From Sporopachydermia quercuum (Eukaryota; Ascomycota; Sporopachydermiomycetes; Sporopachydermiales; Sporopachydermiaceae), in NCBI GenBank assembly GCA_001599295.1, contig BCGN01000010.1:186001-250000 (forward strand): a stretch of 64,000 bases of DNA. Direction: 5' to 3'. The translations under genes were made by a program, and so were the position numbers. The notes under the pieces are model-generated. The model made no database searches, was not told the origin of the DNA, and saw only the letters and a program-made list of their open reading frames with translations. Shown here in pieces: positions 1 to 64,000 of the stretch (position 1 is its first letter; each line of letters begins with the position of its first letter).

Positions 1-3000
1 GTTGTCTGATATTGCGCCTCCTCCTTCAAGCTCATCTATGCCTATCATCTGTAGTAGCAATAAGGCAGCATGGAATAGCATTATATGGATATGATTAGGT
101 ACGTATCGCAGAGCATCCAACACATCTTTGTCCAATGTGGCTAGTCGAAGTACTGTCAACGCTGCAACGAAAGCTATTTTGTCCCAGACATCAACTGGCC
201 AGTTTGGTTGAGATGATTGCGATTGATCTTCTGCTGTGGCTATGTTTGCTTCATTTACATGATATACCGTCTCATTACTATCGAAATTTCCAGAATCTTT
301 CAATCTTCGGATGGCGGAAGAGTTAATTTGCATTTTAGCAAAATTATAGTGAATAAATGCAGACTTAGATGCCCAGCACAATATTGCTCCTTCGTTTATT
401 TCATTACCTGTGTTTAATAATTTATTAGGACTAAGCACACATGCCCAAGAAGCCATCCATTTGTACAATTTAATATCAGTTTGCCACAGAATTCCCAAAT
501 TTGAAGGGGTAATAATGTTCCATCCTCTTTGACCAAAGAGTAATTTGACTGCATGATTATATTCTACCTGTGATACAAGTCTTATATCTGAGAAGAAACT
601 GCTACTCAAGGGTTTGTCATACCCTTCGTTTGAGAGATCTTCATACTGTGGGATGAACTGTTTTTGATGACCTTCATGAGAATATTGGTTGTTATCCTGT
701 CTGTCATCTACANCATGAGAATTTCGCTGACTATTCTTAGGCTGGCTTTCAAGGGTTCTTTCCTTCTCGCTCTGCACTTGTTCTTCCATCCTAAGCAAAT
801 CAGGAACTAGCTTAATATCTGAACCGATTTCTTGCATCAAGCTTGATGATTGTTTACTGTAACAAAGAGGTGAATGCAATCTTAATCTTTCATCTTTCTC
901 CTTTATTAAAGTGCGACACTGAATCTGGGTCGTTTCTTCTCTCGGGATCAAAGGGGGTTTGTTAAATGTGATACTTTGATGTCCATCAAGTATATATAGC
1001 AAGCACCATAGCCTTAACCGTTCATCACCTGAAATGGCACTGCCGGCACTAATTCTATTGTTATCTTCCAGATTGTTACCAGGTACATTTCTTCTATTTT
1101 GCTCTCCAGAAATATTTAGTCTTAAAACAGTTGCCAGCTGAAGAGCAATTCCCACAAGCAAATTGCTATCAGGTAGCCAAAATCCCCCTATGCAGAGAGC
1201 AACAATTGCATCAATTATTTCTGCTTCGGATTTTGGTCGAGAGAACAAAATGTCTTTTGATAGCCGCTGCATTTCTAATTGTAATTTACTATTCAGGTGG
1301 TTTAAATAAGGATGATGCATTGATGCTACCGTGCAGATTGCAGCAACCAATATTGGCGAACGAATCCATATATTAGGCAATGAATAGTTTGATACTCTAA
1401 AGTCAAACAAATAAGAAGAAATGGTGATATCAAAGAAGGAAAAAAGGTCAGAGGCTTGATCAAAAGTAATTAAGCCGTTTGTGCGTAAGTCCTTTTGTGG
1501 ATTGTTTTTAGTTTTTGCAATGAAAAATGGGATTTGTGTTTGTATGGCTCTTGCGCGTCTATGGTTCGAATTGTAAACTTTATCGCTACTATTGTAATGA
1601 TTCTTATTGTTATAATTGTTGGGTTTAGTTTTTATATTATGAGGGGTATCAGCAGTCTGTCGCTGATCAACAAAGCATTGTTGCTGATGGGGATAATATG
1701 GTTCTTGAGAGTTCTGATGTCGAGTCTCGGTCAGGGGATGGTTCATGTATTGTAAATTGGGAATATTACGCAAACTGAAAGGATCTGGTAGTTGGAAGCC
1801 GTCAGGGTTGTGCTTTCTACCTTGAGGGCTGCCCTCTGGTGATGGATAATTTTCAACTGATAAACTATTCCCTCTGTAAAGAGGATAGGAAAGATTAAAA
1901 TTAAAATTATAATCATTGTTAACATCATCTGGGATTTCATTGACTTGTTTTTGCTTCTGCTTTTTTTGTCTATCTTGGAGCTCATTTGGATTCTTGGGCC
2001 GCTTTATTGGCGTTCCTTCTTCAATTGCCATTCCTACTCCAAATAAATCATGGGGAGGATCAGCAGAGCTCTCATTATAATCAGCCAAAACCTCCCCATA
2101 GTTAACACTGAAAATATCAGAGTTTTGTTTCAATGAGTTGCCCTTTATTGCGTTCTTTGGACCGCCGGAATTCTGGCGAGTAAATCTCTCACTGATGTAT
2201 TTGCTGTTAGGATCCCCAGTGGAATCACTCCTTAGGTGAGAAATTTTTTTTTTCTTTTTTACTTTCAGTATGATTCTTTCCTGTAGATAAGGGAGAGTTG
2301 ATCGATGAAAATGAATCGGTTCTATGATTAGCTGAACTTCTTAGTAATTGAGGCACGTAGTTATTGTTTTGGTTGAAGAAAGAAAGATTCTTTTGCAAGA
2401 TGTTAGCATGAATATCAGCTTGTGACATCTCTGAATTATTTCCGAATGGTACCTAAGATGCTGATCGATGATGCGAGTGTTGATTATCATGATTGAAAGC
2501 ACCACTTGTATCCAAACTTTCGGAAATACATGAGAGGCTAGCTTGAGGTGATTTGNTATATGAAAACTGCTGAGCCTTGTCTGATGAGTTGAGGGAAGAC
2601 GGATCATTTTCACAGCCAGTAGGTACTATATTTTTTGTGTCGTGAAGACGGGAATTATGCTCGGTAGTATACTGATTATTAGCATTAACATTTGTGTTGC
2701 TTGCTTATGATTCCGGAGATGAAGTTAAAAGATTCAGAATGTTATCCAAAGTTTTTCCAAACTTATCCAAACGATTCTCCATTGTGTTCATCCAACCAGA
2801 GTCAGGTATGCTTGTCGGATTTGCTGAAATACTTTCAGTATATTCTGGGATCTTCATTGAAAACACACATTCCAAGTTCTGAGCTTGACACCTTCTACAC
2901 GATGCTTCACCCGAATATTCGCATCGAATCCGAAAAAGTGTATAAATTATCAGTTAGTTTTCAGAATTGTTCATCTTGAAACGAAGCAAATGTAAAAGAT

Positions 3001-3315
3001 AATCAAGAACCAGTGATATTTCAATTATCGTGGTACTGTATTGTAATTTCAATTGCTTGGCTTCATAAATAATACAATTATTGGCATTATGTTACTTACT
3101 TTTGATTTTCGACAGTTGATACAGGCTTTTGGGGCTCTTGTCCGAGTTGTTGATTTATTTTGAGCTTTACTGACTGATTGCTTTGAACTTGAGTCAGCGC
3201 TTTGAGGGTGAGAATGGGATTGAGATTGGGAGTGTTGTTGGTTCCCAAGTATTTCATGATACTTTTGAGAACCCTTTAATGGCGTCCTACTTATCCTACT
3301 ATTCTGAGAAACCAT
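1..3315 (-). CDS. Zn2Cys6 (fungal binuclear cluster) transcription factor, partial at left edge, frame broken in the linker
   Basis: This is a sequence-specific nuclear regulator. Exon 1 (3100-3315) starts at ATG 3315 and ends with the first half of the zinc cluster, RAPKACINCRKSK. A 170-nt intron with donor GTAAGT and branch CTAAC follows. Exon 2 resumes at about 2929 with the second half (RCEYSGEASCRRC), so the spacing C-x2-C-x6-C-x7-C-x2-C-x6-C is complete. A short coiled-coil-like linker and a long Asn/Ser/His-rich region follow. From about 2240 to base 1 there is one uninterrupted frame of about 745 codons with a fungal-TF middle homology region; ERLRLWCLLYILD resembles the Aro80/War1/PrtT group. 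The Asn/Ser-rich linker is interrupted by an in-frame stop at 2453-2455 and by shifts of frame near 2705 and in the A10 run near 2245. The intron ends in GG instead of AG. The intact C-terminal half argues for sequencing errors or a very recent defect. The family is clear; the ortholog is not. Confidence 0.75.
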
Positions 3316-3707
3316 TTTGGTATGTTGTACAGTTACGCGTATCAATGATTCAAGAATAACTCCTCCGAAATCATAATTCTGGCTAGCTGTTTCACGGTCT
3401 TTCTTTTTAAAGGCAGTCTCTAGACTCAGCTATCTTAAGTCAAAGAATAGTTAGGAAATATGAGTTAAATTGATATTCTCATAAAGCAAACAATATGTTG
3501 TTCAGTCGAGTAAGGCATTCGATTTGTTATTCGATTGAGTAATAAATATTATGAAAGATCTCAACTTAGTAGGTAAAAGTATGGCGATTATTTGATCAAC
3601 ACGGTGTGATATACATACTGCTACATCGAAGGCAGCTGGTACCTTACAAAAATGAACTAAAAGTTTAAATGTATCAAGAATTAAACATGATTTGACAATG
3701 AGAAAAT

Positions 3708-3733
3708 GTGGAGATTTCTCCAGAAATCTCCAC
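3708..3733. repeat. Perfect 11-bp inverted repeat, 4-nt loop
   Basis: Left arm gtggagatttc, loop TCCA, right arm gaaatctccac. It lies about 390 bp upstream of the Zn2Cys6 gene start and could fold in RNA or serve as a dyad binding site. Confidence 0.7.
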
Positions 3734-4218
3734 TCCAGCCTTAAGGTTTACCATTTTAGGATATAAGTAAGAGGATCGGAAAACTTTATTGAAAACGACG
3801 TTTGAATATTCGGCAGAAAATGTGGAGATCTGAGAGTCAAAGAACTGTGGAACATAGATATTTCAGACATACTTTAGTAGACTGTTTTGATGAGAACTCG
3901 TTCTTCCGAGCTACATAAATCTAACTTTGAAGGGATAACTGTATGAATTCAGTTAAAGTCATTCGAAGACAAAGAATTCGATTATCCTCGGATAAAGACG
4001 GTCAGCATAATCAATTGAGAGATGAATTTATAATCAAAAATGAGTGTCTGTTAGAAAAGCTCACATTAAACTTTAATTTTCTGTAAGGATATATCCCACA
4101 CGAACATCCGTTTAAAACTATACTACAATTGAATAATGAATGTTATAGGAGACTTTATTCATAAGTGAAATCAAAAGCATTAAGTCTTCTCACTAGAATA
4201 ATATTTGTTTAGTTACCC

Positions 4219-4267
4219 ATTGGTGAAAACCAATTCCGGTTTTGATATTCGAGTTTGAACGAATATC
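4219..4267. repeat. Two adjacent hairpins, the first with a GAAA tetraloop
   Basis: ATTGGT-GAAA-ACCAAT (4219-4234) is followed after 9 nt by GATATTCG-N8-CGAATATC (4244-4267). GNRA loops are typical of structured RNAs, but no RNA family was recognised. Confidence 0.55.
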
Positions 4268-5372
4268 CCATATTCAAGGTTTCTTGGATAATCCCTTTAC
4301 TTTGGCTAAAACATATTCACTTGCTTCTTACGGTAATAACCTTAGATCTAATACAAACTGTAATTGAAACTCGGTGATTTTGCCGAACATTAAATTAACC
4401 AAAAATGGTTCTTCTGTTCAAAGTTCTTCATAATAATGGGAAACAAGAAACGAGAAACAAGGTAATAATCAATGAATCGACAGTTGAAAGAATTCATATT
4501 TGCTATGAATGTTTCTCACATAAGTCAGAGAAATAACAATTCCTTTTACGTGGTTCTTAAACTTACCTAGGCATATTTTCTTAAACAGAACAGATTTGGA
4601 GGAATGAAGGCGCTGTTCTTAACATTGTTGTTATAAATTGTTATAAATATGAACATTATATTACTATTTTGGACTAGATCTTACAATGAGGTATAATAAT
4701 AAATCAGGAATTATGAAATTAAGTAATATCTTCTATGGAGAAGGCATGAATGTGTCATTATTAAAGTTAACAGAATTGTCAATTTTGCTAGCTTGCTAAC
4801 ATCAATAGAGTAGTATCATTATCAGTCTTCTTCGGAGGAATAATATCAAGTAGTTAGTCATATGACTATGAATACTAGTTGTAAATACTCATTGTACGAA
4901 GTTCGCATTACTTTCCATGTGTTACAATTTAGTACACGTTTGTAAGTATGTGCAGTCATGTAATGATACGACGATAGTTATTAAATTGAATTGTTATTAT
5001 TTGGACTATGCCCATTGAATGTCACATATTACTGAGAACTGTCCACACTGCTTTCCTTCTCTTCGCAATAATGCATTTACTTGTATCAATCTTTTAAGGC
5101 AAGTTAGTCATTCATTAAATCTTTTGTATACATACAACTCAAAATTACTAATAATGCTACAGCTAAAGTTTGGTAACAATTGAGTCTCTACAGATTCTAT
5201 TTCGCTACTCAAATGGACGTTGAAATTATAAGTCAAGTATTTAGCAACCCCAAAGAAGGCATTGAGAAAGCTTATATTCGTTTAATTACATTTAGATTTC
5301 AAGCACTTCAACCATTTCAACTGTTCTAGTCTCAGTTTCACTTTCCAACAACTAACGATACAATTTATACAA

Positions 5373-7447
5373 CTACAAAACAAGTATGCCATCTTCTTCT
5401 TCCTCATCAATAACGTAAACTCCTTCGTCGCTCAACTTGCTGCGTTTATTGATGTCATCACCGTCTTTCCTTTGGCCGTTATCAACTTCGGCAATATTAC
5501 GTTTCAACTTATTTGCAGATTCCACGACGTCCTTATTAATAGCAATTTCCTCTTCCTCTTCCTGAGTCTTTACTTTGGCAGGTATTTCAACATCCTCAAA
5601 TTGGATCTTCTCATATTTGTCATCAACCATAACATATAGTTCAAGATTAACATATTCATCACTTTCATCAACAATATAAATAAAACTCTTATCTTTGACA
5701 CCAAGATCGGTTAGCTTTTTATTCCTATTATCATCAAAGTCAGGATCGTATAAAATGCTAGAGGAGTACTGAATAGCTAGTTCGTCCTTATCATATGGCG
5801 TATGTTCAACAATTGTATTCAAGAATTCTTGTACTGTAGTATCTATGGGTAGAATAATACTATTGTACCTAATAGCACAGGAAGGACAGCTAGGTTGAGG
5901 TTCAGCTAATGATGAAGAGGATACTAAGCTGTTTGTTGATTTCGCCAGAAAGATTAATCTATGTTTGATTCCTGTACCAGGGTATATAAATGGCAATGAT
6001 TGTAAAGTAGAGTATGCAGCAATAATAGCATTGGTAGTAGTAATAGCTGGTATAATATTCCCAGCTATTTGTTTGATGTCAAACAATGATTTAGTGGGAA
6101 TATGAAAAATGTATGACCGGATTAATGCTGATGCACCAACAAACCTCAATGTGTCATCATCATCTTTATCAAAAGAGATGTCATTATAGTTGTTCTCTTC
6201 TTGACGACGTAATAAATTACGTAAAGCATCAAGGAAAACAAGAACGCATTGTCCAATGGTCCATAAATTGTTAGATTGGCTATTTATACTCGGTATCAGC
6301 TCATCAAATGTTTGTATGTCGAAATCATAGGGAGAGCTCTTGGAGTCACTTGATATTAACTTAGTGCTCTCGTTGTTAAACTGCAGTAAGACATCATAGA
6401 AGTTCAGAACTGTTGGTACCTTACGAGTTTTCCAAAGAGATTCCAGCAGTATTAGCTTTTCAATATCTCCAGCAAAGCATTTGTTGAATACCTCTTCGCC
6501 GAATTTGACGAACAGCAATGGATCTTTGCCACTGTTAGTCTCACTTAAGTAATGAGCTTTGATTCTGTCAAGCTCACGAGCATCTTTCTTCAGATTTTCA
6601 ATTTCCTTCTTTTCATCAACCCCATCTTTTGCGGCGGCATCAAAAGCTTGACTTCCATTTTGGTTTTCATTCTGCTCTGGTTCCACATCTTGATCATCGC
6701 CTTTGCTGAATAGCTTGCTAAATAAATAGTTCTTTGCCCATATAACACAATGAACAGGTTCAGAAGGTGTAGATCGAATTGTACAGACGGGAAATGATTT
6801 CGGAGTCTGCTTGGGATTGCAGTCAAAGCATTCGCTCTTGTATGGAGAAATCGGCTGAACTTGACCAAGGAAACCCATAGTACCAGACTCAATTAATGGT
6901 ATACCAGTGATAAGAGATACTTTATTAACATAATGGCGAGCTTCTAAATTATCTAACGCGTTGAATATCAAATCAAACTGTTTGAACCATTCAATTGGAA
7001 ACAATGAAGTGTCGAGAATGCTGCCAAAGTAGGGGATTACTTTGCATTTTTCAGGGTTATAGTTGAAGGATTCAACATTCCTCGCTGCAGTTGTGGATTT
7101 TGGCTTGCCTATATCATTCTTGGTAAATAGGAATTGGCGATTCAAATTTGATAGATCAATTGTGTCGAGATCTAGAATATGTATTTCCCCAAATGACATG
7201 AGAATGAGATCTTTGAGCAGTTCGCATCCAATGCCACCCGTGCCCACCATAAGTACTTTAGACTGTATCAATGTGTTAGTAGGTAAGTATAGATCACTGG
7301 ACAGAGAGGTTAACGAGATTCACATTGAATTAACTCATTTTTTAATACGAATATATTATGAGACTTTAATTTGATCAAACATACCTTTTCAATAGTTTGA
7401 CAGGTTTCGTCGCCCAGAATTCTGTTTAAATATGTCTTTCTGGCCAT
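5373..7447 (-). CDS. UBA2: SUMO-activating enzyme (E1) catalytic subunit Uba2
   Basis: With Aos1, this protein adenylates SUMO and carries it as a thioester to Ubc9 in the nucleus. There are two exons, 7385-7447 (21 codons, starting MARKTYLNRILG) and 5373-7262, separated by a 122-nt intron (donor GTATGT, branch TACTAAC, acceptor CAG). They give 650 aa, against 636 in Saccharomyces cerevisiae. The ATP-binding GTGGIGCELLK lies at about residues 28-38 and the adenylation Asp region DLDTIDLSNLNRQF follows. The zinc ligands are CFDC (166-169) and CPSC further on. The catalytic cysteine is Cys181 in PVCTIRSTPSEP. A ubiquitin-like domain precedes an acidic, Lys-containing tail (KRNIAEV, INKRSKL) typical of the C-terminal NLS. 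A contiguous frame could open at a TTG inside the intron, but the exon-1 match to the family N-terminus rules that out. Confidence 0.97.
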
Positions 7448-8103
7448 ACTGGATCAGTTTACACAACACAGGCCTTTTTCTCTTAGTAAACACAACGCTT
7501 TGCCGCAAAATGAGAAGAACACTACGTTCAACTGTTTCTTGGCGGACTCTCTTTTCTGCTATATCAACGACTGGAAGCGTTTTAGAAGGTGATTCACTTG
7601 ATTTTTCTATTATAGAATTATAATAATCAGATAATACATTGATGTGCCTCCAGATGTGAAATTGCTTATTTAGTAAGAAACCTGAACCTGCTTGAAAGTC
7701 AATGCCGGGAGGGAGAAATATAAGTTACGGGATATANTTTCGGAGATTATAATTGGATGATCTCCGAAATAATGATTGTATGTGTCGTCTGATTCATCAT
7801 GCATTTGAGTCAATTCCATAGAGATCTGTAAACATGCAAATTAGATAAACAATATGACATATCATATTACTATAATACGTGTATTTGCTTATCCTTAGTG
7901 TATGTTTATTGTACGTTTACTTCAGGATATGCTCTTTCAAGTAATTGTGGAAGACGCTAAACAATCCCTGGAGGACATCATAAATCAAATCAACCAAGAA
8001 AAAATGGTTCATAATCCATTGTAAAATTTTATATACAAATATACACTTGCCTTTCATAAATATACATCATAATCATAGCCATTGATGTAAATGATGCAAA
8101 TGA
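7448..8103. other. Spacer between PET123 and UBA2
   Basis: Serves as the UBA2 upstream region. It holds one short candidate reading frame (listed separately) and otherwise AT-rich sequence with no recognised element. A 63-codon frame at 7432-7623 overlaps UBA2 exon 1 and looks like chance. Confidence 0.5.
7902..8024 (+). CDS. Possible 40-residue microprotein or terminal exon
   Basis: ATG at 7902 opens 40 codons reading MFIVRLLQDMLF...VEDAKQSLEDII and ending MVHNPL. Composition is protein-like (amphipathic, acidic helix). The sequence just before the second Met (TTTACTTCAG) resembles an acceptor, and ATG ATT followed by GTATGT lies about 150 bp upstream, so it could be the last exon of a tiny two-exon gene. 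I recognise no family. Chance is a real alternative. Confidence 0.2.
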   Translation: MFIVRLLQDMLFQVIVEDAKQSLEDIINQINQEKMVHNPL

Positions 8104-9024
8104 TTAGGAGGAGGTTGGAGTGTGTTCGTCTTTTTCTGTAGAGCGAGAATCACCAAGAATAGATTGATTGAAAGGGCTATCTTCCCTACTCTTCTTCTCG
8201 GCTAGTTCCTGCCAGATTTCTGTTTTTCCTTCAATAGTATCGAAAACTTCTTCATAGCCCGGCTTCTTGTTCTTCGTTACCCCAAATAATGCACTTGTTA
8301 CTTCAGTCTTCACATCATCAGCATTTGGTTCGACTTCCAAGCCAAAGCCAAACATACGATTCCTTGGTTGATTAAACACCTCGTCTAAATGTTTCTCTAA
8401 ATCCTCCATAGTAATAATAAATTTATCTGCACTTTGATATAAGTCCAAAAGATCTATTGCTTTTCTTTCCTTTGCTTCGAAATCTGCTTGTAATCTGTTA
8501 GCCTTCCTCTTGGCAAGTAGCACTTCCTTCTCCATTGGCGTCCTTGGAATTACTATCGGATCTCTCAAAATATCCTCCATGGTTTGGATTGTAAGTCTCG
8601 TAGCTTCTGTAAGATTCTCTTCAGCGGTAACCTCACTCTTCTCTTTCTTCTGAGTGAGCTTTGCTTCTCGCTTCATTTTAGCTGCAGCTTCTCTCAAAAC
8701 AGCTTCTTTTAAGTATTCTCTTCTGGTAGCTGCTCTCTTATACTTCCACTCTTCATCAGAATTAGCAAAGGTTTCAGGAGTCTTTTTTGGTTCAGGAACG
8801 GTCTTAGCTATGAACTCTTCAGGAGTGACAACCTTTGGTGGCTTTGGGAATCTATTGGAGCCTTTTGGATGTGGAATACCTTCCTGATATGTGTTCTTCA
8901 TACTTTCACTGGCGATTTTTTCATATTTATGACCTTTTACTATCAAGTTTTTCAACACTTCCCTGGGACGGGGTAGAATACCACTCTTCCCATGCTTGAT
9001 TGCTTTCTTTGCTAGTCCTGACAT
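8104..9024 (-). CDS. PET123: Mitochondrial small-subunit ribosomal protein Pet123 (mS26)
   Basis: A 306-aa basic, Lys/Glu-rich protein beginning MSGLAKKAIKHGKSGILP, matching the Pet123 N-terminus (S. cerevisiae 318 aa). Shared landmarks in order are HPKGSNRFP, FIAKTVPEP, a long charged helix around residues 95-150, TMEDILRDP, and LLDLYQSADKFIIT...LEKHLDEVF. The family sits on the mitochondrial 37S ribosomal subunit and is needed for mitochondrial translation and respiratory growth. The start is the first ATG, and the N-terminus has the Arg/Lys-rich, acid-poor look of a matrix protein. No intron is seen. The tail after residue 270 is Ser/Glu-rich and probably disordered. Confidence 0.86.
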   Translation of the reverse strand: MSGLAKKAIKHGKSGILPRPREVLKNLIVKGHKYEKIASESMKNTYQEGIPHPKGSNRFPKPPKVVTPEEFIAKTVPEPKKTPETFANSDEEWKYKRAATRREYLKEAVLREAAAKMKREAKLTQKKEKSEVTAEENLTEATRLTIQTMEDILRDPIVIPRTPMEKEVLLAKRKANRLQADFEAKERKAIDLLDLYQSADKFIITMEDLEKHLDEVFNQPRNRMFGFGLEVEPNADDVKTEVTSALFGVTKNKKPGYEEVFDTIEGKTEIWQELAEKKSREDSPFNQSILGDSRSTEKDEHTPTSS

Positions 9025-9646
9025 TTTCTTGAGTGCTTGCGATTCAGTTTTATCAATAGCAGAATCAGACTATTGATTTATCCATAGAAAAACTTAAATG
9101 CACTGTTAATAGCTGCTCANCCGGTTGATGTCACATTTCAAAGGGTGGTCTATCTTCTGACAAGTTATCTCTGAGATCATGTGTTTTGAATCTCTACCAA
9201 TGGTTTGACTATTAGATTTGTGTTGGTGAAAATTTCACAAATGCGCAAAACCAAAGCTTATAGTAACCGAAAAGGGAAGTAATAAATCCGGGTAAGTTTT
9301 ATGATACATTTTCAAAATATGAGTGGAGACGTCATGTGATATTTTGTTTGTGGAATAGTATGGTAATTGAGTGATATCTTGTTCTATATCTATAGATCAG
9401 TAAGGTAAACAAACCTAATAATATTTGTAAGTTATAATACATTATAGCTAGAGATAGTAATATGTTTCATGGCTTGTTCATTTATCAACAATGTCAATTA
9501 GTGTTTTTAAGAATAAGTCTAATAATAATTCAATAGAATACTATTTTAAAAGTAGAACTATTAAATATATAAATCAAGAATCGTATAATAATTCAGAATT
9601 TACTGGTCCCTTATGTAATTTTGATTATCTGTTGGATACAGAGTGG
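9025..9646. other. Spacer downstream of MUS81
   Basis: AT-rich sequence between the MUS81 stop and the PET123 start. I see no gene or recognisable element. Confidence 0.5.
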
Positions 9647-11314
9647 TCACTTCCCCCATGCTAAATACACAGCTTCACTAACAGCTCTTCCCATTTTCTT
9701 AGTAGAAAGTGCTGAACCAAACGTATCAAACATTAGATTCTTCTTTGCATCTTCAGTTGGGAGCTGTCTGTAAGCTTGTAAAAGATCTTTCGGGGTAGGG
9801 AACTGTTTTTGTATGGTCACAGCTTTCTCAAATGATACACCACGTACACTCATGAGCATTCGAATGTACACTTCCTTAACGGTAAGAACGCCTTTTTTAT
9901 TCAGTAATTCTTGGAACGTGTCAAAAGTTATAAATACATCCTCTGTCCCAAGCTTTTGAACCTTCTTCTTCTTGAATTCTGCTATCCCAAGGTTGNTCTC
10001 TATGTCGCGAACCTTCATTACCGTAAGCGTTTTGCTTCTATAGTAGTTGATGATGTGATGTGTTGTCAGCACAAGAAATCTGATGGACTCATCTAAGGAT
10101 GTTGATCTCCGCAAGAAAAAGTCATTCACCATAAGAACCAAGCTCATACTTGTTTGGATAGCATCAATGTAGCCAGATTTATTGACGTTTGCTAGTTCCT
10201 CCACTAAATAATAAATATTTCTTATTCCGCTTCTTTTCAATCGAACCTTTTGCTCTTCGTATCGTCCGTCCTTGATACTTGCTATCAAATCATCTAATCT
10301 TTTTCTTTCCACAATGTAATCCAGAACAATCTCTTCTTTCGTGCTCTTATTTTGAGCTATCCAAAGAGCATCGCCCAAAGAAAGAGAGCGCATTTCGCAT
10401 ACTACATCTAGCAGGCGTAACTGCTCTAGAATATAGTCCCTATCGCTTACAGAGCGGACTTCTCTAGTGTCAATGATTAGTTTTATATTGTACGAGCCAG
10501 CTGGCCATGCTACTTGAATGTCATTTGTTCCTATAGTTTGTTCCTGTGATGAAAAGTTTCTGGAAGTCTGTCTGCTTATCTGGTATGAATCAGTTCTACT
10601 CAACGTGTCGATAATGGTTGTGCTATTGCTAGCTGATGGTCTTTCAGATTGATCTGATGTATCATTACCGNTAGCTTGCAGTTTTTTCTCAGCTTCCAGC
10701 ATTTTAGAAGCAATCTCTTTGCCTTCTTCTGTTATGAAGTAATATACTGGTTTGCCAGATGAATATATCAACCCATTGGTAATCAAAGTCTTACTAGAGT
10801 TCCAAGCAGAATAATGCTGATTAGATGTTACTGATGCAAATCCAACTTCACATAAAGGAGCAGCAAGTCGCATCAAATCGCCCTTGGATAGACCATTTCC
10901 TGTTGTGTCATTGGTGAATAGCGCAAGCAAAAGTGCATATCCTCCAGACCTATATCGAGGAATATATGTTCTAGGTTTCTTTTTTGGCTTAGATATTTCG
11001 CTGTTGGAAGCAGACCGCTTTGCACTGGAAGTTGAGCCATCGTCAGGTTTTTCAGCAGGCTTTACTGGCTTTCTGAATCCATTTGCAGTGCAGTAAGAGG
11101 TCAGCCTTTTCTCTAGCTTGCTGCATAAACCGGGACCGAAATATTTTAGCTCTTTTAAGTCTTGAGGGTACTGAAAGGATTTTGGACAGCTTGAAAGAGA
11201 ATCAAAAGCTCTTTTATATGTCGACGCTACCTGAGAACGATTTTGTACACCTTTATCATATAACTCTTTTATCCACTTTAGAAACAGATCATTCAAACGT
11301 TCTGGTAAATCCAT
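9647..11314 (-). CDS. MUS81: Structure-specific endonuclease subunit Mus81
   Basis: Catalytic subunit of the Mus81-Mms4 (Eme1) nuclease, which cuts branched DNA such as flaps, stalled forks and nicked Holliday junctions. It is 555 aa in one exon (S. cerevisiae 632). An N-terminal HhH domain (DLKELKYFGPGLCSKLEKRL, about 52-71) is followed by a basic NLS-like patch (SKPKKKPR, 108-115) and a winged-helix region (about 120-210). The XPF-type nuclease core carries IIDTREVRS (280-288), GDALWIA and the signature VERKRLDDL (about 335-343). A C-terminal HhH2 pair follows (KGVLTVKEVYIRMLMSVRGVS). The length difference lies in a shorter Ser/Thr linker at about 210-265. Two ambiguous bases fall in the gene (residue 215 and near 450). 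All core motifs are intact, so it is probably active. Confidence 0.95.
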   Translation of the reverse strand: MDLPERLNDLFLKWIKELYDKGVQNRSQVASTYKRAFDSLSSCPKSFQYPQDLKELKYFGPGLCSKLEKRLTSYCTANGFRKPVKPAEKPDDGSTSSAKRSASNSEISKPKKKPRTYIPRYRSGGYALLLALFTNDTTGNGLSKGDLMRLAAPLCEVGFASVTSNQHYSAWNSSKTLITNGLIYSSGKPVYYFITEEGKEIASKMLEAEKKLQAXGNDTSDQSERPSASNSTTIIDTLSRTDSYQISRQTSRNFSSQEQTIGTNDIQVAWPAGSYNIKLIIDTREVRSVSDRDYILEQLRLLDVVCEMRSLSLGDALWIAQNKSTKEEIVLDYIVERKRLDDLIASIKDGRYEEQKVRLKRSGIRNIYYLVEELANVNKSGYIDAIQTSMSLVLMVNDFFLRRSTSLDESIRFLVLTTHHIINYYRSKTLTVMKVRDIEXNLGIAEFKKKKVQKLGTEDVFITFDTFQELLNKKGVLTVKEVYIRMLMSVRGVSFEKAVTIQKQFPTPKDLLQAYRQLPTEDAKKNLMFDTFGSALSTKKMGRAVSEAVYLAWGK

Positions 11315-12099
11315 CTTTGATCATTGTATTGGTCCTGTCATATGACGATTCCGAAACCATATGATGAGATCATTGATGGTAGACACTATAGCTGTAAAAC
11401 AAATTATATCAATATGAACGTTGAGTTCTGATTTATTCTCCTATCTTTTAGGCAATAATAACTATCACACGGGGTTTTTGATTTATTGTACTTTAACTAT
11501 CGCTCTATAGTTAATTATTTTGTATGATGAACCTGCTTTGTTGATTTATTGCTCTTTACTCTGTTCAGCACGAAGAGACGCAATGATTTGGTTTCAATAG
11601 TTTCCGTTTGTTAAAGATAATCTCCGTAATAGCCTTCTTCTTCTTGGGTTAAGGAGGATATCACGAACTGGCTATTCGAGTTGGAAATCACTAATTTGAA
11701 TCAGGACTGCATATAGCTGCTCAGTTCTAACTCTGGAAATAAAACATTCGACAAAGAAAACCGTTCTTTTTATCTTTTCTGCCTTTGATTGTTGTATCTA
11801 AAATCTGCTTGAATACAGTTTCAGTTCACGTAATCAGTAGTTTATCTCTAGCTTCACGTCTTATAGAATAGTATGGTGAAATGAATGGGTGTACTTCATA
11901 TATACGATGTAAACGACTACCTTTTCAGACATCTCATCCAAGCTATGTATCATTCAAGTTATGTTTGCCACAAAAACTCCTATGATAAAGGCAAATGTTC
12001 CATCAAACAACATTGACAGTCAGTAACCGAGAGCTTTATTACCTATGACATTAAATAATACCTAGATACCTCTTTTTTGAATCCATCAGTTGTTTAATA
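11315..12099. other. Divergent promoter region MUS81 / PUP1
   Basis: Shared upstream region of two divergent genes. Apart from a proteasome-element-like motif (listed separately), no gene or repeat is visible. Confidence 0.5.
11964..11972 (-). promoter_or_regulatory. Possible Rpn4-type proteasome control element
   Basis: Minus-strand TGTGGCAAA matches the Saccharomyces PACE consensus GGTGGCAAA at 8 of 9 positions and lies about 130 bp before the PUP1 start. Chance occurrence cannot be excluded, and Rpn4 sites differ between yeast lineages. Confidence 0.35.
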
Positions 12100-12930
12100 A
12101 TGGCTGGACTTTCATTCGAAAACTATCAACGAAACCAATACCTACAAGCTCAAGGAGTTGCAGTTCCTAATGCTACCTCCACCGGTACAACGATTGTAGG
12201 ATGTCGATTCAAGGGAGGTGTTGTTATAGCTGCTGATACTCGAGCGACAAGTGGAGATATTGTTGCTGATAAGAACTGTGAAAAATTACATAGAATTGCC
12301 CCAAAGATTTGGTGTGCCGGAGCTGGTACCGCAGCTGATACAGAAATGGTGACTCAGTTGATGGCATCTAACCTCGAATTACATTCTATGTCAACAGGAA
12401 GAGAACCAAGAGTTGTGACATGTTTACAACAATTAAAACAACATTTGTTCAAATATCAAGGCCATATTGGTGCATACCTAATTCTAGCAGGTGTTGACCC
12501 CACTGGTCCAAAGCTTTTCTCCATTCAAGCTCATGGATCGACAGATGTTGGTTTCTACCAGTCATTAGGATCTGGTTCTCTGGCAGCTATGGCTGTTTTG
12601 GAATCAAAATGGAAAATGGATTTATCAAAGGAAGAAGCAATTGATCTATGTGCCGAAGCAATTGAGTCTGGTATTTGGAATGATTTGGGTTCAGGTTCTA
12701 ATGTTGATTTATGTGTGATGGAGCAAGGGAGAGATGCTGTTTTACATAGAAATTACAGGACACCTAATCAAAGAGCTCAAAAGGAAAGATCGTATAAGTA
12801 TAAGAGAGGTACCACCAGCGTGCTAAGTACGTCAATCTATGATATGGTGAATCTGGAAGAAGAAACTGTGTTTGGTTTTAATGATGCTGCTGTACAACCC
12901 GAACACATGGAGGTGGATACTCAAGCTTGA
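12100..12930 (+). CDS. PUP1: 20S proteasome subunit beta2 (trypsin-like site), Pup1
   Basis: This is the beta2 subunit of the proteasome core, which cleaves after basic residues. It is 276 aa in a single exon (S. cerevisiae 261). The propeptide spans residues 1-29 and ends ATSTG. Autoprocessing at Gly29/Thr30 exposes Thr30 of TTIVGCRF as the N-terminal nucleophile. VIAADTRAT supplies the catalytic Asp17 equivalent, and DKNCEKLHRI the Lys33 equivalent. GSGSLAAMAVLE and GSGSNVDLCVM are the conserved beta-subunit loops. The C-terminal extension (TTSVLSTSIYDM...) is the arm that embraces beta3. The tail after VFGFND is slightly longer than usual. Leu in GSGSLAAM is encoded by CTG, which supports the standard nuclear code. 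Confidence 0.97.
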   Translation: MAGLSFENYQRNQYLQAQGVAVPNATSTGTTIVGCRFKGGVVIAADTRATSGDIVADKNCEKLHRIAPKIWCAGAGTAADTEMVTQLMASNLELHSMSTGREPRVVTCLQQLKQHLFKYQGHIGAYLILAGVDPTGPKLFSIQAHGSTDVGFYQSLGSGSLAAMAVLESKWKMDLSKEEAIDLCAEAIESGIWNDLGSGSNVDLCVMEQGRDAVLHRNYRTPNQRAQKERSYKYKRGTTSVLSTSIYDMVNLEEETVFGFNDAAVQPEHMEVDTQA

Positions 12931-13301
12931 ATCAGTAAACAGGTAGTAAGCATAGTATATAAAAGATCAATAAAGAGAAAGTGCAGAAAAATTGGAATAC
13001 AAAGAGAGATTAACTGGCCTTATCAATAGATTTAAATTAATTGCTTTAAATTCGTATGCTATAGTGTTGCAATATGTTAACAAATCGAATCTTTTGTACA
13101 CTCCTTATGTGGTCCCTTAATCATGTCGAGGTTTATGTTGATGATGTTTATGTCAAAGATTGGAACATTAGAATGTATAAGGAAGGGAAAGTGAAATGGT
13201 TGTTCCAATTGTTACTGATTACTTGATAGCCCGTCTAATGAATCACTTGTTACTAAATCATATATTTACTTCAGTATTTAGTCTTTTTCGTTAACTCTTA
13301 C
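12931..13301. other. Convergent spacer PUP1 / ADE8
   Basis: 3' flanks of two convergent genes; AT-rich, no gene seen. Confidence 0.5.
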
Positions 13302-13973
13302 TCACTTCTTGACTAATGTCTTGAGTGCTATGTTACAACCTTCAACAATAGCGATATGCTCAATTGCATGCACACGAGATTCGTACTCTTCCACTGTTTC
13401 TCCTTTTATCAATTCCAACTCTTTAACAACTAATGGCTCACCTTCATCAACTTCCTGAATAACTTTGTGAATCATAACACCTGCTTTAGTAATTTCACCT
13501 TTTTGACCAGCAGCCCATGCCCTTTCAATTGCATTAATTCCAGCAAATGCACCTGGTAATGCAGGATGAAGATTGATAATAGGAATATCAGCTTTGTAGA
13601 TAGGTTCCAGAAATGCTGGTGAGAGAATCAACATCCAGCCTGCACATACTATTATATCTGGTTGTTTATACCCTGTGACTCCTTCTTTGCCTTTGGTAAT
13701 TAATGTAGCTAAATCGGTATCGAATTGGTTTCGTTTTTGTTTTCTTTCCTCCACTTGATCCTTGTGAACTCCTTTGTAGTAACTTTTCAATTCATGCGTC
13801 CAGATATTTGGCACGCCCGCTTTCTTGGCTCTTTCTATACCAAAAGCAGTGCTTGAAGACGATATAATAGTGGTGATTTCACCATCAATAACTCCCGATC
13901 TGCAAGCCTCAATCAGCGCTTGAAGGTTGGTTCCTGAACCAGATATTAACACCAGTATTGATGCTTTGCTCAT
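13302..13973 (-). CDS. ADE8: Phosphoribosylglycinamide (GAR) formyltransferase
   Basis: Third step of de novo purine synthesis: 10-formyl-THF + GAR gives formyl-GAR, in the cytosol. It is 223 aa, against 214 in S. cerevisiae and a similar size in bacterial PurN. The N-terminal SGSGTNLQALIEA binds the phosphate of GAR. The catalytic triad is Asn134 and His136 in IINLHPALPG plus Asp176 in EVDEGEP. HKVIQEVDEGEPLV is the folate-loop signature. A short insertion at about residues 64-100 (GVHKDQVEERKQKRNQF) is typical of fungal Ade8. The gene is a stand-alone transformylase, as in yeasts, and not fused to ADE5,7. No intron is seen. No Bas1-type TGACTC box was spotted close upstream. Confidence 0.95.
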   Translation of the reverse strand: MSKASILVLISGSGTNLQALIEACRSGVIDGEITTIISSSSTAFGIERAKKAGVPNIWTHELKSYYKGVHKDQVEERKQKRNQFDTDLATLITKGKEGVTGYKQPDIIVCAGWMLILSPAFLEPIYKADIPIINLHPALPGAFAGINAIERAWAAGQKGEITKAGVMIHKVIQEVDEGEPLVVKELELIKGETVEEYESRVHAIEHIAIVEGCNIALKTLVKK

Positions 13974-14711
13974 TCTGCAAGCTTTTTCTATGAGTTATAT
14001 GCCTATTACAAACTCTAATGGCTAGAAGGTTACATCAGTATAAAGTATATACATTCTCCATATTATATCAGCTGTTTATTCACTCTATCTCTTTCTTGTA
14101 CATAAAATTTTTTTGTGTATGATCACGGTATAGGAAAAAAAAGCTGATGAATGATTGTGGTTTGAGGACTTCGAGTCTCACTATTTCTGTAAAGGGGTCC
14201 AATGGGGTCCAAACTGGAGATAGTTCAAAAGGGGGTAGAAGAGAGATCAGTGGGTAAGTCGATTGGTGGACAGTGTTTTCATATAGATTAATTAGTATAG
14301 AGATTGAAGCATGTTCGATATCAATGTTCAACAGCAAACATGGTTACTTTATAGGACGAAATAATAATTTGGTATAGCATACAGTGTAAATAATGGGAAG
14401 AGTAATCCAAGTAACGTTTGTTCANCTAACCCTAAAACACCTACTTCCCTCTCTACAACATAGTAGTAATCAGAGAAGATATATCTCTATTGATATACCT
14501 ATGATGATATCTAACAAAGTAAATAGATAACCAATAAACAATAAATAATAAATAAATAATAATTGTAGAGCTATAAAAACAAAATTTTGAACCAACATAG
14601 TGACTACTGAAGAAATATTCATATATGATAATGGTATGCAGATAACATTAAATGTTACCAAATTCCTTTCTTTCAGCATTAACATCTATCGGTTTTCTAT
14701 GAAGAGTTCAT
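13974..14711. other. Spacer between IDH2 and ADE8
   Basis: Upstream region of ADE8 and 3' flank of IDH2, with AT-rich simple stretches (aaataataaataaataata near 14540). No gene or strong motif is visible. Confidence 0.5.
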
Positions 14712-16456
14712 TTATAATCTCTTGATAACTTCTTCGGTAAAGTTCTTGGTGGAAGAAGATCCCTTCAAATCCTTGGTTCTGTTTTCAGGACCACTAGCAA
14801 TGGTCGTCAAAACAGCTTTTTCAATCTTGTCAGCATACTGATCTAGATGCATATGTCTCAACATCATGCAAGAAGATAATAGCAAAGCTGTAGGATTGGC
14901 CAAACCCTTACCAGCAATATCAGGAGCAGATCCGTGGACAGCTTCGAAAATACTGACCTTATCGCCCATATTACCAGAAGGAGTCAATCCTAAACCACCA
15001 ATAAGACCAGAAGACAAATCGGACATAATGTCACCGTACAAGTTAGGCATAACCATGACAATATCCTTGTAAGGAGTAGGGTCAGTGACCATTTGTAAAC
15101 AGGTGTTGTCGATCAATTCAGAGGACAATTCGACATCAGGATACTCCTTAGCGACATCTCTGGCAGTTTGTAAGAATAAACCGTCAGCAAGCTTCATGAT
15201 AGATGCCTTGTGTACGACTCTAACTCTTGGCTTACCAATAGATTTGGCATATTCAAAAGCATATCTAATTACTCTTTCAGAAGCTTCCTTGGTGATCAAC
15301 TTGATAGATTGCACTACACCTGGAACAACGGTGTGTTCAATACCAGAGTATTCACCTTCAGTGTTTTCTCTAATCAAAACAGTGTCAACACCATCATAAG
15401 GGGTCTTGAAGCCAACAACTGACTTACAAGGGCGAACATTGGCAAATAAGTTGAAAGTTCTTCTCAAAGTCAAGTTAAGAGAAACGTGACCTTTACCAAC
15501 AGGAGTAGCCAAAGGTCCTTTCAAAGCAACCAAGTTCTTCTTGACTGATTCAACAGCTGTAGGGGGAATGGTGGTCTTACCATCAACGAAGATAGGAGTG
15601 ACATCGACAGGTTCCCAAACGATAGGAACCTTAGCAGCAGAGTAAATGTCCTTGACAGCCTGGGAGATCTCAACACCAATACCATCACCCTCAATCAAAG
15701 TAACAGTGTATTTGCCCTGTTTTTCTTGTTAGTATTATGCTCTTCAGAGAAAATGTTCAGCTGGCTCGATCGACGGTGGGGAACATATTCTTAGGTGCTC
15801 TGTGTTGAAGAGATGCATGGGGTGATGAGATCCGGATAAAGGGTATAACTGTATGGTATATTTGTAGAATTATTACACTCGAGGAAATATTCATTTTGGA
15901 CCTAAATTCCAATCAGGATAAACAACTCATGATAACATTCATAGTGACATTCATGTACTTCCTCAATTGGTTGATTGATCGATTGATTGATTGATTGCTA
16001 ATTATCTGCCATACCCACTGTTCGCCAGTGCTATATAAATAGGCTCTTTCTCAAACAGTTTTCATCCAATATATCAATCAACCCTCAGAGGATATTATTT
16101 TCATCCAGAACTATACTCATTACATATCATTTTCCATAACCTCTTTTCTCCTAAAGATTTCCGAAGAATATTCATTCGAATGCAACCAACACGTCCACCG
16201 ACGAATTGGAAGGCCATCGCCAATCTTCCATAATAAACATACATCACTGTTCTTCTTTCCTTCAAATGAAGCAACAGAAGTAGCATAAGTTCTGGCGTAT
16301 GATCTAGCAGCCTATAATCGTCAAATTGTTAGTAGTCCAACTAATATTTTGATTCTCATCCCTATTTCTCTCTTGATCTACCAATATCCGTCTACTTACC
16401 AAAGCTCTGCTCGACGAGATCAAAGATGATCGAAACATTTTTCTACTGGACATCAT
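14712..16456 (-). CDS. IDH2: NAD-dependent isocitrate dehydrogenase subunit 2, mitochondrial
   Basis: The catalytic subunit of the Idh1/Idh2 octamer converts isocitrate to 2-oxoglutarate in the matrix (TCA cycle). There are three exons: 16400-16456 (19 codons), 16243-16311 (23 codons) and 14712-15716. They give 376 aa, against 369 in S. cerevisiae. Introns are 88 nt (GTAAGT, branch ACTAAC, TAG) and 526 nt (GTATGT, branch TACTAAC, CAG). Exons 1-2 encode an acid-poor, Arg/Ser-rich presequence ([12 protein letters not shown]...[12 protein letters not shown]). Exon 3 carries [12 protein letters not shown], the substrate loop [23 protein letters not shown], the catalytic Lys region [10 protein letters not shown], and the metal/NAD region [12 protein letters not shown]...[20 protein letters not shown] and the C-terminus EEVIKRL match Idh2 better than Idh1. 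The contiguous frame opening at TTG 15698 is not the true start. Confidence 0.97.
15960..15998. repeat. TTGA/ATTG tetranucleotide tract inside IDH2 intron 2
   Basis: ATTGATTG-type repeats with one interruption (gattgatcgattgattg). A TATA-like CTATATAAATAG follows at about 16031. Both lie within the 526-nt intron 2 of IDH2. Confidence 0.6.
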
Positions 16457-18311
16457 TGTGTTTGTTCTCTTCTTTAGTTGCTATTCAAACTAATCACCAC
16501 TTAATATCAATATCAATGACAGCTCAATTGGATATTAACTGATCTTCAATTCCTATTCCTGGTATTTACATTTGATTATTGGTTACTTCGTCAATTCTTT
16601 CCCGTCTTGATTGATATATCTGGTTGTAAGGAAGAAAACTCCTCTAATAAATGCATCCCCCTGTGAAAGCACTAATCTGAGTTGGGTTTTGGGTTTGTAT
16701 TTTCAAGTTCGGGAAATGTATGCTAAACTTTAAATAGGACACAAAATAGGAGAGAGAAGATAGGAGGATGGAGGTTTCTGATTAGGTGATATGGAAATGA
16801 TCCGGACAACTCGGATGTGTTGGGAATGTATGGAATTGGTAGGGCAAGTAAGTGTTTGGTTGAATATATCAACGAATTTAATATTTATAGAAGATGAAGA
16901 GTTCTATTTGATGACAGTTAGAGGAAAATAAATTATTGGCTTAGTTAGAAATAAGCACAAGAAGCTGAGGTTGGTGAAATCGGTTAGAGGTGTGCAAGTC
17001 AATTGTCAATTGATGGACAGATGTTTATGATATTGTGACAGTTCGATGAATGATGGTTTACCTTGCATCTTGTATTGAGCAGCTGATAAATTCACTCTTT
17101 ATTCAGTATATTTATAACTTATAGAAAGCAGTTACTACAATGTGCACATACTACCTCAGCATTCTTCTTAAAAGTCATGCTTCTACTTCGGTGTCGGTGT
17201 TTATGAAAATGCACTACCTGCATGTGTCCTGCAGGTGTGCGGTATTATACTTGATCCATACAAGTTCATGGTTAGATGTAATGTGAAAGGTTCCTGAATA
17301 TATATATTGGTTGGATGGTATAGAATATCGCTCAAGAGGTCAAAACAGCTATTTATGAATAGATTATCGTTTTTACTTATAGTTGTTGCAGAAAACGGTA
17401 TTTTAACTGTATTAAGTAATATACCATTGGGGTATCACATAGTCAATGCTTCAATTGACGGCCAAGGAAATCAGTAGGCATTCATTCATATTTGACAATT
17501 CAGCGTTGCACGAAGAGAGATGCGAAAAATGGGTGAGTGAATTCAATCGTAAACTGTAAGTAGAAAATAATAAAACGAAACAAGTGAAATTGTCTATGTG
17601 CGTGGTTCGGATCTCCTCCCCGAAATTCGCACACAGTGTGATAAGCGATGTCCGAGTGCCGGCTTTCAGTTCAGAGAATTCAGAGTTGAGTGATTATGGA
17701 AAGTAAGTCTTCGAGCCGGTAATGGACTAAATGGTAGTAGCTATGAATTTTCAGCAAGAGAAAATAGACAGGAAATGATGAGATAGATACTTTTACTACT
17801 ATAATCGAGCGGAGATATTGCAATTACATTAGCACTTGATTATAGAGCTGGTTTTTTTCTGTTTTGATTTTGATTGTAGCCGAAATATAGATGTTGTTGA
17901 TGAAAGCATTGGAAAATTTTACTTTTGCAATAGCAGTCGATACTCATAAAGGATGGGAGTGAAAGGTATGTGGATCATTCAACGCAGGATGTCACAATAT
18001 TCCTATTCTCCGTTTGACTTTTACCCCGAGTTTATTCTCTAGATTTTTGTTCATTTTTGACGGAACATTCCATTTCTGTTTACGTCAACAGCAGGATAAT
18101 AGTGCGTATACAGTAGATACGTCCTCGCCATATTCGGTAGATCCGTTTTTTGTTGGAAAAAATACCCCCCCAGAAGATGAGTATCTAATCTCGATACAGT
18201 ACAACGAAGGAATATATGAAAACAATCATTCAATTCAATTGTTTATTATCACTGAATATTTTCTATTGATCGCAGTTAGCAAAGTGATTCAAATACACAA
18301 AACAAACTGTT
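16457..18311. other. Long spacer upstream of IDH2
   Basis: 1.85 kb without a credible gene. It contains an interrupted inverted repeat at 17598-17632 (listed separately) and a small palindrome cacacagtgtg just after it. A 101-codon frame at 18014-18319 overlaps the peroxidase stop and looks like chance. Confidence 0.5.
17598..17632. promoter_or_regulatory. Interrupted inverted repeat with a CGG-N9-CCG core
   Basis: GTGCG-tgg-TTCGG-N9-CCGAA-att-CGCAC. Two nested 5-bp arms pair exactly. Inverted CGG triplets at fixed spacing are the classical target of dimeric Zn2Cys6 proteins. It lies about 1.1 kb from IDH2 and 0.7 kb past the peroxidase stop, so its target is unclear. Confidence 0.35.
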
Positions 18312-20462
18312 TTATATAACTTTCTTCATACAGCTAGCAGCTCCGTTTCCATCTCTTACTACCCCAAGTTCCAGTAGCTTTGCAAACGCATTGGAAAAGT
18401 CTCTGAAGAATGCGGATTGATCATTAGCATATATTTCTACCCATTTTTTAAAGTCGTTATCTTTCATTAATGCCATATCTGTTTTAAGCATCATGATAGG
18501 TTGCCCATTTGAGTCTTCTGGTTGTCTTGTAATGTACTGTTGATTACCTGACCCACTAACCTCTACCAGTTTCCATTGATTATTGTTATAATTGTTCATT
18601 AGATTGATGAAAAACGAATTGTCAAAGCTGGTTGGATGTTCGTCCCAAGTTCCATCATAACCGGATATTTTATGATGGCATCTACCTACCGTATGTGCTC
18701 CTATCAGCGCTACTATTTCACCATCACTGAAGCCCATTCTGTAAAACACATCTCGAACATGATCTGCCCCATATTTTGCAATAGGTAATCTACCGTTAGG
18801 AGGGACATAGTCCGATATATCTGAATTTTCGTCAGCTGCAATGTCTTCTATGTCTTTTCTTCCTGGTGACCAAGGCACTTCTGGTCCTCCCATGTGTTCA
18901 ATGGCAACAACACCTGCCAAAGTCCAGAGGTCAGCATAGCTAATCCAATCATGCTTTCCCTTCACAGGTTCTAGAATATTCACGGCATTTTGAAGACCTT
19001 TATTTGCTACATCAGATAGTTCTGGATTGTATCTGAAGGTTAGGTTAGTATTTTAGTAGCGCAAAGTACTAGTAGGTATTTGTTTGCGTTTCGAGTTAAC
19101 ATACCTCATTGTTGCACCATTTGATCCGCCTGTACCAGTGTTCCTATCAAAAGTGCCAGCTGCATGCCACGCCAATCTGACAATGACAGGACCATAAGAT
19201 CCATCGTCATAATTCTGATCGTCGAGTATATCAGCAATTGACTGTCTAACATTCTTGTAAGGGTCGGAAGATTGGAATAGGTTGTGAGGTTTCTTGAACT
19301 TTTTAGAAAAGGAACTTGAAAGCTTGTAGTTCATTTGCAGTTTATTGAAATGATGATCGGTCAATTTGGATGATTTCAATTTGTCACGACTTATTTTATT
19401 TCTCTTCATCTTCTCTATCAAATTCTGTCTATGTAGTTTACCTTGCGATGGTAAAAAGTTACCATCAGTGGTAACGACTCTTCGCTCTGATTTTAAAATT
19501 GATTTTGGGATTTCATAATCACTTTTGAAAGAGTCATTGATATCGTGGTTAACAGTTTTGTATTCAAGACTTGAGATCCTTTTCTTTGGCTTGATAACCT
19601 TGTTAGAAGAATGAACCCCCAAGTCCACTTTTGATGGTTTAGCTGGCTCAAACTGAATAAGTCCAGACAATGGTTTCTTCTTCAGGTCTTGGCCGAAGCT
19701 AGATTTCCTCATTGATAATTGCATATCTGATGTGTAAGAGAGATTGCCACTAAGTTTTGGTGTTGACGAAGAATACGATTCATTGCTTTTGCTTGGCCAG
19801 GATTGAAAAGGCTTTTCTGTTAGTTCTTCTTTTGTATGTTTACCACTTGTTGGCTTTTTTGCGCTTAAAGAAAATTCTGTGTCATGAGAAAATGATACCG
19901 AAGGTTTCGTTTCTTTGATGTCCTTGGGAATTTTGATCATTTTGCATAGAATATATTCAACCTTTTCTTTCCATTTAGAAAGCCCTTCCATGAGTAAGTC
20001 AAACTCTGCTTTACAAAATTTTGTCCCTTTTAAATGGTAAATCTTCCTCTTGAGTGTCATAATTATATCTTGCTTGATAAACTTATCTTTTTCTTCTTTA
20101 GCCTTGAGAATAAACCACTTAACTTTGGGAATTATAATGATTAATTTTTCTGCTATTTTGGAGAATATTTTCTCCTTGATCATCAGAAGCTTGCAGATAA
20201 GATCAGTGAGCTTTTCAAATATTATGCATACAAGTCTGATGAGATTAACAATAATAAGCATAATAATAACTATAGGCATAGTTATTATATGAGCAATAAT
20301 CTTCTTGATTTTCTGTATAAACATCTTGATCTTTTTGATTTTTGCAGCTTTCTTTTCTTTTTTCTTAGCAAGCTTACCTTTAACCTTATGATTCTTTGGC
20401 TTTTCAAATTTTGCTTTTTTGCTGTAAGCTTTGTGCTCCAGCTTATCAGAAAACTCCTTCAT
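18312..20462 (-). CDS. Class I heme peroxidase (cytochrome c peroxidase-like, Ccp2 type) with a long basic, membrane-type N-terminal extension
   Basis: Two exons, 19105-20462 and 18312-19032 (72-nt intron: GTATGT, branch TACTAAC, CAG), encode 692 aa. Residues 400-692 form a complete peroxidase domain. The distal pocket is Arg429, Trp432 and His433 (VRLAWH), the proximal His is 566 (GAHTVGR), and Trp582 is the equivalent of CCP Trp191. An Asp follows in LKTDMAL. Wording such as [13 protein letters not shown] and [17 protein letters not shown] is closer to the cytosolic fungal Ccp2-type 'putative heme-binding peroxidase' than to mitochondrial Ccp1. Residues 1-400 are unusual for the family: a Lys-rich start ([14 protein letters not shown]), a strongly hydrophobic stretch at about 55-83 ([19 protein letters not shown]), a second at about 105-120, then a Ser/Lys-rich linker. 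I infer a membrane-tethered peroxidase scavenging H2O2; which membrane is unknown. The frame is open through the junction, so a fusion is more likely than two genes. Confidence 0.85.
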
Positions 20463-22286
20463 GTTTATTAATGTTTATATTGGTGATGATTTGTTCAAAT
20501 CTGAACTTTATAAGTAAATCAGCTTCTGTTAAAGTGATAAGTAGCGCCAATGGGAGAATGATACAATGCGCTGCTTTAGAAGACACAGATAATGATAATT
20601 TCTTTCATTCAGCGTTACTTTTAGAGGTCTTACTGCTCTTTCTTTCTCGCAGTGCTACTCTCAACGCTTCCAAATATCCTGTTGATATACGTTCATATAT
20701 GCTGATATTCGTTAATAGAAGTGATGAAGAATATACAAATAGAAAAGGAAAAAGAGGAAAAAATTAAGATAAATAGAAAGAGGGGCTTGAACCAACTTGG
20801 CGGCTAAGTACACAAACGTCTTTGTCAACCTAGCGAGGAGATAACACAAATGTAGTTTCACGTGCTGTCAGTTGTAGATTTAAAAAGCGGTAAATGGACT
20901 TCTCCATCGTGTTTCCGAATCTCAGAAGCTGGGGGCTAATGCAATGAATAATGTTTTGAGTAAACTGTAGGTTGCTAAATAAAACTCTCCTAGTTTTGTT
21001 GATTCTCAAATCGATTTCGCCCTTTTTTGTATCAGTTGATNTGTGTGCGTGATGTATTTGGAGTGTTCAAACAATCAAAGTCTAATTTTCAAATTCCCAA
21101 TTGGGTACTGTAATTGACTACTTTTAAGTTGAAACTTTATTGACATTTCGCTCAGCAATGCGAGAACCAGATATTTGAAGCTCTTTTTTCTCGCTTAATT
21201 ATCACCTTGAGCTGAACAGTGAAAACCCAAATTGCCAGTTGCTAAATTGCAAATCTCAAATCGCTTTGGTGACATCCCTTTTATATATTTTCAAAAAAAA
21301 AAAAGATTGCTAAATTGAAAAATATAGCATATATTAAATATAGACTAGATAGCAAACAAAAGTGAAAGCTGTCAAAAGAAAGGAATACTGTTCAGTAGGT
21401 ACTTACTACCTGATAATAGTAGACTCAACCACTTGCAANAACTGTGTTGTAGTAGAGAGAAATTGGTTATGCTGTGACGAATGCGTAATCAAGTTTCAAA
21501 TCAAAATGGTTAGGAACGCTAAAATTTCTCTAATTAGTTTGATTCATGAAAAAAAATTGCAATCTCATTGCTTGTTAGTCTAGTAACTATCAAAAAGTAA
21601 CTATCAAAACTGTTATCAATTCGCAAAGACGACATATGCTTCAAACTAATAGCATCTCAACTGCCAAATACGACAACATTCCATACTGAAGTAACTATTA
21701 TAAATGCAGAAACAAAACTATCTTCTAACAATATATTACTCATTAGTATCTNTTAGCATTTTTATTGCCTGAACTTGTTGATTGTATGTTATCCGGTTAC
21801 ACCTATTTGTCTTGTTGTTCTAGATATTCTAATATATTCATTTCGGATGCAACCTAATGGAGTTTGTTTTATATGCTAAGCTCAAGGATTATTCATATAT
21901 TTACCACTAAAATGTAAGATCTGAAGTTTTACTTACATTCTCTATAGCTTTTTNTGCTACAGTTCTTTTCATTCAGTTTACGTTCGATAAGTTCCGTAAG
22001 TCATTCAGTCTGTTTAGTTAGTAATAGAGTACAGTCGTTGTGAGAATAGAAATTTTATATTCTATCCAAGTTCGATTGATCTCATAGACTAGTACAAGCT
22101 CAGCTTTCTTATTTATAAAGTTTAGGTTATTAGAATAACAGACAAGCATTGGAATATTTGTATACATTTGAGAAAGACACAACGGAAAGTATATACTTTA
22201 TAATTTCCTGATTTAACTTTGTATTTTCCAATATTCATGTTATGTTCTCCGTTTTACTATATCTCCGATATTTCGCACATCTTTTT
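20463..22286. other. Long spacer between the peroxidase and TRS120
   Basis: 1.8 kb, AT-rich, no credible gene. A CACGTG box lies at 20859-20864 (TTTCACGTGC), about 400 bp upstream of the peroxidase start. A tRNA-like B-box at about 20780 was examined and rejected. Confidence 0.5.
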
Positions 22287-25200
22287 CTATAAAACAACAA
22301 TGTGTAACGGTTCCCTCTGTATAACAACCGATGGCGGCAATGTAAATACTCCATCAGATGCCTTCATACCATATCTCAGCTCTTCTACATCACTATCAAC
22401 GGGATCAACAATTTCCTGAAACATTGACCCCCATTCATACTCTCCTTTCTCTAAAAACACAACTCCAATATCCAGTGTCAATGATTCTCCAGGTTCAATT
22501 GGAGGATAGATAGACCTTTGCAGGACTCCGTCAAAAAAGATCTTTCTATCTGCTGCCAACACACCCGAAGTGTCATTGACTGTTATATTCAAATTGCTTG
22601 ACCCAGCATCGTTATTGGTAGATCCTTCATTGTTTAGATTAACATACGAAGAGCTGATTCTATTGCCTATGTTACTGTTANTGTTATTGTTATAGCCGGG
22701 GATATTCGCATTGCTGTTACCTTTGATTTGCCCGATTGTTCTACTGCGTAACAATGGAATATGTCTAAGCATTCCTTTGATTGGTCGATTAGTTCTATTG
22801 ATAATAACTGCTTTCAGATTCACAAATTCATCAACTGCAACATTCCAATGGGATCCTCTATTTTCCAATAAGGATTTAGTGCTATCAACAGCCTCACAGA
22901 TCTTTTCGTCCTTGCTGTTCTCCCCTTTATTGACTCCTAGCACGCAATCAGTCAATGATAGCTCAATGCCTATATTTTCAACCTGAAGAACAGATATCAT
23001 GGATGTCGACAGTCTTATACCGCGCAGTTCAACATATCCTTTACGCGATGATCCATCCTTGCTGCTGCTTTCAACCTCTTCCCATTCACCTTTAATATGC
23101 CGGAGAAGCTCTCTTCTATACCAAAAGGCCTCGCGGATAGTTTTCATTTCCTCTAAAGAATAGCCTCCGGAGACACCACTGGCTGCCATTTTCTTAGCTT
23201 TTGGCCGAAGGCTAGGTACAGGTTTTAAAGAAAAGCCGTGCGGAAAGTTGATCCGTTTCACTGGCAGAAGGAACCGTTTGCTGACTTTGCTGGGAATCAA
23301 TGATTCTACTGCAAACGAGCGCTTTACAGCACTGTTAATTTCGCAATCATACTCGTCTGTAGTGAAAGGTGTAGTGCTCATTTCCAGCTTTACCTTCATA
23401 CTTTTGCCCCAGCTATTTCGGAGATCCAGGACTAGTAAACAATAATCTGTGATTTTTTCAGTGTTATGAGCGAGCTCCTGGAGGAAATGGGCAAGTCTCC
23501 CATAGGAAGGATCCACTTTCAAGGCTTTCCCACTGCTATTCTGATCAACGAACACATCAACAGATTTCAGTATTTTCCCGCTCAGGGGGATTATATCGCA
23601 GCCTGTAAGTTCTATGCTTGAATGAACTGTAATATTAACAGGTATGGAAAAGGATCTAGTAAACAAAGAGGCATCACCGGGATCTATTAAATGGCCGTAT
23701 TGGAACTTGATGGTGGCATGGTTCATTCCTCGTTTGCCGAGCACTTCGAATTCGAGTGTTTTCTTTTGTTTTCTATTCAAATGGCTGAATGGTTTGCTGT
23801 TGGGCCGGAGTTTCACTGCTTGTTTCCGGAGCAGAAAATACTCGAGTTCAAATACTTCGTTTGGGGGCAAAGTGGAACCGGCACCGTCCTGAAGCAGNGC
23901 CGCTGTCAGCGGCTCTTCCGTCGAATCCAAGACAGAGATCTCAATGTAGTTGGCGTCGATGATATCGGAAGTGTTGATGAGCGAAACGGAGAAGATGGTT
24001 GTCTGGCCCTCTAAAAGCATGAGCCACCCCTGATTCAGGGACACGTCGGAAACAGAGATAAGTGGCTGAGAGGGGATCACCTCGAAGGAGAGAAATTTGC
24101 ATTTCGCGCCTGGATGGGTTGCCAAATCGGTCAAATCCCCTGTCGCCGGAAGCTCGGAAGCTTTTCCTTTTACGGAAAGGGGTCCGAAATATGAGCGGTT
24201 GCTGAATAAGGCAAATCCTCCGATTTTCTTCACTTTTTCGCTTAAAAAGTGTGAAATGCCGAGAACTGAAGCAACCAATGGGAAAAACTGTTTTCCTAAT
24301 CCAGCAATATCTAATACACATCCGATAATTAGAGTTTTCCCATATCCTTGAGGTCGAACGTTTACAGAAACATCAGTGACCGAAAAAGGTGATATATGAG
24401 CAAATCGAGCCGACGAGTTCGTCTCAAGAAGGATTCTCGGTTTTCCAGAAACGGCACCTTCTATTCCCAAAACATCACATACTTCCCTACTGCTGTCTGT
24501 GACCAAATCAATACTATTCACAGTTATGCCAAACCCAAACGGATTCTGTAACGAAACAATGAATTCCACGTCCTCGTTCTGGATTAAAAGCTTCTCAACT
24601 GAGTGAGTTTTTGGCTCCTTTGTTTCAAATGGATTGTAAATCAAAACATCCTCATCGTTGTTTTTGATTCCCTGTTTTAGCTTCTTCAATTTCGTTTGAA
24701 CCCAATTGTTGTGGTTGGCTTTGTTGATGTTTCTTACAACGTAGGGATCCCAGTAAATAAACTGGGGGAATGTGTCGATAGCAGAAGAACCAGAAGAAGT
24801 GCGATCGCCATTTCTAGTGCCATTGTTACCATTGCTATTATTCCTGTTGTCAGGACTCAAATGAATCCTTTTCAATGATTCATTGATCATTTGATACAAT
24901 GTGAGCTGGTATTCCTTTGTCAATGTGTCAGAAAGAGAATATAACATATAACATGCCAGTTTGATCACTGTGCCGGAATCCTTGATTTTTGTGCACAGAT
25001 TTAATACCAACATGAGAATGTTTCTCTGGATGGTTCGCCATTTGGGTACATTTGCTTTATAATGGGCAACTACAACAGTTTTGCTATCGCTGTCGTCGCT
25101 GCTGTTGCTGCTGATTCTATCAACTCTTTCGTAGATATCTCCAATGCCATAAACACTGAGTGTCTCCTGCAGAAACTCATGAAATGTCTGCTGTGAGTCC

Positions 25201-27347
25201 GAGCCCAGTAGGCCTATTATGTTATCCGCAGAGTTGCTGTAGATAGTATTAATGCTGTTTGCTATAGTGCTGACACTCATAACGGTACTGTTTCCTGCCG
25301 ATGGCTCATTCAACCGTTGGCTGGCCTGCTGAGCTTGCTGGGCCTGCTGGGCCATCTGGGGAACCAACGTAGTAAACAACAGTCTTATAACGTTAGCTCT
25401 CTTCCTATGAAACCCAAGCAAATCATACACACTGGCCATGCAACAGTAGATATCGCATTTCATTTCAATAGTTAGTAATTCATTAGGAAATTGAGCTGTA
25501 AATAGTAAACTCACTATTGAAGACACCGAGAACTTGTTGATCAGCGCTGGAGGCTCATTAATAGCTTTTGGCAGCTGTTTCACCAGTGGGGAGTTGGTGA
25601 TAATTGAATCGAGAAAAATTGGAGTTAAGATGTTGCCGGAAAGAAATAGCAGGGTCAAAAATTTGGCTAGTTTAAGGACCAGAAACGCACAGATCTGGAT
25701 GCAGACGATGGATTCCTCATCATTTGAAGGTAATTGGGACCCAATTGAGGTCAAAAGGTTATAAATATGGTAGATATGGCTCTGGATCAAGTCGTGAATC
25801 AGCTCAAAGGAATAATCCGAGTTGTTTTCTGTTCTTCCTGGCGACATTGGACGCTCGCTGCTTAAAACGTTAAGCTGGGATGAGCCGAATGAGTCCGCCG
25901 TGGTAAACGAGTTTCGCGGGGTAGAATTATAGCTTGGGACGAGCGTTGCAGTAGATCCTGTGGTAGATCCTGAGATGGAAACAGAGCCGGATGGCGCTGG
26001 CGACCCCGCGGTGGAGCTTTTCGTACGAAAAAGCTTGTTAAGGCCAGTGGTAGGTTTTTCTTTCTCCTCCTCCACCAACAGAACCTTTGGCACGGAAACA
26101 GGCTGGCCAATGTATAATAGCAGTAAAGAGGAGACAATGAAGCTGTCAATGGCGCTGGCGAGGATTGCTGAGTCTAAAGCAGTGCCATAATTGCTTGTCA
26201 CAATCGACGGGATAGAATTTACACCAGTAGATCCAGTGGAAGCTGAATTGGAGTTGCTACTAGTGGTAGGGAAGCCGGACACGGTTTCCCAACTGGGACA
26301 GTTCATGCCAAGAATTACACCCGCGGAACGGAATAATGAAATGGATTCCAGGAATTCTTCTTTTGCTTGGGCGTAGTGGCCTGCTAGCAGGAAGCAAGAA
26401 GCTCGGAAACGGGCTTTTCGAGCTTTAGAGATTATCTCACGGCGTTCTGAAGATGATAAATGCTGGACTTTCATCAAACTATTCAAGGAGTCAACAGAAA
26501 TTCCGGGACGCGTGCTCAGATTTACACCAGAGTTTCCAGAGGTGTTGCCCGATGTATTGCTGCTCCCAGAGGTCCCGCTAGAAGACGTACCAATAGAAAT
26601 AGACCCCCCGGAAAGCATCCGCGACAGACGTCTGCTGTTGGAGCGTTTGGGTAGCGAACTAGTCCCGTTGCCCAGAAATTTATAGGGCTTGGAACCATTT
26701 GGCGAAACGTTTAGAACAGACGATGTGATTCGCGTGGTGGTGCAGTAAACAGCTAGTTCTGCGAGAAACTCCGTTGACACGTCACACATCACCATTTCCA
26801 GTGAGGTGATATTAGATTCCGTAGTAGAAGGTATATACAAACAGTGAGGAAGCTGCAGAGTAGATATTTTACTCTTTGGAGTATCAAAAACAAGTATTTT
26901 ATGCACAATTGCCAACGGGAACTTCCCCCGCAGTTTGCTCATTGAGGACTCAATCATTTCGACAGATATATTGTTCTCATACTTGGTGATACCCAGTACA
27001 CATAGAGTTCTCTGGCTTGGATCTAATTCACTGTAGGCATAGGAGATAGTTTCCGGTTGAGAAGAAATGCGGAAATTATATAGGATTCTGCCGCTGGGGA
27101 AACTATTTGGCGCAAACAGGTTTCTCTCTGGTCTTTTGTCAGGGGTCACATCGCCAAGCCGAACTTGGTAAGCAGGAAGGATTCTTGCTACAAAGGCATC
27201 GAAATCAGATTTTTTCAGAGCGTTTGGGGTCGTGGGACACAGAACTGTTTTCACTCTAGCTGGATTAACAAAGGAATAGTTATCCACAGCTTTTGCCGAT
27301 GATTTTGAAGAGGAAGGCATTTTGAGGAAATAGCGAGAAGAGTCCAT
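22287..27347 (-). CDS. TRS120: TRAPPII complex subunit Trs120
   Basis: Trs120 (TRAPPC9 family) with Trs130 converts TRAPP into TRAPPII, the GEF for Ypt31/32 at the late Golgi. It is a single 1686-aa exon, against 1289 in S. cerevisiae. The N-terminal family block VNPARVKTVLCPTTPN (about 28-43), FDAFVARILP and the SGRILYNFRIS region are clear, as are SRARKARFRASCFLLAGHYAQAKEEF (TPR-like) and the C-terminal Ig-like blocks (NPFGFGITVNSIDLVTD, LTLDIGVVFLEKGEYEWG). The extra length comes from low-complexity inserts: a Ser/Gly/Asn stretch at about 230-290, Ser-rich segments at about 345-500, a Gln/Ala run (QQAQQAQQASQ) near 675 and an Asn-rich segment near 1590. Two ambiguous bases are present (about 22681 and 23900). 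The start is the first ATG; an internal Met 9 codons later is an alternative. Confidence 0.93.
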   Translation of the reverse strand: MDSSRYFLKMPSSSKSSAKAVDNYSFVNPARVKTVLCPTTPNALKKSDFDAFVARILPAYQVRLGDVTPDKRPERNLFAPNSFPSGRILYNFRISSQPETISYAYSELDPSQRTLCVLGITKYENNISVEMIESSMSKLRGKFPLAIVHKILVFDTPKSKISTLQLPHCLYIPSTTESNITSLEMVMCDVSTEFLAELAVYCTTTRITSSVLNVSPNGSKPYKFLGNGTSSLPKRSNSRRLSRMLSGGSISIGTSSSGTSGSSNTSGNTSGNSGVNLSTRPGISVDSLNSLMKVQHLSSSERREIISKARKARFRASCFLLAGHYAQAKEEFLESISLFRSAGVILGMNCPSWETVSGFPTTSSNSNSASTGSTGVNSIPSIVTSNYGTALDSAILASAIDSFIVSSLLLLYIGQPVSVPKVLLVEEEKEKPTTGLNKLFRTKSSTAGSPAPSGSVSISGSTTGSTATLVPSYNSTPRNSFTTADSFGSSQLNVLSSERPMSPGRTENNSDYSFELIHDLIQSHIYHIYNLLTSIGSQLPSNDEESIVCIQICAFLVLKLAKFLTLLFLSGNILTPIFLDSIITNSPLVKQLPKAINEPPALINKFSVSSIVSLLFTAQFPNELLTIEMKCDIYCCMASVYDLLGFHRKRANVIRLLFTTLVPQMAQQAQQAQQASQRLNEPSAGNSTVMSVSTIANSINTIYSNSADNIIGLLGSDSQQTFHEFLQETLSVYGIGDIYERVDRISSNSSDDSDSKTVVVAHYKANVPKWRTIQRNILMLVLNLCTKIKDSGTVIKLACYMLYSLSDTLTKEYQLTLYQMINESLKRIHLSPDNRNNSNGNNGTRNGDRTSSGSSAIDTFPQFIYWDPYVVRNINKANHNNWVQTKLKKLKQGIKNNDEDVLIYNPFETKEPKTHSVEKLLIQNEDVEFIVSLQNPFGFGITVNSIDLVTDSSREVCDVLGIEGAVSGKPRILLETNSSARFAHISPFSVTDVSVNVRPQGYGKTLIIGCVLDIAGLGKQFFPLVASVLGISHFLSEKVKKIGGFALFSNRSYFGPLSVKGKASELPATGDLTDLATHPGAKCKFLSFEVIPSQPLISVSDVSLNQGWLMLLEGQTTIFSVSLINTSDIIDANYIEISVLDSTEEPLTAXLLQDGAGSTLPPNEVFELEYFLLRKQAVKLRPNSKPFSHLNRKQKKTLEFEVLGKRGMNHATIKFQYGHLIDPGDASLFTRSFSIPVNITVHSSIELTGCDIIPLSGKILKSVDVFVDQNSSGKALKVDPSYGRLAHFLQELAHNTEKITDYCLLVLDLRNSWGKSMKVKLEMSTTPFTTDEYDCEINSAVKRSFAVESLIPSKVSKRFLLPVKRINFPHGFSLKPVPSLRPKAKKMAASGVSGGYSLEEMKTIREAFWYRRELLRHIKGEWEEVESSSKDGSSRKGYVELRGIRLSTSMISVLQVENIGIELSLTDCVLGVNKGENSKDEKICEAVDSTKSLLENRGSHWNVAVDEFVNLKAVIINRTNRPIKGMLRHIPLLRSRTIGQIKGNSNANIPGYNNNXNSNIGNRISSSYVNLNNEGSTNNDAGSSNLNITVNDTSGVLAADRKIFFDGVLQRSIYPPIEPGESLTLDIGVVFLEKGEYEWGSMFQEIVDPVDSDVEELRYGMKASDGVFTLPPSVVIQREPLHIVVL

Positions 27348-29432
27348 GCAAGGAGAAATATATGTATTGACTGATACGAGCTATAGGCAGCAGCATCAAT
27401 GAGTGGAAATAGGAAATGGCCGTTGATTGAAATTCCAAGTTTGCAATTAGAGCATTATAGAGCGCAAAATGAACTATTGAGAGGAATTGGTTGCGTAAAA
27501 GTTGTAGATGTATGAGAAAATGAGCGTGGCAGCAGCTGTAAGCTAAGCGCTGGGATTAGTGTGTGAAGGATACCTGGCAGTTGGAGTAACGGGAGAATGC
27601 AAAAGGTCAGATTTCAGCGTTATTAACAGATATTTGGTTTGCAGACTATTATCGGTAGCTGGTTACTAGATTCTGCTGCTGATATTATATATTCTTTAGA
27701 GAATGGTTATGAACAGTGGGATAAGGATCGTATGGTATTTAGTGTAATGGTTGAGCATATGCATTGGCGATAGATGCGATGCACTGAGGGGTCAGGCTTG
27801 AGCTGGAAATACACATTTGATCAATTCACAAATCTACCGCTTTCGACAACAGGATTGCCGCTAATTGGTAGAGAAATAGCTATCTCTTTGATCAATCAGT
27901 TTAGTCTTCTTCCAGCACGGTTAGCGCTGAAGGGCACAACGCTCAGTTGATGAATTGCAATTTGCGTTAGTGAAAATGAGGTGAGACGCGAGAAGTTTCA
28001 CGTGATATGTAATTTAATATTTCGGAATTAATGTAGATAATAGCGGATATTATGATGTAGGAGGACAGAGGGTAAACTTTAATCAAGTATTGCTTCTTTC
28101 TCAGTCGTGTACTTAAGGGCTGTAGTGAAACATATGATAGGAATTGTGGGAGTGATGATGTTTTTCTCTTACGAGGGAGAATGTATAGGAATCAGTAACA
28201 TAATAAGTTACTATGATTCGATGGAAGAAAACTTCAATAAATACAGTAAGTTCTCTCAAAGAAATGGTTCAAATATTCACTTCTCCTGTTCCTCGTTGTA
28301 TATAGATTACGTTCCGTTGTGTGATACTCTTCNTGATCCTTATATTCTGATCAAAGCTGTTGCAGTCCATATGTGAGGTACTTTCTTATTAGCCTTCACT
28401 ACAATAATTAAAGCATTGGGAATTGAGTGCATAAAAAAAAGAAACAACAATTCAAATATAATACAACCGAAATAAATTACCATTCATAAGTATTAAATTA
28501 TAGAGCTTTCAGTATCCTAAAAGACAATTTTCAATCTTATATGCTACTTTTCTTCTGAAAGTTCTATTATTTAATGTACAGCCTTGATACCGCCCCATAC
28601 TTCATCGATATTCATACTCTCTCCGCCTCAAACCAACCCCGATCATGCCTTGTATCTTAATCTGATCAAGAACAAATAAATGCCTACTGAACGCCGACTA
28701 TAAACGACAACAACTATATACTACTTCTACACTACTCCTCGTACCATCTACGAGTATCTACATTTAATTGATACCATTTCACAATTTATGTAACGAAACA
28801 AGCTNCCTATCATTCTCCCAATTTGCTTTTCAGTTGCCCACTCCACAAACAATAACGAAAGTGTCCACAGAAGGTTGTCTTATGTACAGCCCATTTATTT
28901 AGTAAAGTTTCAACTAAATTTCACTAAACCAATATAATTTCATTCACTTCTTGTATCTCCTTACTGAAAAGGGAAATTCTCGCCAAAAAACCTTTGAACC
29001 TCATTTTATGATGTAAACAGACTTCCTTAATTGTTTTCTTCAGCTTTTTTTTTCTTCGTTTGTTTGTTTTCGGTTGTTCTTATTATCCAATCAAAGGTTG
29101 AAAGACTGTTGGAGGAATTGTATAAAGAACAACAGGAATTGACGGTATAAATACGGTTTGAATTGATTGACTTAAAGCTCGCTGAAGGAAATAATTGATT
29201 GCTAGATTTCTGCTAACAGTTTGGCTATTAGTTTACTCATTTCAACCATATAAGCTGGAAGAGCCATCATCGTCACCAATATCAATCGATTATGAGTAGC
29301 ATCTGGTTGAGAACGCATTTCTATCTTCGAAACGACCTGTTTTCAGCTGAAAATTAAGTATCGACAAATTCCGCACATTTATTGCTATATAGCAAACCAA
29401 ATTCAACTCTCTGACGCTACACTATTGCTACA
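27348..29432. other. Divergent promoter region TRS120 / PNS1
   Basis: 2.1 kb with no supported gene. It holds one ATCACGTG-type box (listed separately). An 89-codon frame at 28107-28376 has no recognisable family and biased AT codons, so I leave it out. Confidence 0.5.
27997..28006 (-). promoter_or_regulatory. Cbf1-type site (RTCACRTG)
   Basis: Minus strand reads ATCACGTGAA, matching the Cbf1/CDEI octamer RTCACRTG. It lies about 650 bp upstream of TRS120. No CDEII/CDEIII-like sequence follows, so a promoter site is more likely than a point centromere. Confidence 0.4.
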
Positions 29433-31100
29433 ATGGCTAACTACCAACCGTCTCCTGGATATGCTCCACCAGAGAACGATCCTTACCAATATCAGTACCA
29501 GAATCCGTACCAACCGCAACCGCATCCACAACAGCAACAGCAACCGGATCAATACTACAGTCAGCCACAGCACCATTGGGACCAGCAAAACCATGGTTTT
29601 GCTGGTCCAGATATTGAAAAGCCACCTGAGATTCCTGACCACAAACCGGATCCCTCAGCAGAAACGTTCGACGAAGCGTTCAAAGTCCAGAAGCCGAAAT
29701 TCAATGATTGGTGGGCAACGATCCTGTTTTTGTTGTTTGTAGCTGCCTTCATTGCTCTGGCTGTCATTGGTATTAATGCTTATAGAGAAACACATTCCTA
29801 CCAAGGCGATGGCATCTATGGCTCCAGCAATACTTCTACGCTCAACACCAGCACTATCATCTTATTGGTATTTGTAGGTGTAATTTCATTTGCCTTTTCC
29901 TTGTTAATGTTGGTGATAGCTCGAGCATGGCCTTACGGATTTATTGTTATTTGTCTATTTGGCAATGTATGTTTGGGCATTGCCATTGCCGTTTGGTACT
30001 TTACTTCGGGATTCATTGTAGGAGGGGTCATTTTCCTTGTCATTGCAGTGTTCAGTGCTTTCTGCTATTATTCCATGCGGTCAAGAATCCCCTTTTCTGT
30101 AGCAGTTCTGAAAACAGTTGTCGATTGTATGAGAACTTGCAAATCTGTATATTTCACAGCATTCATTGGCGGAATTGTTTCTTTGGCATTCACTGTGCTC
30201 CTCTCAATTGCAATTGTTGGATTATACATCAAATACGACCCATACGAGAATAATCCAGGCTGTGATGTCGGAGGAGGATCTTGTAGCTCCAGCAAGCTTA
30301 CAGGATTGCTTATTCTATTGTTTTTTTGTGGATTCTTTATTTCTGAAGTCATCATGAACGTCATTCATGTAACGATTTCTGGTATCTATGGGGTTTGGTA
30401 CTATTGTTCAAAATCCGACCAGGGAATGCCCAAATGGCCTGCGCTTGGCTCTTTAAAAAGGGCTATGACATATTCATTTGGGTCTGTTTGCTTTGGGTCG
30501 TTTTTAGTTTCGATCATCAAGCTGATCAGGCTTTTAGTCAACGTGGCAAGAAATTCAGCTGCCCAAGATGGAAATTTCTGCGCTAGTTTCTGTTTGCTCT
30601 TCGTTGAGTGCATTATCTCATGCATCGATTGGGCTCTACGTTATTTCAATCATTATGCTTACTCTTATATTGCGTTGTATGGCAAAGCGTATATTCCTTC
30701 AGCAAAGGATACCTGGTCAATATTAAAATACAAGGGAATTGATGCCCTTATAAATGACTGTTTCATCGATACAGCATTATCTTTTGCATCCGTTTTAATT
30801 GGATTCCTTGCTGGCCTGTTTGCCTATTTATACTTACACTTCACCAAACCCGAGTATAACGATGGAGGAACTTACAACGTTGCAGTGATAGCGTTTTCGT
30901 TTCTAATAGCAGTACAGTTCTGTCGTATGGTTACCGTATCAGTTTTGAGTGGAACCTCAACGTTTTTCATTGCTTTGGCAATGGATCCTGAGGTGTTTCG
31001 ACTGTCGTATCCCGATAGATTCAATGAGATTTTCAGGGCATATCCTGAAGTATTGCAACGAGTGCTTACCAGTGCTCATGCAGATCGAGGAACTGTATAA
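29433..31100 (+). CDS. PNS1: Choline-transporter-like (CTL/SLC44) membrane protein Pns1
   Basis: A 555-aa multi-pass plasma-membrane protein of the CTL family (S. cerevisiae Pns1 539 aa). The Pro/Gln/Tyr-rich cytosolic N-terminus (residues 1-60) ends in the family block FKVQKPKFNDWWATILFLLFV, where TM1 starts. About ten hydrophobic segments follow. Family landmarks are YQGDGIYG in the first extracellular loop, the Cys-containing loop GCDVGGGSCSSS, and near the end YSYIALYGKAYIPSAKDTW and PEVFRLSYPDRFNEI. The transport substrate of yeast Pns1 is unproven despite the family name. Start ATG 29433 is preceded by an A/C-rich leader, as is usual for yeast genes. No intron. Confidence 0.93.
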   Translation: MANYQPSPGYAPPENDPYQYQYQNPYQPQPHPQQQQQPDQYYSQPQHHWDQQNHGFAGPDIEKPPEIPDHKPDPSAETFDEAFKVQKPKFNDWWATILFLLFVAAFIALAVIGINAYRETHSYQGDGIYGSSNTSTLNTSTIILLVFVGVISFAFSLLMLVIARAWPYGFIVICLFGNVCLGIAIAVWYFTSGFIVGGVIFLVIAVFSAFCYYSMRSRIPFSVAVLKTVVDCMRTCKSVYFTAFIGGIVSLAFTVLLSIAIVGLYIKYDPYENNPGCDVGGGSCSSSKLTGLLILLFFCGFFISEVIMNVIHVTISGIYGVWYYCSKSDQGMPKWPALGSLKRAMTYSFGSVCFGSFLVSIIKLIRLLVNVARNSAAQDGNFCASFCLLFVECIISCIDWALRYFNHYAYSYIALYGKAYIPSAKDTWSILKYKGIDALINDCFIDTALSFASVLIGFLAGLFAYLYLHFTKPEYNDGGTYNVAVIAFSFLIAVQFCRMVTVSVLSGTSTFFIALAMDPEVFRLSYPDRFNEIFRAYPEVLQRVLTSAHADRGTV

Positions 31101-32384
31101 GTGTGAGAATGGGATGGAATAACTGAGAATGTAAAGATCTAATTAATAATTACTAATAATAGTCATGAGACTGTAATAACTGGTAAACATAAGGTAAACA
31201 TAAGGTAAACATAAGGCAAGCATAAGGTTAGCAGAAGGTAAACGTAAATGCTTGTTACAATTTAAGAGCCGTAAAACTTTTGAACTAAGAACGGGTAGCC
31301 CTTAAATTATTTCATTGGAAATATTATGAATATTATTATTATTATTGAACCTCCATTTTGATAGCTATCGAAATGACTGATATCATTATTACTAGAGAAA
31401 TATACAGCATTTAGCATGAATCATAAGCATTAATATACAGATAGAACAGAATAAATTGACTGACCTCCTTGCATTTCAATGGGTTGATGAGTTCAATAGT
31501 TGACATTAATTAACATTAATATCAGTAATTAGACTGAAAAATAATGAGAATGCTCAAATCAGTCTCTTTTGATCTTTCATTTTATTCCTGTTGATACCTG
31601 TTAGGATATTTCCTTTTCGGTTGAGCACTATATATGTCTCGCTAAATACCCCCTTTAAATTATTCAGCTGACAAAAACTATGCCTCGACATAAAATACCA
31701 AAATGGAATTATTGTGAATATGTTTGCTTACATTAATTCCTTGTATGGCGCAGTATTTATTAAACGGTATTGATTACTACCGGCTTCAATTTCTGCATAA
31801 ATTCGGTTTCTTCTATATTAATTCACGATTTCATATAAATACCAGTAATCTTNGATTGTTGGACAATAAGGTAAATGATAATATATCCAATAGATATATC
31901 AAACTACTCAACAATATTTATTAGGTCTTAGGGCTTGAAGTTCTATAATTCAAAAACGTTCTTCCTGGAATTAGTTTGGGAGTAGGTTGTGCTGAAGGCG
32001 ATCGTGACAACTCCAATTTGAAATAAACGCGGGCATTCAAACTGTAAATGTTCTCTAAGCCTGCGCGTGTGCATTCAACCTAACATCAGCTACATTTACA
32101 TTATTCTTGAACCGAACTGTTCACTAGTATCACATCAATATATTTGCATCGTTCATAGTATGTGTTCCTGAAAGAACTTACTTTCAGTCTCAATGTCAGT
32201 GTCAGTTTCAGTCGCATCAACCACATTGCTATCGTTGCATGGATTCCATCAGCATATTTCAATCATATTCATATTTTATCGCTACTTATCCTTTCTCGAT
32301 TAACAATACATTAATTTCATTTATCATTCTTCTTCTTCTGATTTTGCTTGATTACTGAATGAACCACTATAAATGCCATCTTTT
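31101..32384. other. Convergent spacer PNS1 / MTR10
   Basis: 1.3 kb, AT-rich, including the 11-bp tandem repeat listed next. No gene is supported. Confidence 0.5.
31182..31247. repeat. Tandem repeat, six 11-bp units
   Basis: Units of ggtaaacataa: three identical copies (31182-31214) followed by three diverged ones (ggcaagcataa, ggttagcagaa, ggtaaacgtaa). It lies about 80 bp past the PNS1 stop. One unit is about one helical turn. Confidence 0.85.
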
Positions 32385-35300
32385 CTATTTATACTTAAAC
32401 ATCACTCTGTCTCCGTTGGCTCCTCCATTACCTTCTCCAGCACTAAATTGGCTTCTAGGCGTGATATTCTTCCTGCTATAATAAGCAATAAAATCCTTCA
32501 CCGCAGTTTTGATCCTCCGGAAATCATTAGAGCCTAACGCTCCATCAATAGTCTTCAATAGCTTATTTTCTTCTTTCTCATTCACTGTTCCTACTGGCAA
32601 TGAGTCTATTGCTGTTTTAGTCCATGTCAAGACCATTCTTCTTTCCTGGAGAACGTCTGATTCTTGCCCATCAATATGTCCCACTGCTAGTTTTATTGCC
32701 CGCATCATTAGATCGCTGCCTTCCGGTTGGGCGTCTCTGGGGAAAGTGAATATCATCCCGTGCAAGCATCGTAGCAGCAATTCTGGCCCGTGCTCTGAAT
32801 TAAATCTTGCCAATGCACGTCTAATTTCCAGTGGAGTAGTGATCATGGATGGTAGTGAAACAGGGGGAGTTTCCTCGCTCCAGGAAAGCAAATCGTTCAA
32901 GAATCGTACAACAGCCAACACCGGATCTAGCGTTGGAACAGTCAAGCCAAGCATTGCTACTTGGAACGTTGGAGTGAGGAGATCGCTAAGGATGAGTTTC
33001 AATGGGAAAAACGATAGAATGTCATACATCATCCGAAAGAAATCTTCTAGGAGATCTTCTATATCGGAGGGAGTTTTCCCTCCTTGCTCTTGGGCCAATG
33101 CTGCCTGGAAAAATGTAAAAAATTCTTCCATTTGAGCCCTGGCGAATTGCCAAACTGCTTCCCGCGTGGTCTCTTCATACAATGCATCGTCCGAGTACCT
33201 ATTCACCAGATTCCCACTGACCCACAGATAGCATCCTTGGTGTGTATATTTGAAGCCTTCTGATAGTAGGTTGGCGAAGTTTCCGACTTGTGAGAGTAAT
33301 TCTCTTGAAAAAGAATTCATTAGAGTTTTTAGGAGTTTCAAGCTTCTTTCTGATACTATTGACGAGTTACCGTATAGTTGAACTAGTGATTGGATCAACG
33401 ACCAGACTCTGGTGAGAAAAACGTACATTACTTCCAATGGACTGCCATTGGAACTACTGTTGCTGTTATTGCTATTGTTGTTGCTGTTGATGCCAATGCT
33501 ACTGGTGTTGCCAGGGTCTTCCAATAAGTCGGCTCTAATAGTACGGAAGACGATTGTTAGCAGTTCAAGATCATCGGCAAGCGTGACGTACAATTCCTGA
33601 GTGCCAGGAGACTTGTGGGCGACATAGGACTCTAACTTCTGGACAATGGGCGTCAGGAAGGCAATTGTCTTGCTGCAGACTTCACCTGGTTCGTAAATGG
33701 CACTTAGAACATAAGCAATGCCCTCAGTCACCTCGTACAGAGAATCCACCGGTAGAGAATGGGCAACCTGTTGGAAAAAATCCATCAACTGTTCAATATA
33801 TGCTGTGAGAAGTTGACAACAGTCCTGGCAGAAATACATCAATGCCTGGGCGCTGGCTTTCATAATCTCCTGTGTAGTGTTTTCTCTAAAGCCACTGGTT
33901 ATATAGCTTAGTTGCAGTTCCAGGTATTCTGGGTGACGGGCTGTCCATTCCGTGTACCTTCCAAGGACCAGAATTGCTGCGTAGCGGATTTTCTGGTGCT
34001 GGGGGAGTTGAACTATTAGGTTCATTAATAGGGGCATTATTCTGTTCTCTTCCAGGTCGACCTCACGGGCCATAGTGCGCATGCTGAACAAAGGAGCCTC
34101 GATACGTTGCCATGGGATAGCTTCTCTATTGGAGTTCTCCGTTAAAGCACTGTTGAGCTTATCGTAGGGGATTTCTAGTGCTGATGATGATCCTAGGACA
34201 CAGCAACAGTCTTTCAGCACATCTCCCATTTCATAGCGAAACTCTTTGAACTTATCTTCCTGTTCGGAGTTCTCAAACAGGTTTGAAAAGTCTCCGGATG
34301 GCTCCTGTGCTGTTGGATACTGCATTAGTTCAATCATAAGTTCAACCAAACGATGATATGTACCCTGGAACTCTTGCTGAGCTGCATGGTACTTTTCCAA
34401 CGTAACGACGTTCTGTAGAAGGTACCAGAAGTAAAACGTGTACTTTGCAATGTCTAAATCCTCCTTGTAGCAGGTACATTCTAGCAGGGTTTCCACCAAA
34501 GGCTTGAAATCGGTTGGATATTTCGCAATTAGCATATACCAAGCTTCGCCTGCTTCTACAAACATTCGGGTCAGGCCATTAATGATTTCTGGGTCATCGC
34601 GGTATTCTGATAGCCATGGGCGAAGTTCAATGATTTTGGCAAACAGAAGTTGTATGATTTGAAGGCCTTCTGACGAGGAGTCGTCTTTTGTTTCTTTGAT
34701 GATGGAGCATACGCAGTCCACGGCAGCATCGAATGTTGCTGGGTCTTTCAAAGCGGTAAACAGGCCATTTGTGATATCTTTACTGGATAGAACGTCCTGT
34801 AAACGCATTTCGTTGATCCACGAGTTCAAACAATCGTAAATAAGCCCAATTTGCATGGGAGTGGTAGCGGACGCCACACAGGATGATAAGATATACAAAA
34901 CCGTGGCAGTGTTATTGCCAATGAGTTCCTGGACACGCTGGTAATATTCATCATCAAGAGACTGTGATTTACGGATATCTGACACTTCCTCCGGTAGAAT
35001 TTTCAAAAATTCCAGCACCGAAGGCAAGTTTGCAGAGTCCTGTGAAAGATTGTCGAGTATTTCCTGCACTGGGTTTTCCCATTGTACAAATTGGAGAGCT
35101 AAAATGGCCAAACAGCAACTCAGCTGGATTCTCACGATACGCACGTTGTTATATGTGATAAGAAACAAAATCAAAGACTCCTTTAAAGGTATCAGGGAGT
35201 CTCTGGGAACCTGAGGCAAGTCATAGATAATTTTGCTTCTGAGAGTTTGGGCAGCAAACAATTTGATCTCTAATGAAAGTGCGTTACTGGAAGGCTCGTT

Positions 35301-35501
35301 GGAACTAGGAGGCACCGGTGGTGCAGTTTCCTGGCTCAGAATGTAGTGGCATACAGACCAAGCAGCTGGGGATTTCTGAAAAGCTTCTAGATAAGACGCA
35401 GCTTGTCCTTTTTGATCTTTATCTGAAAGGCTTGACAGAATATGCAAAGCAGTTACCACTTGTTGGAGCTCTTGTTTTTCTACTTCTCCTAACGATGACA
35501 T
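32385..35501 (-). CDS. MTR10: Karyopherin-beta import receptor Mtr10 (transportin-3 family)
   Basis: Nuclear import receptor for SR-type mRNA-binding proteins such as Npl3, also implicated in tRNA traffic. It is 1038 aa in one exon (S. cerevisiae 972). The N-terminal importin block SPAAWSVCHYILSQ and FAAQTLRSKIIYDLPQVP is diagnostic, followed by HEAT repeats throughout. Landmarks are AKYTFYFWYLLQNVV, MRTMAREVDLEENRIMPLLM, KIRYAAILVLGRYTEWTARHPEYL and the C-terminal half LLRCLHGMIFTFPRDAQPEGSDLMM. Extra length comes from an Asn/Ser-only loop at about residues 665-690 and a Ser/Pro insert near 65. Start ATG 35501; no intron. Confidence 0.93.
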   Translation of the reverse strand: MSSLGEVEKQELQQVVTALHILSSLSDKDQKGQAASYLEAFQKSPAAWSVCHYILSQETAPPVPPSSNEPSSNALSLEIKLFAAQTLRSKIIYDLPQVPRDSLIPLKESLILFLITYNNVRIVRIQLSCCLAILALQFVQWENPVQEILDNLSQDSANLPSVLEFLKILPEEVSDIRKSQSLDDEYYQRVQELIGNNTATVLYILSSCVASATTPMQIGLIYDCLNSWINEMRLQDVLSSKDITNGLFTALKDPATFDAAVDCVCSIIKETKDDSSSEGLQIIQLLFAKIIELRPWLSEYRDDPEIINGLTRMFVEAGEAWYMLIAKYPTDFKPLVETLLECTCYKEDLDIAKYTFYFWYLLQNVVTLEKYHAAQQEFQGTYHRLVELMIELMQYPTAQEPSGDFSNLFENSEQEDKFKEFRYEMGDVLKDCCCVLGSSSALEIPYDKLNSALTENSNREAIPWQRIEAPLFSMRTMAREVDLEENRIMPLLMNLIVQLPQHQKIRYAAILVLGRYTEWTARHPEYLELQLSYITSGFRENTTQEIMKASAQALMYFCQDCCQLLTAYIEQLMDFFQQVAHSLPVDSLYEVTEGIAYVLSAIYEPGEVCSKTIAFLTPIVQKLESYVAHKSPGTQELYVTLADDLELLTIVFRTIRADLLEDPGNTSSIGINSNNNSNNSNSSSNGSPLEVMYVFLTRVWSLIQSLVQLYGNSSIVSERSLKLLKTLMNSFSRELLSQVGNFANLLSEGFKYTHQGCYLWVSGNLVNRYSDDALYEETTREAVWQFARAQMEEFFTFFQAALAQEQGGKTPSDIEDLLEDFFRMMYDILSFFPLKLILSDLLTPTFQVAMLGLTVPTLDPVLAVVRFLNDLLSWSEETPPVSLPSMITTPLEIRRALARFNSEHGPELLLRCLHGMIFTFPRDAQPEGSDLMMRAIKLAVGHIDGQESDVLQERRMVLTWTKTAIDSLPVGTVNEKEENKLLKTIDGALGSNDFRRIKTAVKDFIAYYSRKNITPRSQFSAGEGNGGANGDRVMFKYK

Positions 35502-36305
35502 TTGTAATGATTTAAATGATGACTGGTTCGCTGATTAGGGATTTGACTATGAAATCTGATGGCAAGCAAAAATTGGTGTAACGAAAGGAAATAGTACGTG
35601 GGCAGTTGACTGAAGGCTCTAGCTGCTAATGGATGTAGATTGGTTGTTTGCATGGGCAAAAAGGCAAAACACAGGTAAGTATGTATAACAGAAGGGCGAT
35701 TCGTCGGATTTTTATTGATTTAAAATCTGATAACTGTAATCCAGCTGACGTTTTCCTGCTCAATTTGATATAGATCTGTTCCGTTTGATCTTAGCTATCC
35801 TATTCATGGATTCTCTTTCACCAGTGGAGCGTTGCTGGCTTTAAGTGAATCCCAAACGCTATTCACTATCGTATTAACACTGCTGCAGCCAGGTTAACCA
35901 AAAATCGCCTACTGTGCAATGAAAAGAACGTATATAGTTGTTTATATATATATATCAATATTTGAAAAACCCCAGCAGTAATCAATTGTCAGTTTATTGA
36001 GTGTGATTCGTAGATGTGTATTCATTTATTCGTAAAATTTCACTGTTTGCGTTGTGACCAGATGGAGGGTTACCCGGTGGAAAAGTTATTGCTCACGGAG
36101 GAGACGTGATGTGCATTTTTGTGGTAAAGAAAGGCCTGCAATGTAAATAAGCATCAAATTGAAAGAGTTTGATTGTGCAAGTTGGATTCATTATTGTATT
36201 ACTTGTTGCAAAAGTGAAATATTTTGTGAATGGGTAATTGGCAAAATAAGGCAATTATTTTCATAGAACTACATTAAAGACACTAGTCATATACATATAA
36301 ATAGA
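35502..36305. other. Divergent promoter region MTR10 / SME1
   Basis: 0.8 kb shared upstream region. An AT dinucleotide-rich stretch (tatatatatatat near 35945) may include the SME1 TATA. No other gene is visible. Confidence 0.5.
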
Positions 36306-36671
36306 ATGTCAGGACATAGACAACAAAGGGTGATGGTTCCACCCATCAATGTTATTTTTAAATACCTTCAACAACAGGCTTCAGTTCAGATATGGCTTTA
36401 TGAACAAGTAGGCAGCAAGCTTGAAGGAACCATCAGAGTAAGTAGTTGGCAGATGTGACTTCACTATGAATCAGAGATGGTTCGGAGGCAGTCATATGGA
36501 TGAATATCATTAGGAATCCACTCTAACCATTGATAGGGATTTGATGAGTTTATGAATATTGTGTTAGATGATGCTGTNGAAGTTGACGTCAATAAGAATA
36601 CTAGAATAAGACTAGGAAGATTACTCCTGAAAGGTGATAATATCACTCTGATTTCCAGTTTGGAAGCGTGA
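36306..36671 (+). CDS. SME1: Sm protein E (core snRNP)
   Basis: SmE joins SmF and SmG in the heptameric Sm ring on U1, U2, U4 and U5 snRNAs. There are two exons, 36306-36437 (44 codons) and 36537-36671, split by a 99-nt intron (GTAAGT, branch CTAAC, TAG). They give 88 aa, against 94 in S. cerevisiae. Exon 1 reads MVPPINVIFKYLQQQ and IWLYEQVG (Sm1 motif), ending at TIR. Exon 2 opens GFDEFMNIVLDDAVEV (the Sm1 Asp/Asn signature) and ends with the Sm2 motif LLLKGDNITLI. Each exon is too short to stand out alone; the junction R|GFDEFMN restores the family sequence exactly. One ambiguous base (36578) falls in a GTN Val codon and is harmless. Confidence 0.96.
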
Positions 36672-36959
36672 TAGACTTTTGAAGAGTTTGGTTTGATAGT
36701 TGGAAGTTACAAGCTGGTAGCTAATACTTTTAGATGTAATATAAGGCTTAATACATGATTTTATTAGATGAGAAATGTTTCTGTTATGTTTCTATAAATT
36801 GGGCAGCATAAAATGATATGGGAAGATAAAAGAATGATAAAAGAACCAATAAGAAAAGTCAGAAAAAACCATCTTATTGCATACAAAGCTCAGGACTCTT
36901 ACATTTTATTCAGTATTGATCATTATCGTAACCTCTTCCTTCAGAAGACGTTGTATAAC

Positions 36960-38123
36960 CTATACAGCGAATCTCACATGCTTGACTTGCTTTGTTGATA
37001 TGTCATTACTATTACTATCATCTGTTGAGGCATCAAGATTATAAGTATGCAGATCCTCGCTATCATGAATAAAGTTTTTATCATTATCGTCATCAATCTC
37101 CATATCAACATCCTTATCAGTTTCTTGATCCCTGATTGAATTATCCACCTCAGCTGAACCACCTTTCAGCTTCTGTTGATATTTCTGATCTTTCAATTGA
37201 TTCAATCTGTATTTTCTCATCTGNCAATCTTTTTGTTTCATTATAAAATACCATTGAATCAGCGACCTTTCATTACTTGTTGGATACCTTGTTTTGAAAA
37301 CATTAGCTTTGTCCTTGAACAGTGGAGTATCACACAATGACCCAGCTTCGTTAAATAGGTATGGCCATTCTGGTTTTACTGATTGAAGTGCCCACTGAAA
37401 TGCCTGCCGCTGCCGTAATTCTTTTTTATTGGACCATGCCGATGATTTGAACTTATCCTTGGAGACAGCGCCTGTGGTTTTCCAGCTGTTAGATCCTGTT
37501 CTTGATATTCGTTTGTTCAATGGTTTACTTGCACTGGATACACTCCCAAGATCTTCCAAACAATCTAAAGGTTCCCCTTCAGATCTGACCTGTTTAGCCG
37601 CCTGTAGAAATCTTTGGAGATCTTTTCTTGCGTTTGAATGTTGTTTGTAGTANAATTTCACCATTGCAATTCTGTATTCTGGCAACAATTCTGATGCAAG
37701 TTTCGATAGCAGACCTATAAACTCTTCTAATTCTTTTGCCAGTATGTCATTTTGACTTCGAAAGAACTTTTTATCTTCCTCAGTTAAAAAATTGTCATTT
37801 TCTTGCTCTCTCAAATTTTCTATCCGTAGATACTCTAAATTTCTTTTCTCTTGTACTTCCANTTGTTTCAATGTCTCTGTAAAAGTATCAGGATCTTGTC
37901 TTATAATTTGCTCCAGTTGATTAAGCTCATCTCTCTCAGACTCAGCCAGCTCTGTTTGACTGTTATCTAGAGAGAGTCTGTCAATCTTAGTGGACACCTC
38001 TTCTATAGTTTCTTCATCGTGCTGTAGATTTGTTAAGTCTGGGCTTGGAAGCATATTGTCTTTTGGGAGCTCATCGTCAGCATCATATAGCTCGTTTGGA
38101 GGAAACGACATAAGTTGAGACAT
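36960..38123 (-). CDS. Unrecognised 387-aa coiled-coil protein with a C-terminal PP1-docking-like motif
   Basis: I do not recognise the family. The N-terminal 60 residues are acidic. Residues 60-170 are rich in Glu/Leu/Lys with heptad-like spacing (ERDELNQLEQII, LAKELEEFIGLLSKLASELL) and probably form coiled coil or helical bundle. A basic Ser-rich stretch follows (KPLNKRISRTGSNSWK). A conserved-looking block follows at about 225-305 (RQRQAFQWALQSVKPEWPYLFNE, TSNERSLIQWYFIMKQ). An acidic Asp/Asn-rich tail ends KHVRFAV. KHVRF at 381-385 fits the [RK]-x-[VI]-x-[FW] docking motif of protein phosphatase 1. Three ambiguous bases lie in the frame. Length, codon pattern and composition say it is a real gene; a PP1 link is only inference. 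It is convergent with SME1. Confidence 0.8.
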   Translation of the reverse strand: MSQLMSFPPNELYDADDELPKDNMLPSPDLTNLQHDEETIEEVSTKIDRLSLDNSQTELAESERDELNQLEQIIRQDPDTFTETLKQXEVQEKRNLEYLRIENLREQENDNFLTEEDKKFFRSQNDILAKELEEFIGLLSKLASELLPEYRIAMVKXYYKQHSNARKDLQRFLQAAKQVRSEGEPLDCLEDLGSVSSASKPLNKRISRTGSNSWKTTGAVSKDKFKSSAWSNKKELRQRQAFQWALQSVKPEWPYLFNEAGSLCDTPLFKDKANVFKTRYPTSNERSLIQWYFIMKQKDXQMRKYRLNQLKDQKYQQKLKGGSAEVDNSIRDQETDKDVDMEIDDDNDKNFIHDSEDLHTYNLDASTDDSNSNDISTKQVKHVRFAV

Positions 38124-39254
38124 TTTTTTGGTCGCAAATAGAAAATAAATTGTCTAATCGGTAATCTGGCCACAAAATTCTGTAAATTATTTATTTCTTC
38201 TCTCGCTGAAATGTTTCCAGTAGAATGCGCTGAGTTCTTCTTCAAGCTTTCTTGTTGGTTGAATGCTCTTTCTTATGACGTTCAAGGTCTATTCCTCTTC
38301 CTCTGCATTAATTGTTGTCTTTCTTTGGTAGTAGTTCATTCACTCAAAACTTTCAAAATTGTAATTGACTACATGTCAAATGGTGATATGTTAAATCTTT
38401 GCTCTATAATAGTGAATGAGATTGTTGCTGGCTGTTAACAAGAATGCTACTCCTTCTTCTATACTCATTCGAAGAACTAATTTCTTGTAAAGCAGGAAAA
38501 GACACCCTTCAACTTTTAATTCTTTGGTCTGATTTCCAGTTCTCTTTATGGTTTATGGTGTGTGATTTAAGCAGGTATATAGTTAAAATATTGTCTTCCT
38601 GTTAATCTACTTCGGTGAAATGAGTGATAAAGGATCATACATTCAGCTTATCTCATGGTCTGTCTGAGAAAGGTTATCAGAACGGAGAAGATAAAGAGGT
38701 TACTTCGGACATGGTTCATAATACCTGACAAAGTTCTGGCATTGAATTTAGTGTAATCAAGCTAGGATAATGGAAATTCTGGTCCAATTATGAAATTCAT
38801 TCAGCTTTTTATGATAGCTTGAGTAATTGTTTAGGATCCAATTCTTAGTGAAATTTATTTGGCTTGTCTTACAATCTCATCATCAATTTCATCGTTTTCA
38901 TCTTATATTCCAATCTCAGTTATGTCTTAGTAATGTGAGACGAGATATGATGATTTGTCTCTCTGGTTCTGACAAAAAAGGACACTTGACAAGAAATTCC
39001 GGAAACAATAGTAATTGTCACATTCTCCATTCACATTACAAATAAGGAGAAATAATTACTGGACGGTCTAGTCTCATCACATAATTTTGCTATCGCTTCT
39101 TCAAACAACATCCCACTTATCAGTTCGTCAATTACTTCATTGTCTAGGAAAGTATTTAACGAAGTCTGTTCATGCCTTTTCTTTACATAACTGCAATCTA
39201 ATTGTCTCACTTTGGTAACATCTGGTAAACCTATAAACGAACAGTACATTCAAG
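38124..39254. other. Divergent promoter region of the coiled-coil gene and CIA30
   Basis: 1.1 kb. Contains one minus-strand frame (39031-39249, listed separately). Other small frames look like chance. Confidence 0.5.
39031..39249 (-). CDS. Doubtful 72-codon reading frame abutting CIA30
   Basis: Reads MYCSFIGLPDVTKV...FLDNEVIDELISGMLFEEA with protein-like composition, but its ATG is only 5 bp from the oppositely oriented CIA30 start, leaving no promoter. TTTATAG before GTTTACCAG could be an acceptor, which would make this an internal exon. No family was recognised. Confidence 0.2.
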   Translation of the reverse strand: MYCSFIGLPDVTKVRQLDCSYVKKRHEQTSLNTFLDNEVIDELISGMLFEEAIAKLCDETRPSSNYFSLFVM

Positions 39255-40162
39255 ATGAGACCCACTTACATCAGAGCTGGCTTCTTATCGAAGTTCACTA
39301 AATGTAAGTTAAGCAATTGATTTGCCAATTGATGAATCATTCAAGTTTTGTTATTATTCTATCGGAGAATAGTAGGGAATAGTAGAGTATAGAATACAAA
39401 CGGCTCTTGTTTTTACACTCGTCTATCTGGTTTGAAAGATGATTTTGAAAGATCTTTTGATTCTTCCATCCGACTAGAATTATCACTAACATACACTTAG
39501 CACTAAGACCCCCTGTTCTGCCCAATGAAATAACAGTTCTAGATTTCAAAAGACCAAACGAAATAGACAAATTAGTTTCTGGATGCGATCAAGATATTGG
39601 AGGTTATAGCACTGTTGATTTATCGGTTGATACAAAGNAAAATGCTTTGAAGTTTTCTGGTGTGTTGAACCTTGATACTCCTGTGGCTAAACCGGAGGTT
39701 CAGTTTTCAGGTTATTCAATGTTCAGAACAAGGAAACAAAAGACTGCTACCACTTTCTTTGGCAAAGATTCCTATTGGGACTGGAATAATTTGACACATG
39801 TTGCATTAAAGGTGAAAGGAGACAAAAGGAAGTATTTCGTCAATATTCAGGCGGAATCACCATTGCCACAAGATGTATATCAGCACAGATTGTTTCTACA
39901 TAACCCTGGGGAATGGGAAATTGTTATGATTCCACTTAATGATTTTGTGTTGACAAACTTTGGACTTATACAGGAACAACAAGGAATAGATAAATCACGG
40001 GTTAAGACAATTGGAATAGGTCTTTTGGATAAGAAGTATGGACCTTATTGCTTGTACATTGATTGGATTAAAGTGCTGGTCGGGGAACCACTAAAAGAAA
40101 AAATAAAGGAAGCACATGAACCTTCGCTTGGGCAAGGGGAGATTGTTCCTGAGAGCTTATGA
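39255..40162 (+). CDS. CIA30: Complex I intermediate-associated protein 30 (NDUFAF1 family)
   Basis: Mitochondrial assembly factor for respiratory complex I. Exon 1 (39255-39303) encodes MRPTYIRAGFLSKFTK, a short basic presequence-like start. Exon 2 (39501-40162) begins CA-CTA-AGA after branch CTAAC and TAG; the intron is 197 nt with donor GTAAGT. The product is 236 aa. The CIA30 domain is clear: VLDFKRPNEIDKL, CDQDIGGYSTVDL (the D-x-x-x-GG-x-S signature), FSGVLNLDTP, YWDWNNLTHVALKVKGD, and VMIPLNDFVLTNFG. An ambiguous base (39639) falls between those blocks. A contiguous frame that begins at a TTG at 39647 would lose the GG-x-S signature, so the spliced model is preferred. Its presence implies the species has, or recently had, complex I. 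Confidence 0.91.
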
Positions 40163-40933
40163 TTGGTATTATGCTTGAGTTATGAACAAGTTTCTACTAG
40201 GACCAAGTCATGTAATGATTTGAGGATCATCAATAAAAGGGTGTAATCTTAATTACCACAAATAGCAAATATCCTTTCATAAATTGAATTCAAATTTGGC
40301 CTAAATAAATACTATTAATTTTCTTAAATTTTGTTCTTTTGTGACATGATTTTAACATTAAAATGTCATTTGGGACCTTTCTAAAGCATTGATGAGCTTT
40401 ACTCTAGCAAATAAAAATAAAAATAACAAAAACTATCTCAATTGAGTAATTGAATTTATACATATGCTATGCTTTGAAATTAGTTAGGGTTTGAAAACAT
40501 GCATAGTCAAGCATGATTAAACTTTAACTGCGTAATCTTAATAATTGACATAACAGAAAATGTATGATCAATACCATCAAATTTTCTTGTTGTATCTTTA
40601 GGATTAGATAAATCTATTAGCTTTGCGTGCTAGAGTATCCTCAGAGTATTGCTTCTCTTCCTCATGTCTGTTGTGGTTTCAACAATTAATGCGAGAACTC
40701 AACAAGTTAGTAGTAATGGGGATTTCCAGATGCAAGATTATGCAGCTCTATATAATAACCAATAATTAACTAAGGAACAGATTTAAGTAGCATATGCTTA
40801 AACATTATTCATATTTGAAAAGAAGTACCGAATGACTTTATTTGATATAATTGAATGAATTTCTTTCTATCATTTGATAATATTTTGAGTAGTGTCTATG
40901 GATACATAGTGCAACATACGAGCAAGGGCTCAT
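40163..40933. other. Spacer downstream of CIA30
   Basis: AT-rich 3' flank; no gene or clear element. Confidence 0.45.
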
Positions 40934-41611
40934 TTATTTTTTTTTAACTGTAGATTCAGTTGTTGCATGAGGCTTTGATGGAACATCAACATCAAAGCCT
41001 ACCCCTAAAATGAAAATGCTCCACGATTGAATGAATGGTCCCCCACATACCTCCCAGGCTAATAACTTTGAATTTGGGCGAGGCCTTTTATCATATCGTT
41101 GCCTCAAAGCTTCATATCTCTAGTCATGCTTTTCGGAGGTGGGAACTTCAATTTTAAAAAGGTCTTTGAGTATTACATCCAACAATCCGTTTTCCCGTCA
41201 ATGTTCCAATAAGAGCTACCATCTTTCGAGAAAGATCTAGTATTCTCCAGATTTTGAGTTATTATTACAGCGAAGCGTGTTCTCCAGTCAAGTACCTCCT
41301 TTTCGGGTTGCAGCCACTTCCAAAAGTACATTATTTCACCCGATTAATTTTGTATAGATACTCTTGCCGGACTTGCTGGTTTATGACTTCCAGAAGCAAA
41401 CCTCCAAACTCCAAATCAAGGCCATAGTGGGCGTATGTTCTCTTTCATATTTCTTTCATATGTTACTTCCTCAACTATCTTTTGATAGGATGTTCTGAAG
41501 AGTTGCTAACGAATTTTGACCAGAAGGAGATGAATGTCTTTTGCTAATATCATCGATTGTTTCCCGAAGGGGCGACGATAAATACGTAGAAGGAAAGTCA
41601 CTAATATTCAT
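40934..41611 (-). pseudogene. Decayed protein-coding remnant of unknown family
   Basis: On the minus strand, successive open segments in all three frames have protein-like composition and follow one another almost without gap. They are rich in Trp, Arg and Asp and are locally more GC-rich than the surrounding spacer. No intron signals explain the changes of frame, so this is a broken coding sequence with roughly half a dozen breaks. I recognise no family and cannot tell whether it is a host gene or an element relic. The overall length is about 225 codons. The remaining segments are long, so the decay looks fairly recent. Confidence 0.55.
40970..41000. repeat. Perfect 11-bp hairpin
   Basis: aggctttgatg, 9-nt loop, catcaaagcct, inside the end of the decayed coding remnant. 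It might be a terminator-like or a chance dyad. Confidence 0.7.
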
Positions 41612-42375
41612 AACAGCTAACCTGATTTTGATTTTATATCCGTTTCTTCACATGATTCTCTCCAAGATCGGGCGAACAAATTGATGTTCGATTAGATTCA
41701 ATTTGGGTGCCACCTTGTTTATTTAAATAATAAAGGTCGGCTACATTGATGCTTTTTTCTAGATCAATCGCTCCATCTACTATGCCGTTTCCTGATACTA
41801 CTCAATAAGCGACACATCAAAAATAAAGAACTATGAGATTTATATCATCTAGCTCAAATGGTTTATAAAACATCTGACTCAAGACTTCTATAAATCACTC
41901 CCTGTTTATTTACAGCACCTCTTTGATCCAGTTCTCTAGTATAGACGGCATTCAGGTAGTATTAAACCTTAATTTAATATCTCCGTTCTAATTTTCAAAC
42001 CTTAACCTTAAGCGGAAAAGGATTCTCAATACAAACCTTAAATAGAAGCCGTGCGTGTATGTCTGCTTTTCTTTTCTTTCGATTCGTTTGGTATCATCAT
42101 CTCTTCTTCTTTGCTTTGAAACTGTTTATTTTGTTTAATCATTTTAGTCAAGGCGCAAGCCGGGCAACTAAATACTTTGGTAGTTAGGTCATAGGTAGTT
42201 GAAATAGAATATTCCCGGTGACATTGTTAACATTGAAAACTGCTACTGGAGGTAGGAGAGAGTTTACTGGAGCGTCTCTTAACCTGTCCACAAAACTGAT
42301 ACTGCCCATAGCAATTTCAATCAAGAGCTCAGAATCCAGCTTATAAGTCAAGCAGGGAAATAGGGATATTCGAAT
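41612..42375. other. Upstream region of ISN1
   Basis: 0.76 kb with no gene seen. It contains a pyrimidine-rich stretch around 42060-42115. Confidence 0.5.
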
Positions 42376-44100
42376 ATGACATCAAGGTAAGTGTTAAATT
42401 TGTTAATTTGCAGTTTTTTAAGGCCCTAGCGGTAATTCCAAGTTGAGCATTTGTAGTGTTTAGGTGTACAATCAGGAAGGGCCCTATTATATATATTATG
42501 TCGGTTGTTAGTGGAGAATTGGAACTAACCATACCCATCTACTTCTTAGATATCGCGTGGAGTGTAAGTTACACCAGAGTGTCAATTATATATTTGGAAT
42601 TATATGGATTTATACCTTTTATTAAGCATTCTTGAGAATCATGAATTTTTAGAAAATTGAATAGAGTCTAACATTGGCATTTCTATCAGATCAATTGAAG
42701 ACCCATCGTCGTGATGAGTTAATTGAATGGATTAAAGGCCTTTTGGCTGTACCATTTGTTCTCCATGCAGTGAGAACACCTTCAAGAGCAGGTGAAGAAG
42801 CGAGAGTGTCAGGAGATGCCAGAAGACGTTATGCTGAGATTTTCTTCGATTTAGAAAGAATGATTGAGGAGCAAAGTAAGTAGATGATGCCATTAGACTG
42901 AGGTGACGGACGAAATATTTATAGTTCTGCTGAGAATGATAGACAGATTGTGTTATTTACAGCTTGGCTTTCATTATCAGCCGTTAATCAATTGATTGAA
43001 GACTCTTTACTGTCAATAATTATATGCTTATCTTTGCTTATCTTATATTAACATATGTAGTTCACATTGACAGGGTTGGAGCTCCGGCAGAATCCTCAAG
43101 ACTTCGTCAGTTAGTTCCAAGCGTTGGGAGATTCTTTACCCCCTTACCTTTGGAAAGGGCCTTTTACGTTGTAGATGAAAGAAGATCAATCTCTCTAAGA
43201 AGACTCGTTGCTCCTAGTTTTAATGATATCAGAATCATACTTAATATGGCCCAAGTAATGGCTTTATCTAAGGGAGATTTGAAACTAGTTACATTTGATG
43301 GTGATGTTACTCTATACGAAGATGGACAGTCGTTAGTTCAAGACAGTTTAGTGATTCCAATGCTGTTGGAGTTACTGAAACGTGGTATTTTCATTGGAAT
43401 TGTTACTGCTGCAGGCTATTCTGAGAAAACGGGCGAGAAGTATGAACAAAGACTGTCTGGATTGCTTGAGGCTGTCAATGAATCAATCCTGCTTTCGGAT
43501 GAAGAAAAACGTCATCTTTTAATAATGGGAGGGGAATCCAACTTTCTATTCCAATTTGATGCGGAAACGGGGTCTCTCAAATGGATAGAATCTGAAGAAT
43601 GGAATTTGGATGAAGTTAAAGCATGGCAAGAAGAAGACATAAAGACCGTGCTGGATATAGGAGAACTAACGCTATCAACATTGCAGAAGAAATTGGGCTT
43701 ACCTGCGAAAGTGATCCGAAAAGAAAGAGCGGTTGGAATCGTTCCTAATCCTGGTGAAAGATTGTGTAGAGAACAGCTGGAAGAATTGGTTCTTAGTTGT
43801 CAAAGAAGACTTGATATGTCGAAAGCAGCCAATAATATTTGGTTCTGCGCTTTCAATGGCGGAGCAGACGTTTGGGTTGATATTGGCGACAAATGTTTAG
43901 GTGTTAAATCGTTGCAAAGATTTCTTGGTGGTATAAATCAGAGTGAGACATTACATATTGGCGATCAATTTGCATCAATGGGAGCAAACGATTTCAAGGC
44001 CAGATTAGCTGCAAACACTGTATGGATTGCGAATCCACAAGAGACGGTTGATGTATTGAATGATCTATTAACTTACATTGATGAGAAGGACGATTTCTGA
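42376..44100 (+). CDS. ISN1: IMP-specific 5'-nucleotidase Isn1, four exons including a 14-nt microexon
   Basis: Isn1 dephosphorylates IMP to inosine in the cytosol and feeds purine salvage/export (S. cerevisiae 450 aa). Exons are 42376-42386 (11 nt), 42550-42563 (14 nt), 42690-42875 and 43061-44100, giving 416 aa. All three introns have GTAAGT donors and CTAAC/TTAAC branch sites. Only this splicing gives the family N-terminus MTSRYRVEYQLKTHRRDE: exon 1 gives MTS plus AG, the microexon completes Arg and reads YRVE plus T, and exon 3 completes Tyr. Exon 3-4 joining gives EEQIHIDRVG. The HAD-like nucleophile motif is VTFDGDVTLYEDG, with GIVTAAGY, NGGADVWVDIG and LHIGDQFASMGANDFKARLA further on. 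The protein is shorter than Saccharomyces because loops are trimmed. Nearby HPT1 and ADE8 are other purine genes, but not adjacent. Confidence 0.95.
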
Positions 44101-45989
44101 AGGGCAAAGAATGCACGATGGCTTACAGCTAAAGTTACTAATTGAATGTTGGCAGAGCGGTCATAAGCTGTGAGAGCTTGAATCAAATACGTAATAGAGA
44201 GTGAATGAAAACAATGAAAAAATTATCAAAAGTTGTTGATTAGGTGAATTTACTATTGTTGATAGGAAAGTCGTTGATTGGTAGTTCAGATAGAACGAAG
44301 TAAATGTAAATAATAAATAGCTTGGCTATTCAGTTATAGAATTTAGCATTTGACGGTAACCTTCGATTCTTACTGAGTTGATAGACTTAAAATTGCACTC
44401 AATTGATAATTAAAAACATGAGAATAATTGCTTATCATTCACTAGTTCAATAATAGAAAGCGAATAAAGATATTGACTCGACTTATTCACAATAATTAGG
44501 AATCAATTGAGTTGAGATTTGAGGCCCGGAAATAATAAGGTTCTAGCTTAATTTTAAGTTACGAGACTATGCATATGATGTCGAAACTTATTTTGTAAAA
44601 AAGCATCTCTAGATGTTATCAATATTACTGTAGTTTCTCATCTAAATCTTATCCCATCAATGAATACCAAAGATAGTATTTCTTGTAGAAACTGATTCAG
44701 TTATGTTTTTTTCTATTTCAATCTTAATGCATCTTCATTTGCTTTCCTTTAGAATATTAGACTATTATTCCCATAATCAGGGATTCTAATACTTTCTAAT
44801 CTTTATCCGGCTCAAACCGCGACTATTGCAAAATCCGTAGTCCGGATTGAATTTTTGTATTTATCGCCACGTGATACTCCGGATTATGTTGTCCTGATGG
44901 CAATCAACATTATTCATTCTTTTATAAAAGAATTGAATTTTCTACTTGGTTTTATTTTTATGTATTGACATATCGTTGCTACCTGCTTGAAATAAACGTC
45001 TAAAATTCCACCCATATTGCCTCCACTATAACTAGTTGTCTGCTGTTCCCTTTGATTCATCTCGCATCAGCTTATCATACTGTGGAAAATCGACAATCCC
45101 TACAAGCTAAAGACTAGAGGTCTTTGAGTTTCATTAATTGACCACCAAAAAATATATTTGGATTCTATTAGAAACTGTTTATACTTTATCTGTAATAATA
45201 TCATAGTATATACTATCAATAATTCAATAATCAGCTTTCAGCTCATCTATGTTCATCTCGGTCTCAGTCTCTCTCTCAAACACATACAGCTTATTCCCAG
45301 TCATTAAGTATTTTACTTTTTTACTACCTTTTGAAACTTATCCAATCTTATATATCTTGCCCTAAATATCTTAATAGCAAACATATTTAAGAACTGCCCT
45401 TTCCTCATATCATCATATGAACAAAAACAAAGTCATCACCGCTTCCTCCATTCACTCGTTCTTTCAACCCTTTCCCCTACCGTCCACTACCGTCCACTGT
45501 CACTCATCCCAACTATTCCCGTTTTCGTTGCATGTCACGTTTTCTTATACCGAGCAAACATCTTTAGTTGGTTCTACCTTTTTTCCTTATCGGAGGCTAG
45601 CAAAGTACTAAGAAGATTTGCCATTTAATATCATGGTAAGATTATATTCTTATATAGAAAGAATAAATTTTTTTTGCTTTTAATAGTTGAGTTGAATAAC
45701 TTGAATTAACCGAACTAAAATATCATAGAGCGCTTTAATATTGATAGAAAAAACAATTGCTGAATTGCTTTGGTTCTGTGGTAAGAGAAATCATAGGAAC
45801 AAAGGAAGGATAAGGAGAGGAATAAACTGATAAAGAATAGAAGAAAGAGAAACAAACAATTATCGGGCCATTGAGTACATTATCTATTCATTGGAATATC
45901 CGAATAGCTGATTATTTGTCTTACCGGCAGGAGTTATACTATTTGCAAATAAAAGCAACAAACCTGTTACTTTTTATTTACATAATAAG
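44101..45989. other. Long spacer upstream of the REEP gene
   Basis: 1.9 kb. Contains a CCG/CGG cluster with a CACGTG box (listed separately) and pyrimidine-rich stretches at 45240-45600. No supported gene. Confidence 0.5.
44808..44884. promoter_or_regulatory. Cluster of CGG/CCG dyads plus a CACGTG box
   Basis: CGG-N6-CCG (44808-44819), ATCCGTAGTCCGGAT (44833-44847), a Cbf1-type ATCACGTG on the minus strand (CACGTG at 44868-44873) and TCCGGAT again (44878-44884). In an AT-rich spacer this density suggests a promoter module bound by Zn2Cys6 and bHLH factors. The nearest start is REEP, 1.1 kb downstream. Confidence 0.4.
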
Positions 45990-47188
45990 ATGTTTAGTTT
46001 GCTTTTCTCCACTGCGAGGTAAGTTATGTTAAGGATCAGATTATAAGGAAAATGTATACTGAATGAATATAAGAAGAATTTAGAAAAAACAAGCTAAGAC
46101 AAAGAAGAAATTTATGTTTCATTCAATGAGTTACATTGACTTTCATTCGCTAAACTGCGGTACTTTCATTCAGTATTCATTTTCTCAGTTCGATGTATTA
46201 CAACTTAACTAACAAGCAAACTAGTGTTCTCGTCTCGTTTATATTCCCAACTTATGCCTCAGTGAAAGCAATCGAGTCAAACGATCTACAACTTTTGAGA
46301 CCATGGATAAGATACTGGATAACTTACAGTACATTCATGCTATTTGAATCCTATGATTTTCTCCTATACAAGGTAATTCCTTTATACTCAATTCTACGAT
46401 TTGGATTTCTAACATGGATGATTCTTCCTCAAACTAAAGGCAGCGAAGTGCTGTTTATGAAATATATATCCCCATTTGCTTATAAGCACGAAAACAACAT
46501 GGAATTGTTGATACACCGTATCAACAGGGAAAATGGATATAAAGTATGGGATGAACTGATTGCTTGGCTCAAGTACACATTGTCTTTACAAACCGGTGAT
46601 AGAGAAGGTGTCAAGTCTAGAGGTAAAAAAGTCAATAAGTATGGAGATTTGAGCAAGAAAGGATCGTCAAATCCTGTTGTATCTGGTTCTGGAGATTCGT
46701 ATTCACGTAGACAATATGCTGCAAGTGTCCTTCTGATGTTCCGTGATAATAACGATAACAATTCTGCTGCGATCAACAGGACAAGCTCATTTGTCTCAAG
46801 CATATGGAACACGCTACATTCCCAAGGGTCCACACGTCCAGGCCCACTACAGGTAGCAAATGATCATCCAAGTAGTAGCAATAGCAGTAGTAGAGTGTCT
46901 AGTGGTGCTTTCACTGTTAATACACCTGCAACTAATAATGGGGCTGGGGGAACAGCTCCGGATAGAAGGATTCAATCCACTTCAAGCCTGAGTAGTAAAT
47001 TCAGGAACTTCTCATCTAATTTACATGATGATGACTTCGGTGATTATGAAGAGTATGATTTAGTAAAGAAAGATGAAATTGACAATGTTGATGCAGATGA
47101 ATATTCCGCTTTGATGTCACCTGGTAAGAAACAGATTAGAAAGTCTTATTCGTCCTCTTGGTTTAGTTGGAAAGGTAAGAATGAGTAA
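45990..47188 (+). CDS. TB2/DP1/HVA22 (REEP1-4-like) ER membrane-shaping protein
   Basis: Reticulon-like hairpin protein that bends ER membrane. Exon 1 (45990-46018) encodes MFSLLFSTA plus AG; exon 2 (46225-47188) begins T-GTT-CTC after branch ACTAAC and TAG. The intron is 206 nt, donor GTAAGT. The product is 330 aa. The spliced N-terminus (SVLVSFIFPTYASVKAIE) matches REEP proteins. The family block continues with LLRPWIRYWITYSTFMLFE, IPLYSILRFGFLTWMILPQTKGSEVLFMKYISPF. The order and length (no long hydrophilic N-terminus) resemble the REEP1-4 branch rather than Yop1 (REEP5-6). The 180-residue tail is Ser/Asn-rich and ends KSYSSSWFSWKGKNE. The downstream contiguous Met (46193) lies in the intron and is not the start. 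Exact ortholog uncertain. Confidence 0.87.
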
Positions 47189-47768
47189 GCATGTGAAAGG
47201 ATGTCAGTAAGAAAAGAGAGTAAGATACAAGACTGCAGAGTTTTGATTACCTTGCAACTGATGAAAACTGCTCTGGCAGTTGCAGACTAGCTAGAGGTTG
47301 TACTTGGATGTTACTGAAAGATTCTTATATATCTTAGTAGTAGCAATCAACAATTATAACTTCTGCTTTCACTTCTGTTCGCGAGATATCTTTATTTTTT
47401 TGTTCAGTGAAATATACTGTAATGAATATATGGGAAATTGGGTCAATTGGTTTGGTTCGGGTTCATGCTTACATGACTATTTTTATTGGCATTGTTTATT
47501 TATATTTTATATGGTTATAAGGAATGAAATCTTCATGTTTGTCTGTCATGTAATGAAATGTTAATTGTGATATAACGATAGTTTTGTAAATTAATAACTT
47601 GTACGAATAAAACATGATTTGATTGAAACTGTTTTGTTTAAACTATGTACAAAGGTAACAAGTCAATCAACCAAACATGCAGTAAAATATATGTTTGTTT
47701 GTTAAGTGTAAAGGAGAAAAACGGATAATCTCCAACGCTATTCAATTGTTGTCAATCGTATCAAGCAG
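47189..47768. other. Convergent spacer REEP / MRP20
   Basis: AT-rich; the 88-codon frame at 47298-47564 is Phe/Tyr/Cys-rich noise. No gene is supported. Confidence 0.5.
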
Positions 47769-48632
47769 TTAATAGTCAAGCTTCAAATACTTAGAAACAA
47801 CTTCTCCTTTTTCTCTTCTTGTATGTCTTATCTTCGCTCTCTTCACTTTGTTAGCTAGACGTCGACCAGGAAACTTAGGGATAAATGGAGTTGCGACTGG
47901 TGCATGAGGACCTAAAATTCCGCCAAATGATGAAGGTGGTTTCAGTACATCTGAACCGAGTCTTCTGTTGACATCCTCAGAGTATTTTTGCAGCTCCTTC
48001 ATCAAACCATGACCCCATGCGTCTTTATTTTCTGGCGACTCGGGCCAGATGAAAGGCTGTTCCATATCTATAGTCATTTTCTTTACTTGTTGTTCACGAT
48101 ATCGAGGTCCTCTTGGATCTTCCCTTGTCCATTTTCTATGTAATAACTGAGTGGTGACGTTCAAAGCTCGCAGACCATAAACATGCCAGAGGTAATCTCT
48201 TAAATCCAGTTTATTGAATGATAGAGGAACGACAAACTTGGCTTGGTAAGGTGTATGTTTGGCATTTGGACGTAATAAGATAATTCTTGCGTTTGGGAAG
48301 TATACTTGCTTTTCACCAATGGTGAAATGAGCTTCTCCTTCTTCAATTGCTTTTGTTCTCTTTTCTAATAGTTTTTGAGCAAGTGTCTTGACGGGATTAT
48401 TCTTGGCCGCTGCCGTTAAATCAGTACGGTTCTTTTTCAGCCTGTTAAAAACAGATCTAGGTAATTTTGATCTTGGAGATTCGGGATAGAGCTTTTCTAA
48501 TTCTTCATCGTTCTCTAAAACTTTTTCCGGAACACCTCCAACCATTCCTGGTTTAATTGTAGCCAAAGATCTCACTTGAGTCTTCGCTGAGAGAAGCATT
48601 TTCCCGGCGGCTTTGCTCAGCAATCTAGGCAT
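47769..48632 (-). CDS. MRP20: Mitochondrial large-subunit ribosomal protein Mrp20 (uL23m)
   Basis: uL23 of the mitochondrial 54S subunit, near the polypeptide exit. It is 287 aa (S. cerevisiae 263). The first 25 residues (MPRLLSKAAGKMLLSAKTQVRSLA) are basic and acid-free, as in a presequence. The uL23m core is VYFPNARIILLRPNAKHTPYQAKFVVP, followed by LDLRDYLWHVYGLRALNVTTQLLHRKWTRE, and the fungal extension MTIDMEQPFIWPESPENKDAWG. The tail is very basic (GRRLANKVKRAKIRHTRREKG). The start is the first ATG. A possible acceptor-like CTATAG lies 13 bp upstream, so a 5'UTR intron is conceivable (see the spacer to the right). Confidence 0.93.
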   Translation of the reverse strand: MPRLLSKAAGKMLLSAKTQVRSLATIKPGMVGGVPEKVLENDEELEKLYPESPRSKLPRSVFNRLKKNRTDLTAAAKNNPVKTLAQKLLEKRTKAIEEGEAHFTIGEKQVYFPNARIILLRPNAKHTPYQAKFVVPLSFNKLDLRDYLWHVYGLRALNVTTQLLHRKWTREDPRGPRYREQQVKKMTIDMEQPFIWPESPENKDAWGHGLMKELQKYSEDVNRRLGSDVLKPPSSFGGILGPHAPVATPFIPKFPGRRLANKVKRAKIRHTRREKGEVVSKYLKLDY

Positions 48633-49844
48633 TGTGATGTCAAATCTATAGTATGTTGAAGATGTCAGAGCGACTATGTCATAGACCGATTATTAGTAAT
48701 ACCTGTAATATACTACTTCTGTTGACTAGCATTAATTGTGCGATTTTGATTGTTGAAATCGTAGGTCCTGACTTGGTGGATTTGGTTCCTGATCGACTCT
48801 ATGACCTATCTGTTGAGAGTCCTCTTGGGCAAGTATTTTAACCTTTCGTACTGTGCACCAATTATTACACTTCATCCGCGCCGAAACCTTTTTTCCTCCT
48901 AATAATAATCTGTTCCACTTAACTGTTGAACAAAATCTAACGTTCCAAGTAAACACAACTGATAATTCATTTATCTCCCATCACCCCTCCAATACTGATA
49001 AATCTTTCATTTCCTCATCATATCATGAAATCTTTCATTGGTGCTACCAGTATCTGCAATAAGGTCTGGTAAATACGCAGTAATTTAGTATTAATATTGA
49101 ATATCTCAGACCTTATAATGCTCTCTCTAACTTCACATGTAAGATATCTAACACCCATCAACCCTTTATCGGTAAGTACATTAGACGGGGGAGATTCTGG
49201 AGGAAAGTGGCACAGAAACCAAATTTGTGTAGATTTTTCATTATCCAAAGTGGAATTTTCAGGTAGGGTGCCGGTAATACTTACCTGATGATATGGATGA
49301 TGATTTATTATTAGAGGTGAAAGCTAAAGGACATCAACCGGCTGGTAGCATTAAGAGGGTAGCTGTTGTAGGATCGAAAGGATTTTGCTGGAATTGACGG
49401 TTGGGACGGTGAATAGGATTGAGTTCCACGATCAGGCTATTAGTAGTGTCAGTTAATGTTGGTTAGAATAACAAGTTTTATTTGATTGTTCTGCTTGCGT
49501 GACGTGACGATAGTTTCAACAGAAGGCTAAGCATTGCTGAATCAATAACGAGATCAGGANAAATAGTTTCTTTATTAATCTTTTGCAATTTACCAAACGT
49601 GCAATCGCATGAAAGTAAAAGCAGGAGCGTTGATCCAAACTTTGTCAAGTAGGATCTCCCAAGTTTTTGTGGATCGTTTGGATTTGAGCAACAAAGTATT
49701 TGTACAATAGAGCACGAAGAAGTTTTAGAAACGTGCAAAACACATACGCAGAAAGAAAGCTACAAAACATTAAAAAAAAAAGAAAAGGACAAAAAAAAGA
49801 AACATCGCAAATCATCACAACAGAAACAACGAACAACATCAAAA
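48633..49844. other. Divergent promoter region MRP20 / RPB2 with unexplained splice-like signals
   Basis: 1.2 kb. The minus strand carries a perfect donor CAG|GTAAGTAT (49278-49288) with no ATG-containing frame before it, which would suit a 5'UTR intron of MRP20. The plus strand has protein-like short frames, including ATG 49294 to 49398 (34 codons, ...LLLEVKAKGHQPAG...) and a frame at 49097-49288. None forms a gene I can support. The 120 bp before RPB2 are A-rich, typical of a leader. Confidence 0.45.
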
Positions 49845-52800
49845 ATGTCACAAGATCCAATGGAAGACCCCTATGGCTACGACGACGGTGAAGATACTGA
49901 AATAACAGCAGAAGACTGCTGGACGGTCATTTCCTCATTTTTCCATGAGAAAGGTTTGGTATCCCAGCAATTAGAATCATTCAATGAGTTCATCGAGTCA
50001 ACCATTCAAGAACTGGTGTGGGAAAACAAATCTTTAATTCTGGANCAGCCTGCTCAGCATACAACTCCCGACGACAACATCAACAAGCGATATGAAATCA
50101 CTTTTGGTAAGATTTACCTCTCTCGGCCTACGATGACCGAAGCGGATGGTACCACTCACGCTATGTATCCTCAAGAAGCTAGATTACGATCTCTTACATA
50201 TTCCTCTCCATTATATGTTGATATGCAGAAGAAAGTTCTGTATTCCAACGACGATGACCAGCCAGAAGGCGGAGAAGTTGAATGGAAAGAAGACCCTGAC
50301 GAGGAGACTACACCTGTATCCCAGGTTTACATTGGTAAGGTTCCTATCATGGTGAGATCAAAGTTCTGTGTGCTGTGGAAGATCTTAGACTACGAGTTCT
50401 ACGAGTTGAAAGAATGTCCTTATGATATGGGTGGTTATTTTATTATTAACGGTGGTGAAAAAGTCATCGTTGCTCAGGAAAGAAGTGCCGCCAACATCGT
50501 GCAAGTGTTTAAGAAAGCTGCTAACTCTCCTGTCAGTCATGTTGCAGAAATTCGTTCTGCTGTAGAGAAGGGCTCCAGATTAATCAGCAGTCTTCAAGTT
50601 AAGCTCTATGGTTCTGATAAAGGATCGAACCGTTCTATCCGTGCTACATTGCCTTATGTGCGTCAGGATATTCCTATATGCATTGTCTTCAGAGCTCTAG
50701 GTGTTGTGCCTGATGGTGATATCCTTGAACATATTTGCTACGACCAAACCGATTGGCAAATGCTGGAAATGCTGAAACCTTGCGTAGAAGAAGCCTTTGT
50801 TATTCAAGATAGAGAAGTAGCTTTAGATTTCATTGGTCGACGTGGTAGTGCTATTGGTGTTAAACGTGATCGTCGTATTCAATACGCTAGAGATGTTCTC
50901 ACCAAGGAATTGCTTCCTCATATCGAACAGCGCGAAGGCTTCGAATCTCGTAAAGCATTTTTCTTAGGTTATATGGTACATAGACTTCTACTATGTGCTT
51001 TAGAAAGACGTGAGCAAGATGATCGTGATCATTTTGGCCGCAAACGACTTGATATGGCCGGTCCTTTACTGGCCAATTTGTTCAGAATGCTGTTCAGAAA
51101 GCTCACCAGGGATATTTATCTCTATCTGCAGAAATGTGTAGAAACAAACAAAGAATTCAATCTAACGTTAGCAGTCAAACCAACAACTATCACCAATGGT
51201 CTTAAATTCTCACTGGCAACTGGTAACTGGGGTGAGCAAAAGAAAGCGATGTCTTCTAAAGCTGGTGTGGCCCAAGTGTTGAATAGATTCACTTATGCCT
51301 CAACATTATCCCATCTTCGTAGAACCAATGCTGATATAGGAAAAGATACAAAACTAGCAAGACCTAGACAGCTACATAATACCCATTGGGGGTTGGTCTG
51401 TCCTGCGGAGACTCCTGAAGGTCAATCTTGTGGTCTACGAAAGAATCTGTCTTTAATGTCTGGTATATCAGTTGGTACTCCTAGTGATCCTATCATCTCC
51501 TTCTTAGATGAATGGGGTTTAGAACCTTTGGAAGATTACGTTCCACATTCTAATCCAAATGCCATTAGAGTTTTTGTTAACGGTGTTTGGTTAGGTGTTC
51601 ATAGACATGCTAATGATTTAGTTGATACCATGAGATCCTTAAGAAGAAGATGTGTTATTTCTCCAGAAGTTTCCATTGTCAGAGACATCCGTGACAAAGA
51701 ATTCCGGATCTTCACAGACGGAGGAAGAGTCTTCAGACCTTTATTTGTCGTTGATAATGATCTAGGTGGGGAATCAACTGGTCAATTGGTCCTGACAAAA
51801 GACCATGTGATGAAATTACGAGAAGGACTAGAAGTTTCAGTGGCAGAAATCGAAACCGATGAAGCCGAAGAAGGATACGAAGCAAAATACGGCTGGAACC
51901 AGCTTCTAAAAGAGGGTGTAGTAGAATATATCGATGCGGATGAAGAGGAAACTACTATGATTGCTATGAGTCCTGAAGATTTGGAAATTGCCAGAAGAGC
52001 CCAGGAGCAAGGAGTGGAAATGGTAGAAGATAACATTGAACCATCCAAACGAGTGAAACAATTGTATAATAAAAATGCCCATACTTTCACTCATTGTGAA
52101 ATCCATCCTTCTATGATTTTGGGAGTAGCTGCTAGTATTATTCCTTTCCCTGATCACAACCAATCTCCCAGAAATACATATCAGTCAGCTATGGGTAAAC
52201 AAGCTATGGGTGTTTTTCTTACTAATTTTAATGCTCGAATGGATAACGAAGCACATATCTTATACTATCCCCAGAAACCTTTGGCTACAACTAGATCTAT
52301 GGAATATTTGAAGTTTAGAGAACTTCCCGCTGGTCAGAATGCTATTGTTGCTATTTTATGTTACAGTGGTTATAACCAAGAAGATTCAGTTATCATGAAC
52401 CAAGGAAGTATCGATCGTGGCTTGTTCAGAAGTTTGTATTATCATACATATTCTGACCAAGAAAGGAGAGAAGGTATGAACGTTGTACAAGAGTTCGAAA
52501 AGCCGATTCGCAGTAATACACTTCGTATGAAAATGGGCACCTATGAAAAATTAGAAGAAGATGGACTTATTGCTCCAGGAGTTCGTGTTTCTGGAGAAGA
52601 CATTATAATTGGTAAAACAGCACCTCTAGAACAGGATTCGCAAGAATTAGGTCAAAGAACAAAGCTGCATACGAAACGATGTGTTTCCACCCCTTTAAGA
52701 AGAACAGATAATGGTATTATCGATGATGTAATGATCACAACTAATCAAGAAGGATTGAAGTACGTTAAAGTGCGAATGAGAACAACCAAGGTTCCCCAAA

Positions 52801-53561
52801 TTGGTGATAAGTTTGCTTCGCGTCACGGTCAGAAAGGTACTATCGGTATTACGTATAGGAACGAAGATATGCCATTCACAGCCGAAGGATTAGTGCCAGA
52901 TCTAATCATCAATCCGCACGCTATTCCTTCTCGTATGACGGTTGCTCATTTGATTGAATGTTTACTTAGTAAGGTTGCTTCTTTACAAGGTTATGAAGGC
53001 GATGCCAGTCCTTTCACAGATGTCACTGTTGATGCTATCTCTAAACTTTTAGCGGAAAACGGTTACCAGTCAAGAGGTTTCGAGGTATTGTATAATGGCC
53101 ATACTGGTAAAAAATTAATGGCCCAAGTGTATTTTGGTCCTACGTACTATCAACGTCTTAGACATATGGTAGATGACAAAATTCATGCTCGTGCTAGAGG
53201 ATCTATTGTTTCCTTAACTAGACAACCTATGGAAGGTCGTGCCAGAGATGGCGGGTTGCGTTTTGGTGAAATGGAGCGTGATTGTATGATTGCTCACGGA
53301 GCAGCCTCGTTTTTGAAAGAAAGATTGATGGATGCATCTGATGCTTTCAGAGTTCATATCTGCGGTGTTTGCGGATTGATGAGTGTTATTGCTAATTTGA
53401 AGAAGAATAAATTTGAATGTCGGTCTTGTAAGAACAAGACAAATATATACCAGATTCATATTCCATATGCAGCTAAGCTTTTATTCCAAGAGTTGATGGC
53501 TATGAATATATCTCCTAGACTTTATACAGATAAGTCTGGTGTATCTAACAGGTCTTTCTGA
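49845..53561 (+). CDS. RPB2: RNA polymerase II second-largest subunit Rpb2
   Basis: Rpb2 forms one side of the Pol II active centre. It is a single 1238-aa exon (S. cerevisiae 1224). The protrusion and lobe carry the family text [32 protein letters not shown] and [16 protein letters not shown]. The fork loop region shows [23 protein letters not shown]. The hybrid-binding domain has [27 protein letters not shown] and the Lys/Arg-rich switch [17 protein letters not shown]. The anchor/clamp ends with [21 protein letters not shown]. The C-terminal zinc site is CGVCGL...CRSCKN. An ambiguous base near 50045 gives one unknown residue. CTG codons in MLEMLKP match conserved Leu, again showing the standard code. 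Confidence 0.99.
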
Positions 53562-54573
53562 ATGATTATGGTTAGGAAGTTACTATTGATTCAGAATACC
53601 TTGAAACCTGGATTTCTTTCTATTGGGGATTCCTTTGTATCAGTTACATAATATAAAAATAAAATACTGTTAATATTAGATGATGATAGAACAAGCATAC
53701 GTACAATATGTAGAAATCGGTTCTTGCTTCTTAAGGTTCGTTTGGTTTCTTGATGATTTGATCTTCTGATTTCTGTCCCTAATTAGTAGTTAGTTACCTG
53801 ATGGAGAATCCTTTTAGATACGTGGAAGTAGTTAGAATATTGATGGTTAGGGAAAGAGTTCTAGAGCAGACAATTTATTACTGTTGATTGTATTTATAAA
53901 TATTGATAAAGATCATGAGATGTATTGGATGCTGAGGGAGAAGTTATTATACTGTAATGAAAAATTGAGGAAGATGATGAAATGACGCTCTTGATTTCAC
54001 AGTGAGCTACACTGAAAGCTGTAGCAATACCCATAAATGATAATAAGAACAGGAAGTACTATCATTAGGTACGTGGATAGTCATACACTAATATTACACA
54101 GAACTGTATTCGTTCAAATAGTCTTGCTGTTTTCATGAAGTAGATACCGTATAAATTCATCTTCAGGACTGAAGGTTTGATATGGCTAGTGTGCCTGATC
54201 AATATAATTCAAATATAACTACTATCAAAATCAAAATTCATGATATTAACATATCGTACAAAAGAGATAAGTCGCTTTGTTTGTTCGGTTCAGCATCTTG
54301 GTAGAAGAATGAATTATTGAAGAATCTTCAGCAAGAAGCAATACTTGCAGCATTGGTTTAATAACGACTTAGCAGAATTTCTCAAGCTAACAGCTATTCC
54401 TATAATCAAATGATTATAAAAGGATTCTCTTCTTAGTATTCATAATGAACAAATAAGAACACCAACATCAAATACAACAATACGTCTCTAACATAAACAA
54501 CAATAACAATAAAAAACAAAATAAAACCTCTTGATTAGCCAAGTTTTATATACAAGTGAAATAACGATATGAT
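53562..54573. other. Convergent spacer RPB2 / MRPL23
   Basis: 1.0 kb of AT-rich 3' flanks; no gene or repeat of note. Confidence 0.5.
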
Positions 54574-55229
54574 TTATAATCTGGAATTATAAGCAGCATA
54601 AGCTTCTTCCATTGCTTTCTTTCTAGCAGCTAAGTCTTCCAATTTTTGTTGAACCAATGGAGTTTCATCAGCAAAAGCAATCAGGTTTCGTTTATAAGGG
54701 TGTTCGTGTGTTTCAAAGACCTTTAAACGTTCCATTCGTGGCTTTCGTAGCTTATTACGTGGTAACATACCATAAACAGCTCTTTTCAGTAGTTCACCAA
54801 AACCTTTTCTATCTGCCATCATAGTCATTGGAACTTCCTTCAATTTACCTGGTTTTCCACTGTGGCTGTAGTAGTTTTTATCTTGCAATTTCTTTCCTGA
54901 TATTTTCAAATGTCGACAATTGGAAACGACAATATAATCCCCACAATCAACTAAATAGTTCAATGTTAGTAGCTGATATTAATTGTATAAATTGGTATAG
55001 CTTTCCCTGATCTTGTGGTCGTTATTCTCAGGTAGGATTGAGGATACTTTGAAATATATAACAATCATAATAAAGAAATGTAAAAGAAAGTGAACATACG
55101 CATAGGGTCATAGACAGGCTTATGTTTCCCCATTAATGTGTTAGCAATACTATTGGCAAGTCTACCAAGAGTTCTAGGGTCAGAGCTAACATCAACATGG
55201 TGCCAAGTTCTGGCAAATGCCAAAGAAGT
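54574..55229 (-). CDS. MRPL23: Mitochondrial large-subunit ribosomal protein Mrpl23 (uL13m), first exon unresolved
   Basis: uL13 of the mitochondrial 54S subunit (S. cerevisiae 163 aa). Exon 55100-55229 reads [18 protein letters not shown]...[25 protein letters not shown] 149-nt intron (GTATGT, branch TACTAAC, TAG) joins it to 54574-54950, which opens [20 protein letters not shown] and contains [12 protein letters not shown] and [20 protein letters not shown]. Together they give 168 residues. A 5' exon must exist: 55229 follows branch ACTAAC and CTAG and needs an upstream ATG in phase 0. One candidate is 55385-55411 (ATG CAA TCA..., donor GTATTC); ATG 55453 in the same frame would extend it. 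Neither has the usual donor, so I left exon 1 out. Confidence 0.92.
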
Positions 55230-56691
55230 CTAGTTGTCTGGTTAGTATTCTAGATGCATGATGATTGAGCAGTTCGAAATAAGTTGTATAAATGAGAGTA
55301 CATAAGTGGGAAATCCTGTACGCTTTCCTTAGGTTGGATGACAATTTTGAATATCCGTTATCGAGTGGGTTGAATTTTGAATACATCAATAATGTGGTGA
55401 AATGATTGCATAATAGAGGAGTAGTACCTCGTGTTAGATGAACTTGTAGACATNTATACCTTTTGTCTTGTTAGGTTTTAGTCTATACAGGTTTCAAAAT
55501 TGATTTTCTATCCTTTTCGTTATACAATTTCCATTATCTCTCGTTTTCTAATCCTTGCTACATCTAACAGCAATAGCGACGTAGCATCACCCATCGGTTG
55601 AATGAAAATAGGCAAGCGTAAATTGTTCATTCTCCATCTTTGCTTATACTCTTTAAGACTAATACATCCATTTGCTCATAGTTCAAAACAATCAATTCTA
55701 AATCAACCACTAGGCTGATTTTAATCATATAAGTAATTCAATTCAACATACTCTTCCAACGTGTTGCGACATTGTCGTGTCTATTATTCAGAAGCATCTA
55801 ATCCTTTATTATGAATAAGAGGAAAAGAGCAATCAGTAGATGTTTGCGAAAAATTAGAACTTTTTAGTATCAAATGGTGTTTTTGAAATCGCAANCCACA
55901 GACCACAGACAATCTTCAGCAAAACCTTGAATGAGCATATGTGCAGATTTGTGTGTGATTAATTTGAGATTTCATGCTGGAAAAGCATTGCACAAATATT
56001 TTATTTGTACAATGCATTTATGCAACTCTCATTGCAATTCCGAAAAGGGTAATCATCGTACAAATTCGAAAATGTAACCACAAACCACAAACCTCAGCTG
56101 AAAATTCAATCAGAAAATGATCAAATAGCTTATTATGTCAGTGTAGCACATATTTACACTTCCTTTTATGTTGAAGATGTATTATAATTATTGCTATACT
56201 TTTGGATAAAAATACACACCTTGAGCTTGCTTTGTAGAAATAGGTGAAGGAGTTTACAGGTGACGGTTGAGCTATTGTAGTGGATAAGGATTCTGTTTTG
56301 GACATTGGATGGTATAATCTAGAGTGTTTGAGGTGTCAGTCATTTGGAGGTTGAATCGTATTATATTGGAATCTTTTGCCGTAACAATCCTTTGAATTCA
56401 GATATCTTTGTTATTGTCTATGAAATAGGATTTTCTGCTATCGATTGTTTATTTGTTAGTTCAAAAGACTTGGAGTGAAAACAGAGGCCTATTTGATCTC
56501 AAAAAGTGAATTCTCAGCAAGGGAGGGTACCGAATTGGAAGCTTAGAAGCAAATATTATCGGAATACATACAACAAGAACTACTGCACCGACGGGAAAAT
56601 AGAGTAGGATTGAAAAGGCATAGTATAAACAGTAAATCAAATCAAATCAAATCAAACCAAACCAAACCAAACTTAATATGAACCATTCAAA
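55230..56691. other. Divergent promoter region MRPL23 / RPB7
   Basis: 1.5 kb. The part just right of 55230 must contain MRPL23 exon 1 and its intron. A (AAATC)n/(AAACC)n tract lies right before RPB7 (listed separately). CCACAGACCACAGAC near 55898 and CCACAAACCACAAAC near 56080 are loosely related short repeats. Confidence 0.5.
56634..56672. repeat. Pentanucleotide tract (AAATC)4(AAACC)3
   Basis: Four AAATC units switch to three AAACC units and a partial one, ending 20 bp before the RPB7 ATG. Probably lies in the core promoter or 5'UTR. Confidence 0.85.
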
Positions 56692-57586
56692 ATGTTCTTC
56701 TTAGTATGTGATCTGAGCTTATTACTGCAAGTCGACGGTATCTTTTACTATGTTCATTCCCGCTCATTTTAAACAGCTTGATCATAGTTCACAATCTGAA
56801 TTTATACTAACAAACATTATTGTTTATCTACAGAAAGATCTATCACTAAACTTAACCCTGCATCCTTCATACTTTGGTCCTAACATGGAGAAGTATCTTA
56901 GACGAAGGTTACTTGAAGATGTAGAAGGAACTTGTACAGGTCAATTTGGCTACATTGTATGTGTACTAGATTGTATGAAAATTGATGTGGGAAAAGGTAG
57001 AATTATTCCTGGTAGTGGATCAGCAGAATTTGAGGTGAGATACAGGGCAGTTGTTTGGAAGCCTTTTAAAGTAAGTAAATGATGAATGGTTTACTCGACA
57101 GACGTTGAATACTATGTTGTTTTCTTGTTACTCCCAATATACATGCATTTACCATTAGTGAGCAACAACCACATTTTTCTTATTGTGCTAACAAATATCC
57201 AAGGGAGAAGTTGTAGATGGAATGGTTTCAATGGTGAACAATATGGGGATTTTTGTTAATATTGGCCCATTGTCAGTTTTCATTTCTACCCACGCTTTAC
57301 CGTCAGATATGACATTCAACCCAAGCTCAAATCCTCCTGCTTATATGTCCGAAGATCAAGTGATTGCTAAAGGTAGTAGAGTCAGATTGAAGATAACCGG
57401 TACTAGAGTTGATGTGAATGCTATCCATGCTATGTATGTTACATTCTATGAATGGTTGATTGATTGGTGACTTTTTACAAANAGTCGATATAAAATAGCT
57501 GATGATCAGTGTGCTCATTTCTTTTGATTCATTACTAACTATTTGATAGTGGGAGCTTACGGGAAGATTATTTGGGTGCATTATAA
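56692..57586 (+). CDS. RPB7: RNA polymerase II subunit Rpb7, four exons
   Basis: Rpb7 pairs with Rpb4 to form the Pol II stalk, which acts in initiation, mRNA export and decay. Exons are 56692-56703 (12 nt, MFFL), 56834-57070, 57204-57433 and 57550-57586, giving 171 aa, exactly the S. cerevisiae length. Donors are GTATGT, GTAAGT and GTATGT; branch sites ACTAAC, GCTAAC and ACTAAC. Exon 2 carries [18 protein letters not shown] and the RNP half [13 protein letters not shown]. Exon 3 starts [21 protein letters not shown] (S1/OB domain). Exon 4 ends [12 protein letters not shown], matching the Rpb7 C-terminus. Without splicing, the last exon would be replaced by an unrelated tail ([11 protein letters not shown]), so the four-exon model is well supported. 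Confidence 0.97.
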
Positions 57587-57925
57587 ACTAATATTATATG
57601 AATATTGTATACTAGAAACATGAAACAAAAACATATACTTTAAAATAAAACAAATGACAATCAAATGAGCAAAATAATAGAAACATTGACGTATTAAGGT
57701 GAACTTTCCATTATTCTCATCAACAGAACGTAAATCTATATGCGGTACAACTTTTATAACAGCCAAAGTGCATGGCTGTTTATTATGGATTATTTATTAT
57801 TATTTTANTATGATTTTATCATATTTTACTGTTATCGTCATTATTAGTTTTAGTAATTTTTGCTTGCAAATACAACAATATTTTCCTCACTTTCCTTCTA
57901 TTTTCTGCCAATTTAACGTTGACAC
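57587..57925. other. Convergent spacer RPB7 / SurE-type phosphatase
   Basis: 340 bp, very AT-rich (tattattattttantatg near 57800). No gene. Confidence 0.5.
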
Positions 57926-58948
57926 CTACTTTCCTTCATTGGCGATTTCCAATACACGATCGAACCAGTTGGCACCAGTAACATCGCTACTGGTCTTTTC
58001 AACAGGTGCATCATAATCAATCGTGAACTCAGAAACAGCAATACCGCATTTTTTCAATACGGCTGTCTCGCCAGGTAGGGAGCAATCACCATTTATGCAT
58101 AGATTCAATGCTCCATGTTTATGAGACTTATACCGGAATAAACCTGATTCTTTATCGAAATAAACCCCAAATCCATAAGCACCACCTCCAGAAAGCCTCG
58201 ATTTGATAAATGGTGGATCGATACATTCATCAGTAGACTCGTCACCAACTTTTGGTATATTGACGTTCAGACCATGTCCTAAAGGCAATAAACGTCCACC
58301 GTTCTCTTCCTGAACAGCAAACAAAGCTTCAACGAACTGAACAACCTTCTTGGCGTTAATAATAGCAGGGAATGTCTCACTGGAAGTTGGTAATTCGTCT
58401 TTGTAGTAGCTGTTATTTGAATTAGATCCCGAAAATGCTATAGCAGGAACTCCACGACCAACAGCCGTATATGTAGCGCCCATTGTTCCAGACAGTGTAT
58501 ATAAAGCTGGACCAAGATTAGTTCCTTCGTTTGGNCCAGAAACAACCAAATCGAATTTCTTCAATTCGGGAAAATGATCAGGAATTACATGATCAAAAGC
58601 CAAAGCAACACAGGAAGCAGGTGTTCCATCAAAGTAGAAAATATGGTCGTCCTCCCTATCACGACCCCAGGAAGGTTCGCCAGCTTTCACAGCGCCAAAT
58701 TCACCATCGACAGTCATAACAGGGGAACTTGGAAGATGGAAAGTGCCGCCATAGCCAGAACGTTGATGAACAGGTGATACTAAGATCACTTCATGGCCTG
58801 CATCCTTCAAAGCTTGATAAGCAGCTCGAATGTTAGTAGCTGCCCACCCGTCATCATTAGTGATAAGAATATTCTTTGCTGCAGTCTGAGAAATGCCAAT
58901 TGACAGAGCAACTGCTTTAGCAAAAGGTAAGATATTTGATAGTTTCAT
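57926..58948 (-). CDS. Secreted SurE-family acid phosphatase / 5'-nucleotidase (Pho2 of Yarrowia type)
   Basis: SurE proteins are metal-dependent phosphatases acting on nucleotides; in yeasts of the Yarrowia type one is a secreted acid phosphatase. From ATG 58948 the product is 340 aa. Residues 1-24 (MKLSNILPFAKAVALSIGISQTAA) look like a signal peptide, and the SurE core follows at once: KNILITNDDGW (metal-binding Asp32-Asp33), VSPVHQRSGYGGTF, FDGTPASCVALAFD, LVVSxPNEGTNLG (the x is an ambiguous base, expected Gly), and LSGTMGATYTAVGRGVPAIAFSG. An upstream in-frame Met at 59035 would put 29 extra residues with an ambiguous base before the signal, so I prefer the downstream start. The C-terminus carries Cys pairs (CINGDCSLPG, KKCG) expected of a secreted protein. 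Confidence 0.88.
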   Translation of the reverse strand: MKLSNILPFAKAVALSIGISQTAAKNILITNDDGWAATNIRAAYQALKDAGHEVILVSPVHQRSGYGGTFHLPSSPVMTVDGEFGAVKAGEPSWGRDREDDHIFYFDGTPASCVALAFDHVIPDHFPELKKFDLVVSXPNEGTNLGPALYTLSGTMGATYTAVGRGVPAIAFSGSNSNNSYYKDELPTSSETFPAIINAKKVVQFVEALFAVQEENGGRLLPLGHGLNVNIPKVGDESTDECIDPPFIKSRLSGGGAYGFGVYFDKESGLFRYKSHKHGALNLCINGDCSLPGETAVLKKCGIAVSEFTIDYDAPVEKTSSDVTGANWFDRVLEIANEGK

Positions 58949-61473
58949 TGCTGACTGAATATANAACTTGTGTTGGATCCTTAGCAGAAGAGAGGAGAAG
59001 AAAAGCAGTGACCCTGTGTTGCAACTAATGATCACTCAATTGATATGTTTGATACGACCTAAGATAACAACAGCTAGATACAGCTGATTTAATTGTTCGT
59101 GAAATACTCGATTCAAATCATAAATAAGCACATCTAAGTGTAAAACAACTACAATTGAGCTCTGTTTACTATCTAATCTATTGACTATAAATGTATTAAT
59201 AATGATGACAAGTTTAACAAATAGATTGTAATGGATGAGGGGAGGAAGAACAATTGGACCAGAAATGCACCTAAGGAGATTCGATAAAAAAAGGTCTCAT
59301 AATGATAAGGGTACAGAAACAAATCAGACCCTTGAACATAAGATCTCGCTGTACACAAAAGATAATAGCTAAGGGACTTTAAGTTAGGTTCGGGTACCTC
59401 GATAACTTTAATCCACTGTGCAGATTTAGACTTGTTCTTGGTAAAATGCGATGAGCTTAAGGGTCTATTAATGAATGGCTGTGTTTATGAAAAATTCAAT
59501 GATGGAAGGAATAAGAAAATTGTGAATGATACTAAATAGTTATTGAAATAATGGGTGTTCGAGTTTTTGTTTGTTATCTAAAGGATCAAGGTCTGACAGA
59601 CGTGCATTCAAAGGGTATTCAATGTAGTTCGTTCTGGTATGATGGTTGTTCTGTCTCCTGGAGACAGAATAGGTAAAAAGATTTTTATATTCAATTCAAA
59701 GGTCTATCAGATGCTTATGAGTGGTTTAACCTGTAAGAGAAGCTTTATTTTGGGAAGCTGTCTTTTGAAGAATTTAACTGAGTTGTATACCTGAAGTTGA
59801 TCGGAACAGAAACTGGACTGTGACTATTAGCTTCAGGTTTGATACCTGATCAATGGTTGGTACCATGAATGAATTTTTTCTTGAAAATTTACTATGACAA
59901 AAGAGAGAAAGAACAGAAACTAATTATTCAGTATATCGAGGAAAACTATAACATAAAAGAGTCTTCTATACTCTGTGTTCTACATTTAGTCTTCAACAAT
60001 AATAAACTCAAGGAAAAGACCTGAAACCTGTACAAAGCAACAATGATCATTGCAAACTGTTCTATTTGACCTTCTTGGGCCCCTTTCTTCGAGTTACCTT
60101 CGTTATTAGTGACTAATCGGAGTAATAAATATAATAGAAGCGACTACTCACAGATAGAACAAGCCTGATATTAAATCTTCCAATAAGCAAACCATTTTCA
60201 TTATTGTTTTAACATATTTTGACTCAAATTGCTATTAGCCAAATAATAATAAATATAAAAGATAGCTACAATAAAGTACCAGAACAGAAAATCTTTTCAG
60301 CGGGAAGAAATAGTCTTTATAAAGAAATCTTAATAACTATCTAAATTCTCGATAACCTGGCTAACGTCATATGAAGTACAATCAAGGATTGAAGTTTACC
60401 AAAAAAGCATGAAAGAAATCTGTAATAAACCTACAAATCTACTGTTCGAAACCAGTGTAACATTTCTCACTACAGGTATACGTACATATATGTATTAACA
60501 TGATATAACATATGAAATAATTGTTACTCTTATCAAAAATAGTAAAACGAATAATNTATAGTAATATACATATTTTCNGATGATATTTTGAGGTACCAAA
60601 CTTAATATCTCAATTCAGTAGGTGAAAGTTCTAGTTAGGCCATATAATTTTAAATACTAGAATTAGTGATTTCTGAAAATAAAAAATAAAAACTGACAAC
60701 TATAATAATAAAGCAGCCATAAAGCGTAGGTTGTTGCTTTGATAAATGTTCAAATAAGAGCATATGAGTCAATANGCCCAAGTAACAGTAGGTTAAGGAT
60801 AGTGAGTCCAGTCGTTTGAACTATTAGATGCTCTGCTTAGATACTGTCAAGGATTATTGATGAGATAGTTGAATTGATCATCGATATTGACTGCAATCGT
60901 TTCAAAAAAGTTCAATCTCTTGAATTCCATTCACTGTTCTAAGGAGAAATTTCTTATATATCAGTAGAATCAAATCAATAGCTTTTCTTGTTAGAAGTAG
61001 AATGATTTGAATCTTTACCTGGCAACGAGGACCTTAAGAAATAAAGCTGAGGAGAAATATTTATGCGTCAACTTTATTTTCTTGAGACCTTATTTGCGAA
61101 TAGGCCCTGTTATCAGCTTTACAAATTGTTCTTTACATCTACTTTAGATCTTGTGAGAACAACGATTGAAAGTTCCTCTTCATTTCTAATCTACTTAAAT
61201 TACATTTAATAACCAGAGATCAATCATAACGTGATTTTGAAGATCAGATAGTCACATCGAGATATGCGAAGAACTAGCCTTAAATCAAACCTCAATTCCA
61301 AGCATCAGCAAATGATGCTCATTCCAATGCTGAGTTGAACCATTCTTATCAATCAAGAAATTAAGAAAAGCGTAGATATTAAACTAGATTTGACAATCAA
61401 CAGAAACGTACATTTTTGGATTAGAAAAAATAGTGTCCTACGATTTGAAACGGTCATAGATCATGCTCATTAG
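58949..61473. other. Longest gene-free spacer in the window
   Basis: 2.5 kb, AT-rich, with several ambiguous bases clustered near 60555-60775. I see no coding frame, tRNA, repeat array or strong dyad. It could hold the upstream part of the unassigned frame at 61474-61873. Confidence 0.45.
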
Positions 61474-61873
61474 TCCTTCAAAGTTATCCAGTCATTGGCA
61501 CATCTCAACTGATCAATCAATAGTTTGAATGTCGATACGTGCCAAAAAATAGACAATGGTACCATAGAACACCTATACTGCTGTCAATGGAAAAACTTAT
61601 CAATGGCTACTGGTATTTATTTTCATAATCTTGGGTTGCTTAACTTACAACAACTCTATCATCATCGTCAATTGTTAACGGTTGATGAATTATTCTCCAT
61701 ATTGTACAAGCATACAACGCAAAAGTAAGTTTATAGGTAATTAATTATACTANATTAGTCAAATCGATGCACTCTGCTTCTATATTAAAAACGTAGACAG
61801 TCGGTCTTTCATAGTTCTAATCAATAGTACTCCAATCCACCAACTTCATAACCTTCCAATCTCATTCATGTAA
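61474..61873 (+). CDS. Unassigned spliced reading frame, possibly broken, overlapping the HPT1 3' end
   Basis: After an acceptor-like CATTAG, a plus-strand frame reads SFKVIQSLAHLN, meets one TGA (61510-61512), and stays open to 61724 (TCQKIDNGTIEHLYCCQW..., LTVDELFSILYKHTTQ). A GTAAGT donor lies at 61725. Joining to 61801 after GTAGACAG keeps the frame (RSFIVLINSTPIHQLHNLPISFM) to TAA at 61871-61873. The alternation of hydrophobic strands and helices looks like a genuine protein. No start codon is found in frame, the branch site contains an ambiguous base (TACTAN), and I recognise no family. The coding ends would overlap HPT1 tail-to-tail by 8 bp. It is either the last exons of an unrecognised gene or a decaying one. 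Confidence 0.3.
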
Positions 61874-62669
61874 ATCCCTGTTTAATAGCAAATTCAGTAT
61901 GCTCATCAATCTCACTATAAAGCATAACTGTTAATTTCATTTCCTTAGTCCTTATACCCTATTCAGATTCAAACATTTCTACCAATATACTTACGTCGAT
62001 TCCCATGGATAAGCAATCCATACATCAGGATATGTGGCTCCTACGAAGTATCTATTTTTCAAAATATCATCATCAAGTGTAGCTCTCTTAGGCTTATCCT
62101 TGTTATGCAAAACAAAAATCCCAAACTTCGTACCATATAATCNATCTTCTCCAGCTTCAGAATCTGGTATTCCTTTTTCTTTAGCTTGTTCCCGGACATC
62201 CTTCTTTAGCTCTTCAACGGCATAGTGTAATGTACTTCTAGTATCATCAACTTCATCAACGATCAATATCCGTCTACCGATCAAATTTACGCCTTGACTT
62301 GAGAAATCAACCCATTGGGTTCTCTTGACTTCCATTCCTGCCGATTCAGCATCTGTTGAAAATGAATTCAAGTCTTCGTATAAGGACAAACCAATTGCTT
62401 GAATATGAATGTTCTTAGCTCCCTGAACCTTCAAGAATGTTCGAAGAATTCTCGCAGGGATAAATCCACCGCCGCCTGATGAATATATATAGAATTGCGG
62501 TTAATATAAAAGAAAAAGCATATAAACTAAAAAAATATTCGAAAAATGGTTTCAACCTACCAATGGCAATCATCAGATCAGGGTTGAACTTTTCTTTGAT
62601 CTCTTTGCCCACAGTTTTACATATCTTGTGGATATGGTTGTATGACATATATAGCTTATCTTCAGACAT
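61866..62669 (-). CDS. HPT1: Hypoxanthine-guanine phosphoribosyltransferase
   Basis: Salvages hypoxanthine and guanine to IMP and GMP with PRPP. Exons are 62561-62669, 61995-62475 and 61866-61914, giving 212 aa (S. cerevisiae 221). Intron 1 is 85 nt with an unusual donor GTAGGT, branch TTAAC and acceptor CAG; intron 2 is 80 nt (GTAAGT, TTAAC, TAG). Exon 1 reads LYMSYNHIHKICKTVG and ends MIAIG. Exon 2 opens GGGFIPARILRTFLK, then LSLYEDLNS, the PRPP-binding IVDEVDDTRSTLHYA, and NRYFVGATYPDVWIAYPWES. Exon 3 ends EHTEFAIKQGFT, replacing the tail that a contiguous frame would stop at EST. One ambiguous base falls near 62143. The wording (YISYNN-like start, AYPWEST) fits Hpt1 better than Xpt1. Confidence 0.96.
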
Positions 62670-63400
62670 TGTAGTGAGTCGATGAATAGATATTTTTGAT
62701 TGAAATTGAAGATTTGGAAACGAAATTATTTGATTTTTATGTTTTATTTTTGTCAGATATTTGATTTGATGCTTCTATCAAAAGCATAAATAGATCAATA
62801 CAAGAAATAAAAGGCGAGCTGGATGAGTTGACAGAGGGCCTATAACAAAACTTTTAGTTTAAGCTCTGATCGTACTAGTTCAAGTAAATTGGCATTGCAC
62901 TAATACTAGGAAGGTTAAATAATTAGTGTAGGGTGTTCAGATGGAGTCCAACCGNTGAAAAACCTTGAATTCTATTGAAGGTAAAATATTCATGGTATAA
63001 GCGTTTGAGTAAAAGCAAAATGTCACGTAATATTATAGTAAATGAAATTAATTCTTCGCTCAATAAAAACTACCATCCTGGTTGCCTTTCCTTACTTTAC
63101 AGTTCTCTTTACACCCAATTGTACAAGAATTTTCAATGCTATTAATGCAGCCTCGCGGCTGCGGAAGACTTACATACTATACAAATAAGATTAAGATTGA
63201 AAAGCGGTTCACACTTTAATCGTAATCCGCATTATCCTGCATCAGTCTCATGAACTTAAAAAATGATCTACTACCAATTACTCACTTATTGAAATTGAAC
63301 TGACTTTTGTAAGTAATGGTTCATAGTATATCATAGAAAGCGATATAAAAANCCTAAATCTTCTCTAAAATGTCTATAAGTTATTGGTTTTAGTCCATGC
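62670..63400. other. Spacer between HPT1 and the UTP5-like gene
   Basis: 0.73 kb upstream of HPT1; AT-rich, no gene or recognised motif. Confidence 0.5.
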
Positions 63401-63719
63401 TTATTTCTTCGTAACTTTAGCCTTACTCTTCTTCTGTAAAGCTTTCTTCAAATAAGATAGTTCCTTGGCATTGGAATCTTTCTCTTTGTCATCATCTTCT
63501 TTGTTATGCTCTAAACCACCATCAACGNTTTTCTCTTTTTTTTTTGTTTCCTGGTACTTTCCACGGGCTTTGGATTTATCGAACTGGGTATCCACTTCTA
63601 AATCGCTATAGCCATCCTCGTCTATAATCTCATCTCCTGAATCTTCGATTTCTAACCCTGCTTGGTCTTCTTCTTCAGATTCATCAATACTTATGTATCC
63701 GTCATCTTCATCATCCTCG

Positions 63720-63750
<31 letters not shown>

Positions 63751-64000
63751 CTTCATTTTCTTCGCCTTCTAAATCGTCAAGCTCTTCGAAGTATTCTACA
63801 TCGTCTTCATCGCTGTCTTCCTCATCCTCCTCTTCATAGAACCCATTCTCCAATAAATTCAGCTTATCGTCACCAGCTAAAATCTCAGTTTTTAAGGTCA
63901 TTTGATTATTCAATAATTCAAGCTTTCCTTTCAATGCAAGCAGTCTATCTAACGTTCCGCTTCTTCTGGCTAATACTGAGTATAATGATGATAAATTTGG
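63401..64000 (-). CDS. C-terminal part of a UTP5/WDR43-like small-subunit processome protein, cut by the right window edge
   Basis: Only the last 199 residues are in the window. The visible start (NLSSLYSVLARRSGTLDRLL followed by ALKGKLELLNNQM) resembles the end of the Dip2/Utp12 domain of Utp5/WDR43, and the same order (domain, then long acidic tail, then Lys-rich end) is seen there. The tail has an almost pure Glu run (about 63723-63756, TTC repeats on the plus strand), many Asp/Glu/Ser, then KKALQKKSKAKVTKK. Utp5 belongs to UtpA (t-Utp), which binds nascent pre-rRNA in the nucleolus. The assignment rests on a short domain fragment plus architecture, so another nucleolar acidic protein is possible. 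The frame stays open to the edge; the in-window TTG is not a start. Confidence 0.6.
63723..63756. repeat. TTC trinucleotide tract encoding a poly-Glu run
   Basis: Eleven or so consecutive TTC units on the plus strand, read as GAA (Glu) in the minus-strand UTP5-like gene. Likely length-polymorphic. Confidence 0.85.

What the first reader, a model, noticed from the sequence alone, without database searches (positions are those of the whole stretch)
18312..20462. Cytochrome c peroxidase-like enzyme fused to a basic, membrane-anchor-like N-terminus
Seen: a 692-aa spliced frame with a complete class I peroxidase domain (R429, W432, H433, H566, W582) only after residue 400. Residues 1-400 are Lys-rich, with a 25-30-residue hydrophobic stretch, a second shorter one, and a Ser/Lys-rich linker. 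Known: fungal Ccp1 has a short mitochondrial presequence and Ccp2-type peroxidases have little or none. Inference: a membrane-tethered peroxidase, possibly coupled to a local H2O2 source. It is the strongest candidate here for an undescribed protein architecture.
Basis: partly seen in the sequence, partly recalled or inferred. Interest (0 to 1): 0.75.

Follow-up and report, generated by a model that had tools for sequence, protein, structure and literature searches.

The report
Peroxidase with lysine-rich membrane-anchor-like front
A yeast gene joins a complete hydrogen-peroxide-destroying enzyme of the cytochrome c peroxidase family to a long lysine-rich front part, with one membrane-inserting stretch, that resembles nothing in the databases searched; it is probably a membrane-tethered peroxidase, a new variant of a known enzyme family whose location still has to be tested.

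Summary
One spliced minus-strand gene (exon 1 20462-19105, a 72-nt GTATGT...TACTAAC...CAG intron 19104-19033, exon 2 19032-18312) encodes 692 aa. Residues ~400-692 are an intact class I heme peroxidase (PF00141). Residues 1-395 are 21% Lys, with one segment (55-83) that scores as membrane-inserting; the second hydrophobic stretch does not.

The N-terminal part matched nothing in the protein database (0 of 7,997 scored candidates), PDB, Pfam or its own genome.

The genome has two further class I peroxidase matches: a mitochondrial Ccp1-type and a short one ending in SKL, i.e. peroxisomal-looking. The long protein is a fast-evolving third paralogue that the trees do not place; a residue shared only with the SKL copy hints at kinship. 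It lacks the SKL ending and a mitochondrial-type presequence. Its heme-edge and cation-loop residues are unusual (Ile for Arg/Asn; Thr/Asp/His/Asp).

Best reading: a membrane-tethered, non-mitochondrial H2O2-reducing peroxidase. Membrane, topology and electron donor are unproven; no sister species could be searched. Coupling to a local H2O2 source has no evidence. N-terminally anchored class I peroxidases are known in Leishmania relatives, so this is a new variant of a known kind. In passing: 56 of 69 rows of the short copy's clade end in a peroxisomal-type signal.

The parts
18312..20462 (-). whole gene, ATG to stop; 692-aa protein after splicing
19105..20462 (-). exon 1 (1358 nt), residues 1-452 and the first two bases of codon 453
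19033..19104 (-). 72-nt intron, GTATGT...TACTAAC...CAG; in frame with one TAA if retained
18312..19032 (-). exon 2, rest of the peroxidase domain and stop codon
20304..20462 (-). residues 1-53: Lys-rich tail, net charge +17, no Arg, five acidic residues
   Evidence: sequence and net charge
20214..20300 (-). residues 55-83: the only segment of the protein that scores as membrane-inserting (dG about -1.3); preceded by and overlapping a basic amphipathic helix (residues about 43-60)
19278..19895 (-). residues 190-395: Ser/Lys-rich linker, net +21, presumably disordered
18315..19277 (-). residues 396-692: class I heme peroxidase domain (interrupted by the intron)
19164..19178 (-). distal motif R429-L-A-W432-H433
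18693..18695 (-). proximal heme ligand His566
18621..18692 (-). residues 567-590: proximal loop with Ile575 (Arg or Asn in 161 of 163), Trp582 and the Thr567/Asp583/His585/Asp590 combination found only here among 163 sequences
18312..18326 (-). C-terminus KKVI plus stop: no PTS1; KKxx-like, a weak pointer to ER retrieval

Best explanation
A single-gene third class I heme peroxidase of this yeast. A catalytic domain of the CcP family is carried at the C-terminus of a new N-terminal module: a Lys-rich tail, one membrane-inserting helix (55-83), amphipathic basic helices and a ~200-residue basic linker. It most likely works as a membrane-tethered H2O2-reducing peroxidase outside the mitochondrial intermembrane space, probably at the ER or peroxisomal membrane. 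It would remove H2O2 by the usual Compound I cycle, with the linker letting the enzyme reach out from the membrane. It probably arose by duplication of a peroxisomal-type short peroxidase, with loss of the C-terminal PTS1 and gain of the N-terminal module. Shown: the predicted gene structure, intact catalytic residues, no homologue of the N-terminus in the searches made, no PTS1. Inferred: membrane insertion, compartment, topology, electron donor, origin.
For: Continuous 395-codon frame running into the peroxidase domain, with one consensus intron inside the domain. The long protein keeps 80 of 84 positions that are at least 95% conserved in the other 162 rows, against 79 of 84 for each of its two paralogues, so it looks constrained. 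AlphaFold model of the domain: pLDDT 84.4, pTM 0.87; the 50 PDB rows shown are all cytochrome c peroxidase entries. Residues 55-83: dG -1.27, between the choline-transporter-family control (-3.08) and eight soluble-family proteins of the window (+1.42 to +6.9); the TB2/DP1 control scored +3.01 although its family is membrane-bound (recalled), so the scale also misses real anchors. No mitochondrial-type presequence: 1-53 has no Arg and five acidic residues, unlike the Arg-rich start of the own Ccp1-type copy. The short paralogue ends in SKL, and 56 of 69 rows of its clade, itself included, have a PTS1-like end. Pro636->Lys is shared only by the long and the short copy among 163 sequences.
Against: Membrane insertion rests on hydrophobicity alone; the fold of residues 1-200 came from a single sequence (pLDDT 64.4, pTM 0.29) and has no meaningful match. 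Both flanks of the helix are basic, so the topology is ambiguous. The trees do not place the long protein: not rejected are sisterhood to the SKL copy (p-AU 0.236), to that copy's 11-row clade (0.189), to the clade of the Ccp1-type copy (0.425) or to that copy itself (0.152). The KKxx or KxKxx ending occurs in 5 of 85 open frames, this one included. No transcript, protein or sister-species evidence.
Confidence: 0.55

Rival explanations
1. Mitochondrial enzyme after all: the basic N-terminus with the helix acts as a very long bipartite presequence/stop-transfer signal, leaving the peroxidase in the intermembrane space with cytochrome c, as for Ccp1.
For: A basic amphipathic helix (window of residues 43-60, moment 0.65, +6) sits at the start of the membrane segment; the topology N-matrix/C-intermembrane space would match Ccp1 (recalled); the clade of the Ccp1-type copy is not excluded by the tree (p-AU 0.425).
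Against: Residues 1-53 contain five acidic residues and no Arg; the genome already has an ordinary Ccp1-type copy with an Arg-rich start; a ~200-residue basic linker after the segment has no counterpart in that copy. No targeting predictor was available.
Confidence: 0.2
2. The functional enzyme is short and soluble: an internal promoter or start (Met377) gives a 316-residue peroxidase, and the long frame is a minor product.
For: Met377 lies about 20 residues before the domain and would give a length near the 285 residues of the short copy; intron retention would give a truncated 469-residue product without the proximal half.
Against: 395 codons stay open upstream, which suggests selection on the protein; the ATG at 20462 is the first one after an in-frame stop.
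Confidence: 0.15
3. Nuclear or nuclear-envelope protein: the Lys-rich tail is a nuclear import signal and the peroxidase protects DNA or acts in redox signalling.
For: [18 protein letters not shown] Lys cluster in the tail (sequence).
Against: Motif-level only; no homologue, and no localisation tool was available.
Confidence: 0.08
4. Assembly or gene-model artefact: two unrelated frames joined by chance.
For: Some N-terminal extensions in database relatives look like merged gene models, e.g. P0010 and P0012 (my reading).
Against: No N in the gene; the 395 codons and the distal heme motif sit in one exon without any splice between them.
Confidence: 0.02

Closest known systems
Saccharomyces-type mitochondrial cytochrome c peroxidase (Ccp1; fungal CcP subfamily II)
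   Same: Fold and catalytic residues; best PDB matches by sequence and by structure.
   Different: No Arg-rich presequence; 395-residue N-terminus instead of a short leader; Ile575 instead of Asn (numbering recalled); inserts at 521-525 and 601-604 relative to the fetched relatives.
Short non-mitochondrial CcP-type peroxidases ('putative heme-binding peroxidase'; my equation with fungal CcP subfamily I), including the own C8 copy
   Same: Domain 54% identical to C8; Pro636->Lys shared only with C8.
   Different: Those I fetched are mostly short and 56 of 69 clade rows end in a PTS1-like tripeptide; this one has no PTS1 and has the N-terminal module; C8 has Arg where this one has Ile575.
Anchored ascorbate/CcP-type peroxidases of Leishmania major and relatives
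   Same: N-terminal anchoring transmembrane domain on a class I peroxidase (PMC7237987, passages); in Leishmania-related species the Arg172 position is Tyr or Phe, also not Arg (PMC9358470, passages).
   Different: This N-terminus is Lys-rich, 395 residues and without a detected relative; other lineage; likely convergent (inference). The T. cruzi enzyme of PMC9358470 has Asn there.
Engineered cation-site CcP variants (PDB 1krj calcium site, 1jdr potassium site, 1jci engineered cation loop)
   Same: The three best sequence matches; 1krj also first by Foldseek, by a small margin; 1krj has Thr, Asp and Asp aligned with T567, D583 and D590.
   Different: Natural protein; His585 stands where 1krj has Thr; metal binding untested.
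Bdelloid Rotaria peroxidase P0024
   Same: 382 residues before a class I peroxidase domain, with a hydrophobic segment.
   Different: N-terminus gave no BLAST hit with this one at E<=10; the hydrophobic segment lies directly before the domain.

Membership tests
Class I heme peroxidase, PF00141 | Significant Pfam match over the whole domain | tested here: met
   Exon 2 frame 132 bits against a cut-off of 27; genome search joins both exons, 149 bits over 2-237 of 237. Exon 1 alone is under the cut-off (18.3 bits).
Class I heme peroxidase, PF00141 | Distal Arg/Trp/His and proximal His/Trp/Asp | tested here: met
   R429, W432, H433, H566, W582, D638.
Mitochondrial CcP (subfamily II) | Mitochondrial leader with Arg-rich presequence | tested here: not met
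   No Arg and five acidic residues in 1-53, by inspection; no targeting predictor was available.
Mitochondrial CcP (subfamily II) | Groups with mitochondrial CcPs in the tree | tested here: inconclusive
   Not in the clade of the Ccp1-type copy in the best tree, but this is not rejected (p-AU 0.425).
Mitochondrial CcP (subfamily II) | Uses cytochrome c as donor | not testable with these tools
   Needs enzyme assay.
Ascorbate peroxidase | Arg at the Arg172 position | tested here: not met
   Ile575; Arg in 139 and Asn in 22 of 163.
Short non-mitochondrial CcP (subfamily I) | Groups with the short copies | tested here: inconclusive
   In the best tree on one side of a branch with the wider 16-row clade, support 71/89, not starred.
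Short non-mitochondrial CcP (subfamily I) | PTS1-like C-terminus (my observation, not an accepted criterion) | tested here: not met
   Ends KKVI; 56 of 69 clade rows have a PTS1-like end.
Membrane-anchored peroxidase (Leishmania-like) | N-terminal transmembrane segment | tested here: inconclusive
   One segment with predicted dG -1.27 by a recalled, simplified scale; no experiment.
Secreted class II/III or hybrid B peroxidases | Disulfides and N-glycosylation sites in the domain | tested here: not met
   Domain has 2 Cys and 0 sequons.

The most novel reading that the evidence does not exclude
A yeast lineage evolved a new membrane-targeting module, built de novo or too diverged to recognise, and fused it to a duplicated peroxisomal CcP-type peroxidase. 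The result is a third, membrane-surface peroxidase with a metal-stabilised proximal loop and a donor other than ascorbate, possibly other than cytochrome c: one genome would then serve mitochondria, peroxisome matrix and an ER/peroxisome membrane with three dedicated CcP-family enzymes.
Probability: 0.25. Interest if true: 0.6.

Novelty: new variant of a known kind. Interest (0 to 1): 0.42.

Why it matters
If the tether is real, a fungus has independently built a membrane-bound class I peroxidase as Leishmania relatives did. It would be a natural test case for how moving one enzyme between compartments changes its electron donor. The three paralogues in one genome carry different address labels (Arg-rich presequence, SKL, N-terminal module), which makes the compartment question directly testable by tagging. 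The side result, that the short 'probably cytosolic' CcP subfamily mostly ends in a peroxisomal-type signal in the rows sampled, bears on where H2O2 is handled in many fungi.

Tried and rejected
Homologues of the N-terminus: none in the protein database (region 40-400, 7,997 scored candidates, E<=1), PDB (E<=10), Pfam (E<=1) or own genome (E<=10). The seven weak BLAST hits among the 178 fetched proteins (best E 0.38) I take as compositional. Limits: admit only proteins of 0.55-1.75 times the query length and need shared 5-residue words; Lys- and Ser-rich words probably crowd the candidate list; eukaryotic genomes were not otherwise searchable, so the sister-species test was not done.

Internal repeats or a transposon origin of the N-terminus: only short diverged repeats, one copy. 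Two-membrane-span hairpin: the second stretch scores +6.73, rejected as a span; a monotopic hairpin inside 55-83 is possible but untested. Secretory-lumen peroxidase: disfavoured by absent sequons and only two Cys in the domain, not excluded. Oxidative-stress promoter: no Yap1-like TTACTAA/TTAGTAA in 1 kb upstream, against two sites in each paralogue's upstream kilobase (motif recalled; about 0.4 expected by an estimate in my head, so weak). KKxx as ER signal: 5 of 85 open frames of 150 codons or more have KKxx or KxKxx, this one included, so weak. H2O2 source: six ferric-reductase/NOX-family matches and two catalase matches in the genome, on other contigs. Codon statistics: with stop codons left in, dicodons separated the frame; with them left out they did not, and the earlier codon-usage score did not either, so these are not used as evidence. 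First IQ-TREE run timed out. The 163-row FastTree put the long copy beside a chytrid sequence (P0118) at 0.71 support, which the mixture-model tree did not keep; I call the position unresolved. Rows dropped before the 163-row counts: P0041-P0058, 18 of the 178 fetched proteins, which I took for catalase-peroxidases plus one rice arogenate-dehydratase/peroxidase record.

Full report
GENE. The finding is a minus-strand gene at 18312-20462. Exon 1 (20462-19105) and exon 2 (19032-18312) are parted by a 72-nt intron with GTATGT, TACTAAC and CAG; splicing gives 692 aa. The intron is a multiple of three with one in-frame TAA, so retention would end the protein after 469 residues. No undetermined base lies in the gene. 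CTG reads as Leu: Leu562, coded by CTG, is Leu in 163 of 163 aligned relatives. The nearest ORFs of 150 aa or more on either side are an isocitrate/isopropylmalate dehydrogenase frame (14712-15698) and TRAPP subunit Trs120 (22287-27347). The genome (16.4 Mb, 12 contigs) is unnamed; its RPB2 is closest in PDB to the 5x4z entry (2,163 bits), then to entries of the Saccharomyces protein (2,036 bits) (I recall 5x4z as a methylotrophic yeast), consistent with a yeast.

IS THE LONG N-TERMINUS REAL? Residues 1-395 and the distal heme motif share one exon, so no splice guess is involved. Their frame has no stop in 395 codons while the other five frames of the stretch have 14 to 48 stops; 2,000 dinucleotide shuffles gave at most 194 open codons. 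A dicodon statistic gave 0.192 against -0.52 and -0.44 in the other two forward frames, but that comparison profits from stop codons; without them it is 0.061 against -0.286 and 0.047, so it does not discriminate. The long open frame is the argument.

WHAT IS IN IT. Residues 1-53: net +17, no Arg, five acidic. Residues 55-83: strongly hydrophobic, best 19-mer dG -1.27 by a simplified biological scale (values recalled). Controls from the window: choline-transporter family -3.08; TB2/DP1-family protein +3.01 (a membrane family, recalled, missed by the scale); eight soluble-family proteins +1.42 to +6.9. The window 43-60 is a basic amphipathic helix (moment 0.65, charge +6). Residues 190-395: net +21, Ser/Lys-rich. 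Lys content is 28% in the richest 120 residues, against at most 20% in 44 sampled ORFs; 21% over residues 1-395 against at most 14.9% in 29. AlphaFold from the single sequence of residues 1-200 gives one long helix 25-123, block pLDDT 82-91 for residues 31-80 but pTM 0.29, with no PDB match at E<=0.001.

HOMOLOGY. The full protein found 58 proteins at E<=0.001, each covering 33-43% of the query, about the size of the domain. Residues 40-400 alone: none of 7,997 scored candidates at E<=1. PDB: none at E<=10. Own genome: only itself at E<=10. Of the 178 relatives fetched (the second list shows the best 120 of 5,244), three have 280 or more residues before the domain, P0024, P0012 and P0010; none of the three gave a BLAST hit with this N-terminus at E<=10. 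The search has limits (length window, exact words), and eukaryotic genomes could not be searched by DNA.

THE ENZYME. Heme residues are intact. The long copy keeps 80 of 84 near-invariant positions; the two paralogues keep 79 each. AlphaFold with 56 sequences: pLDDT 84.4, pTM 0.87; the model includes 24 intron-derived residues, where the low-confidence stretches 59-68 and 70-82 lie. The 50 Foldseek rows shown, of 334 at E<=10, are all CcP entries, first 1krj by a small margin. Two oddities. At the position of APX Arg172 (CcP Asn184; numbering recalled) stands Ile575, alone among 163 sequences with Arg 139, Asn 22, Ala 1; PMC9358470 (passages) says this Arg is essential for ascorbate activity and that Leishmania-related species have Tyr or Phe there. 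And the proximal loop has Thr567, Asp583, His585, Asp590, a combination seen in no other of the 163 rows; 1krj, a CcP with an engineered calcium site, has Thr, Asp, Thr and Asp at those places (alignment; title). Metal binding is inference only; PMC9358470 notes that a proximal cation might destabilise the Trp radical.

PARALOGUES AND ORIGIN. The genome has three PF00141 matches, a lower bound. C2 is a 368-aa Ccp1-type with an Arg-rich start and a hydrophobic stretch (by eye); C8 is a 285-aa short type ending KSKL. Domain identities: long-C8 54.2%, long-C2 48.9%, C8-C2 54.6%. Trees: 163-row FastTree and 49-row IQ-TREE mixture model, rows being hits of the long protein and so biased towards it. 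The long protein has a long branch (0.9; own C2 0.77; median 0.25) and no starred group. AU tests, named after the tree was seen, do not reject sisterhood to C8 (0.236), to C8's 11-row clade (0.189), to C2 (0.152) or to C2's 20-row clade (0.425); with the wider 16-row clade of C8 it already stands together at 71/89. Pro636->Lys is shared only by the long copy and C8 (159 of 163 have Pro), a hint of common origin. [quoted passage not shown]

ADDRESS SIGNALS. Of 69 rows in C8's FastTree clade 56 (C8 included) end in [SAC][KRH][LM]; in the 64-row clade of C2, 3; in the remaining 30 rows, 13, the long copy not among them. None of 85 open frames of 150 codons or more in 264 kb of the genome ends so (some of these frames may not be genes). 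So C8 looks peroxisomal and the long copy has lost or never had that label; it ends KKVI, and 5 of the 85 frames, this one included, share the wider KKxx/KxKxx form.

MECHANISM. Most likely: the helix 55-83 holds the protein on a membrane; the basic linker lets the domain sit away from it (inference); the domain reduces H2O2 by Compound I/II (family knowledge). The donor is probably not ascorbate at the Arg172 site. The topology is open: a single span with the more basic N side inside predicts a cytosolic N-terminus and a peroxidase on the far side; absent sequons, two Cys and the basic linker favour a cytosol-facing domain, which would need a monotopic insertion. I put membrane tethering at about 0.55-0.6 and any one named membrane below 0.4.

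KNOWN OR NEW. N-terminal anchors on class I peroxidases are known in Leishmania major and relatives (PMC7237987, passages). Ten paper searches of the held library (listings seen) showed me no fungal enzyme of this architecture; the library lacks most subscription papers. I file it as a new variant of a known kind, seen so far in one genome.

Noticed in passing
L002:1492-2349 (G000 C8) and clade rows: The short paralogue ends KSKL, and 56 of 69 rows of its CcP clade (itself included; many rows unnamed, the named ones mostly fungi) end in a PTS1-like tripeptide, against 0 of 85 background frames. The subfamily described as probably cytosolic (PMC4232752) looks peroxisomal. Paper searches (listings only) showed no such report.
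   Followed up: partly
window 18621-18692: Natural Thr/Asp/His/Asp combination in the proximal loop, like a CcP with an engineered calcium site (1krj).
   Followed up: partly
window 19033-19104: The intron is 72 nt, in frame, with one TAA: retention would give a 469-residue protein that keeps the membrane segment but lacks the proximal half of the enzyme, a possible off switch.
   Followed up: no
P0024 (Rotaria socialis, 650 aa): Bdelloid rotifer class I peroxidase with a long N-terminal part and a hydrophobic segment just before the domain; another possible anchored peroxidase.
   Followed up: no
window 20463-21462, L002 and L003 upstream: TTACTAA/TTAGTAA (Yap1-like) sites: none in the kilobase upstream of the long gene, two in that of each paralogue.
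   Followed up: partly
window 39647-40162: CIA30 (complex I assembly) match, suggesting that this yeast may have kept respiratory complex I.
   Followed up: no
window 713-63528, 37 single positions: 37 isolated N bases in the window, none inside this gene.
   Followed up: no
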